From Microglena sp. YARC (Eukaryota > Chlorophyta > Chlorophyceae > Chlamydomonadales > Chlamydomonadaceae), in assembly GCA_022414725.1 (NCBI GenBank), contig CM039462.1:12689610-12753609 (forward strand): 64,000 bases of DNA, given 5' to 3'. The notes under the pieces were generated by a model. The model had not been told where the DNA came from. It searched no databases and worked only from the letters and a program-made list of their open reading frames with translations. The position numbers were made by a program, and so were the translations under genes. Positions 1 through 64,000 of this stretch are shown piece after piece; within the stretch, counting starts at the first letter, position 1; every line of letters begins with the position of its first letter.

Positions 1-1734
1 CGTCCTCATCGTCATCCGCTCCGTCTTCTGCTCCGGCAGCGCCCTTCTTACCCTTTTTGCCCTTCAGAGGTGCGGAGAGCATTGCACCGCACTTCGCCTG
101 CAGACCTTGCCGGTTGAAGCTCCTGGTAAAGGCGCTCTTAATCTTTGTAGGGACATCCTTCATGGGGTCCTCTCCCCAATCGGCCTTGGTCTTGAACTTG
201 GTCACGTCAATCACGTAGTCAAACATTTCCCGGGAGACGCAGTAGTCCTGCATCAGGGTAACACTCTGCTGGATGCCACCACTCTCTCCATCAGTCACTA
301 GTGGACTCGTCAGTAGGGTGCGCATGGCTGATAGGTACTCTAACCGCACGGGAGATCTGCTAGAAGCCATGTGGCCGCTGGAAGCCATGGTGGTGGTGAG
401 TTCTCCCAGCAAGCGTTTTTGCTTGTTTGAGGTTGAGAAGTTGCCCAGCCATGAGGTGAAGCGAGAGTAGTTGTCGCCTGGCCAGAAGGCGTCCCTCCCG
501 CCGCGCATGTACGCCCCGGCACAAGGCATGCAAGCGTGTTTAAGGCAGGCATAAGGCTCCAGTTCATGTAGCGCCGCACAGATGTGTTGATCACATCTCC
601 TGCAGATATGGCCTCAGCTGACTTCGCCACTGCCCTCATCCGCTGCTCCTCAGTTCCTGCGATGACTGGGCGGTGGTTAAGGTAGTTCTCCTGGATCAAC
701 AGGGGGACGATGTCGTCCACCATAGCTAGGTTCAGCCGATCTTGAATGCTCATGCTTGAGCTGGCAGGCTCAAGCAACTTTCTTGCACACTCGAAAGGAG
801 ACAGGTCACTGTCCTTGTCGCATGCCTGGCTGCCCTTAACGTCATCGTAGGACAGGGTGGTGCGACTAAGACGGACCATTTGCAGCTGTCCTAGGATAGA
901 GCGTAGGTCGGCATTGGCTCCCTTGGCCAGGGCCTCCATGGTGGCATCATTGACAGTCAGCCCCTCCTTGCGGCAGATCTCCATCATCCTTATCTTGACT
1001 TGATGTGGGGTGGGTGACCTGAAGTCAAGCTCCACACAGTAGTTCCGCAAGCTTTTCAACTTCTGGTTCCACTTGTCGTTACAGATGCAGATAATGGGCA
1101 CCTTTGAGGACTTGATCGTCTGGATCAGGTCTTGCACACCACCACGGTCACCACCAGACATCCCATCAACCTCATCCATGATCAGCAGCTGCTTCTTCAT
1201 CTTCCCATCAGCTCCCACCAACAGAGATCGATTGGTTGCCATCTCCTTGATCATGTTGGCCGACTTCCCTCCCATGCCAGCTGAGATCTTTGAATCCGAC
1301 TTGTTACGGGTGTCACTGGCATTCATCTCCACAATCTCAAAGTTACACTCCTTGGCCAAGATATGGGCGGAAGAGGTTTTGCCGATTCCCGGAGGACCAC
1401 TGAGCAGCACCGCCTTCTTGGACAGGTCCTTAGGATTCTTCCGGCTACCAGGAGGGGCCTGTGGTTGCTGGCCACGCAGATTTACACCCTCCCAGTTGCT
1501 GAGCCACATCCTGAGGGTTGCAATCAGCGTGTTGTTTCCCACCAGCTCTCTAGTGTTTGTTGGCTTGTACTTGTCCACCCACAGTTGGTAGCCGGCATTA
1601 CCTGAAGGAGCCTGGACACCAAATACTACTTTGTCATGATCGTTCAGGGAATTCCATTGCTCGGCAGTCATGCTTGACAGTTCGTACCTCAGTTGCTTCT
1701 CAAGTGCTTCTGCGCGCTCAGTATCAATCTTCAT
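1..1734 (-). CDS. Replication factor C large subunit (RFC1-like), frameshifted, C-terminus cut by window edge
   Basis: Clamp-loader ATPase that loads PCNA at primer ends. The ATG is at 1734. The first 410 or so residues contain RFC box II (VDKYKP, about residue 53), Walker A GPPGIGKT (113-120), Walker B LLIMDEVD (183-190) and the sensor-like CICND. After about position 515 the frame changes, and the next frame continues as an RFC1 C-terminal domain (the segment ending SAFTRSFNRQG) followed by a Lys/Gly- and Asp-rich tail running off the left edge. The shift lies at a run of Gs, consistent with one lost base, so it may be a sequencing error or a real lesion. There is no BRCT domain, unlike cellular RFC1. 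Large algal viruses are known to encode RFC subunits (established knowledge). Family call is secure; functionality is not. Confidence 0.9.
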
Positions 1735-1767
1735 TTATGCCTTATTTCGAGCGCGCTCAGCCCCCCC

Positions 1768-1826
1768 CCCCCCAACGTTACCCAAAAGCAACGATCTGCA
1801 GTCTGGATGATTATAAGGTGTGTCTC
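1768..1826 (-). repeat. Miniature transposon fragment, family A (CAGTAGTTCTCAAATAA)
   Basis: This segment is the reverse complement of the copies at 11,246-11,341, 17,787-17,882 and 30,442-30,514, sharing the core around GATCGTTGCTTTTGGGCAAC. It lacks the terminal CAGT end here and breaks off after GGTGTGTC. It lies immediately upstream of the RFC start codon, so it may overlap that gene's promoter. Confidence 0.75.
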
Positions 1827-1829
1827 TGG

Positions 1830-2215
1830 GCAATCCCCATGAATGATGCTGTCGGGCGTGAGCCACACACTTCACTCGAGGCTCGATATCATCATGATCA
1901 TGAAGATTTGTTAAGCAAAAGAAGTGGATGATTTCTCAATTTTGGATGTTCCCCCCTCCGTTTACACTCGTTTTTCAAAAGCCGCCGTGCGTGTGTGAAG
2001 ATGAATGAATGGACTGACGGGGGGCTGCTAAAGCCGCAGTGGTATGTGTGAGAATGAATGGACGAACGGGGGGGGCTGCGCAAGACGCCTTGGTGTGTGT
2101 GAAGATGAATTCCACTGCCCCACTCCGTGGGACCCGCGATCCCCCCTTAACAATGCAATAGATTTGTCGGACAGGAGTCTGCTTGGCATGTAATCACCAT
2201 TTGCGACCCCGTCCA
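1830..2215. repeat. Gene-free spacer with degenerate tandem repeats
   Basis: No convincing gene. Between about 1940 and 2110 a unit of roughly 60 bp recurs about three times, each containing GTGTGTGAAGATGAAT followed by a G-run and a CTGC segment. The remainder shows no recognisable feature. Confidence 0.5.
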
Positions 2216-2279
2216 TACAGCTAGGGACATTTGATATTGGGACACCTTCTATTTTGGGGATTCTGAAAAGTTGACCAAT

Positions 2280-3175
2280 TCAAGATTTGTAACTGATCTT
2301 GTCAATACAGATACTGTCTTCAGGTGATTGACACAAAAAATTCAAGGCATCTAAAGACACTGAATTTACATGTTCAAAGTACCCTGAAAAGTCAAACTGA
2401 TGGCTAACATCGTGCGCATCAATAATCCTTTTCAAAGCGTTACTGTAATCAAATATATCTGCTACATCTGGAATTATTGGGCACATGCAGCGATATTTTC
2501 GCTTGAGCAAACTAAAGACATTCTCAATAGCGTTAAACTCTGGACTGTAAGGAGGTACAAAGAGTGGTCGTATTCCTACAGAATCGAACATAGAAATCGT
2601 CTCCTTTGAATGATGGAACTGGATATTGTCAAGGACAGCGACTGTACCCCGCTGTACATGTAACTCAGATACAAACTGTACAAAGTCGGCTTTCTTGCAA
2701 TTGTGATCAAGGATCTTGTAATGAACGATACCTTTAGCAGAAACGGCAGCAATTAGTGTCAATTTGGACATTCGCAATGTCCTAGAAATTTGGATATTTA
2801 AACGTTTGCCGCGTTGACAGTACCCTCTGCGACAAGTGTCACCAATGTAAAACCCGCCTCATCGATGCTTAACAAATCCGATGTCGGAACGGCTAAATAC
2901 TCCTTACAAAAACGGTCGACAGAAGATTTGTGGTCATTCTTGTGCCGAACTGTTTTGTATGCGCGCTTGCGGGTGTAACCAAGTTTGCGTGTGTAGCGTC
3001 CACAAGTTTTTGGAGACATCTTGACAGAGGACAGAGAAGTCACACCCTCTGCAAGCTGAGACATTGTCAAGAAGGGATTGGAGTCAATCAGTTGTTTTAT
3101 AGCAGCCTTGATATCTTCTGTAATGACACTCACCCTTTTCTTCGATGATGTTGTATATTGGCTTTGGTGACCCAA
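2280..3175 (-). pseudogene. Tc1/mariner (IS630 superfamily) DDE transposase, frameshifted
   Basis: Two consecutive minus-strand frames make one transposase. The first (3175 to 2798) has a helix-turn-helix-like N-terminus and the first catalytic Asp in LSIDEAGF. The second (2777 to 2280, open further upstream) carries the second Asp in VLDNIQFHH and the final Glu in PYSPEFNAIENVFSLLK, so this is a DDE rather than DDD member. The shift is near 2855, at a run of four Ts in GGTTTTAC. No in-frame ATG opens the first part (it starts at TTG), so the N-terminus may also be lost. The enzyme would cut and join DNA at TA sites. Confidence 0.88.
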
Positions 3176-3365
3176 CGTTGGAGTGATGATTTTGATACTT
3201 TGTACAGCAAACTAACTTTCCTCAAACTACGATTATAGTATTTGTAGTTAACAACCGCGCGGTGTCTTATCTCTGCATCAATCATGATTACGTAGGAAAT
3301 GTGTACAAGGAAATGTGGGTGCAGTATTATATCACCAAAAGAAAAAGAATACTCACCCCCTCTTA

Positions 3366-5374
3366 ATGGGGGTAGTGCAAGACAAAGGAGATGACGATAT
3401 TAACATCAGCGTCGTCAAGAAGACGCTTAATTCTCTGTGCATGGATGTATTGAGGCATCAGATCTCCTCAAGGATACAAAGCATGGTACTCTTAATCAAC
3501 CACGCAGTTGCAGAGGCATACTTATTCGCAAACTTTCATATCACAAGATGCCTCGATGATGGAGACTTTGACGTCAAGCAGTTGCCACACCTGGATCGGA
3601 ACTTTTATTACAGGTGCCTCCTTGCGGTATCGACCTCCAATGTTCGAAAGGATACTCTGGGCCAGAGCTTCAATGATACCATGGTTGCTTTCGACGCCCT
3701 AAGACCTGCAGGCTACGTGAAGGTGGACGTTCGTCCTTGGGGACAAGTAATCGCAGACGTCTCAATACAAATGGCGACGATGGCGTGCAACAGCGTCTGG
3801 GCAAACGTGGACAGGGTCGTTATCAAGTACCTGCGCTTGAAACATCCCTCTCTGAAGAAACATTTCAAGAAGATTGTCAAAGCGGCGGTCCAGTACCCAG
3901 AATCGAAAATCGACACAATCATCCCAGAGGGCCTCGTGCATGCGATCCACATCAAAGAGGTTGTCAGTCACTTGAGGGCTCTCTTTCCGCTGCCAAGAGG
4001 GAAGCAGTTCAACACTAGAGCGCACCTGACAATGCGATTGTTCCATCACGTGCTTACAGAGTTGGGAGAGGTCGGACGAGTGGATCCGAAAGATAAAAAA
4101 ACAAAAAAAAAGTCACCCCCGTCTGTTCAGTATCCTCCCTCGCAAGAACGGCTTCACAATTTCGTACGTCCCGATATCGTCCATGACTTTCATGAAGCTT
4201 CTCAGCATGGGGTGATTCGCCACTCGAGAGCGTCTCTGGCGATGGACGTTACGAGAACCATACAATGCTGTGGCGAAAGTACTTTAATGTCCAAGGTCTT
4301 GAGACGAAAAGGTCTCGCTTTGACAACCGAATCCTCAGCGACGGTAAAGGGGTATCCGTCCAAATGAAGCAGAAGGGTAAAGAAGAGGTCGTTGAAGAAG
4401 GAGAAAACGCAGGCTATCCCAAGGACGCAAATATAGTAGAGTGCAAGGACGCAGTGGGTGCGCTGCGTGTCGGAGTAGACCCTGGAATGACAGATATCGT
4501 CACGGTAGCATCTTCTGCAGGTCGCATCGAGTCTTTCAGCTCGGCTCGCTTTAGCGAAGTTGCTGGGTACAATACAAGCAAGCGTCGCACCAACAAATGG
4601 AATGACGAGACTCAAGACCTCGTGAAGTCCATTCCATCGCCTAATACGAGCAACATGGTCGACCTGCAGGACCATGTCAGAGCTTATCTCAAAGCGCTCC
4701 CGATCCTCCTACAACACAGAGCCAACAAAGGCTACCGATCTATGCGATTCTTTCGATACGTTGGTAAACAGAAAACGATTGAAAAGGTATGCGATGTGAT
4801 TGCACCAAGGGCACAGACGACCGTTGTTGGCTTCGGCAACTGGTCCAACCAAGGGTATGGTATCAGTCGTCCATGTTCTGGGCCCATCAAAGAGATCAGG
4901 AGGTGCCTCTCACGTCATAAGAATGTTTTGTTCAACAACGTCGACGAACGCAACACTTCTTGTAAATGTCACGGCTGCTTCCAGAGGCTTGTCAACATGA
5001 AGGCAGACAGCCGTAGTCTGGCGCGGAGTTTGCAAAGAGTCCCAATCGACGAGTCTATAACTGTTGAGAAGCAGAAGATGGTGGTGAAGAACGTCAAGGT
5101 CCACAAAGTACTGCACTGTAGAGACAGTGTCAAAAGCGCATCATCCAATGTGCGCTGTGGTGCAACCTGGAACCGAGACGTGAACGCTGCCAAGAACCTT
5201 CTTCTGCTTCTGACAACGTGGATGGACGGGAGAGAGCGACCTGAGGCATTCTGTGTTCCCTCGCCTCCCCCCAAAACCACAGTTTCCATCGAGGCGAGTG
5301 TGAGCGCTAAACGACCGACCACTGGGTTTGTCAGCAGCTTGCCTTGTTATCCTTTGGGCCAGCTTAAATGCTGA
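3366..5374 (+). pseudogene. Fanzor (eukaryotic TnpB-like RNA-guided nuclease), frameshifted
   Basis: An ATG-started frame runs 3366-4367 and a second frame 4265-5374; together they make a protein near the usual Fanzor length of 600-700 residues. The first part is the helical N-terminal region. The second holds the RuvC nuclease: RuvC-I Asp in RVGVDPGMTDIV, a central strand VVGFGNWS, a zinc ribbon (CKCHGC and later Cys residues near VLHCRD and VRCG) and RuvC-III NRDVNAAKNLL. The shift lies between a poly-A stretch (about 4085-4110) and 4290. The family is known to cut DNA using a guide RNA made from the element's 3' end (omega RNA); that end would be about 5160-5479 here, the part also retained at 14,011-14,335. 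Confidence 0.88.
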
Positions 5375-5479
5375 AATACAGAGATGAAGGGCAAAAATAT
5401 GTACTCTCCTTTAGCTGATCTACCCATTGGGTTCAAGGGTCACCGGTAGGGCGTCCCACAAATTGCGTCTCCGACTGTA

Positions 5480-6056
5480 ATTCATTCGCACACACACACA
5501 TATGCCATGGCGGCTTTTGCAGCCCCCAGTTCTAAAAACGAGTGTAAACAACGCAAAATCCATACATGGCGGCTTTCGCATCCTCCTTGGTGTCCACACA
5601 TGCCAAGGCGGCGGCTCCATGTACACGCAAACGGCGGAAAACTGTCGCATCCACACATCCATTCATGATGTGTAGGGTACCTCAGTTACATCTTCTGGCA
5701 TTGTATTGTCCAGTCGAGCGGGTATAACACTTCAAACATTTGTTGATCGGTAAAGACATTGATAAAGGAAGTGCATTTGCACGTTCACTGTGCCACATAA
5801 TTTCCCGGGTCAGCCAGTTGGCATCGCAGCTCGCTAGGTTTCCGCACAACCCGTGTATGCATTTCTACGGCGATGGCAACATCACCCCTCCTTGAGATTA
5901 TCTCCCTTGGGGGCATGCCACGGTGAATTGCGCATACTCATTCTCACACGTGAATTCAAGCAGAGCAGACTCCTGCTCGACAACCTACCCATACAAATAC
6001 TGAACAACGCACACATGAAGTCCGCATTTCGAAAAAATATAATTATACGCAGCAAT
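5480..6056. other. Gene-free spacer
   Basis: About 580 bases with no supportable gene. The motif ATGGCGGCTTT recurs at about 5510 and 5563, and AAGGCGGCGG lies nearby, suggesting a degenerate tandem repeat. Nothing else is recognisable. Confidence 0.4.
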
Positions 6057-6848
6057 TTAATCCAAAGTCGGCGTGGAGGGAAGCTCATTATTGAGCAAGT
6101 AGATGATGTCGAACATCTCACGGGGAATCTCGGGAATCTCGGGACTCGACACGTCGAGTGCACCATTCAGATTCTGGGACAGTTTGTCCATCCACCTGTG
6201 ATCATCATCGGTCATGCGCGCATCGCGCAAGGCCTTGGCCTTGTCGGGATGCAGCCGCATGATCATCATCCTCTGTTCATTCCTCGTCCAACAGCCAGCT
6301 AACCAGGTGTTAATGGCGTCGTTAGACAACCAGTACTTCCACCAGGTGGTGGACATGGTCGCCAGGGTAGGCCCTTTTGCGAGGAACGTTTCTAAGATCC
6401 CGGTCCTCACCAGTAGCCCGGATACGTCTTCAAACGTGTGGGCCGGCTGATATATATCGGCCTTGGGATCGGACTGGGCCTCGGGCTCGGGCTCAGGCTC
6501 GGGCTCGGGCTCGTCGTCAGACTCGGACATGGGCTCGGGCTGGGCCTCGTCGTCAGACTCGGACATGGGCTCGGGCTGGGCCTCGTCGTCAGACTCGGAC
6601 ATGGGCTCGGGCTGGGCCTCGTCGTCAGACTCGTCGTCAGACTCGTTGTCAGACTAGGACATGGGCTCGGGCTGGGTCGCGTCGTCGGACTCATCATCAG
6701 ACGATACCAAGGATACAATGCACGGATCATGTGCGTTCAGAACGCGGTTGAAGATTTGTGTCACGTAGTCTCGAACAATGTCTTCATCGTCCCTTGATAG
6801 GTCGATGATGAACGGTTGTTCTGACACGTTAACGAAAGTACAAGACAT
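6057..6848 (-). pseudogene. Acidic-repeat protein with SUMO-interaction-like motif, in-frame TAG
   Basis: The likely ATG at 6848 (another in-frame ATG is at 6929) opens a protein whose close paralogue at 30,773-31,477 is intact. The N-terminus has FIIDLSRDDEDIV and CIVSLVSSDDES, hydrophobic-plus-acidic motifs of SUMO-interacting type. A low-complexity block of repeats like MSESDDEAQPEP follows, then a C-terminal domain with WWKYWLS and MRLHPDKAKALRDARM. The frame is interrupted by one in-frame TAG (reverse complement of 6654-6656) in the acidic block. The C-terminal domain is well conserved with the paralogue, so loss is recent or the TAG is read through. Function unknown. Confidence 0.75.
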
Positions 6849-7191
6849 GATTGATTGAGTTGAGAAATGATAAATAGCGGCAAAGTGGAAGTATAATATG
6901 TGTGTGTCTTTACAGATCGAGCGAAACATTTCAATTTTTTTTCACAAGCACTACGATGAGAAATACAAGGACGGGCGCATTAATATCGCGACCCGCCAAG
7001 TGAACGCGGCGGCTTGCCGTATCCTACTCGTCCATCCTCACACTCTGGTGCATGGCATGCAGCCCCTCTTTCACATGGATGCAGGGATTTGCATATTTTT
7101 TGTGTGTAAATTGAAGCCTTGGGCTATTGTGTGTGCTATGCCTTCGCATCGTGAATCCCCCATAAGTTGTGTGCTCTTTTTTGCATACAGA

Positions 7192-7725
7192 TCAGAGATG
7201 GTCACGCTGATCTTGTTCATGGTTGTCATCGGGATGGGACAAGGATGCACCACCATGGATGACCGTGCCCCTCAGGTGAACTTCAAACATTTCAAGGGAC
7301 CGTTGAAAGTTGGCTTCTGGTTGGAATGCGGCGGGGTTCAACCTTTGAATGTGCTTGATCGCATCTGTCATCGTTATGCATCTTTCCCACATCAGATAAG
7401 CAGCAACAACTGTTGCAGACCGTTGTCTTCCCAACCGACAATGCACAAGCACGGCATTGTTTTGACTTAACACTCCATGCATAACCTCAACAATATATGG
7501 TAGATGGGATGTGAGTTTCTTGACCTCTTTTTGCCTGCAGTTGTCTTCAACAGAAACCTTAATGTATGTTGTGTTGGGGTTCCTTGGTTTTATGTACGGT
7601 GTGTGGTTTGTGCAGTTCACAACAAGCTTGAATTGCAACGTTTTACAAAGTTGGTGGTTGAGAGCTGCTTCTTGCCCTGATAGGTAAAGATTGTCGCACA
7701 CCTTGAACAGGTTATCGATATGCAT
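7192..7725 (-). CDS. Dual-specificity protein phosphatase
   Basis: 177 residues from the ATG at 7725. The cysteine phosphatase signature is VLVHCRLGRQRSA (Cys96, Arg102), and the likely general acid is Asp61 in VSVEDN. Length fits a bare catalytic domain; the last 25 residues are hydrophilic. It would remove phosphate from Ser/Thr/Tyr of host or viral proteins; such genes are common in large DNA viruses. The frame stays open upstream through a GTG but that segment is the terminal repeat of a miniature transposon (CAGTCAACGGAATAC, 7734), so the ATG is preferred. The transposon end sits only 8 bases upstream and must therefore overlap the promoter. No inactivating lesion is visible. Confidence 0.92.
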   Translation of the reverse strand: MHIDNLFKVCDNLYLSGQEAALNHQLCKTLQFKLVVNCTNHTPYIKPRNPNTTYIKVSVEDNCRQKEVKKLTSHLPYIVEVMHGVLSQNNAVLVHCRLGRQRSATVVAAYLMWERCITMTDAIKHIQRLNPAAFQPEANFQRSLEMFEVHLRGTVIHGGASLSHPDDNHEQDQRDHL

Positions 7726-7897
7726 CTTATTTACAGTCAACGGAATACTAAAATGAAACCGCTTCGTGTACGGCACACCTTACGGTGTAACCTAATGGTG
7801 TAGCAACCCACGGGGCAGTGGAACACCAATACGATTTTGAATCAACAAATTGCAGGATGTTAACGAGAATATCGTGGTTCTTTTTTAGATCACGGCT

Positions 7898-8023
7898 CTC
7901 CATCCTGCAGAATCCGTATCGTTCTTTAGTCGGTACTTTCGAGAGTGTCCATTGAAGGACCAGCCGCACTTAAGCGATCGCCTCTTCCCCGGTACCGTGG
8001 CCCAAAAGAACACGGGGTCTTTG
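7898..8023 (-). repeat. Duplicated segment shared with 63,016-63,135
   Basis: About 120 bases match the reverse complement of 63,016-63,135, including TTCTTTTGGGCCACGGTACT-type sequence. Translated on the minus strand it gives a short protein-like stretch (FFWATVPGKRRSLKCGWSF). It is probably a captured gene fragment carried by miniature transposons. Confidence 0.6.
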
Positions 8024-8102
8024 TTGTTGTGCAATGCGTCATGAAAGGAGGTTTCTTTGCCGGAAGGGTCATTTTGTAGGACCATCCACTCATACAATAT
8101 AT

Positions 8103-8268
8103 AATGGGCGTTCCTGCCTCCCGGCCGATTTTGACGAGTTGCGAAACATGGTATGGAGCGGATTTGTGATTCCTTGGTGCTGATGTCTCAAGCTAGCGAG
8201 TCGTTCAGGAGGCTCTAAATCCTGATTAGAAATTTAAAAAAATCGGCCGGGAGGCAGGAACGCCCATT
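8103..8268. mobile_element. 166-bp miniature inverted-repeat transposon, family B (AATGGGCGTTCC)
   Basis: Perfect 30-bp terminal inverted repeats beginning AATGGGCGTTCCTGCCTCC and ending in a T-run. The flanks on both sides read ATAT, a 4-bp target-site duplication. The ends match those of the 10.4-kb element at 33,852-44,253 at almost every base, and that element also has a 4-bp duplication, so this is a non-autonomous relative. It is inserted inside the TA-type element 7734-8329. Confidence 0.88.
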
Positions 8269-8390
8269 ATATGATTGTCACCGCATTATACCGTTTTTTT
8301 TATGTTTCATTTTACTGTTTCGCCGACTGTAGGTCAGCATATTATTGTTCATTTTCCCAACGCAGGACAACAACAGAGTGACGCCACTAC

Positions 8391-8415
8391 ACTCGACGGA
8401 ATACTAAAATGAAAC
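8391..8415 (+). repeat. Solo end of the CAGTCGGCGGAA transposon family
   Basis: CTCGACGGAATACTAAAATG matches the terminal repeat at 7734 and 31,796 but lacks the first CAGT bases. The following 150 bases contain no gene. Confidence 0.55.
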
Positions 8416-8620
8416 CGCTTTCTGGAGTGTACGGTGAAGGAGTTCCTGGGCAGGATAAGAGTGTGGTGCAAGCCTCTCAACGGGACGGGGTCCCACCTGC
8501 TATATAACCGAATGGGGTACGTAAGGAAGTGTAACACTTTCCCCAGGCAGGAGTATACAGTTGTTCTCAAATAATTTTGAATAATATCCCCTGAACCCGG
8601 TATTGGTTTTTGCTTGGGAA

Positions 8621-9022
8621 TTACGCGCTGCTTCCTCTGAGCATGCCCTCGTCTTTGCCGCTCTGCAAGCGGCAGGCCGCAGGCAAGTTGGATGATAAGA
8701 GGTTCACTATATCATGATACCCGTTGTGTTGTGCGACATAACATGCAGTACTTGTATCAAATTGTGCACCTGGGAGGGCAAGTAATGTTTTTACTAAATC
8801 ATAATGACCGTTTCGAGAAGCCGCAGAAAGATCGCAATTAGTTGGATGCGATCCTGCAGAAATCAGTGCGAGGACACTCTCTCGTTTGTTTAGTGAGCAT
8901 GACAAAGTTAGTGCTTGTTGTATGCAGGTCTTGTAATCACTCATCTGCATACACAAGCCGATATTCAGCATTTTCATGTCACCTGTGCCAGCTCCAACTA
9001 GAACAACCGTTTCAGGATCCAT
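8621..9022 (-). CDS. Ankyrin-repeat protein
   Basis: 133 residues from the ATG at 9022. The middle shows two to three ankyrin units, for example ALISAGSHPTNCDLSAASRN and YVAQHNGYHDIVNLL, with the GHYDLVKTLLALPGAQ helix pair between. Ankyrin proteins bind other proteins and are abundant in large DNA viruses, often as host-targeting adaptors. It is short for the class, and no F-box is visible. The start region and 5' flank (about 8915-9235) are duplicated at 31,480-31,795, where the rest of the gene is missing. Confidence 0.75.
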   Translation of the reverse strand: MDPETVVLVGAGTGDMKMLNIGLCMQMSDYKTCIQQALTLSCSLNKRESVLALISAGSHPTNCDLSAASRNGHYDLVKTLLALPGAQFDTSTACYVAQHNGYHDIVNLLSSNLPAACRLQSGKDEGMLRGSSA

Positions 9023-9235
9023 TTTTACTAATCATCACAATTTGTTTCGTGTTAATTGTACGCAGGGGGGCTGGACAAGCAGCAGTTGTGCAAGGCAGGA
9101 GGAGCCCCATTGGGATGACGGAAACTCTTTGGCACATCGACCGAATGCATCAATGCATGCATGCACACGCACACGCATGACCATGGCATGTCAAGTATGC
9201 CACACGAACGCAAATATATGTATTCATATTAAATG
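8915..9235 (+). repeat. Segment duplicated at 31,480-31,795
   Basis: The 5' part and upstream region of the ankyrin gene recur nearly unchanged at 31,480-31,795. Part of it, about 9048-9110 (GTACGCAGGGGGGCTGGACA), also occurs at 16,164-16,220, upstream of the fibre gene start. Reuse upstream of two genes suggests it may include a promoter, but no motif is proven. Confidence 0.65.
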
Positions 9236-9755
9236 TAGCCGGTATCTACATATGGACTGTGACAAACAGGCGGAAAGCGTGGGAGAAGAATGGGGTAGGG
9301 GTGTCGCAAGACGGATTGAGAAGAGCACAGACTCATGACCATTTTCATTTTAAGAGGGGGGAGGCGAAGTGCAGCGGCAGTTAAAACAGATGATGATGAT
9401 GCAGTGTGTGCAGTGAAGTACATGTGGGTGCAGCAGCAGTGAAGTAGTGGTCCTCCCCATCCAAAATTACAAAAGTAACAAAAATATCAAAATTTATTTT
9501 GTAAGTTTTGAAAGGTCATGGGGCATGCGGTAGCCAGCCGCTGTGGCATGTGCGAATGATGGAGAATGGGGCAGATTGGGGTGGTTCCTGTTTTGTCTTT
9601 ACAACTGTTGCATCTGAAAAGTTAACCGTTGCAACCTTCCTCCTCCTGCTGCGTCCACACCAGTTTGCCAGTAGGCAATGCGCATGATCCACCTTTATCG
9701 TAATCAAAATGTAGTATAATTATATTATTATTCATTGGTTCAACATTAAGAGGTT
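9236..9755. other. Gene-free spacer
   Basis: No supportable gene. Several G-rich runs and an AT-rich stretch (about 9710-9740, TATAATTATATTATTATTC) immediately before the thioredoxin-like gene, which could be its promoter. Confidence 0.4.
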
Positions 9756-10100
9756 ATGATTTCGACAACTGTCCCAGCTACCGGATGGACTGTGGTGTTG
9801 AGCAGCAACTGCGAACACTGTCGGTTGTTCGCAACATATTACATTTCTTGGTTGGAATGCGAGGATGCGAGAGTTGTTGTCAATGACCTATCACATCTCG
9901 AGGTCCGAGACCTGCTGAAGTTGTTGAGGATCACGAGGTTTCCAGCAATCGTGTACAAAAAGGAGATCTTCGAAGGAGCCGATGCATACGAAAAGATGCA
10001 AGAAATTACAGGTGTCGCGTGGGAAGGAACAAAAGAAAGCACAACCACACAGGAATTGAGTAGCATACAGGGCATTAAGGCATTCATGAAAAATGCCTAA
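9756..10100 (+). CDS. Thioredoxin/glutaredoxin-fold protein
   Basis: 114 residues from ATG 9756. The redox motif is CEHC (Cys19, Cys22) after strand WTVVLSS, and RFPAIVYKKEIFEGADAY supplies the cis-proline strand and following turn typical of the fold. The central block (EVRDLLKLLRI) fits the intervening helix. Viral thiol oxidoreductases help fold virion proteins or keep ribonucleotide reductase reduced; which applies here is not visible. Its stop codon overlaps the ATG of the next small frame. Intact. Confidence 0.8.
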   Translation: MISTTVPATGWTVVLSSNCEHCRLFATYYISWLECEDARVVVNDLSHLEVRDLLKLLRITRFPAIVYKKEIFEGADAYEKMQEITGVAWEGTKESTTTQELSSIQGIKAFMKNA

Positions 10101-10221
10101 ACGACAGCGAACACGAGTTTGCGATAGATACCCCAAACGACGGCGCGCAAGTCCGGTGGCAAGGAGAAAATTGGTACTCTTGTTGGCTGCCATAGAAAAC
10201 AACAGGTTTCTCATAAGTTGA
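10093..10221 (+). CDS. Small highly basic peptide
   Basis: A 42-codon frame begins at an ATG overlapping the stop of the thioredoxin-like gene (AAATGCCTAA) and ends with TGA one base before the convergent RNA ligase stop. The first 27 residues hold about a dozen Arg/Lys (MPKRQRTRVCDRYPKRRRAS), followed by a hydrophobic stretch. This composition resembles small DNA-binding or nuclear-targeting viral peptides. The tight 4-base overlap supports it being real, but its size leaves chance possible. Confidence 0.45.
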   Translation: MPKRQRTRVCDRYPKRRRASPVARRKLVLLLAAIENNRFLIS

Positions 10222-10222
10222 T

Positions 10223-11213
10223 TTATGCGGTTGCCACCCGTTGTTTGTACCAGTTCCCTGCTTTCCTGTACAACGCCTTACGAACGTCGTTCACATTGAA
10301 TCCGTTTTCTTCGATCGTGTCTCGTTCCTCCTTGAACACGTCTCGGCACACCCATGACGAAAACTCAGAGACGCTATGTATCCGCAACTCCACGCCCTGT
10401 TCAACCAGGCACTCGATGCCTTGGCTCAACCGAGACTCGGTCGTGACGGACTCGACGAACTCGGTCACAGTCTTGATGTACTCTGTCTGCGACGGCACCG
10501 CTTGCTTCGTGACGGCGGTGCAATGCGTCTTGCCCTTCGTCTTGAACCACAGACGAGACGATGGGTGGTCCACGCACGTCCACACGATGCCCTCGCCACC
10601 ACCCTTGACGCCGGCCAGCTGGTACGCGAACGGACACTCTGCATCCACGGAGTTCGTGAGATCCGCCATGTAGTCTTGCGCGGGCTGCGTGTCGCTCATG
10701 TCGACTTCCACCTCGTACGTCGGAAAGTTCATGATGTTGAAGATCCCATTCCTCCTGACAGAACACCGTGCTGTACTTGGTCATGTCAACCCATTCATAG
10801 TCGATTCTGATCGCAAATATCACAAACATCTTGGCGAGCTTACACAGGGCCACCTTGCTCTGCACACCTTTACCGCAGTACTCTCCACATACGACGATGT
10901 TCGATCTTATGTCTGCTCCATGGATCGCTTGGATACGATCGAACAGATTGGAGTACTTCTTCGCAGTCAGAAACATGTGGCAGCCTTGGTTGTCGTTGTC
11001 GACTGACAGGATTCTGTTTCGAGACTGAATGGTGTCGACGAAGTCAGGGGTTCCAGTAATGAAGTGCCTCACAATGTCCGAGTGCGTCCCGTGCAGTTTG
11101 ACCGTGCCTCGGAACTTGAGCGTCTGCGGGATCGCGCTTCCGAAGACGTACGGCAACTCTTTCAGGACGTTCCTGAACTGCTGGATCGGGGGAAATGGAA
11201 TGAAGGCCGGCAT
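10223..11213 (-). pseudogene. T4 Rnl2-family RNA ligase, frameshifted
   Basis: ATG at 11,213. Nucleotidyltransferase motif I is VKLHGTHSD (catalytic Lys39), motif III VVCGEYCGKGVQ, IIIa FVIFAIRI. In the next frame (10,732 downward) come motif IV GGGEGIVW and motif V LWFKTKGK. All five motifs are present, so the enzyme is complete apart from one shift at about 10,735-10,760. The family seals nicked RNA through a lysine-AMP intermediate; in large viruses it is thought to repair RNA. The miniature transposon at 11,246 ends just upstream of the start. The 3' end converges with the basic peptide. Confidence 0.87.
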
Positions 11214-11245
11214 TCGACTAACATACAGGTGTCGGTGGAGCCTTA

Positions 11246-11341
11246 CAGTAGTTCTCAAATAAAGTGGGACACACCTTATAATCATCCAGACTGCAGATCG
11301 TTGCTTTTGGGCAACGTTTGGGGGTGCAGCAGGTTGAAGAG
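11246..11341 (+). mobile_element. Miniature transposon, family A
   Basis: Begins CAGTAGTTCTCAAATAAAGT after TA (11,244-11,245) and runs through the shared core to AGCAGGTTGAAGAGG. The opposite end is missing. Copies: 17,787, 30,442, 19,830 (fragment), and inverted at 1768 and 63,347. Confidence 0.8.
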
Positions 11342-11366
11342 GTAAGTCAAAAAGTAGCATGAAAAG

Positions 11367-11696
11367 TCAAACTGCTGTATAACCGTCACATCTGGCGCAC
11401 CATGTGAATCTTTTGACAACTAGGGCATTGCCTTCGGGGCTTATAGTGTGTGGTATCGGCCAGGTTCTGCAGCTGGGGTTCTCTACCAACCATTGCGCAA
11501 TTCGTTGGCGCCACTCTGTAATCGCTTCATTTTGCGTGTCTCCTAGCCCTATATACCTTCCGTATGTCAATGTATGATCGGGGGGGGCGTTTGACGGATC
11601 TATACATATGTGACACATGTAACGCTTAAATGAAAGGCACGTTGCTGGGATTCGACATACCACAACTTCATATGTTGGAGGATCAGGAAATTGCAT
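11367..11696 (-). CDS. Small hypothetical protein with CxxC pairs
   Basis: 109 residues from ATG 11,696 (the frame is open upstream to a GTG at 11,705). CHIC in the middle and WCARC near the C-terminus could bind one zinc. No family recognised. It starts near a GTT-repeat (11,711-11,728) and ends next to the family A element. Confidence 0.5.
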   Translation of the reverse strand: MQFPDPPTYEVVVCRIPATCLSFKRYMCHICIDPSNAPPDHTLTYGRYIGLGDTQNEAITEWRQRIAQWLVENPSCRTWPIPHTISPEGNALVVKRFTWCARCDGYTAV

Positions 11697-11821
11697 TTTT
11701 GCCACTTATTTTTGTTGTTGTTGTTGTTTAGGGTTGTTATTGTTGACATGGTTTCCTTATGCTCACCCTAAATGCGTCAGGGGCACACAGTTTTCGAACA
11801 TTTTTCTGATGTTCGTAAACA

Positions 11822-11905
11822 TACTACATGTCCCCCGGACCCGAGGATATAAGGGTAGCTTAAATTCAACGGTAGCATTCAGCCAGGCCATCATGCTCTG
11901 GGCTC
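11822..11905 (+). repeat. Right-end remnant of the TnpB/IS607-like element
   Basis: CATGTCCCCCGGACCCGAGG and the terminus AAATTCAACGG (11,862-11,872) match the 3' end of the TnpB element at 60,390-60,468. No TnpB coding sequence is attached. The flank TAGCATTCAGCCAGGCCATC is repeated at 13,012. Confidence 0.65.
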
Positions 11906-12157
11906 AACATGTCATGAGCTCTTGGACACGTTGTATATATTACAAACCTTCCTCAGACTCCTCACAAAATATTTGTAGTGAACCACGGACCTGTATCTGG
12001 TTTCAGGGGATATCATTCAAATTATACTGAGTGTCCCAAAATTATTTGAGAACAACTGTATGCATTACCTAAAAAATAAAAAATTGAAACCATTTCCATC
12101 TGAACAAAGCAATAAAACTACCAATCCAACTCTATCCACAACGTTAAATAACTAATA

Positions 12158-12694
12158 ATGTCAACAGTCGGTGAGAAAATATGGTTGCAACTTGCTAATG
12201 CTGCATACAAATCACATGATCCGTATGATCCGTATCTGATTCGCTCTGGCAACAGATTCACTTTTCCAGCTGTGATGTTCACATTTGGAGACGCTTTCTT
12301 CCCAGCGTTCTCTAAGTTCGTGGACCATCAGATCTATGGAAAGGACATGTCTGAATGCTTTGAATCCATATTGTATGTGGACAAAAGGAACAGACACAAG
12401 TTGTTTGCGCTGAAAGCCTTGTTTATGTCCGAAGACGATCCAACCATCTACCGCGTAATGGAGAGGATGTACATCACCCAACCTGGATTCGAGCACATCA
12501 ACATCAACATGAACAACGACTTTGATACAGAAATCCAGGAGGTCTTCTTCGAGAAGATTTGCATGTCTTGGCTGCGCGTCAGTAAGGCAGTTCGAGTGAT
12601 CGCAGAGCGATACCGAGAACACCTCCAGAGGAGAAGGAATCACATGGTCAGTCACGTGCTCGTGCCTTTCATCGTGCGAAACCACGTCAACTAG
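12158..12694 (+). CDS. Hypothetical protein, 178 residues
   Basis: ATG 12,158, stop TAG inside the first of the hairpin repeats that follow. Charged and aromatic, with no transmembrane segment or signal peptide; the C-terminus is basic (RYREHLQRRRN). No family recognised. Intact and preceded by an AT-rich stretch (12,065-12,155), a reasonable promoter position. Confidence 0.65.
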   Translation: MSTVGEKIWLQLANAAYKSHDPYDPYLIRSGNRFTFPAVMFTFGDAFFPAFSKFVDHQIYGKDMSECFESILYVDKRNRHKLFALKALFMSEDDPTIYRVMERMYITQPGFEHININMNNDFDTEIQEVFFEKICMSWLRVSKAVRVIAERYREHLQRRRNHMVSHVLVPFIVRNHVN

Positions 12695-12758
12695 ACGTGG
12701 CCACTTAAAAACCACGTCAACTAGACGTGGCCACTTAAAAACCACGTCAACTAGACCC
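12681..12758 (+). terminator. Tandem hairpins at the 3' end of the preceding gene
   Basis: A 30-bp unit occurs two and a half times; each full unit contains CCACGTCAACTAGACGTGG, a 7-bp stem with a 5-base loop, followed by CCACTTAAAA. The TAG in the first loop is the stop codon of the 12,158 gene. Hairpins at gene ends mark transcript termination or processing in several giant viruses; that role here is inferred. Confidence 0.5.
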
Positions 12759-13133
12759 CATTCTCTGTATTTTTTCCATGAATACGGGGGGCTCTGCTTG
12801 TCATGACCACCATTTGGTATCGACAGCGTTCCGCCGTTTAGTTATTTTCGGAAAGCAAACAAGGCAACTACTGTTGCAACCTCCCAAGAATCTTTTACAA
12901 ACAACGTACACATTGTGTAAGACTTAAAAGTTACGTAGTTGATGTGAACTGTTGGCCCCCCTCCGGTCGCCCACCCACTCGGTTCCTCGCGGACTAGCTT
13001 AAATTCAACGGTAGCATTCAGCCAGGCCATCATGCTCTTGGCTCAACATGTCATGGAGCAATGATTTGGTTGCTCCAATATTTTTGGATTAGATCCCGGG
13101 TCAAAACCAATACCAGGAGTGTGGATATGCGGG
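12759..13133. other. Gene-free spacer with a second TnpB right-end remnant
   Basis: Contains the right-end terminus AAATTCAACGG at 13,001-13,011, followed by the same 45-base flank as at 11,873. No gene seen. Confidence 0.5.
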
Positions 13134-13889
13134 TTAAGACACTACACAAGATTTCGATGCGATCATGCCTGCCTGCAGAATGAACGATCTATCCCCTTTC
13201 CTAAGATCTGTTGTAATGGCGCGCAGAATGCGATCCACCTGATCGGATGATGTGTGCACTCCTCCACCCGTCTTGCACATCCAGGCGAAACACTCACAGT
13301 TCCATCTGATAAGGCGGTACTCGTGCAAGCTTGCATGGGGCAACTGGATAAGCAGATTGGCAATGTTGACTGCTCGCTCACGTTGCATCGCCTCGTCTCC
13401 TTCCTCACCACTGCAAGGCACGCATCCAAACGTGCGGTGTCCAGCTAAGAACACGTCGTAGCGCACAAACTGAAGTTTGGCATCGCGCATTTTGCTATTC
13501 CCGGTGGGGGAGCTGAAGTTAGCGATGCTTGGTGTATCGCTGGTGTGAGGGCGAGATACAATGCCATGGTGTGCATAACCATTGCGCCACCCCCCGATCA
13601 TCACAACAACGTGGTCTCCGTGGCGTAAGGTCTCGAAAGCCAGAGCTGTGTTGTGCACGACGGTGTTTGTTGGGGCCAACGACCAATGGCCAGCATCCTG
13701 GTCCTCCAGCAATTGCAATAACGAAGCCATCCTGCGTCGTGAGCGACGGAGCAAATGCCCTTGCAGTGAGGTGATTGCAGATCTCCATTGGCGCGGGTAC
13801 AGGCAGCTCTGAATGTGTATTGTCAAACTGCGCCATACGTTGGAAGGAATCTGCTTCATGCATAACATGCTCAATGTTGGTATCTTCAT
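13134..13889 (-). CDS. LRAT/NlpC-P60-like hydrolase or acyltransferase
   Basis: 251 residues from ATG 13,889. From residue 88 it matches the LRAT-type papain-like fold: GDHVVVMIGG, the catalytic His in YAHHGIV (107-108), a long insert, then the catalytic Cys in WNCECFAWMCKTG (198). Family members hydrolyse or transfer acyl chains on phospholipids, and in viruses can modify membranes. The first 65 residues in this frame look less protein-like than the overlapping frame (13,863 downward: FDNTHSELPVPAPMEICNH), so a shift near 13,690 may hide the true N-terminus. Catalytic residues are in one uninterrupted frame. Confidence 0.72.
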   Translation of the reverse strand: MKIPTLSMLCMKQIPSNVWRSLTIHIQSCLYPRQWRSAITSLQGHLLRRSRRRMASLLQLLEDQDAGHWSLAPTNTVVHNTALAFETLRHGDHVVVMIGGWRNGYAHHGIVSRPHTSDTPSIANFSSPTGNSKMRDAKLQFVRYDVFLAGHRTFGCVPCSGEEGDEAMQRERAVNIANLLIQLPHASLHEYRLIRWNCECFAWMCKTGGGVHTSSDQVDRILRAITTDLRKGDRSFILQAGMIASKSCVVS

Positions 13890-13931
13890 CGTGATTAGAT
13901 GAGACGACGATGAGGGGTTTATATTTGTTCC

Positions 13932-13975
13932 AGGTTCAATGAAGCTCAGTGAAGCTCAGTGAAGCTCAGTGAGTG
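13932..13975 (+). repeat. Short tandem repeat, unit GTGAAGCTCA
   Basis: The 10-base unit AGTGAAGCTC occurs about four times in a row upstream of the LRAT-like gene. It is in the position of that gene's promoter. Confidence 0.6.
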
Positions 13976-14010
13976 TGACTGAGGACTCGTACGCTATTCT
14001 TCTTTGACAC

Positions 14011-14463
14011 TACAGTCGGAGACGCAATTTGTGGGACACCCTACCGGTGACCCTTGAACCCAATGGGTAGATCAGCTAAAGGCGAGTACATATTTTTGCC
14101 CTTCATCTCTGTATTTCAGCATTTAAGCTGGCCCAAAGGATAACAAGGCAAGCTGCTGACAAACCCAGGTGGGTCTGTCGGTTTAGCGCTCACACTCGCC
14201 TCGATGGAAACTGTGGTTTTGGGGGGAGGCGAGGGAACACAGAATGCCTCAGGTCGCTCTCTCCCGTCCATCCACGTTGTCAGAAGCAGAAGAAGGTTCT
14301 TGGCAGCGTTCACGTCTCGGTTCCAGGTTGCACCAGTTTGCAAAGAATCGACGGGTCTATAACTGTTGAGAAGCAGAAGATGGTTGTGAAGAACGTCAAG
14401 GTCCACAAAGTACTGCACTGTAGAGACAGTGTCAAAAGCGCATCATCCAATGTGCGCTGTGGT
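14011..14463. mobile_element. Folded-back remnant of the Fanzor element
   Basis: 14,011-14,335 is the reverse complement of about 5160-5479, starting exactly at the TACAGTCGGAGACG end and covering the RuvC-III region and the downstream (omega RNA) part. 14,336-14,462 then matches 5030-5162 in direct orientation. The two halves thus meet head-on at the same zinc-ribbon sequence. No intact nuclease is encoded. The far side joins a 40-bp duplicate of fibre gene sequence (compare 14,463 with 15,389). Confidence 0.82.
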
Positions 14464-14523
14464 GTGTAGGGACTGTTACTTGCAAGCCCAGAGGCATCGT
14501 AAAACCAACTTATTATTTTTACC

Positions 14524-16023
14524 TTATTCGATTACGACCATCCCATGGTCATCATTAAACAATGCTGAGTTGAATGTGTGACTAACGTAACCAGTGAACG
14601 TGGTGTTTACGTAGTTGGTTGCTGGAGCGACCGCGGCAGATCCCGACTGTCCTCCTTTGCTACTGATCCACCCGGCCCCTCCGCCGGCAGTTCTGCTTCC
14701 ACCTGAGTTGCCACCAGCTCCACCACCACCGAAGCCACCAAGACCTAGACCTGGGCGTTGTTCAGACCCAACGCACCGAAGAAACCTTCTGTAAAATTCC
14801 CAGATACGTTTGCAGTAGTAGGCGATATGTTGAACCCAGAACCTGCCTGGTACCAGGGTGACGTCACGAACGTGGCTGTGGGCGGCAGCGACAAAACATT
14901 GGGAGATGACCCTTAAGCGCCGTGGTAGCACCATTGCCCCCAGCAGCGCAAATCAACAAATTCGAAGTGGCCGAATCGACAACCCAAGTACCCCCTCCCC
15001 CACCTCCCTCCTGTGAAAATCCTGCTGAGGGCAGACCCCCTTTTGGCCGACGATGACAATTATAATCTGACCTACACTCAGATTGAACGTGGCGGAAACC
15101 ACACCACCATTCCCACCTAGGTAAGTCCCTGACCCCCCGAAGCGCCGTAGCAAGTTATAGTATACGACTGCGTTAGGGAATTGTATAATTCTGGTAGCCT
15201 CGAAAACTCCCAAGAGTGACGGACGATGACGATCCGTAAGTAGATAGCAAATTAGCCGCGGTGGGTCCCAAACGTAACGTAGCTCCACAAGAAGTGAACG
15301 TCATTAATGTACCCCCGTCAGCGTGGTAGTGCTTTGTGCTGTTGCAGTACCAGGAACATTGATGGAATTGTACGGCGTAACAGTGAATGTGTAGGGACTG
15401 TTACTTGCAAGCCCAGAGGCATCGTAAAAAGACGTACCTGACAGGATGTATCCCGAGGAGCCTCCCCCGGTCCACGTCACGATTACCTTGGTATATCCAC
15501 TACCCGTCCAGTTGACCCGTGCCCCTGATGTTGTAACATTGGTCAGGGTCACATTGGTCAACGTCGATGGCAGAGTTTTTACACTTAGCGTGGAAGAAGC
15601 ACTGCCTTCCTTGTTAGTCGAGGAAACAGGTGTCAATGTTATACCTGAAATGCTATTTGGCACCATCCCTGGTACATCGACCGTGAACACGCCATAGGGT
15701 ATCGATGAGGATCCACCCAGCCAAATTACTTTGGAACTGCTATAGTTCGAACCTTGCCAACTTATCCGCACAATGGTTGGGGACACGTTTATGTATTGCA
15801 CATTGGAAATTTGCATCTTCCCTTTTCCCCTAAGTATTTCTATTTTCTTACTACTACCTTCCTCTTCTTCCGAGAAATCAATGTTGCTTGAAAACATTCC
15901 GCTTGGCATGTAATCTGACAAGTATATTGCATTGGTGTTGTCACGGCCACCAAATGTGTCTCGTATGTTGGCAAAAGTTATCGTTGTATATGGTAAATTT
16001 TCCATGCTATGTACCTTGTACAT
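14524..16023 (-). pseudogene. Virion fibre-like protein with fibronectin-type and glycine-rich domains, several frameshifts
   Basis: ATG 16,023. The N-terminus TITFANIRDTFGG followed by an IYLSDYMPSG segment resembles the start of many phage and marine-virus fibre/structural proteins. Two fibronectin-III-like domains follow (ISNVQYINVSPTIVRISW; VTLTNVTTSGARVNW). Beyond 15,304 the reading moves to other frames (15,288-14,953 and 14,934-14,524) encoding VSATFNLSVGQIIIVIVG and GGFGGGGAGGNSGG, the glycine-rich domain type often joined to such proteins. At least two shifts break it. Probable role: surface fibre binding the host. Confidence 0.68.
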
Positions 16024-16425
16024 TTATAAAAAGTGGACGAGGGGTGGGTGAAGAATGTGGCGAGCAAGGTCTTGGAAGGGGTGCTGAGGGACGTCGACTT
16101 GTGACACAGGCCGCTCAGATGTTGTGCATCGGAGTGGCGGGGGCAGGGGAAAAGGAAATTTTTTCGTGTTCATTGTACGCAGGGGGACTGGACAAGTAGC
16201 AGTGTGCAAGGCACTGAGTCCTACTTGGGTCTACCACCGGATGAGGCTAGACGAGGGACCGTCTTGGCAAAAACAAGGTAGGGAACATTCTTTCGTCTTC
16301 ATGTCAGGTTCCTTGCCATCCAACATGACCAGAGCTGCCTGATTGGACGCGGGAGCCACATTCAAAATACATGTGAAAAAGCTTAGTCAAACAAATTGTC
16401 GTGTGTACACTAGTGCAACAACGCT
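16024..16425. other. Spacer with duplicated upstream element
   Basis: 16,164-16,220 repeats the block found at 9048-9110 and 31,608-31,680 (GTACGCAGGGGGACTGGACA). No gene is supportable; the reading frames here overlap repeats. Confidence 0.45.
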
Positions 16426-17170
16426 TCAGTTCCGAGCGGATGTTAGTCGCTCACACTCAATGATGTGTCGAATATTTTTTATGATGTTAGTGTTTGCTTC
16501 GTCTATGCATCGTTTGCATCCCACGGATTCAAGGAACTGCAAAATTCCTTCATGCTCGCAGGCGAATCCAAAGTTTGCACAACTCGTGTTACATGTGACA
16601 CCTTGCGCGTGCAACCACAGCAACATTTCAAGGTCCCCATTGCCTGCAGCAATCATGGTAGCATTCTCAGAACACTTAAAGTTTGTGTTGTCATACAACC
16701 ATTTTACAATATGTAGGTGACCAGTATATGCCGCCCAATCGGCCGATGTCCTAGTGCCGCCTAAGCCATTGTCATGCAGCCACAACAGAACGTTCATCTG
16801 CCCATTGCGTGCTGCCAAGTCGAATGCATAAGTCGTGCAGACCTCCTCAGTATTCAACAGCAGCATTGCAATAGGGGCAAGTGTCCCTTGCGTGCTGCCC
16901 AGTCAGCCCTGTTGTCAATACTCTTTTGTTGTGTAGGAACTCAGTTTGGCGCAAGCTCGTGGGAATGGCTACCTGCTTGCAGTGCACATGCGACAGAATG
17001 GTCCATGCACTTCGCAATGACAGTTCTGTGACGTCAAATACCGCAAGCTGGAGTAGATTGCGCATGTAGTACTTCCTAGCAGCATTGCATGTCAAGGATA
17101 ATACATACATGTCGACCGCAGATAGATGACTGGCCAGCTCGTGCCACAAGAAGCATGTCTCATGCCACAT
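16426..17170 (-). pseudogene. F-box-like/ankyrin-repeat protein, frameshifted
   Basis: From ATG 17,170 an F-box-like N-terminus (LASHLSAVDMYVLSLTC) leads into a helical stretch, then near 16,870-16,910 the frame changes, apparently twice, because a third frame contributes NRADWAARKGHLPLLQ. From 16,866 downward ankyrin units are clear: YAFDLAARNGQMNVLLWLHD, WAAYTGHLHIVKWLYD, GNGDLEMLLWLHAQG. Proteins of this design recruit ubiquitin ligase to targets. Compare the intact 24,094-24,942 protein. The shifts make this copy probably non-functional. Confidence 0.75.
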
Positions 17171-17277
17171 GAACACACCAATTATATAAAAAAGTGCATT
17201 TTTTATTCTCTCCTCCTCGCCGCCGCAATGCTGTCCAACACTGCCACCTTTTCCAATGCAGACATTTCGTCATTCCC

Positions 17278-17462
17278 GAAGGCACGGGAGAGACGGCATC
17301 TTCCTGAAGGCATTTCGAACAGAAAATCCCTGTTCGTAAAGGACAGCAGCCACGGGGGAGTTGACCCCTATGGAGAATTCATTGTCTTTCTTACTACATC
17401 TACCCCGGACCCCCGGATGTGTAATAAGAAATTCATAGGATATACGGGTAAATTCAACGGTT
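17278..17462 (+). mobile_element. Orphan right end of the TnpB/IS607-like element
   Basis: Matches 60,283-60,468: the last codons of TnpB (GGCATCTTCCTGAAGGC), the untranslated 3' part, and the terminus AAATTCAACGG (17,450-17,460). In the TnpB family this part encodes the guide-RNA scaffold. No nuclease gene is attached. Confidence 0.78.
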
Positions 17463-17708
17463 TTACAAAAACGGCATACCAAAACGAGCTTGAACTGCGC
17501 ATGAAAAGAGAGTGCGAGCAACAATTGCCGATACGTACGTCGGATGTACAGGCTGAGGAGGCACAGCAGCAGCTGCCTCGGCTGCCTCGGCTGCCTCGGC
17601 TGCCTCGGTTACCTCAGCCCGGCGGCAGAGTTCTTCGAACACATCATCAGCTTCGATAGCATCAGCGAGCATCATCGCCCTAAGCTCCGATACGGTCTTT
17701 TTGTCCAT
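17463..17708 (-). CDS. Small protein with Glu-Ala-Ala repeats, 3' end altered by TnpB remnant
   Basis: 81 residues from ATG 17,708. N-terminus DKKTVSELRAMMLADAIEADD, then about four copies of EAA encoded by GCCTCGGCT triplet repeats, then PPQPVHPTYVS. The last 17 or so codons lie next to the TnpB right end, so the original C-terminus may be lost. No family recognised. Confidence 0.5.
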   Translation of the reverse strand: MDKKTVSELRAMMLADAIEADDVFEELCRRAEVTEAAEAAEAAEAAAAVPPQPVHPTYVSAIVARTLFSCAVQARFGMPFL

Positions 17709-17742
17709 CCTGTATACAACTATTCAAGCTATATATATTACC

Positions 17743-17925
17743 GCCTTATACCGTTTTTTTGATGTTTCATTTACTGTTCCGCCGACTGTAGTTCTCAAAT
17801 AAAGTGGGACACACCTTATAATCATCCAGACTGCAGATCGTTGCTTTTGGGCAACGTTGGGGGGTGCAGCAGGTTGAAGAGGTTATCGAATATATTCCGA
17901 GTAGCCTCTTTGGTACAAGCCAAGC
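17743..17925 (+). mobile_element. Two miniature transposon ends back to back
   Basis: 17,746-17,786 is a right end of the CAGTCGGCGGAA family (ending CCGCCGACTGTA); directly joined is a family A copy (GTTCTCAAATAAAGTGGGAC, to about 17,920). The family A part is longer than most, continuing through TCCGAGTAGCCTCTTTGGT, which it shares with 63,230-63,260. Confidence 0.72.
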
Positions 17926-18735
17926 TCACCTCTCTCTGCATGACGAATGCCGGTTGAAACAAAGAACCTCGCATCTCGTTGTTTGCCCCACCAGATGCAA
18001 GACGGATCCGTTGAACACACGCATGTGACAGCGAATGGCGTCCTCAATCCCAGAGTAACAACAACATTCCCTGGTATCCATGATGCTGCCGATCGCTTTC
18101 ACAAATGCATTCAGTGTTTGCCAGTTCAAGACTGCGTCATCGGTTGCAAAGATGAACATGCACCGTCGAAGTTTGTTGTTGTTCTTGATCCCTCTCAGTG
18201 GGTTGAGGCCCTCGGAAGGCCGCGCACCGCAAAACAACATGAAAGGCAACACTGTTCCTCTGTGATGCATTGTCGCATGTGACACCTCCTCCAGTGACAC
18301 CTTCGCCCCGTTGTTCATGACGAGTTGGCCGGAGGATCCATGACCACACAATACGATCACGAGCACCAAGTCATCATGTGAGTGTGCCACGTGATCATCC
18401 AACATATCCATCAGCTCCGCCTTCTTCAAGTGCCCAGGAAGCACAGCGACATGAAAGTCGAGTGGGTGCAAAAAGCGAACCTACGTGCTGTGGTGACCTG
18501 GTATGTCCAAACCATCCACATTCTTGCCCAACATGGTTCCTGCTTCACGCATGTGCACACATAAAGTCCTCTGAATGTGATCCGTTGGAACATAAGTATA
18601 ATCCACATACAACAAAAGTGCCTTGCTACTGGATGATGAAGAGGGCGAGTCGGTTGGCAGCTCATGTTCATGGTGGCAAAATTGATGATCTGGCTCTTCT
18701 TCATCATCATCATACTGCGGGAGACGCCAACGCAT
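17926..18735 (-). pseudogene. Caspase-like cysteine protease with in-frame TAG
   Basis: ATG 18,735 opens an acidic N-terminus, then KALLLYVDYTYVP, a strand typical of the caspase fold. One in-frame TAG (18,481-18,483) interrupts it; the same frame continues into DDLVLVIVLCGHGSSGQ with the catalytic His and LPFMLFCGARPSEG with the candidate catalytic Cys. No frame change is needed, so a single nonsense change separates the halves. The family includes metacaspases and CHAT-type proteases that act in cell death or protein processing. The C-terminal part after FIFATDDAVLNW fits the small subunit. A host-death modulator is possible but unproven. Confidence 0.65.
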
Positions 18736-18822
18736 TTCGTCAAATATTTGACCCTGAGTACAGTAAACACACGATTTCCCCCTTATCTACATTCACCTGA
18801 GTACACAAGAAACGCATAATTT

Positions 18823-19152
18823 CTAACGAGAATCTAGGTCTACGACGGTTGTCCCGTTGAAAACGATGCCATGAGTGGTTCCTGTTAAGATCATTTGCTC
18901 TATTGTGTACTTGTAACGCCGACCTTTCTCACCCTTGAAGCGTTTAACATTGGGGTAGAGCCCCACCCCAGCGTGCTCTAGGAGCTCGGCAGCCAAGATC
19001 AAAGGGTTCAGGCAGTAATGTCTGCTATGGTCAAGAGTGGGCCATAGGTTCGAGTACATCTGCAATGCTACATCCATGTCAGCATCTGGAATGGTGTGGC
19101 TGTTAGGATAGGTGTCACGCCATGTCTGCAAACTTGAGCGAGTGAGGCACAT
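18823..19152 (-). CDS. Hypothetical protein, about 110 residues
   Basis: In-frame ATG at 19,152; the frame is open to 19,191 without another ATG. Contains SLQTWRDTYPNSH, LNPLILAAELLEHAGVGLYP and a basic RFKGEKGRRYKY segment. No family recognised; composition looks coding. Confidence 0.4.
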   Translation of the reverse strand: MCLTRSSLQTWRDTYPNSHTIPDADMDVALQMYSNLWPTLDHSRHYCLNPLILAAELLEHAGVGLYPNVKRFKGEKGRRYKYTIEQMILTGTTHGIVFNGTTVVDLDSR

Positions 19153-19176
19153 ATTGTTTTCTCTGCAGAGAGCGAT

Positions 19177-19593
19177 ATGTTTATAATACAATTAATGTGG
19201 CCTGAATTTATTTTTGCTTCGAGAGCAGACCTACGACTTGGCTTGCGAGTTTCACAAAGTTCACTCGCGATTCTGAGAAAGGAGATCGCGGAAACGCATT
19301 CAATAGGTGGGTTTGCATGGGAGACGCTTTTGGAATCGTTCAATTCTGACACCAAGCCAAGAAAGTTAGGGGATCTAAAAGTTTTGTTTGGTGTGACTTT
19401 CTTTCCATTTGCTGCGCAGATTCGCATTCATTCGCACGCATCCATCCCCTCTCGCGACAAAATTTGTGGTCTTGGGTTGCATGAATCCACGAATTATGAT
19501 CCCAATCACTCTGGTGTCCAACTAAAAGTCCTAATTACGTTTTTGATCTCAGAGATGTCGGTGAGAGGCGTTGGCCAGGCAGAGAATCCATGA
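19177..19593 (+). CDS. Hypothetical protein, low support
   Basis: 138 codons from ATG 19,177, divergent from the preceding frame. Protein-like segments such as SIGGFAWETLLESFNSDTKP and LFGVTFFPFAAQ occur, but the opposite strand is also open over much of the interval, so the coding strand is uncertain. Confidence 0.3.
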   Translation: MFIIQLMWPEFIFASRADLRLGLRVSQSSLAILRKEIAETHSIGGFAWETLLESFNSDTKPRKLGDLKVLFGVTFFPFAAQIRIHSHASIPSRDKICGLGLHESTNYDPNHSGVQLKVLITFLISEMSVRGVGQAENP

Positions 19594-19872
19594 TTCTCAG
19601 GATATGCCAGCACATTGTAACCCGATGTCTAAAGTCATCGATAGCCTCTGATATTGTTCCCCCTATTCCCCCTGACATGCCAACAAGGAATCTTCCACAG
19701 TTCGAATACTGCAAATGAAACCTGATATCGGACTACTGTCGTCTGTATACTGAACGGTGACTGTGTACGTTGGTGGCATTTGTATTGGGCTTTATTTGTA
19801 AATAAAGCACGCGCTTATACTCTAAAACTGAAGATCGTTGCTTTTGGGCAACGTTGAGGGGTGTACGTACCC
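19594..19872. other. Spacer with family A fragment
   Basis: 19,830-19,861 carries the core GATCGTTGCTTTTGGGCAAC of family A without its ends. Otherwise nothing recognisable. Confidence 0.5.
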
Positions 19873-20061
19873 ATGTCATCGTACTCACATCCTTATATTC
19901 AAGCATGTGAATTTTGGCACGGCATCTCTTGGAGGGGTATACAGAGGCAGACAGCGTCGGTGATAGGCGACCTGAACTGTCAAGTCATCCACGTTCGTAC
20001 ACACGTCAAGCTGGATGAATACAATGAAGCTTGGTGGGCGGACTCTACAAGTGGTCTGTGA
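19873..20061 (+). CDS. Small hypothetical protein
   Basis: 62 codons from ATG 19,873 to TGA. Contains CEFWHGISWRGIQRQ and HVKLDEYNEAWWADS, which look coding. No family recognised. Confidence 0.35.
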   Translation: MSSYSHPYIQACEFWHGISWRGIQRQTASVIGDLNCQVIHVRTHVKLDEYNEAWWADSTSGL

Positions 20062-20191
20062 CAAACGTAACAGCTTCCGACCCGCTCCTGCGCTTTTCTT
20101 GTATGTCGAGAATTCTTAACGCCAATTTTATAACGGCGATGTCGTACATTTATTTCCAAATATTGTCGCTTATGTATTAATAACAACCAAC

Positions 20192-20545
20192 ATGGGACAC
20201 AAATTTGTCATCGTATCTGCCTCTTGTCCGTCACTTGAAGCATACAACCATATATTCCATCCACTACAGGAAATCATGGGGTTTTGCATCATAGCACTGG
20301 ATGAGCCCCTTACATATTGCGTTACTGAACTACTCTCGGTGTGGGAGGTGACTTCATTGCCAGCCATCAGAGATGACAATGGACTTTTCTGCGGCCGTCA
20401 AGCACTGATGTGGGCGCAGGAGAAGGGGTTCGACATCACAGAGGATGCTCTCGATGCATGTAGTGTCACAATCAGCGAATTGAAACAACTGACTCGCGAA
20501 AATAGACCAGGGGGGCAAAGAGTGAATCCTGTGCATACATTATAA
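20192..20545 (+). CDS. Possible thioredoxin-fold protein lacking CxxC
   Basis: 117 residues from ATG 20,192. FVIVSASCPSLEAY followed by VTSLPAIRDDNGLFCG resembles the first strand and cis-proline strand of the fold, but the active site is CPSL rather than CxxC. After the stop another frame (about 20,533-20,671) encodes IIIYGHSKENVEIFCDKY and VVCIDEEGFYAGEQ, similar in style, so a longer or two-domain protein may have been split by a shift near 20,530. Confidence 0.45.
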   Translation: MGHKFVIVSASCPSLEAYNHIFHPLQEIMGFCIIALDEPLTYCVTELLSVWEVTSLPAIRDDNGLFCGRQALMWAQEKGFDITEDALDACSVTISELKQLTRENRPGGQRVNPVHTL

Positions 20546-20784
20546 TTATCTACGGGCATTCAAAAGAAAATGTAGAAATTTTCTGTGACAAGTACAGAGA
20601 AAGTTCTAACGTTGTTTGTATCGACGAAGAAGGATTTTACGCAGGCGAACAAAGAAAATTTATCTTTTAAGAGGTGTTCACGTTTAAAATAGGAAGAATT
20701 CTTCAGTATTTATTTTTTGTTGAAATAATTGTTGTTCCCGAGATGGAGTGTGCGTTTTTGCTGAGTTTGTGAGCAATGCACTTG

Positions 20785-21075
20785 TCATTCAGCGCGGATA
20801 CGTGTTCGGCCCCTGACAATTTTATAGAAGTGCCTACACCTGTTCTTCATTGGAGTCCCGTCACTCCACACATGATATTGTAAGCAGTTGAGACAAGACT
20901 GCAGCTGCTTGTTGTGTTGCACCTTGAATTCCGAAAAAATGTCTTGCTCTATATTTTTATACATTGTTAACGAAACTAGATCATGCAACACCTTTGAGTC
21001 GTACAGCAAGATCTTTGTTTGCGTATCAATCATGTTGATGATCGTGTCTAACACATCTTGTGGCAATGCACCCAT
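20785..21075 (-). CDS. F-box-like small Cys-containing protein
   Basis: 96 residues from ATG 21,075. LPQDVLDTIINMID is F-box-like, and the C-terminal half has CLNCLQYH and NRCRHFY, a possible zinc site. Short for an adaptor; no substrate domain follows. Intact. Confidence 0.5.
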   Translation of the reverse strand: MGALPQDVLDTIINMIDTQTKILLYDSKVLHDLVSLTMYKNIEQDIFSEFKVQHNKQLQSCLNCLQYHVWSDGTPMKNRCRHFYKIVRGRTRIRAE

Positions 21076-21078
21076 GAG

Positions 21079-21160
21079 CTAAGATGTGTTTTTAGTTTTT
21101 AGTTAAAGCTAAGATGTGTTTTTAGTTAAAGCTAAGATGTGTTTTTAGTTAAAGCTAACT
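21079..21160 (+). repeat. Tandem repeat, unit about 25 bp
   Basis: GCTAAGATGTGTTTTTAGTT occurs three times with TAAA spacers just upstream of the F-box-like gene start. It sits in the promoter position for the leftward gene. Confidence 0.7.
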
Positions 21161-21236
21161 GAATAAACATGTATCTCATGGGTTGGCATGGATTACATGA
21201 GGCTGCATGGGTAGGGTGGTGAATTCCGGGGAACTA

Positions 21237-21247
21237 AAATTCAACGG
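21237..21247 (+). repeat. TnpB right-end terminus
   Basis: AAATTCAACGG preceded by GGGGAACTA; the eleven bases equal the terminus of the TnpB element at 60,468. Only the last bases are recognisable, so this could be chance. Confidence 0.3.
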
Positions 21248-21402
21248 CCAAGCAGGGTTCGGCACTTGAATTGGTCAAGTTTTCGTAAGTAAGTCCCAGA
21301 CGACAAGGTGTTCCCACGCTGCCGCCACGGCATTGGTCACGCCACGGCATTGGTCACTCTTCAGTATCCAGCAGACAGTAAATATTATCCGTTGTTCCAA
21401 TA

Positions 21403-21435
21403 CAGTCAGCGGAACAGTGAAATGAAAAATATACT
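21403..21435 (+). repeat. Deleted CAGTCGGCGGAA-type element
   Basis: CAGTCAGCGGAACAGTGAAA begins after TA and an ACTG before TA follows within 35 bases. It may be a minimal deletion derivative. It lies 30 bases upstream of the membrane protein start. Confidence 0.5.
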
Positions 21436-21464
21436 GTAACATTATCTGTATACAATTTTGACAG

Positions 21465-22204
21465 ATGGAATCCTTAGTAGCATTTATATCTATTTTACTG
21501 TACATGGTCGTCGCCGGCTTTCTCATCGCCTCGCACATTTCCCTGCGAAGAGAGATCAGCACACATGAAGACGAGTTGGGAGATCTCGTATTGCGGTCGA
21601 ATGCCGAGTTCAAACGCTCTCAACAAGCGGACACCATGCATTCCTCTTCTCTGGAAAAGCGAAAGCAGTCTGATGTGAAGATTAATACGATGTTGAAAGA
21701 CGGTTTAGCGACGGTCAACACAAGATCTAACGACCTTAATTCCCACATCGTCGCAATCGAACGTAAACAAAAGGCATTGGACACAAGGTGAATTTCTCAA
21801 CCGGTCTGTCGGCCAAAGGAATTTTGAATGTAACTGGAGCCACTGCCAAGGTCTGCATTGACGGGATATGTATGACAAAGGGAGACGTCGCCAATTTCAA
21901 GGCCGCCTTCGCTCAATTAAAGCAGAAACCACCCGCTAAGGCCTCGTTTGCTCAATTACAGCAGAAACCACCCGCTACGGCCTCGGTCTCACAATTGCAG
22001 CAGAAACCACCCGCTGTTGCCTCTTGGTTTTACGGCGCCAAACCTGGCTATTGCTACACTTGCAACGATGTCATAAATGCATACAAAGCGAAAAGATGGA
22101 CATACAATGAGAATGATTTTGAACAGTGCAGGAAACCGGTACAAACACTGGAACAGTTAAATGCACAGGAAATAGGTAATATAGGAATCTTGAATCCAAT
22201 CTAG
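21465..22204 (+). pseudogene. Membrane-anchored coiled-coil protein with Q-rich repeats, one frameshift
   Basis: ATG 21,465. An N-terminal membrane segment (VAFISILLYMVVAGFLIA) is followed by a hydrophilic coiled-coil stretch. At about 21,785 the frame shifts; the next frame gives GILNVTGATAKVCIDGICMT, then three 13-residue repeats like FAQLQQKPPATAS, then a C-terminal domain with GYCYTCNDVINAYKAKRW and FEQC. Domains of that last type end various giant-virus structural proteins (recalled, not checked). A virion membrane protein is the best guess. Stop codon TAG at 22,202. Confidence 0.6.
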
Positions 22205-22252
22205 TCGTCTTAGATGAGAGGCAGCTGCCTTGTACAAACATAAACTGTTTAG

Positions 22253-22801
22253 GGAGTTGGTACTAGAACCACGAATGGAGTACGAGCAGCGTTATTTTTA
22301 ATAAAAGAAAGGTCATTTGAATTGTTTCCACAAAAATGGATAATTCTTAGGGAATACCAAGGAATAAAAGACTGAGCCTTTGCTACGACTATATCTATTG
22401 GTACGCCACTTGTCGATACACGGGAGATCTGGATCCATATTACTATGAGTGTCCCGGGCAACGGTAGAGCCGCTTTAATTATAGGAGGAATAAAGAAGGT
22501 GGTTACAATATCCCGAGCGTTTGTGGGTTGCTACACCCTTACATTACCATGCGATTCACACCAAAGCGTTTCTAACTCTACAGTCGGCGGAACATTAAAA
22601 TGAAACATATATCATTTCCATCTGTTTCATTTTATCCCGATGACTGTAGGTCACACTTGTACTTGTCAAATTACGTTCGACGATTGTTGTATGCATCTTT
22701 GAAATTAGTGTAAAGTTACAGGCGGCGGCGCGACGCTCCCCCAGTGCATGTTTGTGTTCGATACAGTCATCGGGAAGTGGACACCCGAGTAAGTCGATCA
22801 T
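22253..22801 (-). pseudogene. Hypothetical gene split by a 66-bp miniature transposon
   Basis: From ATG 22,801 the frame reads LLGCPLPDDCIEHKHALGER and runs into the miniature element at 22,581-22,646. Beyond it, coding-like sequence resumes (LETLWCESHGNVRV), is broken by an in-frame TAG (22,531-22,533), then continues ARDIVTTFFIPPIIKAALPL to the end near 22,253. Joining the two sides also needs a small frame change. The product is not recognised; the second half is hydrophobic and beta-rich. Confidence 0.4.
22581..22646. mobile_element. 66-bp miniature transposon, both ends intact, TA duplication
   Basis: CAGTCGGCGGAACATTAAAA at one end and, reverse complemented, CAGTCATCGGGATAAAATGA at the other; TA on both sides (22,579-22,580, 22,647-22,648). 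It is almost nothing but its two terminal repeats, the smallest complete member in this window. Confidence 0.85.
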
Positions 22802-22879
22802 CAGTGTCACAGTAAGCCTTCATCTGAGGTAGTTGTTCCTCACGAACATTCGCTACCCTAACCACTATGATCCTCCATG

Positions 22880-23263
22880 TCAAGTTGTAGCATCCATAGT
22901 GGAACCTTTGCACACAAACATAGATTGCTGCTGCTGTCTGCAAATCCTTAGAATTTGAATGCCGCAGTAAGCGATGACATATGACCGATTAATCTCGATG
23001 ATGTAGGTGTTCTCCACGCGCGCAGCCTTAATGGTAGTTACATCTGTTGTATCATGCACACTCAGCTCAGGTGTGAACACTGTGATACCATCTGCATTCT
23101 CTGTCCAAACGCGTCCCGTGTGGTTTGACAAGCTTTGAAGCTTGATGACTATGTCTGGCGCCATGTCACTCCGGAGCACGTGGACGGTGCGATTCATATA
23201 GCTTATCGACATGGGAACAATGCCTGTAGAAGTCATGACAACAAGTGTATTACACACACACAT
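22880..23263 (-). CDS. Hypothetical protein, 127 residues
   Basis: ATG 23,263. Beta-rich composition with GIVPMSISYMNRTVHVLRSD and ENTYIIEINRSYVIAYCGIQ; the second could be a membrane or strand segment. No family recognised. Intact, with an AT-rich upstream stretch shared with the divergent small frame at 23,288. Confidence 0.55.
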   Translation of the reverse strand: MCVCNTLVVMTSTGIVPMSISYMNRTVHVLRSDMAPDIVIKLQSLSNHTGRVWTENADGITVFTPELSVHDTTDVTTIKAARVENTYIIEINRSYVIAYCGIQILRICRQQQQSMFVCKGSTMDATT

Positions 23264-23287
23264 AAATAGTTGCTTTATATTAATAAT

Positions 23288-23434
23288 GAGTCCTCCGACA
23301 AAAAAGAACGGACGCTTGATGAATGGATTGAGTGGGCCGGCGCGCTCCGCATGAACGCATCGAATTGCAGAAAATTAACAAAATGCAACGAGAAAGTATC
23401 GGATGCGGGTGAAGTCGTTGACAAAACTTCATAG
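23288..23434 (+). pseudogene. Small frame with shift in a run of six A
   Basis: ATG AGT CCT CCG opens a short frame; after ACAAAAAAG the neighbouring frame gives ERTLDEWIEWAGALRMNASN to a TAG about 45 residues later. One base change in the A-run would join them. Low confidence because of the size. Confidence 0.3.
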
Positions 23435-24029
23435 CCCCGTCATCCTCACGCAAACGGCGGAACACTGTGTCGTCCGTACCACATTAAACAAGTGGCGGAG
23501 CCCCTTTTACCTCCCCCCAGCGGAGCGACCGGGGGCTACCGGAGGGGAGCCCCCACAAAGGAGTCCGCGAGGAACCGAGCGGGTGGGCGACCGGAGGGGA
23601 GCCCACAGTGTAACATCAACCAGCAGACACACTACATCGTAATCTCTGGCTGGCGTGGCTTTACTTCAGCGCAACTTCTGAACCCACCACCGGAAAATTC
23701 CGACGCGTCCAGGGCAGTACATCGAAATCTCTGGCTGGCGTAGATACAGTGATGCTTGGCAGCTTGTATTGTCAATTTAAGATTTTTTACAAAATTGACG
23801 TTGAAGAGGGACAAATGTGTCGATGTGTAAATACTAGGCACAGTTTGTTCTCAAATAAAGTGGGACAAAAATGTAACTACAAGAGCAATGTGGAATTTTG
23901 CGAAAATATAACACTCCAAGAAACTTGTTCATGTCCAGTCCAGTACCAATGTGTCTAACTTTATACAGACCCAATCATTGGGGATATAGGTACTCCAATT
24001 TCATCATGATCGCGCGCCACACTCCTCAT
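23435..24029. other. Spacer with GC-rich island and inverted-repeat end
   Basis: 23,480-23,620 is clearly more GC-rich than its surroundings and repeats GGAGGGGAGCCC twice. 23,780-23,873 (ending CACAGTTTGTTCTCAAATAA) recurs inverted at 57,933-58,008. CTCTGGCTGGCGT occurs twice about 90 bases apart. No gene is supportable. Confidence 0.5.
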
Positions 24030-24052
24030 ATTATGAACAAATTGTTCATAAT
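24030..24052. terminator. Perfect 11-bp hairpin at the 3' end of the ankyrin gene
   Basis: ATTATGAACAA, one base, TTGTTCATAAT, followed by an AT-only stretch. It lies about 40 bases past the stop of the leftward gene, matching the gene-end hairpins of some giant viruses; role inferred. Confidence 0.5.
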
Positions 24053-24093
24053 AATATTATTAATAATTTAATTATTTAATCCACAATCACTAG

Positions 24094-24942
24094 CTACATC
24101 AGGTGCCTCGCCAGGGCGTGCATCTGCGACTGCAAGTTTTTGGTCGACATACACACATTGCAGTTGCAGCCGCTCACGACGTGTGCTGCGGCTCTCATGA
24201 TACCCTCCTCGTCCTGTCTGATCTCGAAAGGTTTATCCCGAAAAAGTACACTGAATGCCATGTTAGCCATTGTACATGCGTCCAATGAAGTGAGGCCTCT
24301 CTCGAATAGCATGTGCATGATGGTAATGTGCCCGTGGGCGAATGCCTTGTCATAGTGATCGTCGGCGTAGCCAGTTCTGTCTATCGCATTAGCGTCCAGT
24401 AGGATCTGCACGACCTCAGCGTACCCAAACTTGCAGGCAATCATGAATGGGTCGTCGAAGAGGTTCCGACGGAGACGCACGGGTCCTCCAGTGATGAGGA
24501 AACTCCTCACGATGTCTGGGCGGTTGCGTCTGATGGCCAGGCCCATGCACTCAATGACGAGATTGTCATTGATGACATCCTTCCAGTATTCTTGCATGCA
24601 TCTCAAAGCTTCAATGCTCCCGTCACTGTGTATGGCCGCCCGAGTCTCACTGAGCATGCAAGCGCGTGCTACTTTGGGAGAGACATCAGAGTTATCTTGG
24701 ACTAAAGCGAGTGTGCACTTCATGTTTCCCATTGATTGCATGGCACGAACTGCCTTCCGCATGGAGCGGAATCTAGTCACCAACAGATGCCGCATGTACC
24801 CAGGGGTCTCCGACGCTGCCTTTTGCATGGAGCGGCTCAACGCCCACGGAAAAGGCGTTGAGGATCCGCTACGGTCCACAGTCAATGATGCTATGTGTAG
24901 CCACACCTCGGTTGGGATCCCATGATATGGGACGGATCCCAT
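24094..24942 (-). CDS. F-box-like/ankyrin-repeat protein
   Basis: 282 residues from ATG 24,942. IPTEVWLHIASLTVD is F-box-like; ankyrin-type helix pairs follow, including IAWP-like units such as MGLAIRRNRPDIVRSFLITG, ACKFGYAEVVQILLDANAID and AFAHGHITIMHMLFERG. The C-terminus has CNCNVCMS, a Cys cluster. F-box/ankyrin adaptors are typical of large DNA viruses and direct host or viral proteins to ubiquitination. Intact, and the last clearly virus-like gene before the satellite region. Confidence 0.75.
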   Translation of the reverse strand: MGSVPYHGIPTEVWLHIASLTVDRSGSSTPFPWALSRSMQKAASETPGYMRHLLVTRFRSMRKAVRAMQSMGNMKCTLALVQDNSDVSPKVARACMLSETRAAIHSDGSIEALRCMQEYWKDVINDNLVIECMGLAIRRNRPDIVRSFLITGGPVRLRRNLFDDPFMIACKFGYAEVVQILLDANAIDRTGYADDHYDKAFAHGHITIMHMLFERGLTSLDACTMANMAFSVLFRDKPFEIRQDEEGIMRAAAHVVSGCNCNVCMSTKNLQSQMHALARHLM

Positions 24943-25159
24943 GATGTTGATTGTTGTGTCTGAGGGAAAACAAGTGCGTGGAATTAAATGTTGTAGTCAT
25001 CAAATGAAGAACCAATGAATAGTCGATGATATTGATCGTGTTTACCTTGGACGTGAAGAAACAAATGGGGATAAGTAGGGATTTATTGATGTGGTGAATG
25101 GGTTTTGTGAATGAAATAATGAAATAATGGAAGAATAAATAGATCGCGAAACCCGCTCC
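24943..25159. other. AT-rich transition between virus-like and satellite regions
   Basis: No gene. Marks the change from compact intronless genes to satellite DNA. Confidence 0.4.
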
Positions 25160-25590
25160 GCAACCCCATGGCACACACCGCATGCCCCATGCCTCATGCA
25201 ACCCCATGGCACACACCGCATGCCCCATGCAACCCATGGCACACAGCAACCACATGGCACACACCGCATGCCCCATGCCTCATGCAACCCCATGGCACAC
25301 CCCGCATGCCCCATGCAACCCCATGGCACACACAGCAACCACACGGCACACACCGCAACCCCATGGCACACACCGCATGCCCCATGCCTCATGCAACCCC
25401 ATGGCACACACCGCATGCCCCATGCCTCATGACCCCATGGCACACACCGCAACCCCATGGCACACACCGCAACCCCATGGCACACACCGCATGCCCCATG
25501 CCTCATGCAACCACATGGCACACACCGCAACCACATGGCACACACCGCATGCCCCATGCAACCCCGTGGTACACACAACATGCCCCATGC
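25160..25590. repeat. 31-bp satellite array 1
   Basis: Unit of about 31 bp built from ATGGCACACACCGCATGCCC and CATGCAACCCC, repeated roughly 14 times with length variants. Long stop-free frames across it in several registers are a by-product of a stop-free unit whose length is not a multiple of three. Confidence 0.9.
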
Positions 25591-25593
25591 AAC

Positions 25594-25633
25594 CTAAAGA
25601 CCTCAAATGCCGGGCTTCGCCCCTACACGAAAC
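25594..25633 (+). repeat. Conserved block bordering the 31-bp satellite
   Basis: CTCAAATGCCGGGCTTCGCC and the following CCTACACGAAACG recur at 32,098-32,134, 44,854-44,891 and inverted at 48,870-48,903. GGGCTTCGCCC is a small hairpin. It may be the end of the unit that moves or amplifies this block. Confidence 0.7.
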
Positions 25634-25820
25634 GAATCATTATGTAGCAACAATGTTAACGCTTTAACTCGCACAATGTGAGACAGCATGAGCGAAGACA
25701 CTTCTGAACGTGTTTGATCGGTTACAAAGATTGATGGTCAACTTGTCAAAATCCCAAGGTGTCCATTTTCATCAGATCAAATCACTAACGTAGCTGCCGT
25801 CGCGAACGGAACTCACACTT

Positions 25821-26688
25821 TTATCGGCTTCTTTTCCAATAGTCTTCTCTAGCCTTTGCTCTGCATTCCTTGCATTGACACCAGGGGAATTTAGCACCCG
25901 AGGCACCCTCATCTTCGTCCTCATGCGTCAAGTCCACTTCCACTGCTCTCTGCCCACGTTTGGCACTTCGCACAGTCAGAGGCACAACAGTACTAGGGCA
26001 AGCTATGGAGGCACGTCGCACAGTCAGAGGCACATCAGTACTAGGGCCAGCTATGGAGGCACGTCGCACAGTCAGAGGCACAACAGTACTAGGGCAAGCT
26101 ATGGAGGCACGTCGCACAGTCAGAGGCACATCAGTACTAGGGCCAGCTATAGAGGCACGTCGCACAGTCTGAGGCACAACAGTACTAGAGCCAGATATGG
26201 AGGCACGTCGCACAGTCAGAGGCACATCAGTACTAGGGCCAGCTATAGAGGCACGTCGCACAGTCTGAGGCACAACAGTACTAGAGCCAGATATGGAGGC
26301 ACGTCGCACAGTCAGAGGCACATCAGTACTAGGGCCAGCTATGGAGGCACGTCGCACAGTCAGAGGGCGCTCGATCTCAACCACCTCGACCTCATTCTCA
26401 ACCACCTCGACCTCATTCTCATTCTCAACCACCTCATCCTCATCCTCAACCACCTCATCCTCATCCTCAACCACCTCATCCTCATCCTCAACCACCTCAT
26501 CCTCATCCTCAACCACCTCATCCTCTTCATCTGTAGTCACAGGAATAAAATGAAAACCCGTGACAGATGGAAATGTAAAACGACATCGCAGTTGTACATT
26601 ATATTGAAAGCAAACAATTGCATGTACCTTGGTCCTCTGACGACGACGATATATAGCATGTCCAGTAGACATAGGATGACTTGGGCAT
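25821..26688 (-). CDS. Spliced acidic protein with RRASI repeats and a SUMO-interaction-like motif
   Basis: Exon 1: ATG 26,688 to 26,628 (MPKSSYVYWTCYISSSSEDQ), donor GTACAT. Exon 2: 26,530 (acceptor GACTACAG) to 25,821, joined in matching phase. Exon 2 starts with a Glu/Val/Asp repeat (VVEDEDE, five or more copies), then about eight 15-16-residue units VPLTVRRASIAGPSTD, then VEVDLTHEDEDEG (a SUMO-interacting-type motif) and a Cys pair WCQCKECRAK. RRASI fits the basophilic kinase (PKA) site pattern. A paralogue lies at 32,347-32,972. Function unknown; nuclear scaffold is a guess. Confidence 0.55.
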
Positions 26689-26779
26689 GTTTCCTGTGTT
26701 ACGAAACAATGGAGCATAAAATCAGCCAGGCAGGCAGGCAGGCAGTGCAGCAACAGAATTTGACTATCCTGTAATATAG

Positions 26780-27665
26780 ATCCTACAAGCTCAACTCGAT
26801 CTAGCATCCTGTAAGTTATCGAACAGTCGCGACAGTGCAGGCAGCGCAGAAGCAGCAGAAGCAGCAGCAGCATTTGACTATCCTGTAAGCTAGGTCCGAC
26901 CATCTCAACTCGATCTAGCATCCTGTAAGTTATTGAACAATTGCGACAGTGCAGGCAGACAGGCAGTGCAGAAGCAGCAGCAGCATTTGACTATCCTGTA
27001 AGCTAGATCCGACCAGCTCAACACGATATATAATCCTATAAGCGATCGAACAGACGAGACAGTGCAGGCAGGCATTGCAGCAGCAGCATTTGCCTATTCT
27101 GTAAGCTAGATCCGACCATCTCAACTCGATCTAGCATCCTGTAAGCTATCGAACAGTCGCGACAGTGCAGGCATGCATTGCGCAGCAGCATCTAACAACT
27201 ATCCTGTAAGCTAGATCCGACCATCTCAACTCGATCTAGCATCCTGTAAGCTATCGAACAGTCGCAACAGTGCAGGCATGCATTGCGCAGCAGCATCTAA
27301 CAACTATTCTGTAGGCTATATCCGACCAGCTCAACTCGATCTAGCATCCTATAAGCTATAGAAGAATTGCGACAGTGCAGAAGCAGCAGCAGTATCAGCA
27401 GCAGTATCAGCAGCAGCATCTAACAACTATCCTGTAAGCTATATCCGACCAGCTAAACACGATATAGCATCCTATAAGCTATCGAACAATCGCGACAGTG
27501 CAGGCATTGCAGGCATTGCAGCAGCAGCATTTGACTATCCTGTAAGCTAGATCCGACCAGCTCAACTCGATCTAGCATCCTATAAGCTATCGAACAGTCG
27601 CGACAGTGCAGGCAGGCATTGCAGCAGCAGCATTTGCCTATCCTGTAAGCTAGATCCGACCAACT
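26780..27665. repeat. Tandem repeat of about 100-120 bp, array 1
   Basis: About eight copies, each with CGACAGTGCAGGCAGGCATT, a CAG-rich stretch, TTTGACTATCCTGTAAGCTA and CTCAACTCGATCTAGCATCC. CAG runs vary between copies. It lies upstream of the acidic gene and may include its 5' untranslated region. Copies at 33,020-33,490 and inverted at 52,125-52,420. Confidence 0.85.
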
Positions 27666-27679
27666 TCACCTGGTTGATT

Positions 27680-28084
27680 GAACAAACGCGATTGAGCGAG
27701 CGAGCAAGCACTTCCTGAGCGATGCGAGCGAGCACTTCCTGAGCAATGCAATTCGGCAATGCAATTCAAATTAGCGAACAGGCGATGCAACTCGTCGCGA
27801 AATCCTGGAAGCTATTTCAAAGACACCTCACCTTGGGCTTCCGAATTTCCAGGAATTGAGTGGTAACCAGCGAAAGATGTGGTGCATCCTCGCTGGACCG
27901 AGCATATGAACCTACCAAACCCTTATCATGTTTCAGCTGAAGATCGCGACGTTTGTGATGTCTATCCTGTGACACGTCACCTTTTACCGATGCGAGCGTT
28001 TGCTGTCAGCCAGCTCACGACACGAACCTCCGGGCATCGTGTGGTTTCGCATGTCCGGGCAGCTCGCGACACGAACCTCCGGGC
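27680..28084. repeat. GAGC-rich repeat and conserved flank with an unoccupied target site
   Basis: 27,690-27,770 repeats GAGCGAGCAAGCACTTCCTG. 27,850-27,990 matches 33,720-33,851 and then, without the 10.4-kb element, 44,254 onward: CTGTGACACGTCACC is continuous here. 28,010-28,080 repeats CGACACGAACCTCCGGGCA. No gene seen. Confidence 0.75.
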
Positions 28085-28402
28085 ATGCCCCATGCAACCC
28101 CATGGTACACACCGCATGCCCCATGCAACCCCATGCCTCATGCAACCCCATGGCACACACCGCATGCCCCATGCAACCCCATGGTACACACCGCATGCCC
28201 CATGCAACCCCATGGCACACACCGCATGCCCCATGCAACCCCATGGCACACACCGCATGTCCCATGCAACCCCATGCATCATGCAACCCCATGGCACACA
28301 CCGCATGCCCCATGCAACCCCATGCCCCATGCAAACCCATGCCTCATGCAACCCCATGGCACACACCGCATGCCCCATGCAACCCCATGCCTCATGCAAC
28401 CC
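28085..28402. repeat. 31-bp satellite array 2
   Basis: About ten units of the ATGGCACACACCGCATGCCC satellite, directly joined to the 195-bp satellite at 28,403. Confidence 0.9.
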
Positions 28403-29230
28403 CAAGTGCTTGACATGACAGTAACATTACAATTAAGAACAACCTATGAATTTGACAAGGGCACAACTCTGTTTGAAGACACATCTCATTGCACCAGTCA
28501 TCCTACAAGTAGGGTTGACAATTGCCAATGAATTCGTCAATTCAAACATAAGTTTATGCCAAGGCATCATCCATTAATTGATTCAGTATGACCATACACA
28601 AGTGCTTGACATGACAGTAACATTACAATCAAGAACAACCTATGAATTTGACAAAGCACAACCCTGTTTGAAGACACATCTCACTGCACCAGTCATCCTA
28701 CAAGTAGGGCTGACAATTGCCAATGAATTCGTCAATTCAAACATAAGTTTATGCCAAGGCATCATCCATTAATTGATTCAGTATGACCATACACAAGTGC
28801 TTGACATGGCAGTAACATTACAATCAAGAACAACCTATGAATTTGACAAGGCACAACCCTGTTTGAAGACACATCTCACTGCACCAGTCATCCTACAAGT
28901 AGGGCTGACAATTGCCAATGAATTCGTCAATTCAAACATAAGTTTATGCCAAGGCATCATCCATTAATTGATTCAGTGTGACCATACACAAGTGCTTGAC
29001 ATGACAGTAACATTACAATCAAGAACAACCTATGAATTTGACAAGGCACAACCCTGTTTGAAGACACATCTCACTGCACCAGTCATCCTACAAGTAGGGC
29101 TGACAATTGCCAATGAATTCGTCAATTCAAACATAAGTTTATGCCAAGGCATCATCCATTAATTGATTCAGTATGACCATACACAAGTGCTTGATATGAC
29201 AGTAACATAACAATCAAGAACAACCTAATT
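28403..29230 (+). repeat. 195-bp satellite array 1, each unit a 64-codon frame
   Basis: Four full units and part of a fifth. Unit length is exactly 65 codons; each full unit runs from ATGATTCAGTATGACC-type start to TAA, encoding a 64-residue frame (MIQYDHTQVLDMTVTLQSRT at its start). Copies at 49,190-49,790 and inverted at 54,810-56,400. Units are nearly identical, implying recent amplification. Whether the frame is expressed is unknown. Confidence 0.9.
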
Positions 29231-29269
29231 TTTTTTTTTTGCAACGTCAGTAAGTCAGTCAGTCAAATA

Positions 29270-29320
29270 AATTCTGAGTAGAAATTTCAAAAAATCCGCC
29301 GGGAGGCAGAAACGCCCATT
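29270..29320 (-). repeat. Solo family B transposon end
   Basis: AAATCCGCCGGGAGGCAGAA and ACGCCCATT match the family B end. The partner end was not found nearby. The same solo end is at 49,840-49,878. Confidence 0.65.
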
Positions 29321-29326
29321 ACTTAC

Positions 29327-29485
29327 TCGGAACATTGGGATGTAGAGGTAGTGAGGCTCCACCACACCAACGCAATCACTCCCAAACACCATCTTCACAT
29401 CCACAATGCTGTGGACTTGTAATCTAGAATCATCTCTGAAAAAGTTGGCGTGCCGACCTTTGCAAGATCTTCGAATAATATCCAC
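29327..29485 (-). CDS. Orphan 53-codon exon, copy 1
   Basis: Between acceptor GGTGCTGCAG and donor GTAAGT the minus strand has an open exon (VDIIRRSCKGRHANFFRDDS at its start, ending YLYIPMFR). The same exon with identical borders is at 49,885-50,043, supporting real splice sites. No family recognised. The donor abuts the solo family B end. Confidence 0.45.
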
Positions 29486-29539
29486 CTGCAGCACCCAATG
29501 AATTGAATTGAATTGAATTGAAAACTGTGTGTGGTGATG

Positions 29540-30175
29540 CAACCCCATGCCTCATGCAACCCCATGGCACACACCGCATGCCCATGCAACCCCATGGTAA
29601 ACACAGCATGCCCCATGCAACCCCATGGCACACACCGCATGCCCCATGCAACCCCATGGCACACACCGCATGCCCATGCTACCCCATGGCACACACCGCA
29701 TGCCCCATGCAACCCCATGGCACACACCGCATGCCCATGCAACCCATGGCACACACCGCATGCCCCATGCAACCCCATGGCACACACCGCATGCCCCATG
29801 GTACCCCATGGCACACACCGCATGCCCCATGCAACCCATGGCACACACCGCATGCCCCATGCAACCCATGGCACACACCGCATGCCCCATGCAACCCATG
29901 GCACACACCGCATGCCCCATGCAACCCCATGGCACACACCGCATGCCCCATGCAACCCCATGGCACACACCGCATGCCCATGCAACCCCATGGCACACAC
30001 CGCATGCCCCATGCACCATGCAACTCATAGTAAACACAGCATGCCCCATGGTACACACCGCCTGCCCCATGCAACCCATGCCTCATGCAACCCCATGCAA
30101 CCTCATGGTAAAACACAGCATGCCCCATTGGTACACACCGCATGCCCCATGCAACCCCATGGTAAACACAGTAAA
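29540..30175. repeat. 31-bp satellite array 3
   Basis: About 20 units of the ATGGCACACACCGCATGCCC satellite with many one-base length variants (CATGCCCATGC versus CATGCCCCATGC). It lies just upstream of the orphan exon in its presumed intron. Confidence 0.9.
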
Positions 30176-30235
30176 AAACTGTGTGTAGTGTAGCAGCAAG
30201 GTAAGAAAAACGCAAGAAAACTCACGCTGACTACA

Positions 30236-30440
30236 GCGACGATGACTGGGGAGGAGGGCTGGGGGGGGTAGCGACAGAGGAGTATGGCGACAGAGGAGGA
30301 GGGCTGGGGGGTAGCGACAGAGGAGGGCTGGGGGGGGGTAGCGACAGAGGAGTATGGCGACAGAGGAGGAGGGCTAGGGGGGTAGCGACAGAGGAGGGCT
30401 GGGGGGGTAGCAACAGAGGAGTATGGCGACAGGGGAGGAG
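30236..30440. repeat. G-rich minisatellite, array 1
   Basis: Units of GTAGCGACAGAGGAGTATGG and CGACAGAGGAGGAGGGCTGG with variable G-runs. The same array is at 50,785-51,150. Confidence 0.8.
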
Positions 30441-30441
30441 G

Positions 30442-30514
30442 GACACACCTTATAATCATCCAGACTGCAGATCGTTGCGTTTGGGCAACGTTGGGGGGTG
30501 CAGCAGGTTGAAGA
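30442..30514 (+). repeat. Family A fragment
   Basis: GGGACACACCTTATAATCAT through the shared core to GCAGCAGGTTGAAGAA. The terminal CAGT end is missing. It begins a 1.4-kb patch of virus-like sequence. Confidence 0.75.
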
Positions 30515-30772
30515 ATTTTACAGAAGCGTTGGTTGCCATACATGGCATTCTGATATTTAGTACATGCAAATTCCTTATTACACGTCAAGCCATGCCAAAT
30601 GTCACCAACTCCCATGTGACACCCGGAGCCAAGAAATCTGTGTGGACGATGCAGTTGCATGCCATCATGGTGATGTAGTTCTCGTAGGTGTGTCCTGCTC
30701 GAAAACCTAACCAAATATGAACAACGCACACATGAAGTACGCATTTCGAAAAAAAAAATTATACACAGCAAT

Positions 30773-31159
30773 TTAAGCCAACTCAGTATTATTGAGCAAG
30801 TATATAATCTCGTACATCTCACAGGGAATCTCGGGAATCAACTCGTCGAATGCACCATTCAGATTCTGGGACAGTTTGTCCATCCACCTGTGATCATCAT
30901 CGGTCATGCGCGCATCGCGCAAGGCCTTGGCCTTGTCGGGATGCAGCCGCATGATCATCATCCTCTGTTCATTCCTCGTCCAAACGCCATTAAACCAGGT
31001 GTAAATGGCTTCGTCAGACAACCAGTACTTCCACCAGCTGGTGGACATGGTCGCCAGGGTAGGCCCTTTTGCGAGGAACGTTTCTAAGATCCCGGTCCTC
31101 TCCAGTAGCCCGGATACGTCTTCAAACGTGTGGGCCGGCTGATATATATCGGGCTGGGC

Positions 31160-31190
<31 letters not shown>

Positions 31191-31477
31191 TCAGACTCGG
31201 ACATGGCCTGGGCCTGGGCCTGGGCCTCGGACTCGGACTCGGACATGGCCTGGGCCTCGTCGTCAGACTCGGACTCGGACATGGCCTGGGCCACGTCGTC
31301 AGACTCGGACACGGACATGTCATGGGCCTCGTCGTCGGACTCATCATCAGACGATACCAAGGATACAATGCACGGCTCATGTGCGTTCAGAACGCACTTG
31401 AAGATTTGTGTCACGCAGTCGAGAACAATGTCTTCATCGTCCCTTGATAGGTCGATGATGCACGGTTGTTCTGACAT
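30773..31477 (-). CDS. Acidic-repeat protein, intact paralogue of 6057-6848
   Basis: 234 residues from ATG 31,477. CIIDLSRDDEDIV and CIVSLVSSDDES near the N-terminus are SUMO-interaction-like; a Ser/Glu/Asp/Ala repeat block follows; the C-terminal domain (FEDVSGLLERTGILETFLAK; MRLHPDKAKALRDARM) matches the 6-kb copy closely. No stop or shift. It lies inside the satellite region beside pieces of other loci from the first 20 kb, so it was moved as a patch. Function unknown. Confidence 0.72.
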
Positions 31478-31479
31478 GT

Positions 31480-31905
31480 TGTATGCAGGTCTTGTAATCA
31501 CTCATCTGCATACACAAGCCGATATTCAGCATTTTCATGTCACCTGTGCCAGCACCAACAAGAACAACCGTCTCAGGATCCATTTTTACTAATCATCACA
31601 ATTTGTTTCGTGTTAATTGTACGCAGGGGGGCTGGACAAGCAGCAGTTGTGCAAGGCAGGAGGAGCCCCATTGGGATGACGGAAACTCTTTGGCACATCG
31701 ACCTAATGCATCAATGCATGCATGCACACGCACACGCACACGCATGACCATGGCATGTCAAGTATGCCACACGAACGCAAATATATGTATTCATACAGTC
31801 GACGGAATACTAAAATGAAACCGCCTCGTGTACGGCACACCTTACGGTGTAGCAACCCACGGGGCAGTGGAACACCAATACGATTTTGAATCAAAAAATT
31901 GCAGG
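31480..31905. repeat. Pieces of the 8.9-kb and 7.7-kb loci joined together
   Basis: 31,480-31,795 copies the start and upstream region of the ankyrin gene (8915-9235). 31,796-31,905 copies the left end of the transposon at 7734 (CAGTCGACGGAATACTAAAA). The join then meets 31-bp satellite. Confidence 0.8.
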
Positions 31906-32134
31906 TACACACAGCATGCCCCATGGCACACACCGCATGCCCCATGGCACACACCGCATGCCCCGTGGTACACACAGCATGCCCTATAGCACACACCACA
32001 TGCCGCATACAACCCCATGCCTCATGCAACCCCATGGCACACACCGCATGCCCAATGCAACCCCGTGGTACACACAACATGCCCCATGCAACCTAAAGAC
32101 CTCAAATGCCGGGCTTCGCCCCTACACGAAACGT
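31906..32134. repeat. 31-bp satellite array 4 and bordering block
   Basis: About six diverged satellite units, then the conserved CTCAAATGCCGGGCTTCGCC block. Equivalent to 25,160-25,633. Confidence 0.85.
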
Positions 32135-32346
32135 GCGTGATCCTGTGTTGTAAATCTATCTATCACTCTTCTTCACGTGCGTGTGCGTGCGTTTGCGTTA
32201 TCGCATGCTTTTCGGTTGAGTCTGACCTTTGCATCAATCATGATGTAGCAACAATGTTAACGCTTTAACGCGCACAATATGAGACAGCAGGAGCGAAGAC
32301 ACTTCTGAACGGGTTTGATCGGTTACAAAGATTGATGGTCAACTTG

Positions 32347-32972
32347 TCAAAATCTTTGTCGACTTTTCCAATAGTATTCGAGCACAGCTTTGCATTCCTT
32401 GCATGAAGACCTCTTCGTGCGCAGATTTGCGCATTGAGGGCAACACCATTTAGCACCCACGGCACCCTCATCTTCGTCATCATGCGTCAAGTCCACTTCC
32501 ACTGCTCTCTGCCCACGTTTGGCACGTCGCACAGTCAGAGGCACAACACTACTAGGGCCAGCTATGGAGGCACGTCGCACAGTCAGAGGCACAACAGTAC
32601 TAGGGCCAGCTATGGAGGCACGTCGCACAGTCAGAGGGCGCTCGATCTCAACCACCTCGACCTCATTCTCAACCACATCGACCTCATTCTTAACCACCTC
32701 GGCCTCATCCTCAACCACATCGACCTCATTCTCAACCACCTCGACCTCATCCTCAACTACCTCGACCTCATTCTCAACCACCTCGACCTCATCCTCAACT
32801 ACATCGACCTCATCCTCTTCATCTGTAGTCACAGGAATAAAATGAAAACCCGTGTCAGATGGAAATGTAAAACGCAGTTGTACATTATATTGAAAGCAAA
32901 CAATTGCATACCTTGGTCCTCTGACGACGACGATATATAGCCTGTCAAGTTGACATAGGATGACTTGGGCAT
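32347..32972 (-). CDS. Spliced acidic protein, paralogue of 25,821-26,688
   Basis: Exon 1: ATG 32,972 to 32,912 (MPKSSYVNLTGYISSSSEDQ), donor GTATGC. Exon 2: 32,822 to 32,347 in the same phase. The Glu/Val/Asp/Asn repeat is longer, only three LTVRRA units remain, then VEVDLTHDDEDEG and a clearer zinc-type pair CCPQC and CKEC. Same family as the first copy, showing expansion and contraction of the RRASI array. Confidence 0.55.
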
Positions 32973-33019
32973 GTTTCCTGTGTTACGAAAAAATGGAGCA
33001 TAAAATCAGTCAGGCTGGC

Positions 33020-33851
33020 AGTGCAGCAGCAGCATTTGAGTATCCTGTAATCTATATCCGACCAGCTCAACTCGATCTAGCATCCTGTAAGTTACGAACA
33101 TTGCGACAGTGCAGGCAGGCATTGCAGCAGCAGCATTTGACTATCCTGTAATTTATATCCGACCAGCTCAACTCGATCTAGCATCCTGTAAGTTATCGAA
33201 CATTGCGACAGTGCAGGCAGGCATTGCAGCAGCAGCATTTGACTATCCTGTAAGCTATATCCGACCAGCTCAACTCGATCTAGCATCCTATAAGCTATAG
33301 AACAATTGCGACAGTGCAGGCAGGCAGCGCAGAAGCAGCAGCAGCATTTGACTATCCTGTAAGCTAGGTCCGACCAGCTCAACTCGATCTAGCATCCTGT
33401 CAGTTATCGAACAGTCGCGACAGTGCAGGCAGGCATTGCAGCAGCAGCAACAGCAGCATCTAACAACTATCCTGTAAGCTAGATCCGACCAACTTCACCT
33501 GGTTGATTGAACAAACGCGATTGAGCGAGCGAGCAAGCAATTCCTGAGGAATGCGAGCAAGCAGTTCCTGAGCGATGCGAGCAAGCACTTCCTGAGCGAG
33601 CGAGCGAGCACTTCCTGAGCAATGCAATTCGGCAATGCAATTCAAATTAGCGAACAGGCGATGCAACTCGTCGCGAAATCATGGAAGCTATTTCAAAGAC
33701 ACCTCACCTTGGGCTTCCGAATTTCCAGGAATTGAGTGGTAACCCGCGAAAGATGTGGTGCATCCTCGCTGGACCGAGCATATGAACCTACCAAACCCTT
33801 ATCATGTTTCAGCTGAAACTCTCGACGTTTGACATGTCTATCCTGTGACAC
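33020..33851. repeat. About 110-bp repeat array 2, GAGC repeat and flank
   Basis: Four to five copies of the CGACAGTGCAGGCAGGCATT repeat, then GAGC-rich repeats (33,510-33,620), then the flank equivalent to 27,850-27,975. It ends at GACAC, where the 10.4-kb element begins. Confidence 0.85.
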
Positions 33852-33879
33852 AATGGGCGTTCCTGCTTCCGAACGGATT

Positions 33880-34175
33880 TCCAATCTTACAATCACTTTT
33901 TGGGGGTCTTTTGATGCTTTTCAAATGCAATCTTACGATAAAAAACGTAAGATTGTAGTCAATTTTGACAAAATATGCTTGAAATGAGCTTGAAAGACGG
34001 AGAAACGTACAGATTGCGAATGTTACAACGTTGAAATGCCATATTTTGTAACAAAAGGTGTTAACATCAATTCGTGTCTTACAATTATAATTGTAAGAAA
34101 TAAAGGGAAAGCGGACGGTTATAAGGCGGCAGGCAGAATTCAGCTTTTACATCTTACAATAAAAATCGTAAGTAT
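33880..34175. repeat. Left subterminal palindromes
   Basis: AATCTTACGATAAAAAACGT followed by AAGATTG, then CTTACAATTATAATTGTAAG, then ATCTTACAATAAAAATCGTA. Each has a 6-9 bp stem sharing TCTTAC/GTAAGA. Such subterminal repeats usually bind transposase. Confidence 0.7.
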
Positions 34176-34210
34176 AATTCATTTAATTTTTCTAATTTAG
34201 TAAAAAACGG

Positions 34211-36686
34211 CTATGTGTCAAACATCTTACTCCTCCTCCTCCCCCCCTCCTCGTCCTCCTCTTCCTCCTCCTTCTCCTCCTCCATGTCCCCATCCCCATC
34301 TTCCTCCTCCTCCATCTCCTCCTCCTCAGCAATGTCTGCATTGTCTCCTTCCGATTGCACAGCCTCTGCCCTGGTGTCCTTTTCAATGGATTGACAAGCT
34401 AGGAGCATGCTTGTGTGGTACTTTCTCTGGATCTTCATACCCTTGGTGGGTTCGCAGCTAAATTGAAATGCGTCAATGGGAATATCGCCGTCCATGTTGC
34501 TTTTCTCCTAACCCCCACGGTAATAGGCACAAGCTTGTGGTCTATCCAATCTTCTGGCCAAGTTGGGTATTGTGTTTCAGTGTACACCAACTTCTGAGCC
34601 CCAGAGTACAAGGGCTTTAAATACACACATTCCACTTCTCCATTCACTGGTAGTGATTTGACCTCCACCACGTCCCATCCTCTCAATCCGCTAGAGTCAT
34701 CCATTTGTACCTTGACAACAGCGACATGACCAACAACCAAATCAGTAGTGGGCTCGTAGGCTATTCTTCTATCCGGCTTCGTCCCTTGTGAAGAATATAA
34801 GTACAACACATCCTCCTCCTCTGGCCTTTCCATATTAGTCTCCAAAGTGTGTGCAACCTTCATAGTCTTGGCAATCTCGTTACTTGCAGGTAAAAGGTCT
34901 GACACATCCATGGACAAGTCATCCAATGCTGCTATCAAGCGCTTGGCCATTGATTTCTCAGACTGTGTCAGAACACGACTGGTTGCTGACAACTCCGATG
35001 GGAAGTCGACAAAATGTTGGTCTTTTGGGTACTCCCCAGACACAGCATCATCTGGTTGAGTGCTCCAATAACTCTTCTCAACTTTGAAGAAATCAGTCCA
35101 CCACTTATTGCTGGCTTCCCAAGTTTCACGAAGCATCCCGGCAATATGTTTGAAGGACTGGGCATGGGATGGGCCATCGGCTGCTGGTTCATCCATCGGC
35201 TGCTGGTCATTGGCTTCTGGTTCTAGAACCAGAAGGTCCTCCGCTGCGTGTTGTACACGGACATCAGCTACGGGTCCTGCACGGTCGTCACCGGCGGTTT
35301 GTACAGGACCATCGGCCATGTGGCCTGCAAGGACGTCACCTCCGGGCTTCTCGTTATGAATAGTCTTCCAGACAGCCGCCCAATTTGCCTCGATATTCTC
35401 GAGCTCTTCAATCTTGATCTTGGGGGCTTCCTTAAATACTGTTATGGTGTCCACCAGTGGGAAGCCTTGGAGGACGTAAATAGGTTCAGCGTCATTGTCC
35501 CACTGTCCTCTCCAAGATCCTGACTCGTCATACTCCTTGTAATCGACCCCTGCAATTGTTGGTGTGCAAACATGTATTGTATATTAGTGAATCATTTAGG
35601 ACACCCATATTCCTCCCGACTATACTCGGGAGCATCCCTTGGATAATACATCCTAGGTCCTAGGTACAACTTCCTTTGTATCATTTAGTTTCTATTGAAG
35701 ACTGTACATGTAAATCAATGAGGACATGGCACACCCATATTCCTCCCGAGCATAATCGGGAGCATTGTGCAGACAGTACATACACGCACGGTAGCATTTA
35801 ATTTGTAAATATCAGTATATCAAGTATTCTTACCGACTCTCCCGTTGGGACCTTTCGTTATCTTGAATGCGTGTAAACGGCGATTAACTCCTTTGACGGT
35901 GCTAGTGCCATGTCCGAACAACTTGTAAACGTTGTCTAGGAGGACAGCGGAGAAGTCCCCTATAGAGGTCACGACGTCTTGCCTTGTGTAAGGGCCCATT
36001 CTCTTGAATAAGTTACCAACAATGCCCATCAGATGGTCCAGGGTGTACACTTCCATGTTCTTTAACCCTTGCGAGATCACAGAGTACTTTTGGTCAAGAT
36101 TGCTATGTGTGTGTCCGGGAGGGAGGAAATGGACGTACACCTCCTCAAACCAGTTCATCTCAACCAGCAAGGACAAGTATGCGAACATGAAAGCGTTCTT
36201 GTTGTCCTTTGCCGCGTTGTCCATTTGCAAGAAGCAATACGGTGGAAGCTGCCCCTCTTCTTCAAGGACCCGGTTGAAGAAATGTTGGAAGCATGATATA
36301 GTCAGATTGATGGACTGCGAGTAGAATGGCAAAGCCCAATAACCAATGAAGCCTCTTCCCTGGGAGAATAATCCTGAGTTAACATAGAAGGAAACATGAA
36401 GTCAGAATATTAGCATTATTTTGTTTAAGTAATCATTTCAAGTTTTAAATACTGTGTATGCTCCCGATTATGATCGGGAGGACATGTCCTACGTGCGCTG
36501 TATTTGTACTCACACATGATGCGTTGTCTTTAGAAGATCACCTCCTGCAGTCTTCTTTGTATGTGAGAAGTGGCGTGACTGAGGAAGATTAGTCTTCTTG
36601 TTGTCCATTGCATCAGCGGATACGTGCAAGAAGAGCTTCGGATACTGTTCAGACAGTTTTTCACAGATGTCATACCTACGCCTTGA
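34211..36686 (-). pseudogene. Spliced transposase-like gene (resembles DUF7869 proteins)
   Basis: Three exons are readable on the minus strand. Exon A 36,686-36,516: KLFLHVSADAMDNKKTNLPQ and SRHFSHTKK. Exon B 36,359-35,834: FIGYWALPFYSQSINLTISC, then FLQMDNAAKDNKNAFMFAYL and VHFLPPGHTHSNLDQ, the pattern of the RNase-H-like family I remember as DUF7869. Exon C from 35,554: VDYKEYDESGSWRGQ onward to an acidic C-terminus. B-to-C borders (donor GTAAGA, acceptor TTGCAG) match in phase. Exon C has a shift near 34,510 at a G-run. Asp residues in DAMDN and QMDN are candidate catalytic acids. Upstream exons are not certain. Confidence 0.62.
35555..35833 (-). other. Intron containing hairpin repeats
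   Basis: The intron between exons C and B contains two monomers CTCCCGACTATACTCGGGAG and CTCCCGAGCATAATCGGGAG, the same hairpin that builds the large arrays at 36.9-42.3 kb. This links array and gene as one element. Confidence 0.6.
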
Positions 36687-36949
36687 CTGGTTTTAGGATT
36701 GCTTTCCCCCTACTTTTCTTCTCCACGGGAATATTTGTCTGGCTTACTCCTTATGACTTGTGTTGTGGAATCCCAGGAATTCTGGTACCAGAATACCAGG
36801 GATTGGGGGGAATGTTATGATACAGCCTATAGCTGTATGAGTAACGGTGCCGGGCTTAGGTCCGACACCCACTCTAGCAGCTGGTGACCAGGCATCTGCC
36901 TGGCAGCTAGCAGTGTAGTAGGTGACTTCAAGCGAATAGGGTCGTTGGG

Positions 36950-38285
36950 TTTGTCAATGCTCCCGATTATGATCGAGAGAATTGTGTGTATTCCGAGTTT
37001 GGTTTTCTCAATCATTCGCTCATTGGGTTTGACAATGCTCCCGATTATGATCGGGAGGACTGTGGGTATTCTGAGTTTGGTTTTTTCTCAATCATTCGCT
37101 CGTTGGGTTTGACAATGCTCCCGATTATGATCAAGAGGACTGTGGGTATTCTGAGTTTGGTTTTTCTCAATCATTCGTTCGTTGGGTTTGACAATGCTCC
37201 CGATTATGATAGGGAGGACTATGGGTATGCCGAGTACAAAAAAAAAAAAAAAAAAAAAATGCTGAGTACATGTTTTCAGAAACATTTGCTCGTTAGGTTT
37301 GTCAGTGCTCTCGATTATGATCGGGAGGACTGTGTGTATTCCGAATTTGGTTTTCTCAATCATTCGCTCGTTGGGTTTGACAATGCTCCCGATTATGATC
37401 GGGAGGACTCTGTGTATTCCGAATTTGGTTTTCTCAATCATTCGCTCGTTAGGTTTGTCAGTGCTCCCGATTATGATCAGGAGGACTGTGTGTATTCTGA
37501 ATTTGTTTTTTCTCAATCATTCGCTCGTTGGGTTTGACAATGCTCCCGATTATGATTGGGAAAACTATTGGTATGCCGAGTACAAAAAAAAAAAAAAAAA
37601 AATGCCGAGAATTTGGTTTTCTGAATCATTCGCTCGTTGGGTTTGTTAGTGCTCCCGATTATGATCGGGAGGACTGTGTGTATTCCGAATTTGGTTTTCT
37701 CAATCATTCGCTCGTTGGGTTTGACAATGCTCCCGATTATGATCGGGAGGACTCTGTGTATTCCAAATTTGGTTTTCTTAATCATTCGCTCGTTGGGTTT
37801 GTCACTGCTCCCGATTATGATCGGGAGGACTGTGTGTATTCCGAATTTGGTTTTCATAATCATTCGCTCGTTGGGTTTGACAATGCTCCCGATTATGATC
37901 GGGAGGACCGTGGGTATTCTGAGTTTGGCTTTTCTCAATCATTCGTTCGTTGGGTTTGACAATGCTCCCGATTATGATTGGGAGGACTATGGGTATGCCG
38001 AGTACAAAAAAAAAAAAAAAAAAAATTCGAGTACATGTTTTCTGAATCATTCGCTCGTTGGGTTTGTCAGTGCTCCCGATTATGATCGGGAGGACTGTGT
38101 GTATTCCGAATTTGGTTTTCTCAATCATTCGCTCGTTGGGTTTGTCAATGCTCCCGATTATGATCGGGAGGACTGTGTGTATTCCAAATTTGGTTTTCTC
38201 AATCATTTGCTCGTTGGGTTTGACAATGCTCCCGATTATGATCGGGAGGACTATGGGTATTCTGAGTTTGGTTTTTCTCTATATC
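36950..38285 (+). repeat. Hairpin satellite array, left arm
   Basis: About 16 monomers of roughly 78 bp, each with the perfect 8-bp hairpin CTCCCGATTATGATCGGGAG and a conserved spacer (TCAATCATTCGCTCGTTGGG). Poly-A tracts of 17-21 bases interrupt the array at about 37,240, 37,584 and 38,006. The strand here is opposite to the right arm. Confidence 0.92.
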
Positions 38286-39544
38286 TGAATCTGATTTTGA
38301 ATCTGAATCTGAATCTCAATCATTTGCTTTACCAACCTATTTGTCTTTCGCAGGGTCTACAATGACAGTACCGTGGAAGTAAAACTCCAATCGGATGGGA
38401 AGGATTTGGGATGCAGCGTCATGGACGAATGGACCAAGGAGCGCCAAGTGCCAATGAACATCGAAGTCGTTGTTGGTGGACCAGACTTCTATGTTACGGC
38501 TACGCACGCTCACTGGTTGAGGTTTTGCGGCGAATGCAGGCATATGTGCGGAGCAGATGCATTCTGGTCGACACTCACCCTTGCGGAAGTCAAGACAGCC
38601 CAGTTGCTTGAAGTCACTAGCATTCGGAGGCCCATGTTAGGAGCCCTATCATGGATACCAGTTCACATTCAGGCTCTTGGGTTGGTGGTTGACAATGCGC
38701 AGCAAGCCTGTCAGGGTCGGCGAGGGCGAATTTATCGCCGACAAAGAGCTTGAGGAAACTAGGGCGTGGGTTGAGACATGCGAAGGAAAGCTCATGAGCG
38801 ATTTCGAGGAGTTTGGTCCTAGCGACAGGAGGACGTCACCTCGATGTACACCAAAAGGGCCTTCACCTGACGCCGGTAAGAGAGCAATCGAACGGACTGT
38901 ACTGCTGCACCGTGGCTCAGGTTAAATTTTCAAATCTGACAGGTACATTTCGAATGTTACGTACGCGGTGGGATGTACACCGTTCGAAACAACCATTGTG
39001 TGCTGACCGCACTTGCCGCTTTCAATTTCGATAGGATATTGCGTAACTTCTGCACTCTTTACAATTCCTACAGCCTCCGCGAAGAAGTCAAGAAAGGCGC
39101 GACGAGGTCAGCTTCCTACAATCAACGAAGAGGACAGATCGCCGACAACTTTGTAAGGTCATCGTATTCAAATTGGTATCTCCTTATAGCCCAGCTCCTG
39201 ACATGGGCCTCCGAATGCTAGTGACTTCAAGCAACTGGGCTGTCTTGACTTCCGCTAGGGTGAGTGTCGACCAGAATGCTCCGCACATATGCCTGCATTC
39301 GCCGTGAAACCTCAACCAGTGAGCGTGCGTAGCCGTAACATAGAAGACTGGTCCACCAACAACGACTTCGATGTTCATTGGCACTTGGCGCTCCTTGGTC
39401 CATTCGTCCATGACGCCGCATCCCAAATCCTTCCCGTCCGATTGGAGTTTAACTTCCACTGTACTGTCATTGTAGACCCTGCGGAAGACAAATAGGTTGG
39501 TAAAGCAAATGATTGAGATTCAGATTCAGATTCAAAATCAGATT
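38286..39544. other. Spacer between the hairpin arms, with inverted exon copies
   Basis: 38,355-38,690 (plus) and 39,184-39,485 (minus) are inverted copies of one exon-like segment with acceptor TTTCGCAG or TTCCGCAG, encoding LQSDGKDLGCSVMDEWTKER and ATHAHWLRFCGECRHMCG. Between them, about 38,690-39,180, is single-copy sequence with coding-like pieces (YTVRNNHCVLTALAAFNFDR) that I do not recognise. The minus copy is in the same orientation as the transposase-like gene and could be an upstream exon. Confidence 0.6.
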
Positions 39545-42340
39545 CAGATATAGAGAAAAACCAAACTCAGAATACCCATAGTCCTCCCGATCATAATCGG
39601 GAGCATTGTCAAACCCAACGAGCAAATGATTGAGAAAACCAAATTCGGAATACACACAGTCCTCCCGATCATAATCGGGAGCATTGACAAACCCAACAAG
39701 CGAATGATTGAGAAAACAAAACTCGGAATACACACAGTCCTCCCGATCATAATCGGGAGCACTGACAAACCCATCGAGCGAATGATTCAGAAAACATGTG
39801 CTCGGCATACCCATAGTCCTCCCGATCATAATCGGGAGCATTGTCAAACCCAACGAGCGAATGATTGAGAAAACCTAATTCGGAATACACACAGTCCTCC
39901 GATCATAATCGGGAGCACTGACAAACCCAACGAGCGAATGATTCAGAAAACATGTACTCGGCATTTTTTTTTTTTTTTTTTTTTTTTGTACTCGGCATAC
40001 CAATAGTCCTCCCGATCATAATCGGGAGCATTGTCAAACCCAACGAGCGAATGATTGAGAAAAACCAAACTCAGAATACCCATAGACCTCCCGATCATAA
40101 TCGGGAGCATTGTCGAACAAACTAGCAAATGATTGAGAAAACCAAATTCGGAATACACAGAGTCCTCCCGATCATAATCGGGAGCATTGACAAACCCAAC
40201 GAGCGAATGATTGAGAAAACCAAATTCGGAATACACACAGTCCTCGATCATAATCGGGAGCACTGACAAACCCAACGAGCGAATAATTCAGAAAACATGT
40301 ATTCGGCATTTTTTTTTTTTTTTTTTTTTTACTCGGGCATACCCATAGTCCTCCCGATCATAATCGGGAGCATTGTCAGACCCAACGAACGAATGATTGA
40401 GAATAACCAAACTCAGAATACCCACAGTCCTCCCGATCATAATCGGGAGCATTGTCAAACCCAACGAGCGAATGATTCAGAAAACATGTAAACGGCATTT
40501 TTTTTTGTACACGGCATACCCATAGTCCTCCCGATCATAATTGGGAGCATTGTCAAACCCAACTAGCAAATGATTTCGAAAACCAAATTCGGAATATACA
40601 CAGTCCTCCCGATCATAATCGGGAGCACTGACAAACCCAACGAGCGAATGATTCAGAAAACATGTACTCGGCATTTTTTTTTTTTTTTTTTTTACTCGGC
40701 ATACCCATAGTCCTTCCTATCATAATCGGGAGCATTGTCAAACCTAACGAGCGAATGATTGAGAAAAACCAAACTCAGAATACCCACAGTCCTCCCGATC
40801 ATAATCGGGAACATTGACAAACCCAACAAGCGAATGATTGAGAAAACCAAATTCGGAATACACAGAGTCCTCCCGATCATAATCGGGAGCATTGACAAAC
40901 CCAACGAGCAAATGATTGAGAAAACCAAATTCGGAATACACACAGTCCTCGATCATAATCGGGAGCACTTACAAACCTAACGAGTGAATGATTCAGAAAA
41001 CATGTACTCGGCATTTTTTTTTTTTTTTTTTTTTTTGACTCGGCATACCCATAGTCCTCCCGATCATAATCGGGAGCATTGTCAAACTCAACGAACGAAT
41101 GATTGAGAAAAACCAAACTCAGAATACCCACAGTCCTCCCGATCAAAATCGGGAGCATTGACAAACCCAACGAGCGAATGATTGAGAAAACCAAATTCGG
41201 AATACACAGAGTCCTCCCGATCATAATTGGGAGCATTGTCAAGCCCAACGAGCGAATGATTGAGAAAACTAAATTCGGAATACACACAGTCCTCCCGATC
41301 ATAATCGGGAGCACTGACAAACCTAACGAGCGAATGATTCAGAAAACATGTACTCGACATTTTTTTTTTTTTTTTTTTTTTACTCGGCATACCCATAGTC
41401 CTTCCTATCATAATCGGGAGCATTGTCAAACTTAACGAGCGAATGATTGAGAAAAACCAAACTCAGAATACCCACAGTCCTCCCGATCATAATCGGGAAC
41501 ATTGACAAACCCAACAAGCGAATGATTGAGAAAACCAAATTCGGAATACACAGAGTCCTCCCGATCATAATCGGGAGCATTGACAAACCCAACGAGCAAA
41601 TGATTAAGAAAACCAAATTCGGAATACACACAGTCCTCGATCATAATCGGGAGCACTTACAAACCTAACGAGCGTATGATTCAGAAAACATGTACACGGC
41701 ATTTTTTTTTTTTTTTTTTTTGACTCGGCATACCCATAGTCCTCCCGATCATAATCGGGAGCATTGTCAAACCCAACGAACGAATGATTGAGAAAAACCA
41801 AACTCAGAATACCCACAGTCCTCCCGATCATAATCGGGAGCATTGACAAACCCAACGAGGAAATGATTGAGAAAACCAAATTCGGAATACACAGAGTCCT
41901 CCCGATCATAATTGGGAGCATTGTCAAACCCAACGAGCGAATGATTGAGAAAACCTAATTCGGAATACACACAGTCCTCCCGATCATAATCGGGAGCACT
42001 GACAAACCTAACGAGCGAATGATTCAGAAAACATGTACTCGGCTTTTTTTTTTTCCTTTTTTTTTTTGTACTCGGCATACCCATAATCCTCCCTATCATA
42101 ATCGGGAGCATTGTCAAACCCAACGAACGAATGATTGACAAAAATCAAACTCAGAATACCCACAGTCCTCTTGATCATAATCGGGAGCATTGTCAAACCC
42201 AACGAGCGAATGATTGAGAAAAACCAAACTCAGAAAACCCACAGTCCTCCCGATCATAATCGGGAGCATTGTCAAACCCAACGCGCGAATGATTGAGAAA
42301 ACCAAACTCGGAATACACACAGTCCTCCCGATCATAAAAA
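39545..42340 (-). repeat. Hairpin satellite array, right arm
   Basis: About 33 monomers in inverse orientation to the left arm, same hairpin. Poly-T tracts at about 39,965, 40,310, 40,497, 40,673, 41,013, 41,360, 41,701 and 42,044 are mostly 340-347 bases apart, so four monomers plus a homopolymer form a higher-order unit. Confidence 0.92.
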
Positions 42341-43600
42341 AATCAATCCTAAAACCTGTCAAAGAAAACTTGATCCACCGAATGCCTAGACGGAACAGGC
42401 AAAAGGGCTAAATTCTTCTGGGCTGTGACATTTCATCAGTCATGCTATGCAAGTCAAGCAGGCCTCAACTACACATCTTTGCTTTACCTATTGCAGTACT
42501 GGGCCACTAAAACAAACCTAGTAAATAGGTAGGTGGCCGAGGTGGGCAAGAACACAGTAAAATAGAAGAACTGCAGGTGTACATGATCCATATGTCAGTG
42601 TCATGTAAAGTACCAATCACAACATAAACACCCAACCACACTCCCGGCAAAGATTAACCAATAAACAAGGCAACCTGTTGGCAAGCAGTAACTTGGTCAA
42701 CACAGGCACAAGGCAGCTAAGTCTGGGCTACAATTGCAGTCTACCACTACAATGCAATTCATAACCAAACCAGACGCTATGGAAATCTTGGAACGGTAGC
42801 TAAGGATGCATGCCATATGGGTATGCAGTACTGTCCGCCATTACTCTGACGCAGGTGCAAGCGGGTAACCATCATGCAGGTAGGCAGGCCTCAGGAAGGT
42901 GCAGGCGGGTGCAGAGCTGTTCGCCAGTACTCCGGCGCAGGTGCTGGCCCGGCGCGTGTCCTGGTCTGGTCTGGCAGGTGCAGGCGGGTAACCGCCATGC
43001 AGGTAGGCAGACCTATCCAGTGCTCCGAGCGCCAGTGCTCCTGGCTATCTGCCCAGCATCCACCAGAGAAGGTGCTAGGCAGGACAGTGACAGTGAAATG
43101 CATTGCGCAAAGGGTGCGAGAATTAGAAGCAACTCGGGGGTTATTCACAACCACCCGGTGCTAATGCAGATGCGCAGCAAGGCGATGCAGAAAGCGAAAG
43201 GCAAAGCAGCAGATCATGAGAACAGAGCTGAAGTGAATTCCCATAGCAGTGAAATGCATTGCGCAAAAGGTGCGAGAATTAGGTGCAACTCGGGACCATG
43301 CAGGGCCATCCGGTGCTAATGCGGATGCGCAGCAAAGCAATGCAGGATGCGAAAGGCAATTTGCGCAAGGCATGAAAGGAGGTGAAAGCGCAAGGCATTA
43401 AAAGAGGTGAAAGCGCAAGGCATGAAGCAAAGCCTTACCGACTTATCAAAACAGTCTTTCATGCATGCGCAGCAAGGGGGGGCCCGGCAAGGGGGGTCAA
43501 TCAATGCACATCAAGGGGTCATGCAAAGGGGTCAAGCTGCCAGAGAAGGTGCTGGGCATGGCAATCAATGCACAGCAAGGAGTCATGCAAAGGGGTCAAG
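42341..43600. repeat. Degenerate repeats in the right part of the element
   Basis: GGTAACCATCATGCAGGTAG-type segments repeat at 42,866 and 42,989; CAGTGAAATGCATTGCGCAA repeats at 43,091 and 43,249; GTCATGCAAAGGGGTCAAGC repeats at 43,518 and 43,581. No complete gene. Confidence 0.55.
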
Positions 43601-43745
43601 CTGCCAATCCATTGAGAAGGACACCAAGGCAGAGGCTGTGCAATCGGATGGAGACAATGTAGACATTGCTAAGGAGGAGGAGATGGAGGAGGAGGAAGAT
43701 GGGGATGGGGGCATGGAGGAGGAGATTCTAGTGCAGCGATTGTAC
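43600..43745 (+). repeat. Inverted copy of the transposase-like gene's 3' end
   Basis: Encodes DTKAEAVQSDGDNVDIAKEE in plus orientation, matching DTRAEAVQSEGDNADIAEEE at 34,300-34,390 in minus orientation. It shows that both ends of the element carry the same terminal coding segment facing outward. Confidence 0.75.
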
Positions 43746-44029
43746 AGGCGCTGTTGTTACCCAACAAGTTAGCATTGGCCCTCTTTCTACAACGTGATAG
43801 CCTGTCATAAGTACTAAGTTGCACTTTCGAACTGTTGAGTTGTGAGTTGTGAGATAAATAATTATGAGCAATGCGTTCAAGACTTTGTAAACAGCTTTCA
43901 CCTTCCTCTTGACTGTCCTCTACAATTGATTTTGTATTGGAATACTTCGAAGGAACTTTCTCTCTCTCCAAACGAGCAAATCAATGTTACAATTGAAATT
44001 GAAGGGAATAGTCTCTTTCTCCGGAATGC

Positions 44030-44220
44030 AACAAAACAATCTTACATAATAAATTGTAAGATATTTTCGTAAAATACACCAAAAAAGCAAAATCAATCAA
44101 TTTGCGAAAACGATCTTACAAAATAAATTGTAAGATATTTTCGTAAAATACACCAAAAAAGCAAAACCAATTAATTTGCGAAAACGATCTTACAATATTT
44201 ATCGTAAGATTTCAGTAAAA
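44030..44220. repeat. Right subterminal palindromes
   Basis: ATCTTACATAATAAATTGTA, ATCTTACAAAATAAATTGTA and ATCTTACAATATTTATCGTA, each followed by AGAT, spaced about 70 bases. They mirror the three at the left end. Confidence 0.75.
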
Positions 44221-44253
44221 TAAAAAATCCGTTCGGAAGCAGGAACGCCCATT

Positions 44254-44891
44254 ACACGTCACCTTTCACCGATGCGAGCGTTTGCTGTCAGCCAGCTCGC
44301 GACACGAACCTCCGGGCATCGTGTGGTTTCGCATGTCCGGGTAGCTCGCGACACAATCCTCCGGCCAGCATGTGGTTTCGCATGTCCGGGCAGCTCGTGA
44401 CACGAACCTCCGGGCAGCTCGCGACACGAACCTCCGGGCATGCCCCATGCAACCCCATGGTACACACCGCATGCCCCATGCAACCCCATGCCCCATGCAA
44501 CCCCATGCATCATGCAACCCCATGGCACACACCGCATGCCCCATGAAACCCCATGGCACACACCGCATGCCCCATGCAACCCCATGCCCCATGCAACCCC
44601 ATGCATCATGCAACCCCATGCATCATGCAACCCCATGGCACACACCGCATGCCCCATGCAACCCCATGCATCATGCAACCCCATGCAACCCCATGCCCCA
44701 TGCAACCCCATGCATCATGCAACCCCATGCAACCCCATGCCCCATGCAACCCCATGCCTCATGCAACCCCATGGTAAACACAGCATGCCCCATGGTACAC
44801 ACAGCATGCCCCATGCAACCCCGTGGTACACACAACATGCCCCATGCAACCTAAAGACCTCAAATGCCGGGCTTCGCCCCTACACGAAACG
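44254..44891. repeat. Flank continuation and 31-bp satellite array 5
   Basis: ACACGTCACCTTTCACCGAT resumes the sequence seen uninterrupted at 27,970; CGACACGAACCTCCGGGCA repeats follow, then about 13 satellite units rich in the variant CATGCATCATGCAACCCC, then the CTCAAATGCCGGGCTTCGCC block. Confidence 0.88.
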
Positions 44892-45080
44892 TAAATCTAT
44901 CTATCACTCTTCTTCACGTGCGTGTGCGTGCGTTTGCATTATCGCATGCATTCGGTCGAGTGTAGAATGATCAATGAATCAATGAATCCAGTCTCATGCA
45001 TGTGAACTGTGGGCTTTAGCTTCCGGAGTATTGTTTACAATCGTGATGGCATGCCAGGCGGCAAGCGAGGTATAAGAATG

Positions 45081-45266
45081 GAAAGGGCGACAGTACCTCA
45101 GGGTACTGCCGCCGGTAGGTGCCGGCCCTAACGGGTGGAGGCACTACTATGGAAGCTTCCAGGCGGAAGGCCTGGAGCCCCAAGAAACTCTAGCTGAGCC
45201 GGGAGAACCGGTCAATAACATCCCCCCAATTCCTGGTATTCTTGATATACAAGAATTTCTGGAATT
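45081..45266 (+). ncRNA. Candidate structured RNA: run of hairpins
   Basis: Successive stems: CAGTACC-TCAG-GGTACTG (45,091-45,108); GCCGG-TAGGTG-CCGGC (45,111-45,126); CCAGGC-GGAA-GGCCTGG region (45,158-45,175); CCGG-GAGAA-CCGG (about 45,199-45,211); and a long AATTCC...ATTCTTG-ATATA-CAAGAAT...GGAATT stem (45,228-45,266). No frame is convincing across it. Five stems in 180 bases is more than chance would give, but no known RNA class is recognised, and strand is undetermined. Confidence 0.4.
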
Positions 45267-45421
45267 AGGAGGTTCTAGGGAAGGGAGGCTAGAGTGAAAA
45301 TAAACATTGGTGCACATGGAAGCACAATGGGAAAGACCATACTGAGTCAAAGAGTGATGCTTGGCTTGTAAGGCATGTGCGAGTACACTCAGATGAGACC
45401 AGGGACCAGTGGCAGTACAGG

Positions 45422-47158
45422 TCATCTATTATCAAAATAGGACTGAATTCCAGCTTGTGGAGCTGCCAGGAAGGTACAGCCAATGTTCAGGCATAGGAGA
45501 ATCTGGGTGGCAATCAGGTGCTTGGCCATATGATGGGTCATGGTGTAGGGATCCAGGTACCATGGGTCATCAGGGAGGTCGTTGTCCGGGTGATCAAACT
45601 CTGATGGCTGATACAGATTGGTGGTGTAGAGGCCGCTGTTTGATGAGACGGTGCACCTCAGGCCAATGGTGTAACATATCATGCCATCTCCATGCTGGTA
45701 GGGCAGTTCAATCTGTGCAGTACAGGAATCAGTGTGGATTTGTATGTCATCATCATAAGCGCAGATGGCAGGGGCACTGATGAGGTTGAAGGAGTTAGAC
45801 ACGGGCACAAGGAGGACATCTAGAAGTGTCACCACAAGTCCTATACCTTGAAGTACTGCTGTGCCAGAGTAGGAACATGTGACTGGTGTTGTGGATCCTG
45901 GTGGGATGATTGATACGGGAGGGTATAGGGGTGTTACCCTAATGAGGCAATCAGCATTGGAGGTCATGTGATAGATGGTGTATGTAGTCAAACACCAGTG
46001 ACCATGGAAACAAGTAGATAGGTCACTGGGGGGGGTGGTATCAGTGGTATCAGATTTCTCACCAGTGGTATCTTCATCTCCAGAGTTGTCTCCAGAGCTG
46101 TCTGGTGGGGATTCCATAACGGGGGTCTTCATGCAGGGGTTTGGACAGGCTGGATCAAGGTGCCCATATCCATGGCACATTGTACAGACTGTGTCAGAAG
46201 GGGCCACTGGGGTTGATAAGAAGCACTGCTTCCCATAGTGTCCTCTGCCACTGCAGTTGACACAGACCTTGGTCAGCTTATCGTCGTGGACTGGGAGGGA
46301 CGGGCCGCTTGGTCTCTGGCAGCTTGTGCACTGGCCTTCATGGTGCTTGGATCCACCACAGTTTGCACAGTTGTGGACCGTTGACGCGTAAGGCGAGAGG
46401 TTTGCACAGTAAAAGGCGGTATGGCCGAATCCTGTGCATATGGTGCACTGCGAAGAACCGGGTGGCCACATACCTTGCTGAGGGTTTTGGCGTCCGTGAA
46501 AGGGCAGTGCTTGGTTGTCGAGTTGGACGTGGATACCGAATGCACTGAGCGCTGGGATGGCCCTGCTCACCAGGTCCATAGTTACTGCAGCATCCTGGAA
46601 AGCTCAGATATCGGATGGCTCCCCGTCCGAGGTTGGCGAGGGTGGTGCAGTAGACTCGTTGTCGGCAGACGAGGACGTAGAGGGCTGGTGAACTGGGGTA
46701 GGAGGAGCGATGGCAGCATCCTGGGCAGAGGCTGGGTAGTCGCAGAGAGGTGTTGTTAGTGGATTATATGAGTCGTAGTAGGGGTTTACACCTTTTTGAA
46801 TGGACGGTTTTAAGTAAAATCCCTGGCCCCAATCCTGCCGAATGTAGCGCGTTGTTGGTACGCGCGTCTATTAGAGCAGATAGGGCTGCGTTGTTGGTAC
46901 GCGCGTCTATTAGAGCAGATATGGCTGGAGGGCAGTTGTCCAGAATGTGGTTCATAGACATGTAGTTGGATACAGGTGTGATTCTGCTGTTATGGGGTAG
47001 TTAGATCCATCTGATGGTTCATCTATGGGCTGGTAGTCTAAATCAGCATCGATTACTGAGAAAACTGATGATCTGACGAGCAGGGGTGCGACAAGGTTTG
47101 TGTACCAGTCGACGAATATATCGGTACCACCCTTACCATCATTTGGCGCTTGGGACAT
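45422..47158 (-). pseudogene. Ty1/copia-type Gag with zinc knuckles and degenerate protease
   Basis: Start at ATG 47,158 (MSQAPNDGKGGTDIFVDWYT), with shifts at about 46,960 and 46,760, then an open 385-codon frame from ATG 46,579. Four Cys-rich knuckles: CTICTGFGHTAFYC, CANCGGSKHHEGQC, CVNCSGRGHYGKQC, CTMCHGYGHLDPAC. Next a copia-like protease/pre-integrase layout (YHMTSNADCLIRV; LLDVLLVPVSNSFNLIS), but the catalytic Asp-Ser-Gly triad is replaced by LTTYTI. Integrase and reverse transcriptase are absent. A dead or domesticated Gag. Confidence 0.72.
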
Positions 47159-47269
47159 GGCGATGGCTTGGGTTGATGGTGCGAGGGTGATGAACAGAAT
47201 TAGGGGAGATGGAAATAGGATAATTTGATATCCTGGATAGGGATAGGAAGAAGACGGGTATAGAGATCA

Positions 47270-47930
47270 GGCAGGAAGGGTGGGGGGGGGGTGGGGGGGG
47301 GCTTTGGGCAGGATATTTGGCTTGCGGGGCCAGAGAGGTAAGGTGACGTCGGGATTAGGGAGAAGGGAATTGATGGCGTGACGCAGTGGGGTGGTTGGTG
47401 TTCCGCAGGGGGGGGGGGGGGGGGGGGGCTTTGGGCAGGAGATTTGGCTTGCGGGGCCAGAGAGGTAAGGTGACGTCGGGATTAGGGAGAAGGGAATTGA
47501 TGGCGTGACGCAGTGGGGTGGTTGGTGTTCCGCAGGGGGGGGGGGGAGGTGTTCCGCAGGGGGGTGGTTGGTGTTCCGCAGGGGTGGTGGTGTTCCGCAG
47601 GGGTGTTCCGCAGGGGGTGGTTGGTGTTCCGCAGGGGGTGGTTGGTGTTCCGCAGGGGGGGGGTGTTCCGCAGGGGGGTGGTTGGTGTTCCGCAGGGGGG
47701 GTGGTGTTCCGCAGGGGGTGGTTGGTGTTCTGCAGGGGGGGGGGGGGTGTTCCGCAGGGATGTTCCGCAGGGGGGTGGTTGGTGTTCCGCAGGGGGGTGG
47801 TTGGTGTTCCGCATGGGGGTGGTTGGTGTTCCGCAGGGGGGTGGTTGGTGTTCCGCAGGGGGGTGGTTGGTGTTCCGCAGGGGGGGGGTGGTGTTCCGCA
47901 GAGGGGGGGGGGGGGGTGCGGAGCAACGTA
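47270..47930. repeat. Minisatellite GGTTGGTGTTCCGCAGGGG
   Basis: A unit of about 20 bases with variable G-runs repeats some 20 times from about 47,515; two longer copies of GGCCAGAGAGGTAAGGTGAC precede it. Stop-free frames across it are artefacts of the repeat. Confidence 0.88.
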
Positions 47931-47934
47931 CTTG

Positions 47935-48115
47935 CGGGTTCTTGGGTAGACTCAGAGAGGGGTTTGTTGCGGGGCAACTTACTGGCGGTCTAGCGGAATC
48001 TTGGGTATAGACGCAGAGAGGGGTTTGTTGCCGGGACAACGTACTTGCGGTCCAGCGGGGTCTTGGGTATAGACGCAGAGAGGGGTTTGTTGCCGGGGCA
48101 ACGTACTTGCGGACT
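47935..48115. repeat. Tandem repeat of about 60 bp
   Basis: Three units of CGCAGAGAGGGGTTTGTTGC followed by GGGACAACGTACTTGCGG. Confidence 0.75.
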
Positions 48116-48174
48116 AAGAACAATATCAGAGGCTATCGATGACTTTAGACATTACATTGTGGCTGGCATCATAA

Positions 48175-48685
48175 ATACGGTGTATGCAACTAAATGAAAC
48201 AAATTTGGTGTATACAAACTCGATAAATCAAATTTTGTGTATGCAACTAAATGAAACAAATTTGGTGTACTCAACCAAATGAAACAAATTTTGTGTATGC
48301 AACTAAATGAAACAAATTTAGTGTATGCAACCAAATGACACAAATTTGGTGTACACAAACTCTCGATAAATCAAATTTTGTGTATGCAAGTAAATGAAAC
48401 AAATTTGGTGTATACAAACTCAATAAATCAAATTTTGTGTATGCAACTAAATGAAACAAATTTGGTGTATACAAACTCAATAAATCATTTTTTGTGTATT
48501 CAACCAAATGAAACAAATTTGGTGTATTCAACCAAATGAAACAAATTTGGTGTATACAAACACAATAAATCAAATTTAGTGTATGCAACCAAATGACACA
48601 AATTTTGTGTATACTAACTCAATAAATCAATTTTTGTGTATGCAACTAAATGAAACAAATTTGGTGTACACAAATTCAATAATCA
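48175..48685. repeat. AT-rich tandem repeat, unit about 28 bp
   Basis: AAATGAAACAAATTTGGTGT alternates with CTCAATAAATCAAATTTTGT for about 18 units. Confidence 0.85.
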
Positions 48686-48969
48686 AATTTTTTATCATTC
48701 AGGTATATACCAAATTTTATCATTCAGGTATATACCATACGATGATACCATACCATATATATCATTCAGGTATCATAGTCTAAACCCAGAGGCTGAATAC
48801 CTGAATGATCATCGTCAATCATCGTCATGACTGTAATATCAATGGTTTCATGACTGTAATATCAATGGTTTCGTGTAGGGGCGAAGCCCGGCATTTGAGG
48901 TCCTGTATATTCATGTGTTCTTGACCTCCGCACATGGGCTAGTGCGGACACAGGTTGTGTTGCAAAATA

Positions 48970-49134
48970 TTATTGACGGATCCTCTCCCACCCCTTGACC
49001 GCATCCGCATTCTCCTTCACGAACGCCACCCAGGTGTCGCTGCGCATGAAGGCAGCGCACACTTGCAGGTCCAGCAGATCGTCGACCGGCTCCCAGGTGT
49101 CGTCCTCGGCAGTGTAAGGGTCATTCCACCGCAC
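48970..49134 (-). CDS. Chromodomain exon
   Basis: Acceptor GTTGTGCGCAG precedes an open exon VRWNDPYTAEDDTWEPVDDL to a stop at 48,970. The W-x-x-x-x-x-x-x-DTWEP pattern is the chromodomain core, and GWERIRQ ends it. Chromodomains bind methylated histone tails; those ending retroelement integrases guide insertion. No integrase lies upstream, so origin is open. Confidence 0.65.
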   Translation of the reverse strand: MRWNDPYTAEDDTWEPVDDLLDLQVCAAFMRSDTWVAFVKENADAVKGWERIRQ

Positions 49135-49189
49135 CTGCGCACAACGTGAATAATGTGTGTCAATCATGCAGTTAGTCAGTCAGTCAGTC

Positions 49190-49790
49190 CACAACCTATG
49201 AATTTGACAAGGGCACAACCCTGTTTGAAGACACATCTCACTGCACCAGTCATCCTACAAGTAGGGCTGACAATTGCCAATGAATTCGTCAATTCAAACA
49301 TAAGTTTATGCCAAGGCATCATCCATTAATTGATTCAGTGTGACCATACACAAGTGCTTGACATGACAGTAACATTACAATCAAGAACAACCTATGAATT
49401 TGACAAGGCACAACCCTGTTTGAAGACACATCTCACTGCACCAGTCATCCTACAAGTAGGGCTGACAATTGCCAATGAATTCGTCAATTCAAACATAAGT
49501 TTATGCCAAGGCATCATCCATTAATTGATTCAGTATGACCATACACAAGTGCTTGACATGACAGTAACATTACAATCAAGAACAACCTATGAATTTGACA
49601 AGGCACAACCCTGTTTGAAGACACATCTCACTGCACCAGTCATCCTACAAGTAGGGCTGACAATTGCCAATGAATTCGTCAATTCAAACATAAGTTTATG
49701 CCAAGGCATCATCCATTAATTGGATCAGTATGACCATACACAAGTGCTTGATATGACAGTAACATAACAATCAAGAACAACCTAATTTTT
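49190..49790 (+). repeat. 195-bp satellite array 2
   Basis: About three units, nearly identical to 28,403-29,230 and with the same 64-codon frame. Followed by the same T-run, CAGTCAGTCAAATAAATTCT, solo family B end and orphan exon, so the whole block 28.4-30.4 kb is duplicated here. Confidence 0.9.
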
Positions 49791-49884
49791 TTTTTATTGC
49801 AACGTCAGTAAGTCAGTCAGTCAAATAAATTCTGAGTAGAAATTTCAAAAAATCCGCCGGGAGGCAGAAACGCCCATTACTTAC

Positions 49885-50043
49885 TCGGAACATTGGGATG
49901 TAGAGGTAGTGAGGCTCCACCACACCAACGCAATCACTCCCAAACACCATCTTCACATCCACAATGCTGTGGACTTGTAATCTAGAATCATCTCTGAAAA
50001 AGTTGGCGTGCCGACCTTTGCAAGATCGTCGAATAATATCCAC
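49885..50043 (-). CDS. Orphan 53-codon exon, copy 2
   Basis: Same exon and splice borders as 29,327-29,485 (start VDIIRRSCKGRHANFFRDDS, donor GTAAGT). Both copies keep the frame. Confidence 0.45.
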
Positions 50044-50089
50044 CTGCAGCACCCAATGAATTGAATTGAATTGAAAACTGTGTGTGGTG

Positions 50090-50710
50090 ATGCAACCCCA
50101 TGCCTCATGCAACCCCATGGCACACACCGCATGCCCATGCAACCCCATGGCACACACCGCATGCCCATACAACCCCATGGCACACACCGCATGCCCCATG
50201 CAACCCCATGGTAAACACAGCATGCCCCATGCAACCCCATGGCACAAACCGCATGCCCCATGCAACCCCATGGCACACACCGCATGCCCATGCATCCCCA
50301 TGGCACACACCGCATGCCCATACAACCCCATGGCACACACCGCATGCCCCATGCAACCCCATGGCACACACCGCATGCCCCATGCAACCCCATGGTAAAC
50401 ACAGCATGCCCATGCAACCCATGGCACACACCGCATGCCCATACAACCCCATGGCACACACCGCATTGCCCCATGCAACCCCATGGCACACACCGCATTG
50501 CCCCATGCAACCCATGGTAAACACAGCATGCCCATGCAACCCCATGGCACACACCGCATGCCCATGCACCCCCATGCAACCTCATAGTAAACACAGCATG
50601 CCCCATGGTACACACCGCCTGCCCCATGCAACCCCATGCAACCTCATGGTAAACACAGCATGCCCCATGGTACACACCGCATGCCCATGCAACCCCATGG
50701 TAAACAACAG
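50090..50710. repeat. 31-bp satellite array 6
   Basis: About 20 units of ATGGCACACACCGCATGCCC with more CATGCCCATAC variants than array 3. Confidence 0.9.
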
Positions 50711-50784
50711 TAAAACTCTGTGTAGTGTAGCAGCAAGGTAAGAAAAACGCAATAAAACTCACGCTGACTACCAGTGACGATGAC

Positions 50785-51150
50785 TGGGGAGGAGGGCTGG
50801 GGGGGGGGGGTAGCGACAGAGGAGGGATGGGGGGGTAGCGACAGAGGAGTATGGCGACAGAGGAGGAGGGCTGGGGGGGGTAGCGACAGAGGAGTATGGC
50901 GACAGGGGAGGAGGGCTGGGGGGGGGGGGGGGGTAGCGACAGAGGAGTATGGCGACAGGGGAGGAGGGCTGGGGGGGTAGCGACAGAGGGAGTATGGCGA
51001 CAGGGGAGGAGGGCTGGGGGGGTAGCAACAGAGGAGTATGGCCGACAGGGGAGGAGGGCTGGGGGGGGGGGGTAGCGACAGAGGAGTATGGCGACAGGGG
51101 AGGAGGGCTGGGGGGGGGGGGTATCGAAAGAGAAGTATGGCGACAGGGAG
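50785..51150. repeat. G-rich minisatellite, array 2
   Basis: GTAGCGACAGAGGAGTATGG units with G-runs up to about 15; duplicate of 30,236-30,440. Confidence 0.85.
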
Positions 51151-51154
51151 GAGG

Positions 51155-51399
51155 GCTGAGGACGCTCTCAAGCTTAACGGCCACATTGGGGGAGTCGCAA
51201 GTATCCAATGACTCCATTGAGGAGTCCTCGTCATCCGAAGACGACAAGCATGACAGGTCGATAACGTCAGGGACGATCTCAAGCTTAACGGCCACATTGG
51301 GGGAGTCGCAAGTATCCAATGACTCCATTGGGGAGAAGGAGGAGTCCTCGTCATCCGAAGACGACAAGCATGACAGGTCGATAACGCCAGGGACGATCT
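51155..51399 (-). CDS. Exon with two SUMO-interaction-like units
   Basis: After acceptor TTGCTGGCGCAG, the minus strand encodes two tandem units of about 38 residues, each VIDLSCLSSSDDEDSS followed by MESLDTCDSPNVAVKLE. VIDLS plus phospho-acceptor/acidic tail is the classic SUMO-interacting motif pattern. The frame continues into the G-rich minisatellite, so the true end is unclear. Confidence 0.45.
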
Positions 51400-51719
51400 G
51401 CGCCAGCAAGAAAAGCAGTGCAAACAGTGAAATCAGTGCCCCAACAAAATCAAAAGCTGGGAAAACACCACAGGGGGAGTCGTCAGTAGCTGGGAAAACA
51501 CGCGCGCACGCAGTCGTCAGTAGCTGGGAAACACGCGCGCACGCACACTCACCACCGGCATAGTATTTTCCATCTCGATGTTGTAGTAGTAGTATAGTAG
51601 TAGCATAGTAGTTCCCATCCAAATGTAGTATTAGAAGTAGACGAAGGACGAAAAGGACGAAAAGGACGAAAAGGACGAATGACGTGTTCGTCGGAATGCT
51701 GGCTGACCGCAAACGTCGC

Positions 51720-52440
51720 GATCTTCAGCTGAAACATGATAAGGGTTTGGTAGGTTCATATGCTCGGTCCAGCGATGATGCACCACATCTTTCGCTAGTT
51801 ACCACTCAATTCCTGGAAATTCGGAAGCCCAAGGTGAGGTGTCTTTGAAATAGCTTCCATGATTTCGCGACGAGTTGCATCGCCTGTTCGCTAATTTGAA
51901 TTGCATTGCCGAATTGCATTGCTCAGGAAGTGCTCGCTCGCTCGCTCAGGAAGTGCTTGCTCGCATCGCTCAGGAAGTGCTTGCTCGCATCGCTCAGGAA
52001 GTGCTTGCTCGCTCGCTCGCTCGCTCAGGAAGTGCTTGCTCGCATCGCTCAGGAAGTGCTTGCTCGCATTGCTCAGGAAGTGCTTGCTCGCTCGCTCAAT
52101 CGCGTTTGTTCAATCAACCAGGTGAAGTTGGTCGGATCTAGCTTACAGGATAGTTGTTAGATGCTTCTGCTGCAATGCCTGCCTGCACTGTCGCTACTGT
52201 TCGATAACTGACAGGATGCTAGATCGAGTTGAGCTGGTCGGATATAGCTTACAGGATAGTTGTTAGATGCTGCTGCTGCAATGCCTGCCTGCACTGTCGC
52301 TACTGTTCGATAACTGACAGGATGCTAGATCGAGTTGAGATGGTCGGATCTATATTACAGGATAGTCAAATGCTGTTGCTGCACTGCCTGCCTGCCTGCC
52401 TGCCTGACTGATTTTATGCTCCATTGTTTCGTAACACAGG
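51720..52440. repeat. Inverted copy of the GAGC and about 110-bp repeat block
   Basis: 51,725-51,870 is the reverse complement of 33,700-33,830; 51,915-52,100 has AGGAAGTGCTTGCTCGCATC repeats; 52,125-52,420 has about two and a half units of the 110-bp repeat. It leads straight into the exon at 52,446, as the other copies lead into the MPKSS exons. Confidence 0.85.
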
Positions 52441-52445
52441 AAACA

Positions 52446-52635
52446 TGCCCAAGTCAACCCAGGTAGCCCAGAATACTAAGGGACCCTCGAATAAGTCTCG
52501 AGGTGTGAGGAAAGCTGCAAAGCTAAAGGCCGCAGCCACCGAGTCAATGTGTAGTCCTTCATTGTTCGGATCAGCCTTGGTAGTTGAAGGAAGGGGGGGG
52601 GGCTGATGCTTTTAAAGAAGACACATCCAATCTTG
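52446..52635 (+). CDS. First exon of a third MPKS-type gene
   Basis: Same leader as the genes at 26,688 and 32,972 (ACAGGAAACATGCCCAAGTC), but the protein differs after MPKS: TQVAQNTKGPSNKSRGVRKA, Lys/Ala-rich, then a run of nine Gs that breaks the frame, and a donor CTTGGTGAGT at 52,635. Downstream exons were not found. Confidence 0.4.
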
Positions 52636-53400
52636 GTGAGTAATTTGAAATGATAACAATGATTTGTTAGTAGCCAGATGTGTGTGTATGTGTGTGCACA
52701 GTGCTGTGTGGAAGTGCATGGATATCAATTTGTATTGTGCTTGCATATCCGTGTATTTGAGTGTGTTTGTGTTTGCATGGGGTCATCTTGTAGTGCATGG
52801 ACCTCTAGATGTGTGTGTATGGGAATGCACAGTGAAGTGTGGAAGTTTAAGGATGGCAATTTATTTTGTGCATGCGTGCGTGTGTATTTGAGTGTGTTCA
52901 TGTTTGCATGGGGTTGTCTTGTAGTGCATGGATAGCCAGATGTGTATGTATGTACTAGCACATTGCTGTGTGGCAGTACATGGATAGCAAATTGTTTCTG
53001 TGTGCATGCTTGATTGGCTGAGTGTGTTCATGTTTGCCTGATGTGTGTGTATGTACTTGTGTTTGCCAGATGTGTGTGTATGTACTAGCACATGGCTGTG
53101 CGACCATGTATGTGTAGCCAGTTGTTTTGTGTGTGCATGCTTGATTGGCTGAATGTGTTTGTGTTTGCAAGTGGTCATCTTGTAGTGCATGGATAGCCAC
53201 ATGTGTGTGTGTGCGCGCACAGTGCTGTGATGTAGTGCATGGATGGCCAGATTTTGTGTATGTGCGGTGTGGGATAGAGTATGTTTGCTTGAGGCCTGTG
53301 ATGACCCCCCTGGGTTCCACCTGTCTATTTGTACATTAGTTCGTCTCTCTCCACATGTGCTGCTGATACTGGCAAACTCAGCACCCAAACATTTGGCTCG
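52636..53400. repeat. Degenerate TG-rich repeat
   Basis: Units of roughly 120 bp with TTGTAGTGCATGGATAGCCA and GATGTGTGTGTATGTACTAG, about five copies. No gene. Confidence 0.7.
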
Positions 53401-53630
53401 TAGTTGGAGTGCGCTCGACTAAAGATATCAGCTTTGCAGCGGTCATGATCCTTCTCAATAGTTGTCAAATGTTTTGTATCATATTCTGCTATGAGTACCT
53501 ACTGACTACACTACTTCTGAAACTCCCATCCTCCCTCCTCTCACTTTCTCGCATTCTGCATAGAAACTATTTCTCGACTATTTGCCCCATTTCCTGCCCG
53601 TGACTTCTAATGTGTTCAGGGTTTAGTTGC

Positions 53631-53987
53631 TTATAGCCATCTGAGGAGAGGTTCGATGAAGATGATGAAGAGTAGGGGGGAGAGGGTGTCACCTTGGATG
53701 GTGCCTCTTGTGATTTGAATTGGTTTGCCTTGAGTGTTGTTGAGGTACATGTGGGTAGTAGCCCCGTTGTAAATCCCTTTCACTGTTTCAATGACATCTA
53801 CGGTGATTCCAAGGTCATACATAGTTTGGAGCAGCTTGTCATGGTCCACCGCATTACAGGCAGATGAGAAGTCAAAATAGGCAGCAAACAGGTCTTCTTG
53901 AGTGGGCCGCATCCTCGATGTCATGTATGAGGTGGGTGAGCTGTCTATGGGTGCTTCTGTTCTGTCTGAATCCCTCTTGGGAGTCAC
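53631..53987 (-). pseudogene. LINE-type reverse transcriptase fragment
   Basis: FAAYFDFSSACNAVDHDKLL is the reverse transcriptase motif with the first catalytic Asp; ITRGTIQGDTLSPLLFIIFI is the RG..QGD.LSP.LF motif. Only these central blocks remain; YxDD, endonuclease and ends are missing. The 5' side runs into a perfect inverted repeat. Confidence 0.8.
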
Positions 53988-54052
53988 TGAGGACTTCGTA
54001 TCGTTCCAAGTATATTTACCTGGAACGATACGAAGTCCTCAGTGACTCCCAA
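53977..54052. repeat. 32-bp perfect inverted repeat with 12-base loop
   Basis: TTGGGAGTCACTGAGGACTT to CCA, loop AGTATATTTACC, then the exact reverse complement. It abuts the reverse transcriptase fragment and marks its truncation. Confidence 0.9.
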
Positions 54053-54587
54053 TAGGTTTTAATGCCAGCGGTTGACTATAATTCATATGCCACATTTCCA
54101 GGCTGTCAAGACTATGTGTTCGATCCTACGCACGCCAGGGACACGCCCAGCCGACTCAAAAAATTCAACTATACCTCTAATTGGTTACATTTCCTGTGCA
54201 TCAACCCGAATAAAAATTTTGATTGAGGGATATGCCTGTCAAAACTGTGTGTGTGTGTGTGTCCGTCCTTCCGTCACAAACTACTTTTTCAGGATTCACC
54301 TGTTATCACAATAAAACGAAACATATAACAATTATAAGACTTATTGATAGCGGATATATTCTCACGAGAACACATATGAGCATCGCAATTCAAGAAGGAG
54401 CTAAGGTTTTTGCTTTTGGGGCCAAAAGCGACAATTATTGGGTAACATTTGTTATCATTTCAAATTACTAGTACACATTTTAAATTACTAGTACACATAC
54501 ACACACATCCAGCTACTAATACATTCTTACTTGTTGTTGTCCTTAAACTGACACACACTGCATTCCCCATGAAACCCCATTGCACAG
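54053..54587. other. Gene-free spacer
   Basis: Includes a (GT)n stretch (54,247-54,261) and AT-rich sequence; nothing else recognised. Confidence 0.4.
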
Positions 54588-57500
54588 GGATGACTGTGAA
54601 GTCCATCCTGAAGTCCTCACGAAGAGGAGAGTTGTTGATGTGCATAATGACCATCTCAATTCTCATGGGAGCAGCCTTCATTGAGGTTAACACCAAAGGA
54701 ATCCTGCACGCTACATTCAACCCAGAAGCTGATTTCTTCAAGCAACCCCTAGTGAGTTTGATTTTTGTGAAGTACTTTCCTTGTCAAATTCATAGGTTTC
54801 TCTTGATTGTAATGTTACTGTCATGTCAAGCACTTGTGTATGGTCATACTGAATCAATTAATGGATGATACCTTGGCATTTTGTAATGTTACTGTCATGT
54901 CAAGCACTTGTGTATGGTCATACTGAATCAATTAATGGATGCTACCTTGGCATTTTGTAATGTAACTGTCATGTCAAGCACTTGTGTATGGTCATACTGA
55001 ATCAATTAATGGATGATGCCTTGGCATAAACTTATGTTTGAATTGACGAATTCATCGGCAATTGTCAGCCCTACTTGTAGGATGACTGGTGCAGTGAGAT
55101 GTGTCTTCAAACAGGGTTGTGCCTTGTCAAATTCATAGGTTGTGCATTGTCAAATTCATAGGTTGTTCTTGATTGTAATGTTACTGTAATGTCAAGCACT
55201 TGTGTATGGTCATACTGAATCAATTAATGGATGATGCCTTGGCATAAACTTATGTATGAATTGACGAATTCATTGGCAATTGTCAGCCCTACTTGTAGGA
55301 TGATTGGTGCAGTGAGATGTGTCTTCAAACAGGGTTGTGCCTTGTCAAATTCATAGGTTGTTCTTGATTGTAATGTTACTGTCATGTCAAGCACTTGTGT
55401 ATGGTCATACTGATCCAATTAATGGATGATGCCTTGGCATAAACTTATGTTTGAATTGACGAATTTATTGGCAATTGTCAGCCCTACTTGTAGGATGACT
55501 GGTGCAGTGAGATGTGTCTTCAAACAGGGTTGTGCCTTGTCAAATTCATAGGTTGTTCTTGATTGTAATGTTACTGTCATGTCAAGCACTTGTGTATGGT
55601 CATACTGAATCAATTAATGGATGATGCCTTGGCATAAACTTATGTTTGGATTGACGAATTCATTGGCAATTGTCAGACCTACTTGTAGGATGACTGGTGC
55701 AGTGAGATGTGTCTTTAAACAGGGTTATGCCCTTGTCAAATTCATAGGTTGTTCTTGATTGTAATGTTACTGTCATATCAAGCACTTGTGTATGGTCACA
55801 CTGATCCAATTAATGGATGATGCCTTGGCATAAACTTATGTTTGAATTGACGAATTCATTGGCAATTGTCAGCCCTACTTGTAGGATGACTGGTGCAGTG
55901 AGATGTGTCTTCAAACAGGGTTGTGCCTTGTCAAAATCATAGGTTGTTCTTGATTGTAATGTTACTGTCATGTCAAGCACTTGTGTATGGTCATACTGAA
56001 TCAATTAATGGATGATGCCTTGGCATAAACTTATGTTTGAATTGACGAATTCATTGGCAATTGTCAGCCCTACTTGTAGGATGACTGGTGCAGTGAGATG
56101 TGTCTTCAAACAGGGTTGTGCCCTTGTCAAATTCATAGGTTGTTCTTGATTGTAATGTTACTGTCATGTCAAGCACTTGTGTATGGTCACACTGAATCAA
56201 TTAATGGATGATGCCTTGGCATAAACTTATGTTTGAATTGACGAATTCATTGGCAATTGTCAGCCCTACTTGTAGGATGACTGGTGCAGTGAGATGTGTC
56301 TTCAAACAGGGTTGTGCCTTGTCAAATTCATAGGTTGTTCTTGATTGTACTGTTACTGTCATGTCAAGCACTTGTATTGTCAAACTTAATTTACTCTCCT
56401 GGGGCACTATTGTCAAACTTAATTTACTTGGGGTACTATTGTCAAACTTAATTTACTCTCCTGGGGCACTATTGTCAAACTTAATTTACTCTCCTGGGGC
56501 ACTATTGTCAAACTTAATTTTCTCTCCTGGGGCACTATTGTCAAACTTAATTTACTCTCCTGGGGCACTATTGTCAAACTTAATTTACTCCCCTGGGGCA
56601 CTATTGTCAAACTTAATTTACTCTCCTGGGGCACTATTGTCAAACTTAATTTACTTGGGGCACTATTGTCAAACTTAATTTACTCTCCTGGGGCACTATT
56701 GTCAAACTTAATTTACTCTCCTGGGGCACTATTGTCCCGTGCCCTCTTCGTCTTATCTTATTTAATGTATCCTTTTTGTTGTAGACTGACATCCGAGACG
56801 CTCGCGTGAAGGCGTCCAATTCCGATTCAAGTGCAGGCTGTATGTATTGCAGAATTAAAACCGAAATTCTGACGTACGCCAATGAGAACCATCTTGTGTG
56901 CCCGTTATGTTGGGATATGAGAGTGTTGGGTCCTCAAATGACTATGTTTTTGGATAAGGACATCTCTACTGTAGCTAGGAAGGTGTTGGAGTTAGTTTCT
57001 GATGCGTCAATTACGATTGATATGCACAGATACACTCCCACTATTGTCTCCACATCGTGGGAGATATTACCCACAGAATCCGAGCTGTTCAGAATCATTC
57101 AGGGCTCCTTCGATTCTGAAGAGAAGTTTAACATGCTTTCCGAGAAAATAAGAAATAATATCCCTCATGTCACTAAATTGAATGTCAAAAATACTGAGTA
57201 TTTCATTTCACGTGTATACTTCCAAACCACATTGGATTTATTGCACAACAATGAGCTAGATAGTATAGCGAAGGCTCTATTTATGGACGCTGCTACAGTA
57301 AATATCCGCCCTGACCAGAACATACGTATGAAAACGATGTTGTTTCTGTCAACGCAAGGAGGAGATGGAACTGGTTTACATTGGGATATTACCCGGGGAC
57401 TTAATGTTGCTTTCTCATTGACCCCTGGTGTGACTGGTCCATTAGCATTTTGGCTTTTTATCCCCCCTTGGGGATTTGAAGAATTTATTGCTTTTGTGCA

Positions 57501-57897
57501 GTCTAGCAATTGTGTGGAGGTCGTCAGAGAAAAGTTTGAGGAAGCTATTAGACTAAAAACTGACTTCCCCTTGTTGTCAGCGGATGAAATGTTTCAATTA
57601 CATCGCCAAGTCCCCAACTTGGTCCGAATTGTTTCCCAAAGCCATGGACAGGTAGTTCATGTGGCTCCAGGATGGATTCACAGTGTTGTGAACGTTTTAC
57701 CAAATTGGAAGCTAGCTTTTGATTTCGAGAGATTGGAAGAGTTCCCTTTATATGCATATTACAGAAAAATATTTGGATCTGTTTTTTTTCAAGATAGATG
57801 TCCAGAAGATTACGTCACACTGGATGCAGTTATCAAAGACAATGTTGATATGATGACGAAGGGCCATGTACCCGACTCGTTGACACAAGTAACCTAA
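54588..57897 (+). CDS. Putative spliced zinc-finger/JmjC-domain gene with satellite-filled intron
   Basis: Exon 54,588-54,751 (MTVKSILKSSRRGELLMCIM; acceptor ATTGCACAG, donor GTGAGT) and exon 56,785-57,897 (acceptor TTGTTGTAG) join in phase 0; the link is inferred. The second exon has a zinc site (CMYC, then CPLC 16 residues on), then a JmjC-type cupin: iron ligands His and Asp in TGLHWDITRG and a distal His in APGWIHSVVN. JmjC enzymes are Fe/2-oxoglutarate oxygenases, often histone demethylases. The 2.0-kb intron is nearly all satellite. No lesion is seen in the JmjC exon. Confidence 0.6.
54810..56400 (-). repeat. 195-bp satellite array 3, inverted, inside an intron
   Basis: About eight units in inverse orientation to arrays 1 and 2. 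Several keep the 64-codon frame; others carry a one-base insertion (GCCCTTGTC for GCCTTGTC) that breaks it. Short truncated units lie at 54,820-54,990. Confidence 0.9.
56380..56735 (+). repeat. 33-bp satellite
   Basis: CTCCTGGGGCACTATTGTCA plus AACTTAATTTACT, exactly 33 bases, repeats about ten times. Because 33 is a multiple of three it gives an 11-residue protein-like repeat on both strands; it lies in the intron. Confidence 0.9.
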
Positions 57898-57932
57898 AAT
57901 ATTTAATGGGTATATGCTCTTGTAGTTACATA

Positions 57933-58008
57933 TGTGTCCCACTTTATTTGAGAAAAACTGTGCCTAATATTTACACATCGACATATTTGTCATTTTGTAA
58001 AACATCTT
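57933..58008 (-). repeat. Inverted partner of 23,780-23,873
   Basis: TGTCCCACTTTATTTGAGAA, then CTGTGCCTAATATTTACACA and CGACATATTTGTCATTTTGT, match the 23.8-kb segment in inverse orientation. The transposon-like end points inward in both. Confidence 0.7.
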
Positions 58009-58046
58009 AACTTGACTACAAGCTCCAAAGCACCAGTATCACACTC

Positions 58047-58466
58047 CTATCGTTCAGTCGACAGAGTGGCCCAGATTTCCCTGGCCTCATCCTCAAGATT
58101 TGCCAGTTCCTGCTCTGACAACTGTGGCACACAACCCGGTGGCACCGACTTGACCGTCACAACATCACAGAACTTAGAATCGAACCCGTCCATCTGCACT
58201 TTCTCCTCCATCAAACCACGTTGTTTCACCGATTCCTGGCTCAGCGGTCCCGGTATGACCTCTCCATGGGATTGCATCCCCGTAAGAATGATCGTCAGCA
58301 TCACTGCAGCTGCTGCAATCGCTTCATCCAAAGTCTCCCCACCACCAATGACGGATGACAATCCGGGCACCCACACCTCGTGGAATTCGAAACCGTCCCT
58401 TGAGCACTTGTTGTGAACACCAAAGAATTCGTACGAATCATCATACTCAAAAAATCTGGTAATCAT
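58047..58466 (-). CDS. HicB-like protein
   Basis: 139 residues from ATG 58,466. VWVPGLSSVIGGGETLDEAI followed by AAAAVMLTIILTG and GEVIPGPLS matches the HicB/UPF0150 antitoxin-type fold (P-x-L....G-x-T-x-x-E-A). No HicA-like partner is adjacent, so a toxin-antitoxin role is not supported. The C-terminal half (PPGCVPQLSEQELANLEDEA) is not recognised. Intact. Confidence 0.5.
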   Translation of the reverse strand: MITRFFEYDDSYEFFGVHNKCSRDGFEFHEVWVPGLSSVIGGGETLDEAIAAAAVMLTIILTGMQSHGEVIPGPLSQESVKQRGLMEEKVQMDGFDSKFCDVVTVKSVPPGCVPQLSEQELANLEDEAREIWATLSTER

Positions 58467-58830
58467 GGCGATCGTCGTCCTGCAAGGAGTAACATATGTT
58501 TACGCTGTAGAATAAGTGGGAGCTTTACGGCGCCGGTGAAATACCACTACTTTTAACGACACCTTGTATTTTGGGGATTCTGAAACCCAGCCCCAGACAA
58601 GGCCCTTTGGTAAAAGAGAACCAGAACAAGTTCAGTAAATTGGCGTGTTTTTGTGTTTCCGTGTTTTGCATGAGCCTCCGCATCTTACGCAACCGCTTTC
58701 GCTGTGGTAATGGGGTCATCCAAAGAAACCGCACAATCACAAGCAGACTCTATTGGGTTTCTTAAGGGGGACTGTAAATGCGGTTGCGTGACATGACAAA
58801 AGCGGCTTTAATCAAAGGCGACACTTAGTG
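58467..58830. other. Gene-free spacer
   Basis: CCTTGTATTTTGGGGATTCTGAAA (58,561 onward) resembles the left end of the Tc1/mariner-Fanzor unit (CTTCTATTTTGGGGATTCTG at 2247). No gene seen. Confidence 0.45.
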
Positions 58831-58832
58831 TT

Positions 58833-58957
58833 CTTTGTTGAATTGATTTGAATTGATTTGAATTGATTTGAATTGATTTGATTTGAATTGATTTGAATTG
58901 ATTTGAATTGATTTGAATTGAATTGAATTGATTTGAATTGATTTGAATTGAATGGAT
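58833..58957. repeat. Microsatellite GAATTGATTT
   Basis: The 10-base unit GAATTGATTT recurs about twelve times with some 5-base GAATT variants. It ends where the TnpB frame begins. Confidence 0.9.
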
Positions 58958-60325
58958 TTGCTCGCAGCACTCCTGCTCGATCATCATTCTCGATCACCAA
59001 GACGGAGCCCCTGAAGACGAGCTTGGACAAGACCTCATGTCCATCGTTCAAGTATATTGTTGCCGATGGAACGGTCGAAGACGCTACAAAGTCAAATGCC
59101 AAACCCAAGTTGAGGACCTTAAAGCTGAAGCTGAACCCAACCAAGGATCAGAAATCGATGCTGGCAGAGTCTGCTGGGTGCAGCCGGTTCATGTACAACA
59201 ATGCGGTGGCAGCACGGTTGGGCGTCGGGAGCACTCACAAGTCTGTCTTCCGAATTCGAGACAGGTATGTGACGAACAAGGTGAGGGGGAAGGGGAAGAT
59301 GCCAAACCCGTACTTCAAGAATCGCCAATGGTTGCTTCAGTGCCCCAAAAGCGTACGCCAAAGCGCAATCAAGGCTGCCTTGGCAAACATCAAGGCTTGC
59401 TTTTCGAATCTGAAAGCAGGTAACATCAAGCAGTTTTCAGCTCCGTTCAGACGGAAGAAGACAGAGCTTGAGAGGGTTGGGCCATTGAGATGGATCAGAA
59501 GAACGTTTCCAAGGATGGCGACAAACTCTTCATCTTCAAAGACATATTGGGCAACATGCGCTACTTCGGTAGCAAACAACTCCATAAGTTGATGCCTGAG
59601 GAAAACCCGACCCACGATCCAAAGGTCCAAAAATCCCGCTTCGGCGAATATTTCCTCGTATTGTCTGTCGCTTCCAGGGACAGGAGGGCAGAGCGGAAGC
59701 CTGTCCATCCAGACAAGGTTGCAACTGCATCCATCGACCCAAGCGTCCGCAAAACAATGGTCACGTACTCACCAGAGAATGAGGAATCCTTCATGCTTGG
59801 TCAGGGACAGGCATCCGACCTTGTCAAACTCCTGCTGGTTCTGACAAGCTGCAGTCAAGGTTGGATACTGAGAAAACCTTACGATCAAAAGAGAGGATGA
59901 AGATAAAGAAGCAGATGATTCGCATTCGGAAGAGAATTTTTTACCTCAAGAAAGAGTTTAGGGACCAGACAACAAATTTCTTGGCCGCTCGCTACGATGT
60001 GTTGTTGGTACCTCAATTGGAGACGGCGAAGATGACAATCAGTGCTGAACGGGAGCTGACAACCAAGGTTGCCCGTCAGATGCTGACTTTGAGCCACTCT
60101 GTGCTGTTCAATCGGCTGAAGGAGAAGTGTGAAGAGTACGGGACAGTGTTCTTGCATGTGCTTGAGCATTACACAAGTCAGACATGCCCTATGTGCGGTT
60201 TCTTAAACAAGTGTGGAGGAGAGACATACACCTGCAAGAACTGTCAATTCACCTGCGACAGAGACATTGTGGGGGCAGCTGGCATCTTCCTGAAGGCAGT
60301 TCGAACAGAAAATCCCTGTTCGTAA
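58958..60325 (+). pseudogene. TnpB / Fanzor2-type nuclease (IS607/IS605-like), two frameshifts
   Basis: Three overlapping frames (to 59,592; 59,490-59,900; 59,861-60,325) make one TnpB. N-terminus LKLKLNPTKDQKSMLAESAG and CSRFMYNNAV; RuvC-I Asp in ASIDPSVRKTMVTY; RuvC-II Glu in VLLVPQLETAKM; zinc ribbon CPMCGF and CKNCQF; RuvC-III Asp in CDRDIVGAAGIFLKA. All catalytic residues persist. No in-frame ATG precedes the first domain, so the start is lost or non-standard. It differs from the Fanzor at 3.4 kb and belongs to the shorter class found in giant viruses with IS607. No serine recombinase is present. Confidence 0.88.
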
Positions 60326-60468
60326 AGGACAGCAGCCCGGGGGAGTTTACCCCTATGATACCCCTATGGAGAATTCATTGTCTTTCTTACTACATGTCCC
60401 CCGGACCTCCGGATGTGTAATAAGAAATTCATAGGTTCGAGGATATACGGGTAGCTTAAATTCAACGG
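60283..60468 (+). mobile_element. Right end of the TnpB element (probable omega RNA region)
   Basis: From the last TnpB codons through CATGTCCCCCGGACCTCCGG to the terminus AAATTCAACGG. The same sequence without the nuclease gene is at 17,278-17,462, and its last part at 11,822 and 13,001. In this family the 3' end encodes the guide scaffold and the base next to the terminus starts the guide. Confidence 0.7.
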
Positions 60469-60575
60469 GAAGATCACTCGGGAAGAACAAAAACGGTCCC
60501 ATCGTTGTCACGGTCACTCGGGAAGAAAAAAAACAGAGGTTTTACTAACTGAGTATATAACTATAGACTATATAA

Positions 60576-61457
60576 CTAAAGCATCTGGAAGACGAGGGAC
60601 ATGGAGCGAAGCTCAATTGCAAGCTCGTCGAGCGTAGCTCGCTTGGTGGCGAGGTACGCCTCACGCTGTGAGGGAGTCTGTTTCATGCACGCGAGGTGCG
60701 CGCACGTGCCCAGGGTGAAGGGGGGGTCACCAGGGGTGCAAATGGTAACCTGACGGCGGCTGCAAGGGTTGCCTTTAGTGGTGACAGCAGTGCAGCCCAG
60801 GGTGGGGGAATACCCCACTATGGTAAATGCACCTATATTGGCACCAACCTGCAGCTCGTTCTTCAGCGGGGCCCCGCGTCCAACCCGACTGGAGGCCAAG
60901 GAGGAGGAGGGGGAGCCCGTGGAGAACGCGCCAGCAGACGTGGCGGTACCACTAAAGAGGGCAGGAGCAGGAACAGTAGTAGAATCAGTAGAATCAGTAG
61001 AAGCAGTAGCAGCCGGAGCCCCAGAGGGTGACACCGTGGCGCGGGGGCGCTTACCGCTACCGCCGGACCCAGTGCCAACGTCCTCGGTGATTTCGTCATC
61101 CTCTGGGAGGGCGACAGCAATGGCATCGATTAAGTATAAGCAGCAGGGTGAAGTAGAAGCAGCAGCATCTTGGGCAGCCGCAGTAGCGACTGCAACTGGT
61201 AGCAACATGGCCTGGAGAGGCCCCTTCTCCCCTTTCGGGGAATCTTGGATAAACTTTCTGTGCGCAATCTTCATTGTGCCGACAGAGTCGGCGAGGCACT
61301 TAGGCACGCTGGTCAAGGAAATGATAACGTTGCAAATGCCCTTCAAATGAGGGACGGTGACGTTTTGGGATATCTTCTTTCGGTCCTTCTTCTGGACGAC
61401 GTCGAAGATATTTGTTGTATCGACGAACGCATTGATCTGGGCAGACATGGTAGACAT
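60576..61457 (-). CDS. Ser/Thr/Ala-rich protein with C-terminal Cys/His motif
   Basis: 293 residues from ATG 61,457 (a second ATG is three codons on). N-terminal 80 residues look globular (INAFVDTTNIFDVVQKKDRK; GICNVIISLTSVPKCLADSV); the middle is low-complexity; the C-terminus CTAVTTKGNPCSRR followed by CTPG and CAHLAC resembles small zinc-binding motifs of viral proteins. TTTATAAG lies about 45 bases upstream, a possible TATA box. A proline/serine linker suggests a two-domain DNA-associated protein; function unknown. Intact. Confidence 0.6.
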   Translation of the reverse strand: MSTMSAQINAFVDTTNIFDVVQKKDRKKISQNVTVPHLKGICNVIISLTSVPKCLADSVGTMKIAHRKFIQDSPKGEKGPLQAMLLPVAVATAAAQDAAASTSPCCLYLIDAIAVALPEDDEITEDVGTGSGGSGKRPRATVSPSGAPAATASTDSTDSTTVPAPALFSGTATSAGAFSTGSPSSSLASSRVGRGAPLKNELQVGANIGAFTIVGYSPTLGCTAVTTKGNPCSRRQVTICTPGDPPFTLGTCAHLACMKQTPSQREAYLATKRATLDELAIELRSMSLVFQML

Positions 61458-61690
61458 GACAAAAGATTTGGGGAAACGAGGGGGAGAGAGGAGATATTTG
61501 GGTTTATAAGTTGTTGTTGTTGTTGTTGTTGTTGTGTTTTCAAAATGCGTCAATTTTTTTTTATCATGGAACTTGTTGCAACCCTTTAATAATTGAAAGG
61601 GTCACGGCGACTTCTCGTCCACTTGTCATCGAATGAAGTGTAAACAACCATTCATTCTTCAGTGACAGAAACGAATCAATTTAATTTTCC

Positions 61691-62997
61691 ATGAGTTCCT
61701 TTGACGAAATCAATGGAGATGTATTGGAGATCATTCTATCCAATGCGATTTCGAACGAATGCCACCTCAAACAAGTGGTTCTCGTTTGCAAACAGTGGAG
61801 ATGCGTCGCACTCCGGTGTGTCACAAGGATCCACATAAGACATTATAAAAGTTTGGACTACGTCTCACGCATTTGCAGGCTCCAAGAGTTGAAAATCTGT
61901 ATCAATCGGGGGGAAGACGTACCCTACGAAAAAGGGTCGGAGATCGAAGACGTGCTCAACATATCACCTCTGTCCGGACTCACTTCGTTGGTTCACCTGG
62001 ACATATCGTACACCTACGTGACCGACCTATCACCTCTGTCCGGCCTCGCTTCGTTGGTTCACCTGAACATGTCGTCGTCCACACGTCTGGACGACATATC
62101 ACCACTGTCCGGACTCACTGCGTTGCTTCACCTCGACATTTCGTACACCTACGTGACCGACATATCACCGCTGTCCGGCCTCACTTCATTGGTTCACCTG
62201 AACATATCGTCCACACGTGTGGACGACATATCACCACTGTCCTGCCTCACTTCATTGATTCACCTGAACATGGAGTACACCCACATGGTGGACGACATAT
62301 CACAGCTGTCCGGCCTCACTTCGTTGGTTCACCTGAACATGTCGTCCACACGTGTGGACGCCATATCACTACTGTCCGGCCTCACTTCGTGGTTCATCTG
62401 GATATATCGTACAACGACGTGGACGACGTATCACCACTGTCCTGCCTCACTTCATTGATTCACCTGAACATGGAGTACACCCACATGGTGGACGATATAT
62501 CACCGCTGTCCGGACTCACTTCGTTGGTTCACCTGAACATGTCGTCCACACGTGTGGACGACATATCACCACTGTCCTGCCTCACTTCGTTGGTTCACCT
62601 GAACATATCGTACAACGACGTGGGCGGCATATCACCGCTGTCCGGCCTCACTTCATTGATTCACCTGAACATGGAGTACACAAACATGGTGGACGGCATA
62701 TCACAGCTGTCCGGACTCACTTCGTTGGTTCACCTGGACATATCGTACACCTACGTGACCGACCTATCACCTCTGTCCGGCCTCGCTTCGTTGGTTCACC
62801 TGAACATGTCGTCGTCCAAACATGTGGACGACATATCACCACTGTCCGGACTCACTGCGTTGCTTCACCTCGACATTTCGAACACACTTGTGGACGACAT
62901 ATCACCGCTGTCCGGCCTCACTTCGTTATGCGTCTGCACGCAAGGAGGATGCGGTGGCACGCAAGGAGGATGCGGTTTCGTGAACCTCCTTAAATGA
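61691..62997 (+). pseudogene. F-box and leucine-rich-repeat protein, one frameshift
   Basis: ATG 61,691. Residues 1-45 are F-box-like (INGDVLEIILSNAI; LVCKQWRCVALRC). About 17 LRRs of 22 residues follow, consensus ISPLSGLTSLVHLNISSTRV. At about 62,388 one T of CGTTGGTT is missing, shifting the frame; the next frame continues the LRRs to 62,997, ending with a Cys/Gly tail from a GCAAGGAGGATGCGG repeat. Near-identical units suggest recent expansion. F-box/LRR proteins select ubiquitin-ligase substrates. Confidence 0.82.
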
Positions 62998-63015
62998 CGC
63001 ATTGCACATCAACAA

Positions 63016-63347
63016 AGACCCGTGTTCTTTTGGGCCACGGTACTGGGGAATAGGCGATCGCTTAAGTGCGGCTGGTCCTTCAATGGACACTCTCGAAAGT
63101 ACCGACAAAAGAACGATACGGAGTCTGCAGGATTAAGTCTTTGGGAGAGAGCGACCTCTCGCGTTTCGCCGAGAAGTTCCTCGAAAACCCCACCACCCCC
63201 TGATACTGATATGGGAACACAGACGGTTGAACGGTTTACCAAAGAGGCTACTCGGAATATCTTCGAGAACCTCTTCAACCCCCCAAAAGCAACGATCTGC
63301 AGTCTGGATGATTATAAGGTGTGTCTCACTTTATTTGAGAACTACTG
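63016..63347 (-). mobile_element. Long family A element with captured gene fragment
   Basis: Right end ...TTATTTGAGAACTACTG before TA (63,348-63,349). The interior contains the family core, then coding-like sequence (VERFTKEATRNIFENLF) and the segment shared with 7898-8023. It appears to be a fuller copy of family A that carries the end of an unidentified gene. Confidence 0.6.
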
Positions 63348-63834
63348 TATACACCTGCTTATTGTGATGGGCCAACGCTACTTTGTAGTGCTTCAGTTCA
63401 AAGACATACTCGCGCCTGCGAGAAACCATGGCATTCTCCACAAGATTGAATGTGCGGCCACTATGTGGTTGAGATCCTGAAGAAGGCAAATATGCAATTA
63501 CTGTCAAGTAGGCCTTGGTTGAATGAGACTCTAGGTGCGCGGTCATCCCTTGGCCAAGGGCAGACCAGTGCACCTTTTCTGCGTTAGTTGCTTCATCATA
63601 TGACACTTCATCTCCGCCCCTGACTCCTGCACCTCCAACAGATACATTGAAGTTTGCATCTATTCTCCGCCTTGCCAGCACGCGTTGATTGTGCAGGGGT
63701 GACAGCTGGATTTCCAGCAACTGGCCTGTCTGATTCGTCACATGAATTGCCCCTGAAATAATAACCCTCCATGGGCACCGCACTGTAGCGAATCCCTCGA
63801 TGCCCCGCAAGTTCTCATACATCTCCTTGCACAT
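63331..63834 (-). CDS. Hypothetical protein whose C-terminus is transposon sequence
   Basis: 167 residues from ATG 63,834; the frame is open to 63,885 and may start in an earlier exon. MYENLRGIEGFATVRCPWRV, then beta-rich LLEIQLSPLHNQRVLARRRI. The last residues (VYTVVLK) and the stop come from the family A end, so the insertion set the present C-terminus. No family recognised. Confidence 0.5.
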   Translation of the reverse strand: MCKEMYENLRGIEGFATVRCPWRVIISGAIHVTNQTGQLLEIQLSPLHNQRVLARRRIDANFNVSVGGAGVRGGDEVSYDEATNAEKVHWSALGQGMTAHLESHSTKAYLTVIAYLPSSGSQPHSGRTFNLVENAMVSRRREYVFELKHYKVALAHHNKQVYTVVLK

Positions 63835-63885
63835 GTACAACAACAACTCCCGCCTGCCTCCCTGAATGATGGATGAAAAAATCAC

Positions 63886-64000
63886 TCACACACTTTCCTG
63901 TATGTAAGGAGGTTTCTTTACTGGACGAACAAGCTCATCATACATTATATTATAACGAGTGTCGAAGCCTCATGCGGAACATTGTCACACGCACAAGCGA
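63886..64000. other. Window edge, no gene seen
   Basis: GGAGGTTTCTTTACTGGACG resembles GGAGGTTTCTTTGCCGGAAG at 8048, hinting at another duplicated segment. Confidence 0.35.

What the first reader, a model, noticed from the sequence alone, without database searches (positions are those of the whole stretch)
33852..44253. 10.4-kb element with 29-bp inverted ends, 4-bp duplication and its own empty site in the same window
The ends are perfect inverted repeats. CTGTGACAC|...|ACACGTCACC at the borders compares with uninterrupted CTGTGACACGTCACC at 27,965-27,980 in a paralogous copy of the flank, so insertion with ACAC duplication is shown directly. It carries a spliced transposase-like gene, subterminal palindromes and a large inverted satellite. 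I do not recognise this combination as a described superfamily.
Basis: partly seen in the sequence, partly recalled or inferred. Interest (0 to 1): 0.85.

Follow-up and report, generated by a model that had tools for sequence, protein, structure and literature searches.

The report
Satellite-bearing DUF7869 DNA transposon family
A 10.4-kb jumping gene of the cut-and-paste type, one of many near-identical copies in a large eukaryotic genome, carries a broken copy of an uncharacterised protein (DUF7869) that looks like the enzyme that moves it; it may belong to the already named Sola group.

Summary
33852-44253 is a DNA transposon with 29-bp perfect inverted ends, an ACAC duplication and its own empty site (27967-27981). 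In the host genome the 40 scored left ends and 40 scored right ends are identical over 100 bp. Of 17 large copies with both ends recovered, 14 have an exact 4-bp duplication, 2 match at 3 of 4 bases, 1 has none; a related MITE gives 21 of 21. The gene encodes Pfam DUF7869, of unknown function. Predicted models resemble DDE/D transposases and integrases, though Foldseek E-values are weak; three Asp are invariant; selection is purifying between two families. The window copy lacks its N-terminal part and is frameshifted, so it probably moved in trans. The satellite is internal and varies between copies. 'No described superfamily' is not established: published Sola features (DDD transposase, 4-bp duplication, variable ends) fit, but homology to Sola could not be tested. 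New here: DUF7869 is most probably a transposase.

The parts
33848..33851 (.). target site duplication ACAC, left copy
   Evidence: sequence; empty site at 27967-27981
33852..33880 (+). left terminal inverted repeat, 29 bp
   Evidence: 40 of 40 scored genomic copies of the first 100 bp are identical
33931..34172 (.). left subterminal palindromes of the form TCTTAC-N-GTAAGA (two exact, one imperfect), proposed transposase binding sites
   Evidence: in the window the exact form occurs only near the ends of this element
34222..35549 (-). transposase gene, C-terminal exon, with a change of frame near its 3' end relative to relative P0001
35834..36373 (-). transposase gene, exon with second and third catalytic Asp (DUF7869)
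   Evidence: Pfam PF25273 E=9.6e-36; exon start set by eye from L099/L155; frame open and free of gaps in 9 of 19 aligned copies, window included, tested over 36359-35834
36514..36690 (-). transposase gene, 5'-most surviving exon piece with the first catalytic Asp (borders approximate); the upstream N-terminal part is missing
   Evidence: L099 keeps the upstream part
36942..38280 (+). internal satellite, about 78-bp unit with palindrome CTCCCGATTATGATCGGGAG, first arm
38350..39193 (+). second gene-like segment (passenger, function unknown), no Pfam match over cut-off
39194..39515 (-). partial inverted copy of the passenger segment
   Evidence: inverted match 38028-38644 / 39194-39804 at 96.4%
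39557..42337 (-). internal satellite, second arm, opposite orientation
43599..43694 (+). inverted copy of the transposase gene 3' end near the right end
   Evidence: tblastn with P0001 residues 351-382, 87.5%
44040..44210 (.). three right subterminal palindromes TCTTAC-N-GTAAGA
44225..44253 (-). right terminal inverted repeat, 29 bp
   Evidence: 40 of 40 scored copies identical over the last 100 bp
44254..44257 (.). target site duplication ACAC, right copy
27967..27981 (.). empty site CTGTGACACGTCACC in the paralogous flank
8103..8268 (+). 166-bp MITE with related 30-bp inverted ends and ATAT duplication
   Evidence: ends match the second DUF7869 family at 27-28 of 29 bases
29291..29320 (-). 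solo MITE-type end, no partner found in the window
49849..49878 (-). solo MITE-type end in the paralogous block, no partner found in the window

Best explanation
The element is a cut-and-paste DNA transposon. Its transposase is the DUF7869 protein: an RNase H-fold DDD recombinase that recognises the AATGGGCGTTCCTGC... ends and probably the subterminal TCTTAC/GTAAGA palindromes, excises the element, and joins it to target DNA with cuts 4 bp apart, giving the 4-bp duplication. Shown: ends, duplication, empty site, many near-identical copies, the DDD motif, integrase-like predicted fold, purifying selection. Inferred: that this protein does the cutting, that the palindromes are binding sites, that the family moved recently, and that the window copy (truncated, frameshifted) moved in trans with enzyme from copies that keep the N-terminal part, as L099 does. 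The satellite is cargo that expands and shrinks between copies and seems not needed for movement, since a 3.96-kb copy with 12 units and a 166-bp MITE of a sister family also have 4-bp duplications.
Confidence: 0.85

Rival explanations
1. Classification rival: the element is a member of the described Sola superfamily, and DUF7869 is simply the Pfam name of one Sola transposase branch. The mechanism would be the same.
For: Published Sola features fit: DDD transposase, 4-bp duplication, variable TIRs, sizes up to over 15 kb (PMC10741241, passages). Sola2-type elements of two amoebozoa have AT-rich duplications such as AWWT (PMC3627910, passages); 6 of 21 MITE duplications here read AWWT.
Against: No sequence comparison was possible. 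15 of 21 MITE duplications are not AWWT. The word DUF7869 is in no paper of the library, which neither supports nor excludes this.
Confidence: 0.5
2. DUF7869 is a passenger gene, and an unrelated transposase acting in trans moves the element.
For: The window gene is broken; copies such as L106 have duplications though almost all of the gene is gone.
Against: Integrase-like predicted fold, invariant DDD, purifying selection, and the same ends beside the gene in a second family about 80% identical in the core. Among the five element frames scanned no other transposase domain was found; the other frames of the element were not scanned.
Confidence: 0.08
3. The copies spread by segmental duplication or as a satellite rather than by transposition.
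For: The flanks of the window are duplicated blocks, and some MITE copies share flanks (window and L136; L143, L144 and L146).
Against: Different flanks, fixed boundaries and target duplications at 14 of 17 large copies and 18 distinct MITE sites; an empty site in the same window.
Confidence: 0.02

Closest known systems
Sola superfamily (eukaryotic DNA transposons)
   Same: DDD transposase, 4-bp target duplication, TIRs of variable length, element size in the reported range (PMC10741241, passages).
   Different: Homology of DUF7869 to Sola transposases not tested; duplications here are not consistently AWWT as reported for Sola2-type elements of Dictyostelium fasciculatum (PMC3627910, passages).
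Ginger1 and Ginger2/TDD
   Same: 4-bp duplications (5 bp in TDD-4 and TDD-5), integrase-like catalytic fold, TIRs.
   Different: Ends here start AATGGG, not TGTNR; target sites are not CCGG/CCGT; the gene matches DUF7869 in Pfam and no integrase family (PMC2836005, passages).
Kolobok and piggyBac
   Same: 4-bp duplication, DDD/E transposase.
   Different: No duplication reads TTAA in 21 MITEs or in the 17 large pairs; the paper itself reports that the KolobokP lineage has 3-5 bp, so TTAA is not universal. The C/DxxH signature given for Kolobok (PMC9587614, passages) is absent in 22 of 22 sequences.
IS481EU
   Same: Some families make 4-bp duplications; DDD/E transposase (PMC10045372, passages).
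   Different: TGT...ACA ends reported for its Histomonas families and about 15-25 bp duplications in others; ends here are AATGGG...CCCATT and the duplication is 4 bp.
DUF7869 proteins of echinoderms, amphioxus and bivalves
   Same: Same Pfam domain and, where aligned, the DDD motif.
   Different: None is named a transposase in the listing; their termini were not examined here.

Membership tests
cut-and-paste DDE/D DNA transposon | terminal inverted repeats with fixed ends in many copies | tested here: met
   40 of 40 scored left and 40 of 40 scored right ends identical
cut-and-paste DDE/D DNA transposon | target site duplication of fixed length | tested here: met
   14 of 17 large copies exact, 2 at 3 of 4 bases, 1 none; 21 of 21 MITEs
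cut-and-paste DDE/D DNA transposon | RNase H-fold transposase with acidic triad | tested here: met
   predicted models and invariant DDD; prediction only, Foldseek E-values weak
cut-and-paste DDE/D DNA transposon | excision and reintegration observed | not testable with these tools
   needs an assay
Sola | DDD transposase | tested here: met
Sola | 4-bp target site duplication | tested here: met
Sola | transposase homologous to Sola1, Sola2 or Sola3 | not testable with these tools
   no Sola sequences at hand; the founding paper is not held
Sola2 subgroup | AT-rich AWWT duplication as reported for D. fasciculatum elements | tested here: not met
   6 of 21 MITE duplications read AWWT
Ginger1/Ginger2 | TGTNR termini | tested here: not met
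   ends start AATGGG
piggyBac and standard Kolobok | TTAA duplication | tested here: not met
   none of 21 MITEs or 17 large pairs
hAT, P, MuDR, Kolobok, Dada | C/DxxH motif between second D and last acidic residue | tested here: not met
   0 of 22 sequences

The most novel reading that the evidence does not exclude
DUF7869 defines an undescribed, widespread superfamily of eukaryotic DDD transposases (41 residues between second and third Asp, GHTH before the last) with 4-bp duplications, whose elements repeatedly amplify internal palindromic satellites and seed MITEs.
Probability: 0.35. Interest if true: 0.65.

Novelty: new variant of a known kind. Interest (0 to 1): 0.5.

Why it matters
It gives a likely function, transposase, to a Pfam family of unknown function that occurs in animal and other eukaryotic proteins, none named as a transposase in my listings. 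It offers a family with many copies whose ends are identical, defined target duplications, an empty site and a truncated-versus-longer pair, which makes the activity of DUF7869 directly testable. It also shows a transposon carrying a satellite array whose unit number differs between near-identical copies.

Tried and rejected
A 15-base end pattern in viral contigs gave 85 stretches with one match each among the 80 listed, which I take as chance given the size of the collection, and left unused. DUF7869 was looked for in prokaryote genomes (12 pattern matches, none confirmed), viral contigs (36, none confirmed), phage records (none) and the PDB by sequence (none). NCBIfam gave only one match above E 0.1. 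Papers: DUF7869 in 0 papers (with transpos also 0); GHTH with transpos gave 11 papers, unrelated by title; Sola searches and the passages I saw gave no sequence motif; the Sola founding paper and the Yuan and Wessler paper are not held. The host could not be named: 'biopygen' is in no paper, although the EukProt proteins with that label look near-identical to loci of this genome (P0003 against L154, by eye).

Passenger segment: coding was tested by comparison of the window with L099. Differences by codon position were 21/18/18 in the first frame and 16/21/6 in the second, so coding constraint is not shown for the first and only hinted at for the second. Pfam gave nothing over cut-off. Foldseek's own tables had no match at E <= 0.001; many top rows were RNase H-like (Argonaute, terminase nuclease, Mos1), but some were not, for the second model the top two being carboxylases. 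No fold family other than DDE/D recombinases appeared among the 50 rows shown of each VIA-align list, which does not exclude others. A genome search for the satellite palindrome did not complete, so whether it occurs outside this family is unknown.

Rows left out: of 20 loci fetched from left ends, 15 were tried for a right end: 12 recovered; L096 and L099 not found in the pieces fetched, and L110's end lies just outside its piece; L095, L097, L098, L102 and L113 were not tried. With the window and four further copies this makes 17 pairs of 20 tried. The alignment behind the DDD counts holds 27 of the 41 proteins found; the other 14 (P0001, P0002, P0004-P0006, P0008-P0012, P0014, P0015, P0017, P0019) were left out as partial or near-duplicate models.
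Full report
OBSERVATION. The ends at 33852 and 44253 are 29 of 29 bases inverted, flanked by ACAC, and the paralogous flank has the empty site at 27967-27981. Left and right flank matches to the paralogous stretch overlap by exactly 4 bp (27972-27975). The window also holds a 166-bp element (8103-8268) with related ends and an ATAT duplication, and two solo ends of the same type at 29320 and 49878.

GENOME-WIDE. The host assembly is 568 Mb in 2390 contigs and the window is C1:12689610-12753609. The first 100 bp of the element gave 497 candidates, of which the best 40 were scored, all 100% identical; the last 100 bp gave 486 candidates, 40 scored, all 100% identical, plus 40 partial matches to the repeated subterminal unit. 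These are lower bounds for copy number. Twenty stretches were fetched, starting at left ends. The left 1.7 kb of the window element, or the part of it present, matches at 97.1-99.7% in 20 of 20. Other blocks vary more, for example 89.5-100% for the second tail block in direct orientation, and L099 differs most, at 85-87% in the passenger block. Complete copies of 7784, 7987 and 3962 bp were seen.

TARGET DUPLICATION. Seventeen pairs of ends were recovered from 20 tried. Fourteen have an exact 4-bp duplication (window, L094, L100, L101, L103, L104, L105, L106, L107, L108, L109, L111, C1:51420773, C1:126087847; in L111 the last bases of the element are altered, and in L109 the site lies in a short repeat). 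Two match at 3 of 4 bases (L112, C1:50982979); one (C1:73566263, 6668 bp) has none and may be a recombinant or a wrong pairing. The MITE gave 2080 candidates, 40 scored; the best match of each is at least 98%. Twenty were fetched, and with the window copy 21 of 21 have an exact 4-bp duplication. By their flanks, compared by eye, these are 18 distinct sites. First base A in 13 of 21, last base T in 14 of 21, next base G in 15 of 21. L140 and L141 appear to be inserted 4 bp apart in paralogous copies of one sequence, in opposite orientation (by eye).

GENE. The minus-strand gene has exon pieces at about 36690-36514, 36373-35834 and 35549-34222; splice sites are inferred. The middle one matches DUF7869 (PF25273) at E=9.6e-36. 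The C-terminal exon is 92.6% identical to P0001 over residues 1-336 and then changes frame. Of 18 fetched copies with a match to P0016, 17 begin at its residue 114-142 and one, L099, at residue 1; L102 and L106 have no match (L099 frame). The window begins at 120. The middle exon is open and free of gaps in 9 of 19 aligned copies, window included. So the window element belongs to a truncated, presumably non-autonomous majority of the copies looked at. None of the fetched copies was shown to be fully intact.

SECOND FAMILY. A PF25273 search of the genome gave 518 candidates; 150 of 150 scored exceed the cut-off, and 0 of 14 control genomes ring. Three loci with long open frames (L154-L156) carry a related gene next to an AATGGGCGTTCCTGC-type end with 0-1 mismatch in 15 bases, 3 of 3; the open frame stops about 400, 380 and 840 bp from it (in L156 the frame ends early). 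The MITE ends match these at 27-28 of 29 bases. Far ends with up to 2 mismatches in 15 were not found in 10, 20 and 20 kb (L154, L155, L156). Between this family (L155) and the window or L099, dN/dS is 0.17 (175 codons, core, window), 0.21 (196 codons, N-terminal part, L099) and 0.39 (324 codons, C-terminal part, window): the protein is under purifying selection.

SATELLITE AND PASSENGER. The palindrome CTCCCGATTATGATCGGGAG (3 mismatches allowed) occurs 44 times in the element and nowhere else in the window. Similar palindromes lie in its introns (by eye). Other copies have 0 to 49 units, many of those copies being cut by the fetch; the complete ones have 27, 27 and 12. The array and a gene-like passenger are partly inverted in many copies; no inverted passenger match was seen in L099. 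I take the satellite to be internal cargo.

DISTRIBUTION AND PRINT. DUF7869 proteins were found in sources labelled eukprot, ena, jgi, lgn and ncbi, among them sea cucumbers, amphioxus, oyster and mussel, none named a transposase in the listings. No paper in the library holds the word DUF7869.

CLASSIFICATION. The published description of Sola fits the features that could be tested; the AWWT site reported for Sola2-type elements does not hold here. I therefore say: works like a Sola-type DDD transposon; membership open. Superfamily names and motifs not cited to a call are recalled.

Noticed in passing
window 29291-29320 and 49849-49878: Solo MITE-type ends beside copies of a duplicated 195-bp-repeat block; no partner end found in the window.
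   Followed up: partly
window 60639-61439 (-): Matches the C-terminal part of EukProt models P0002 and P0008 at about 54%; those models may fuse two repeat-borne genes.
   Followed up: no
window 28403-29227, 49191-49784, 55138-56375: 195-bp tandem repeat in three arrays, two orientations by eye.
   Followed up: no
L097:6232: A second copy of the element is inserted in the passenger segment of another copy.
   Followed up: partly
G000:C1:50974282-50982979 (L116, L117): A copy lies inside an N-terminal exon like that of L099 (by eye), with an imperfect duplication.
   Followed up: partly
L154:1863-3821 and L156:2032-2640: The second family also lies next to repetitive DNA of a different sequence, seen as repeated peptide in open frames.
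   Followed up: no
L156:9102-9926: Open frame that looks like a copia-type retrotransposon piece (recalled motif).
   Followed up: no
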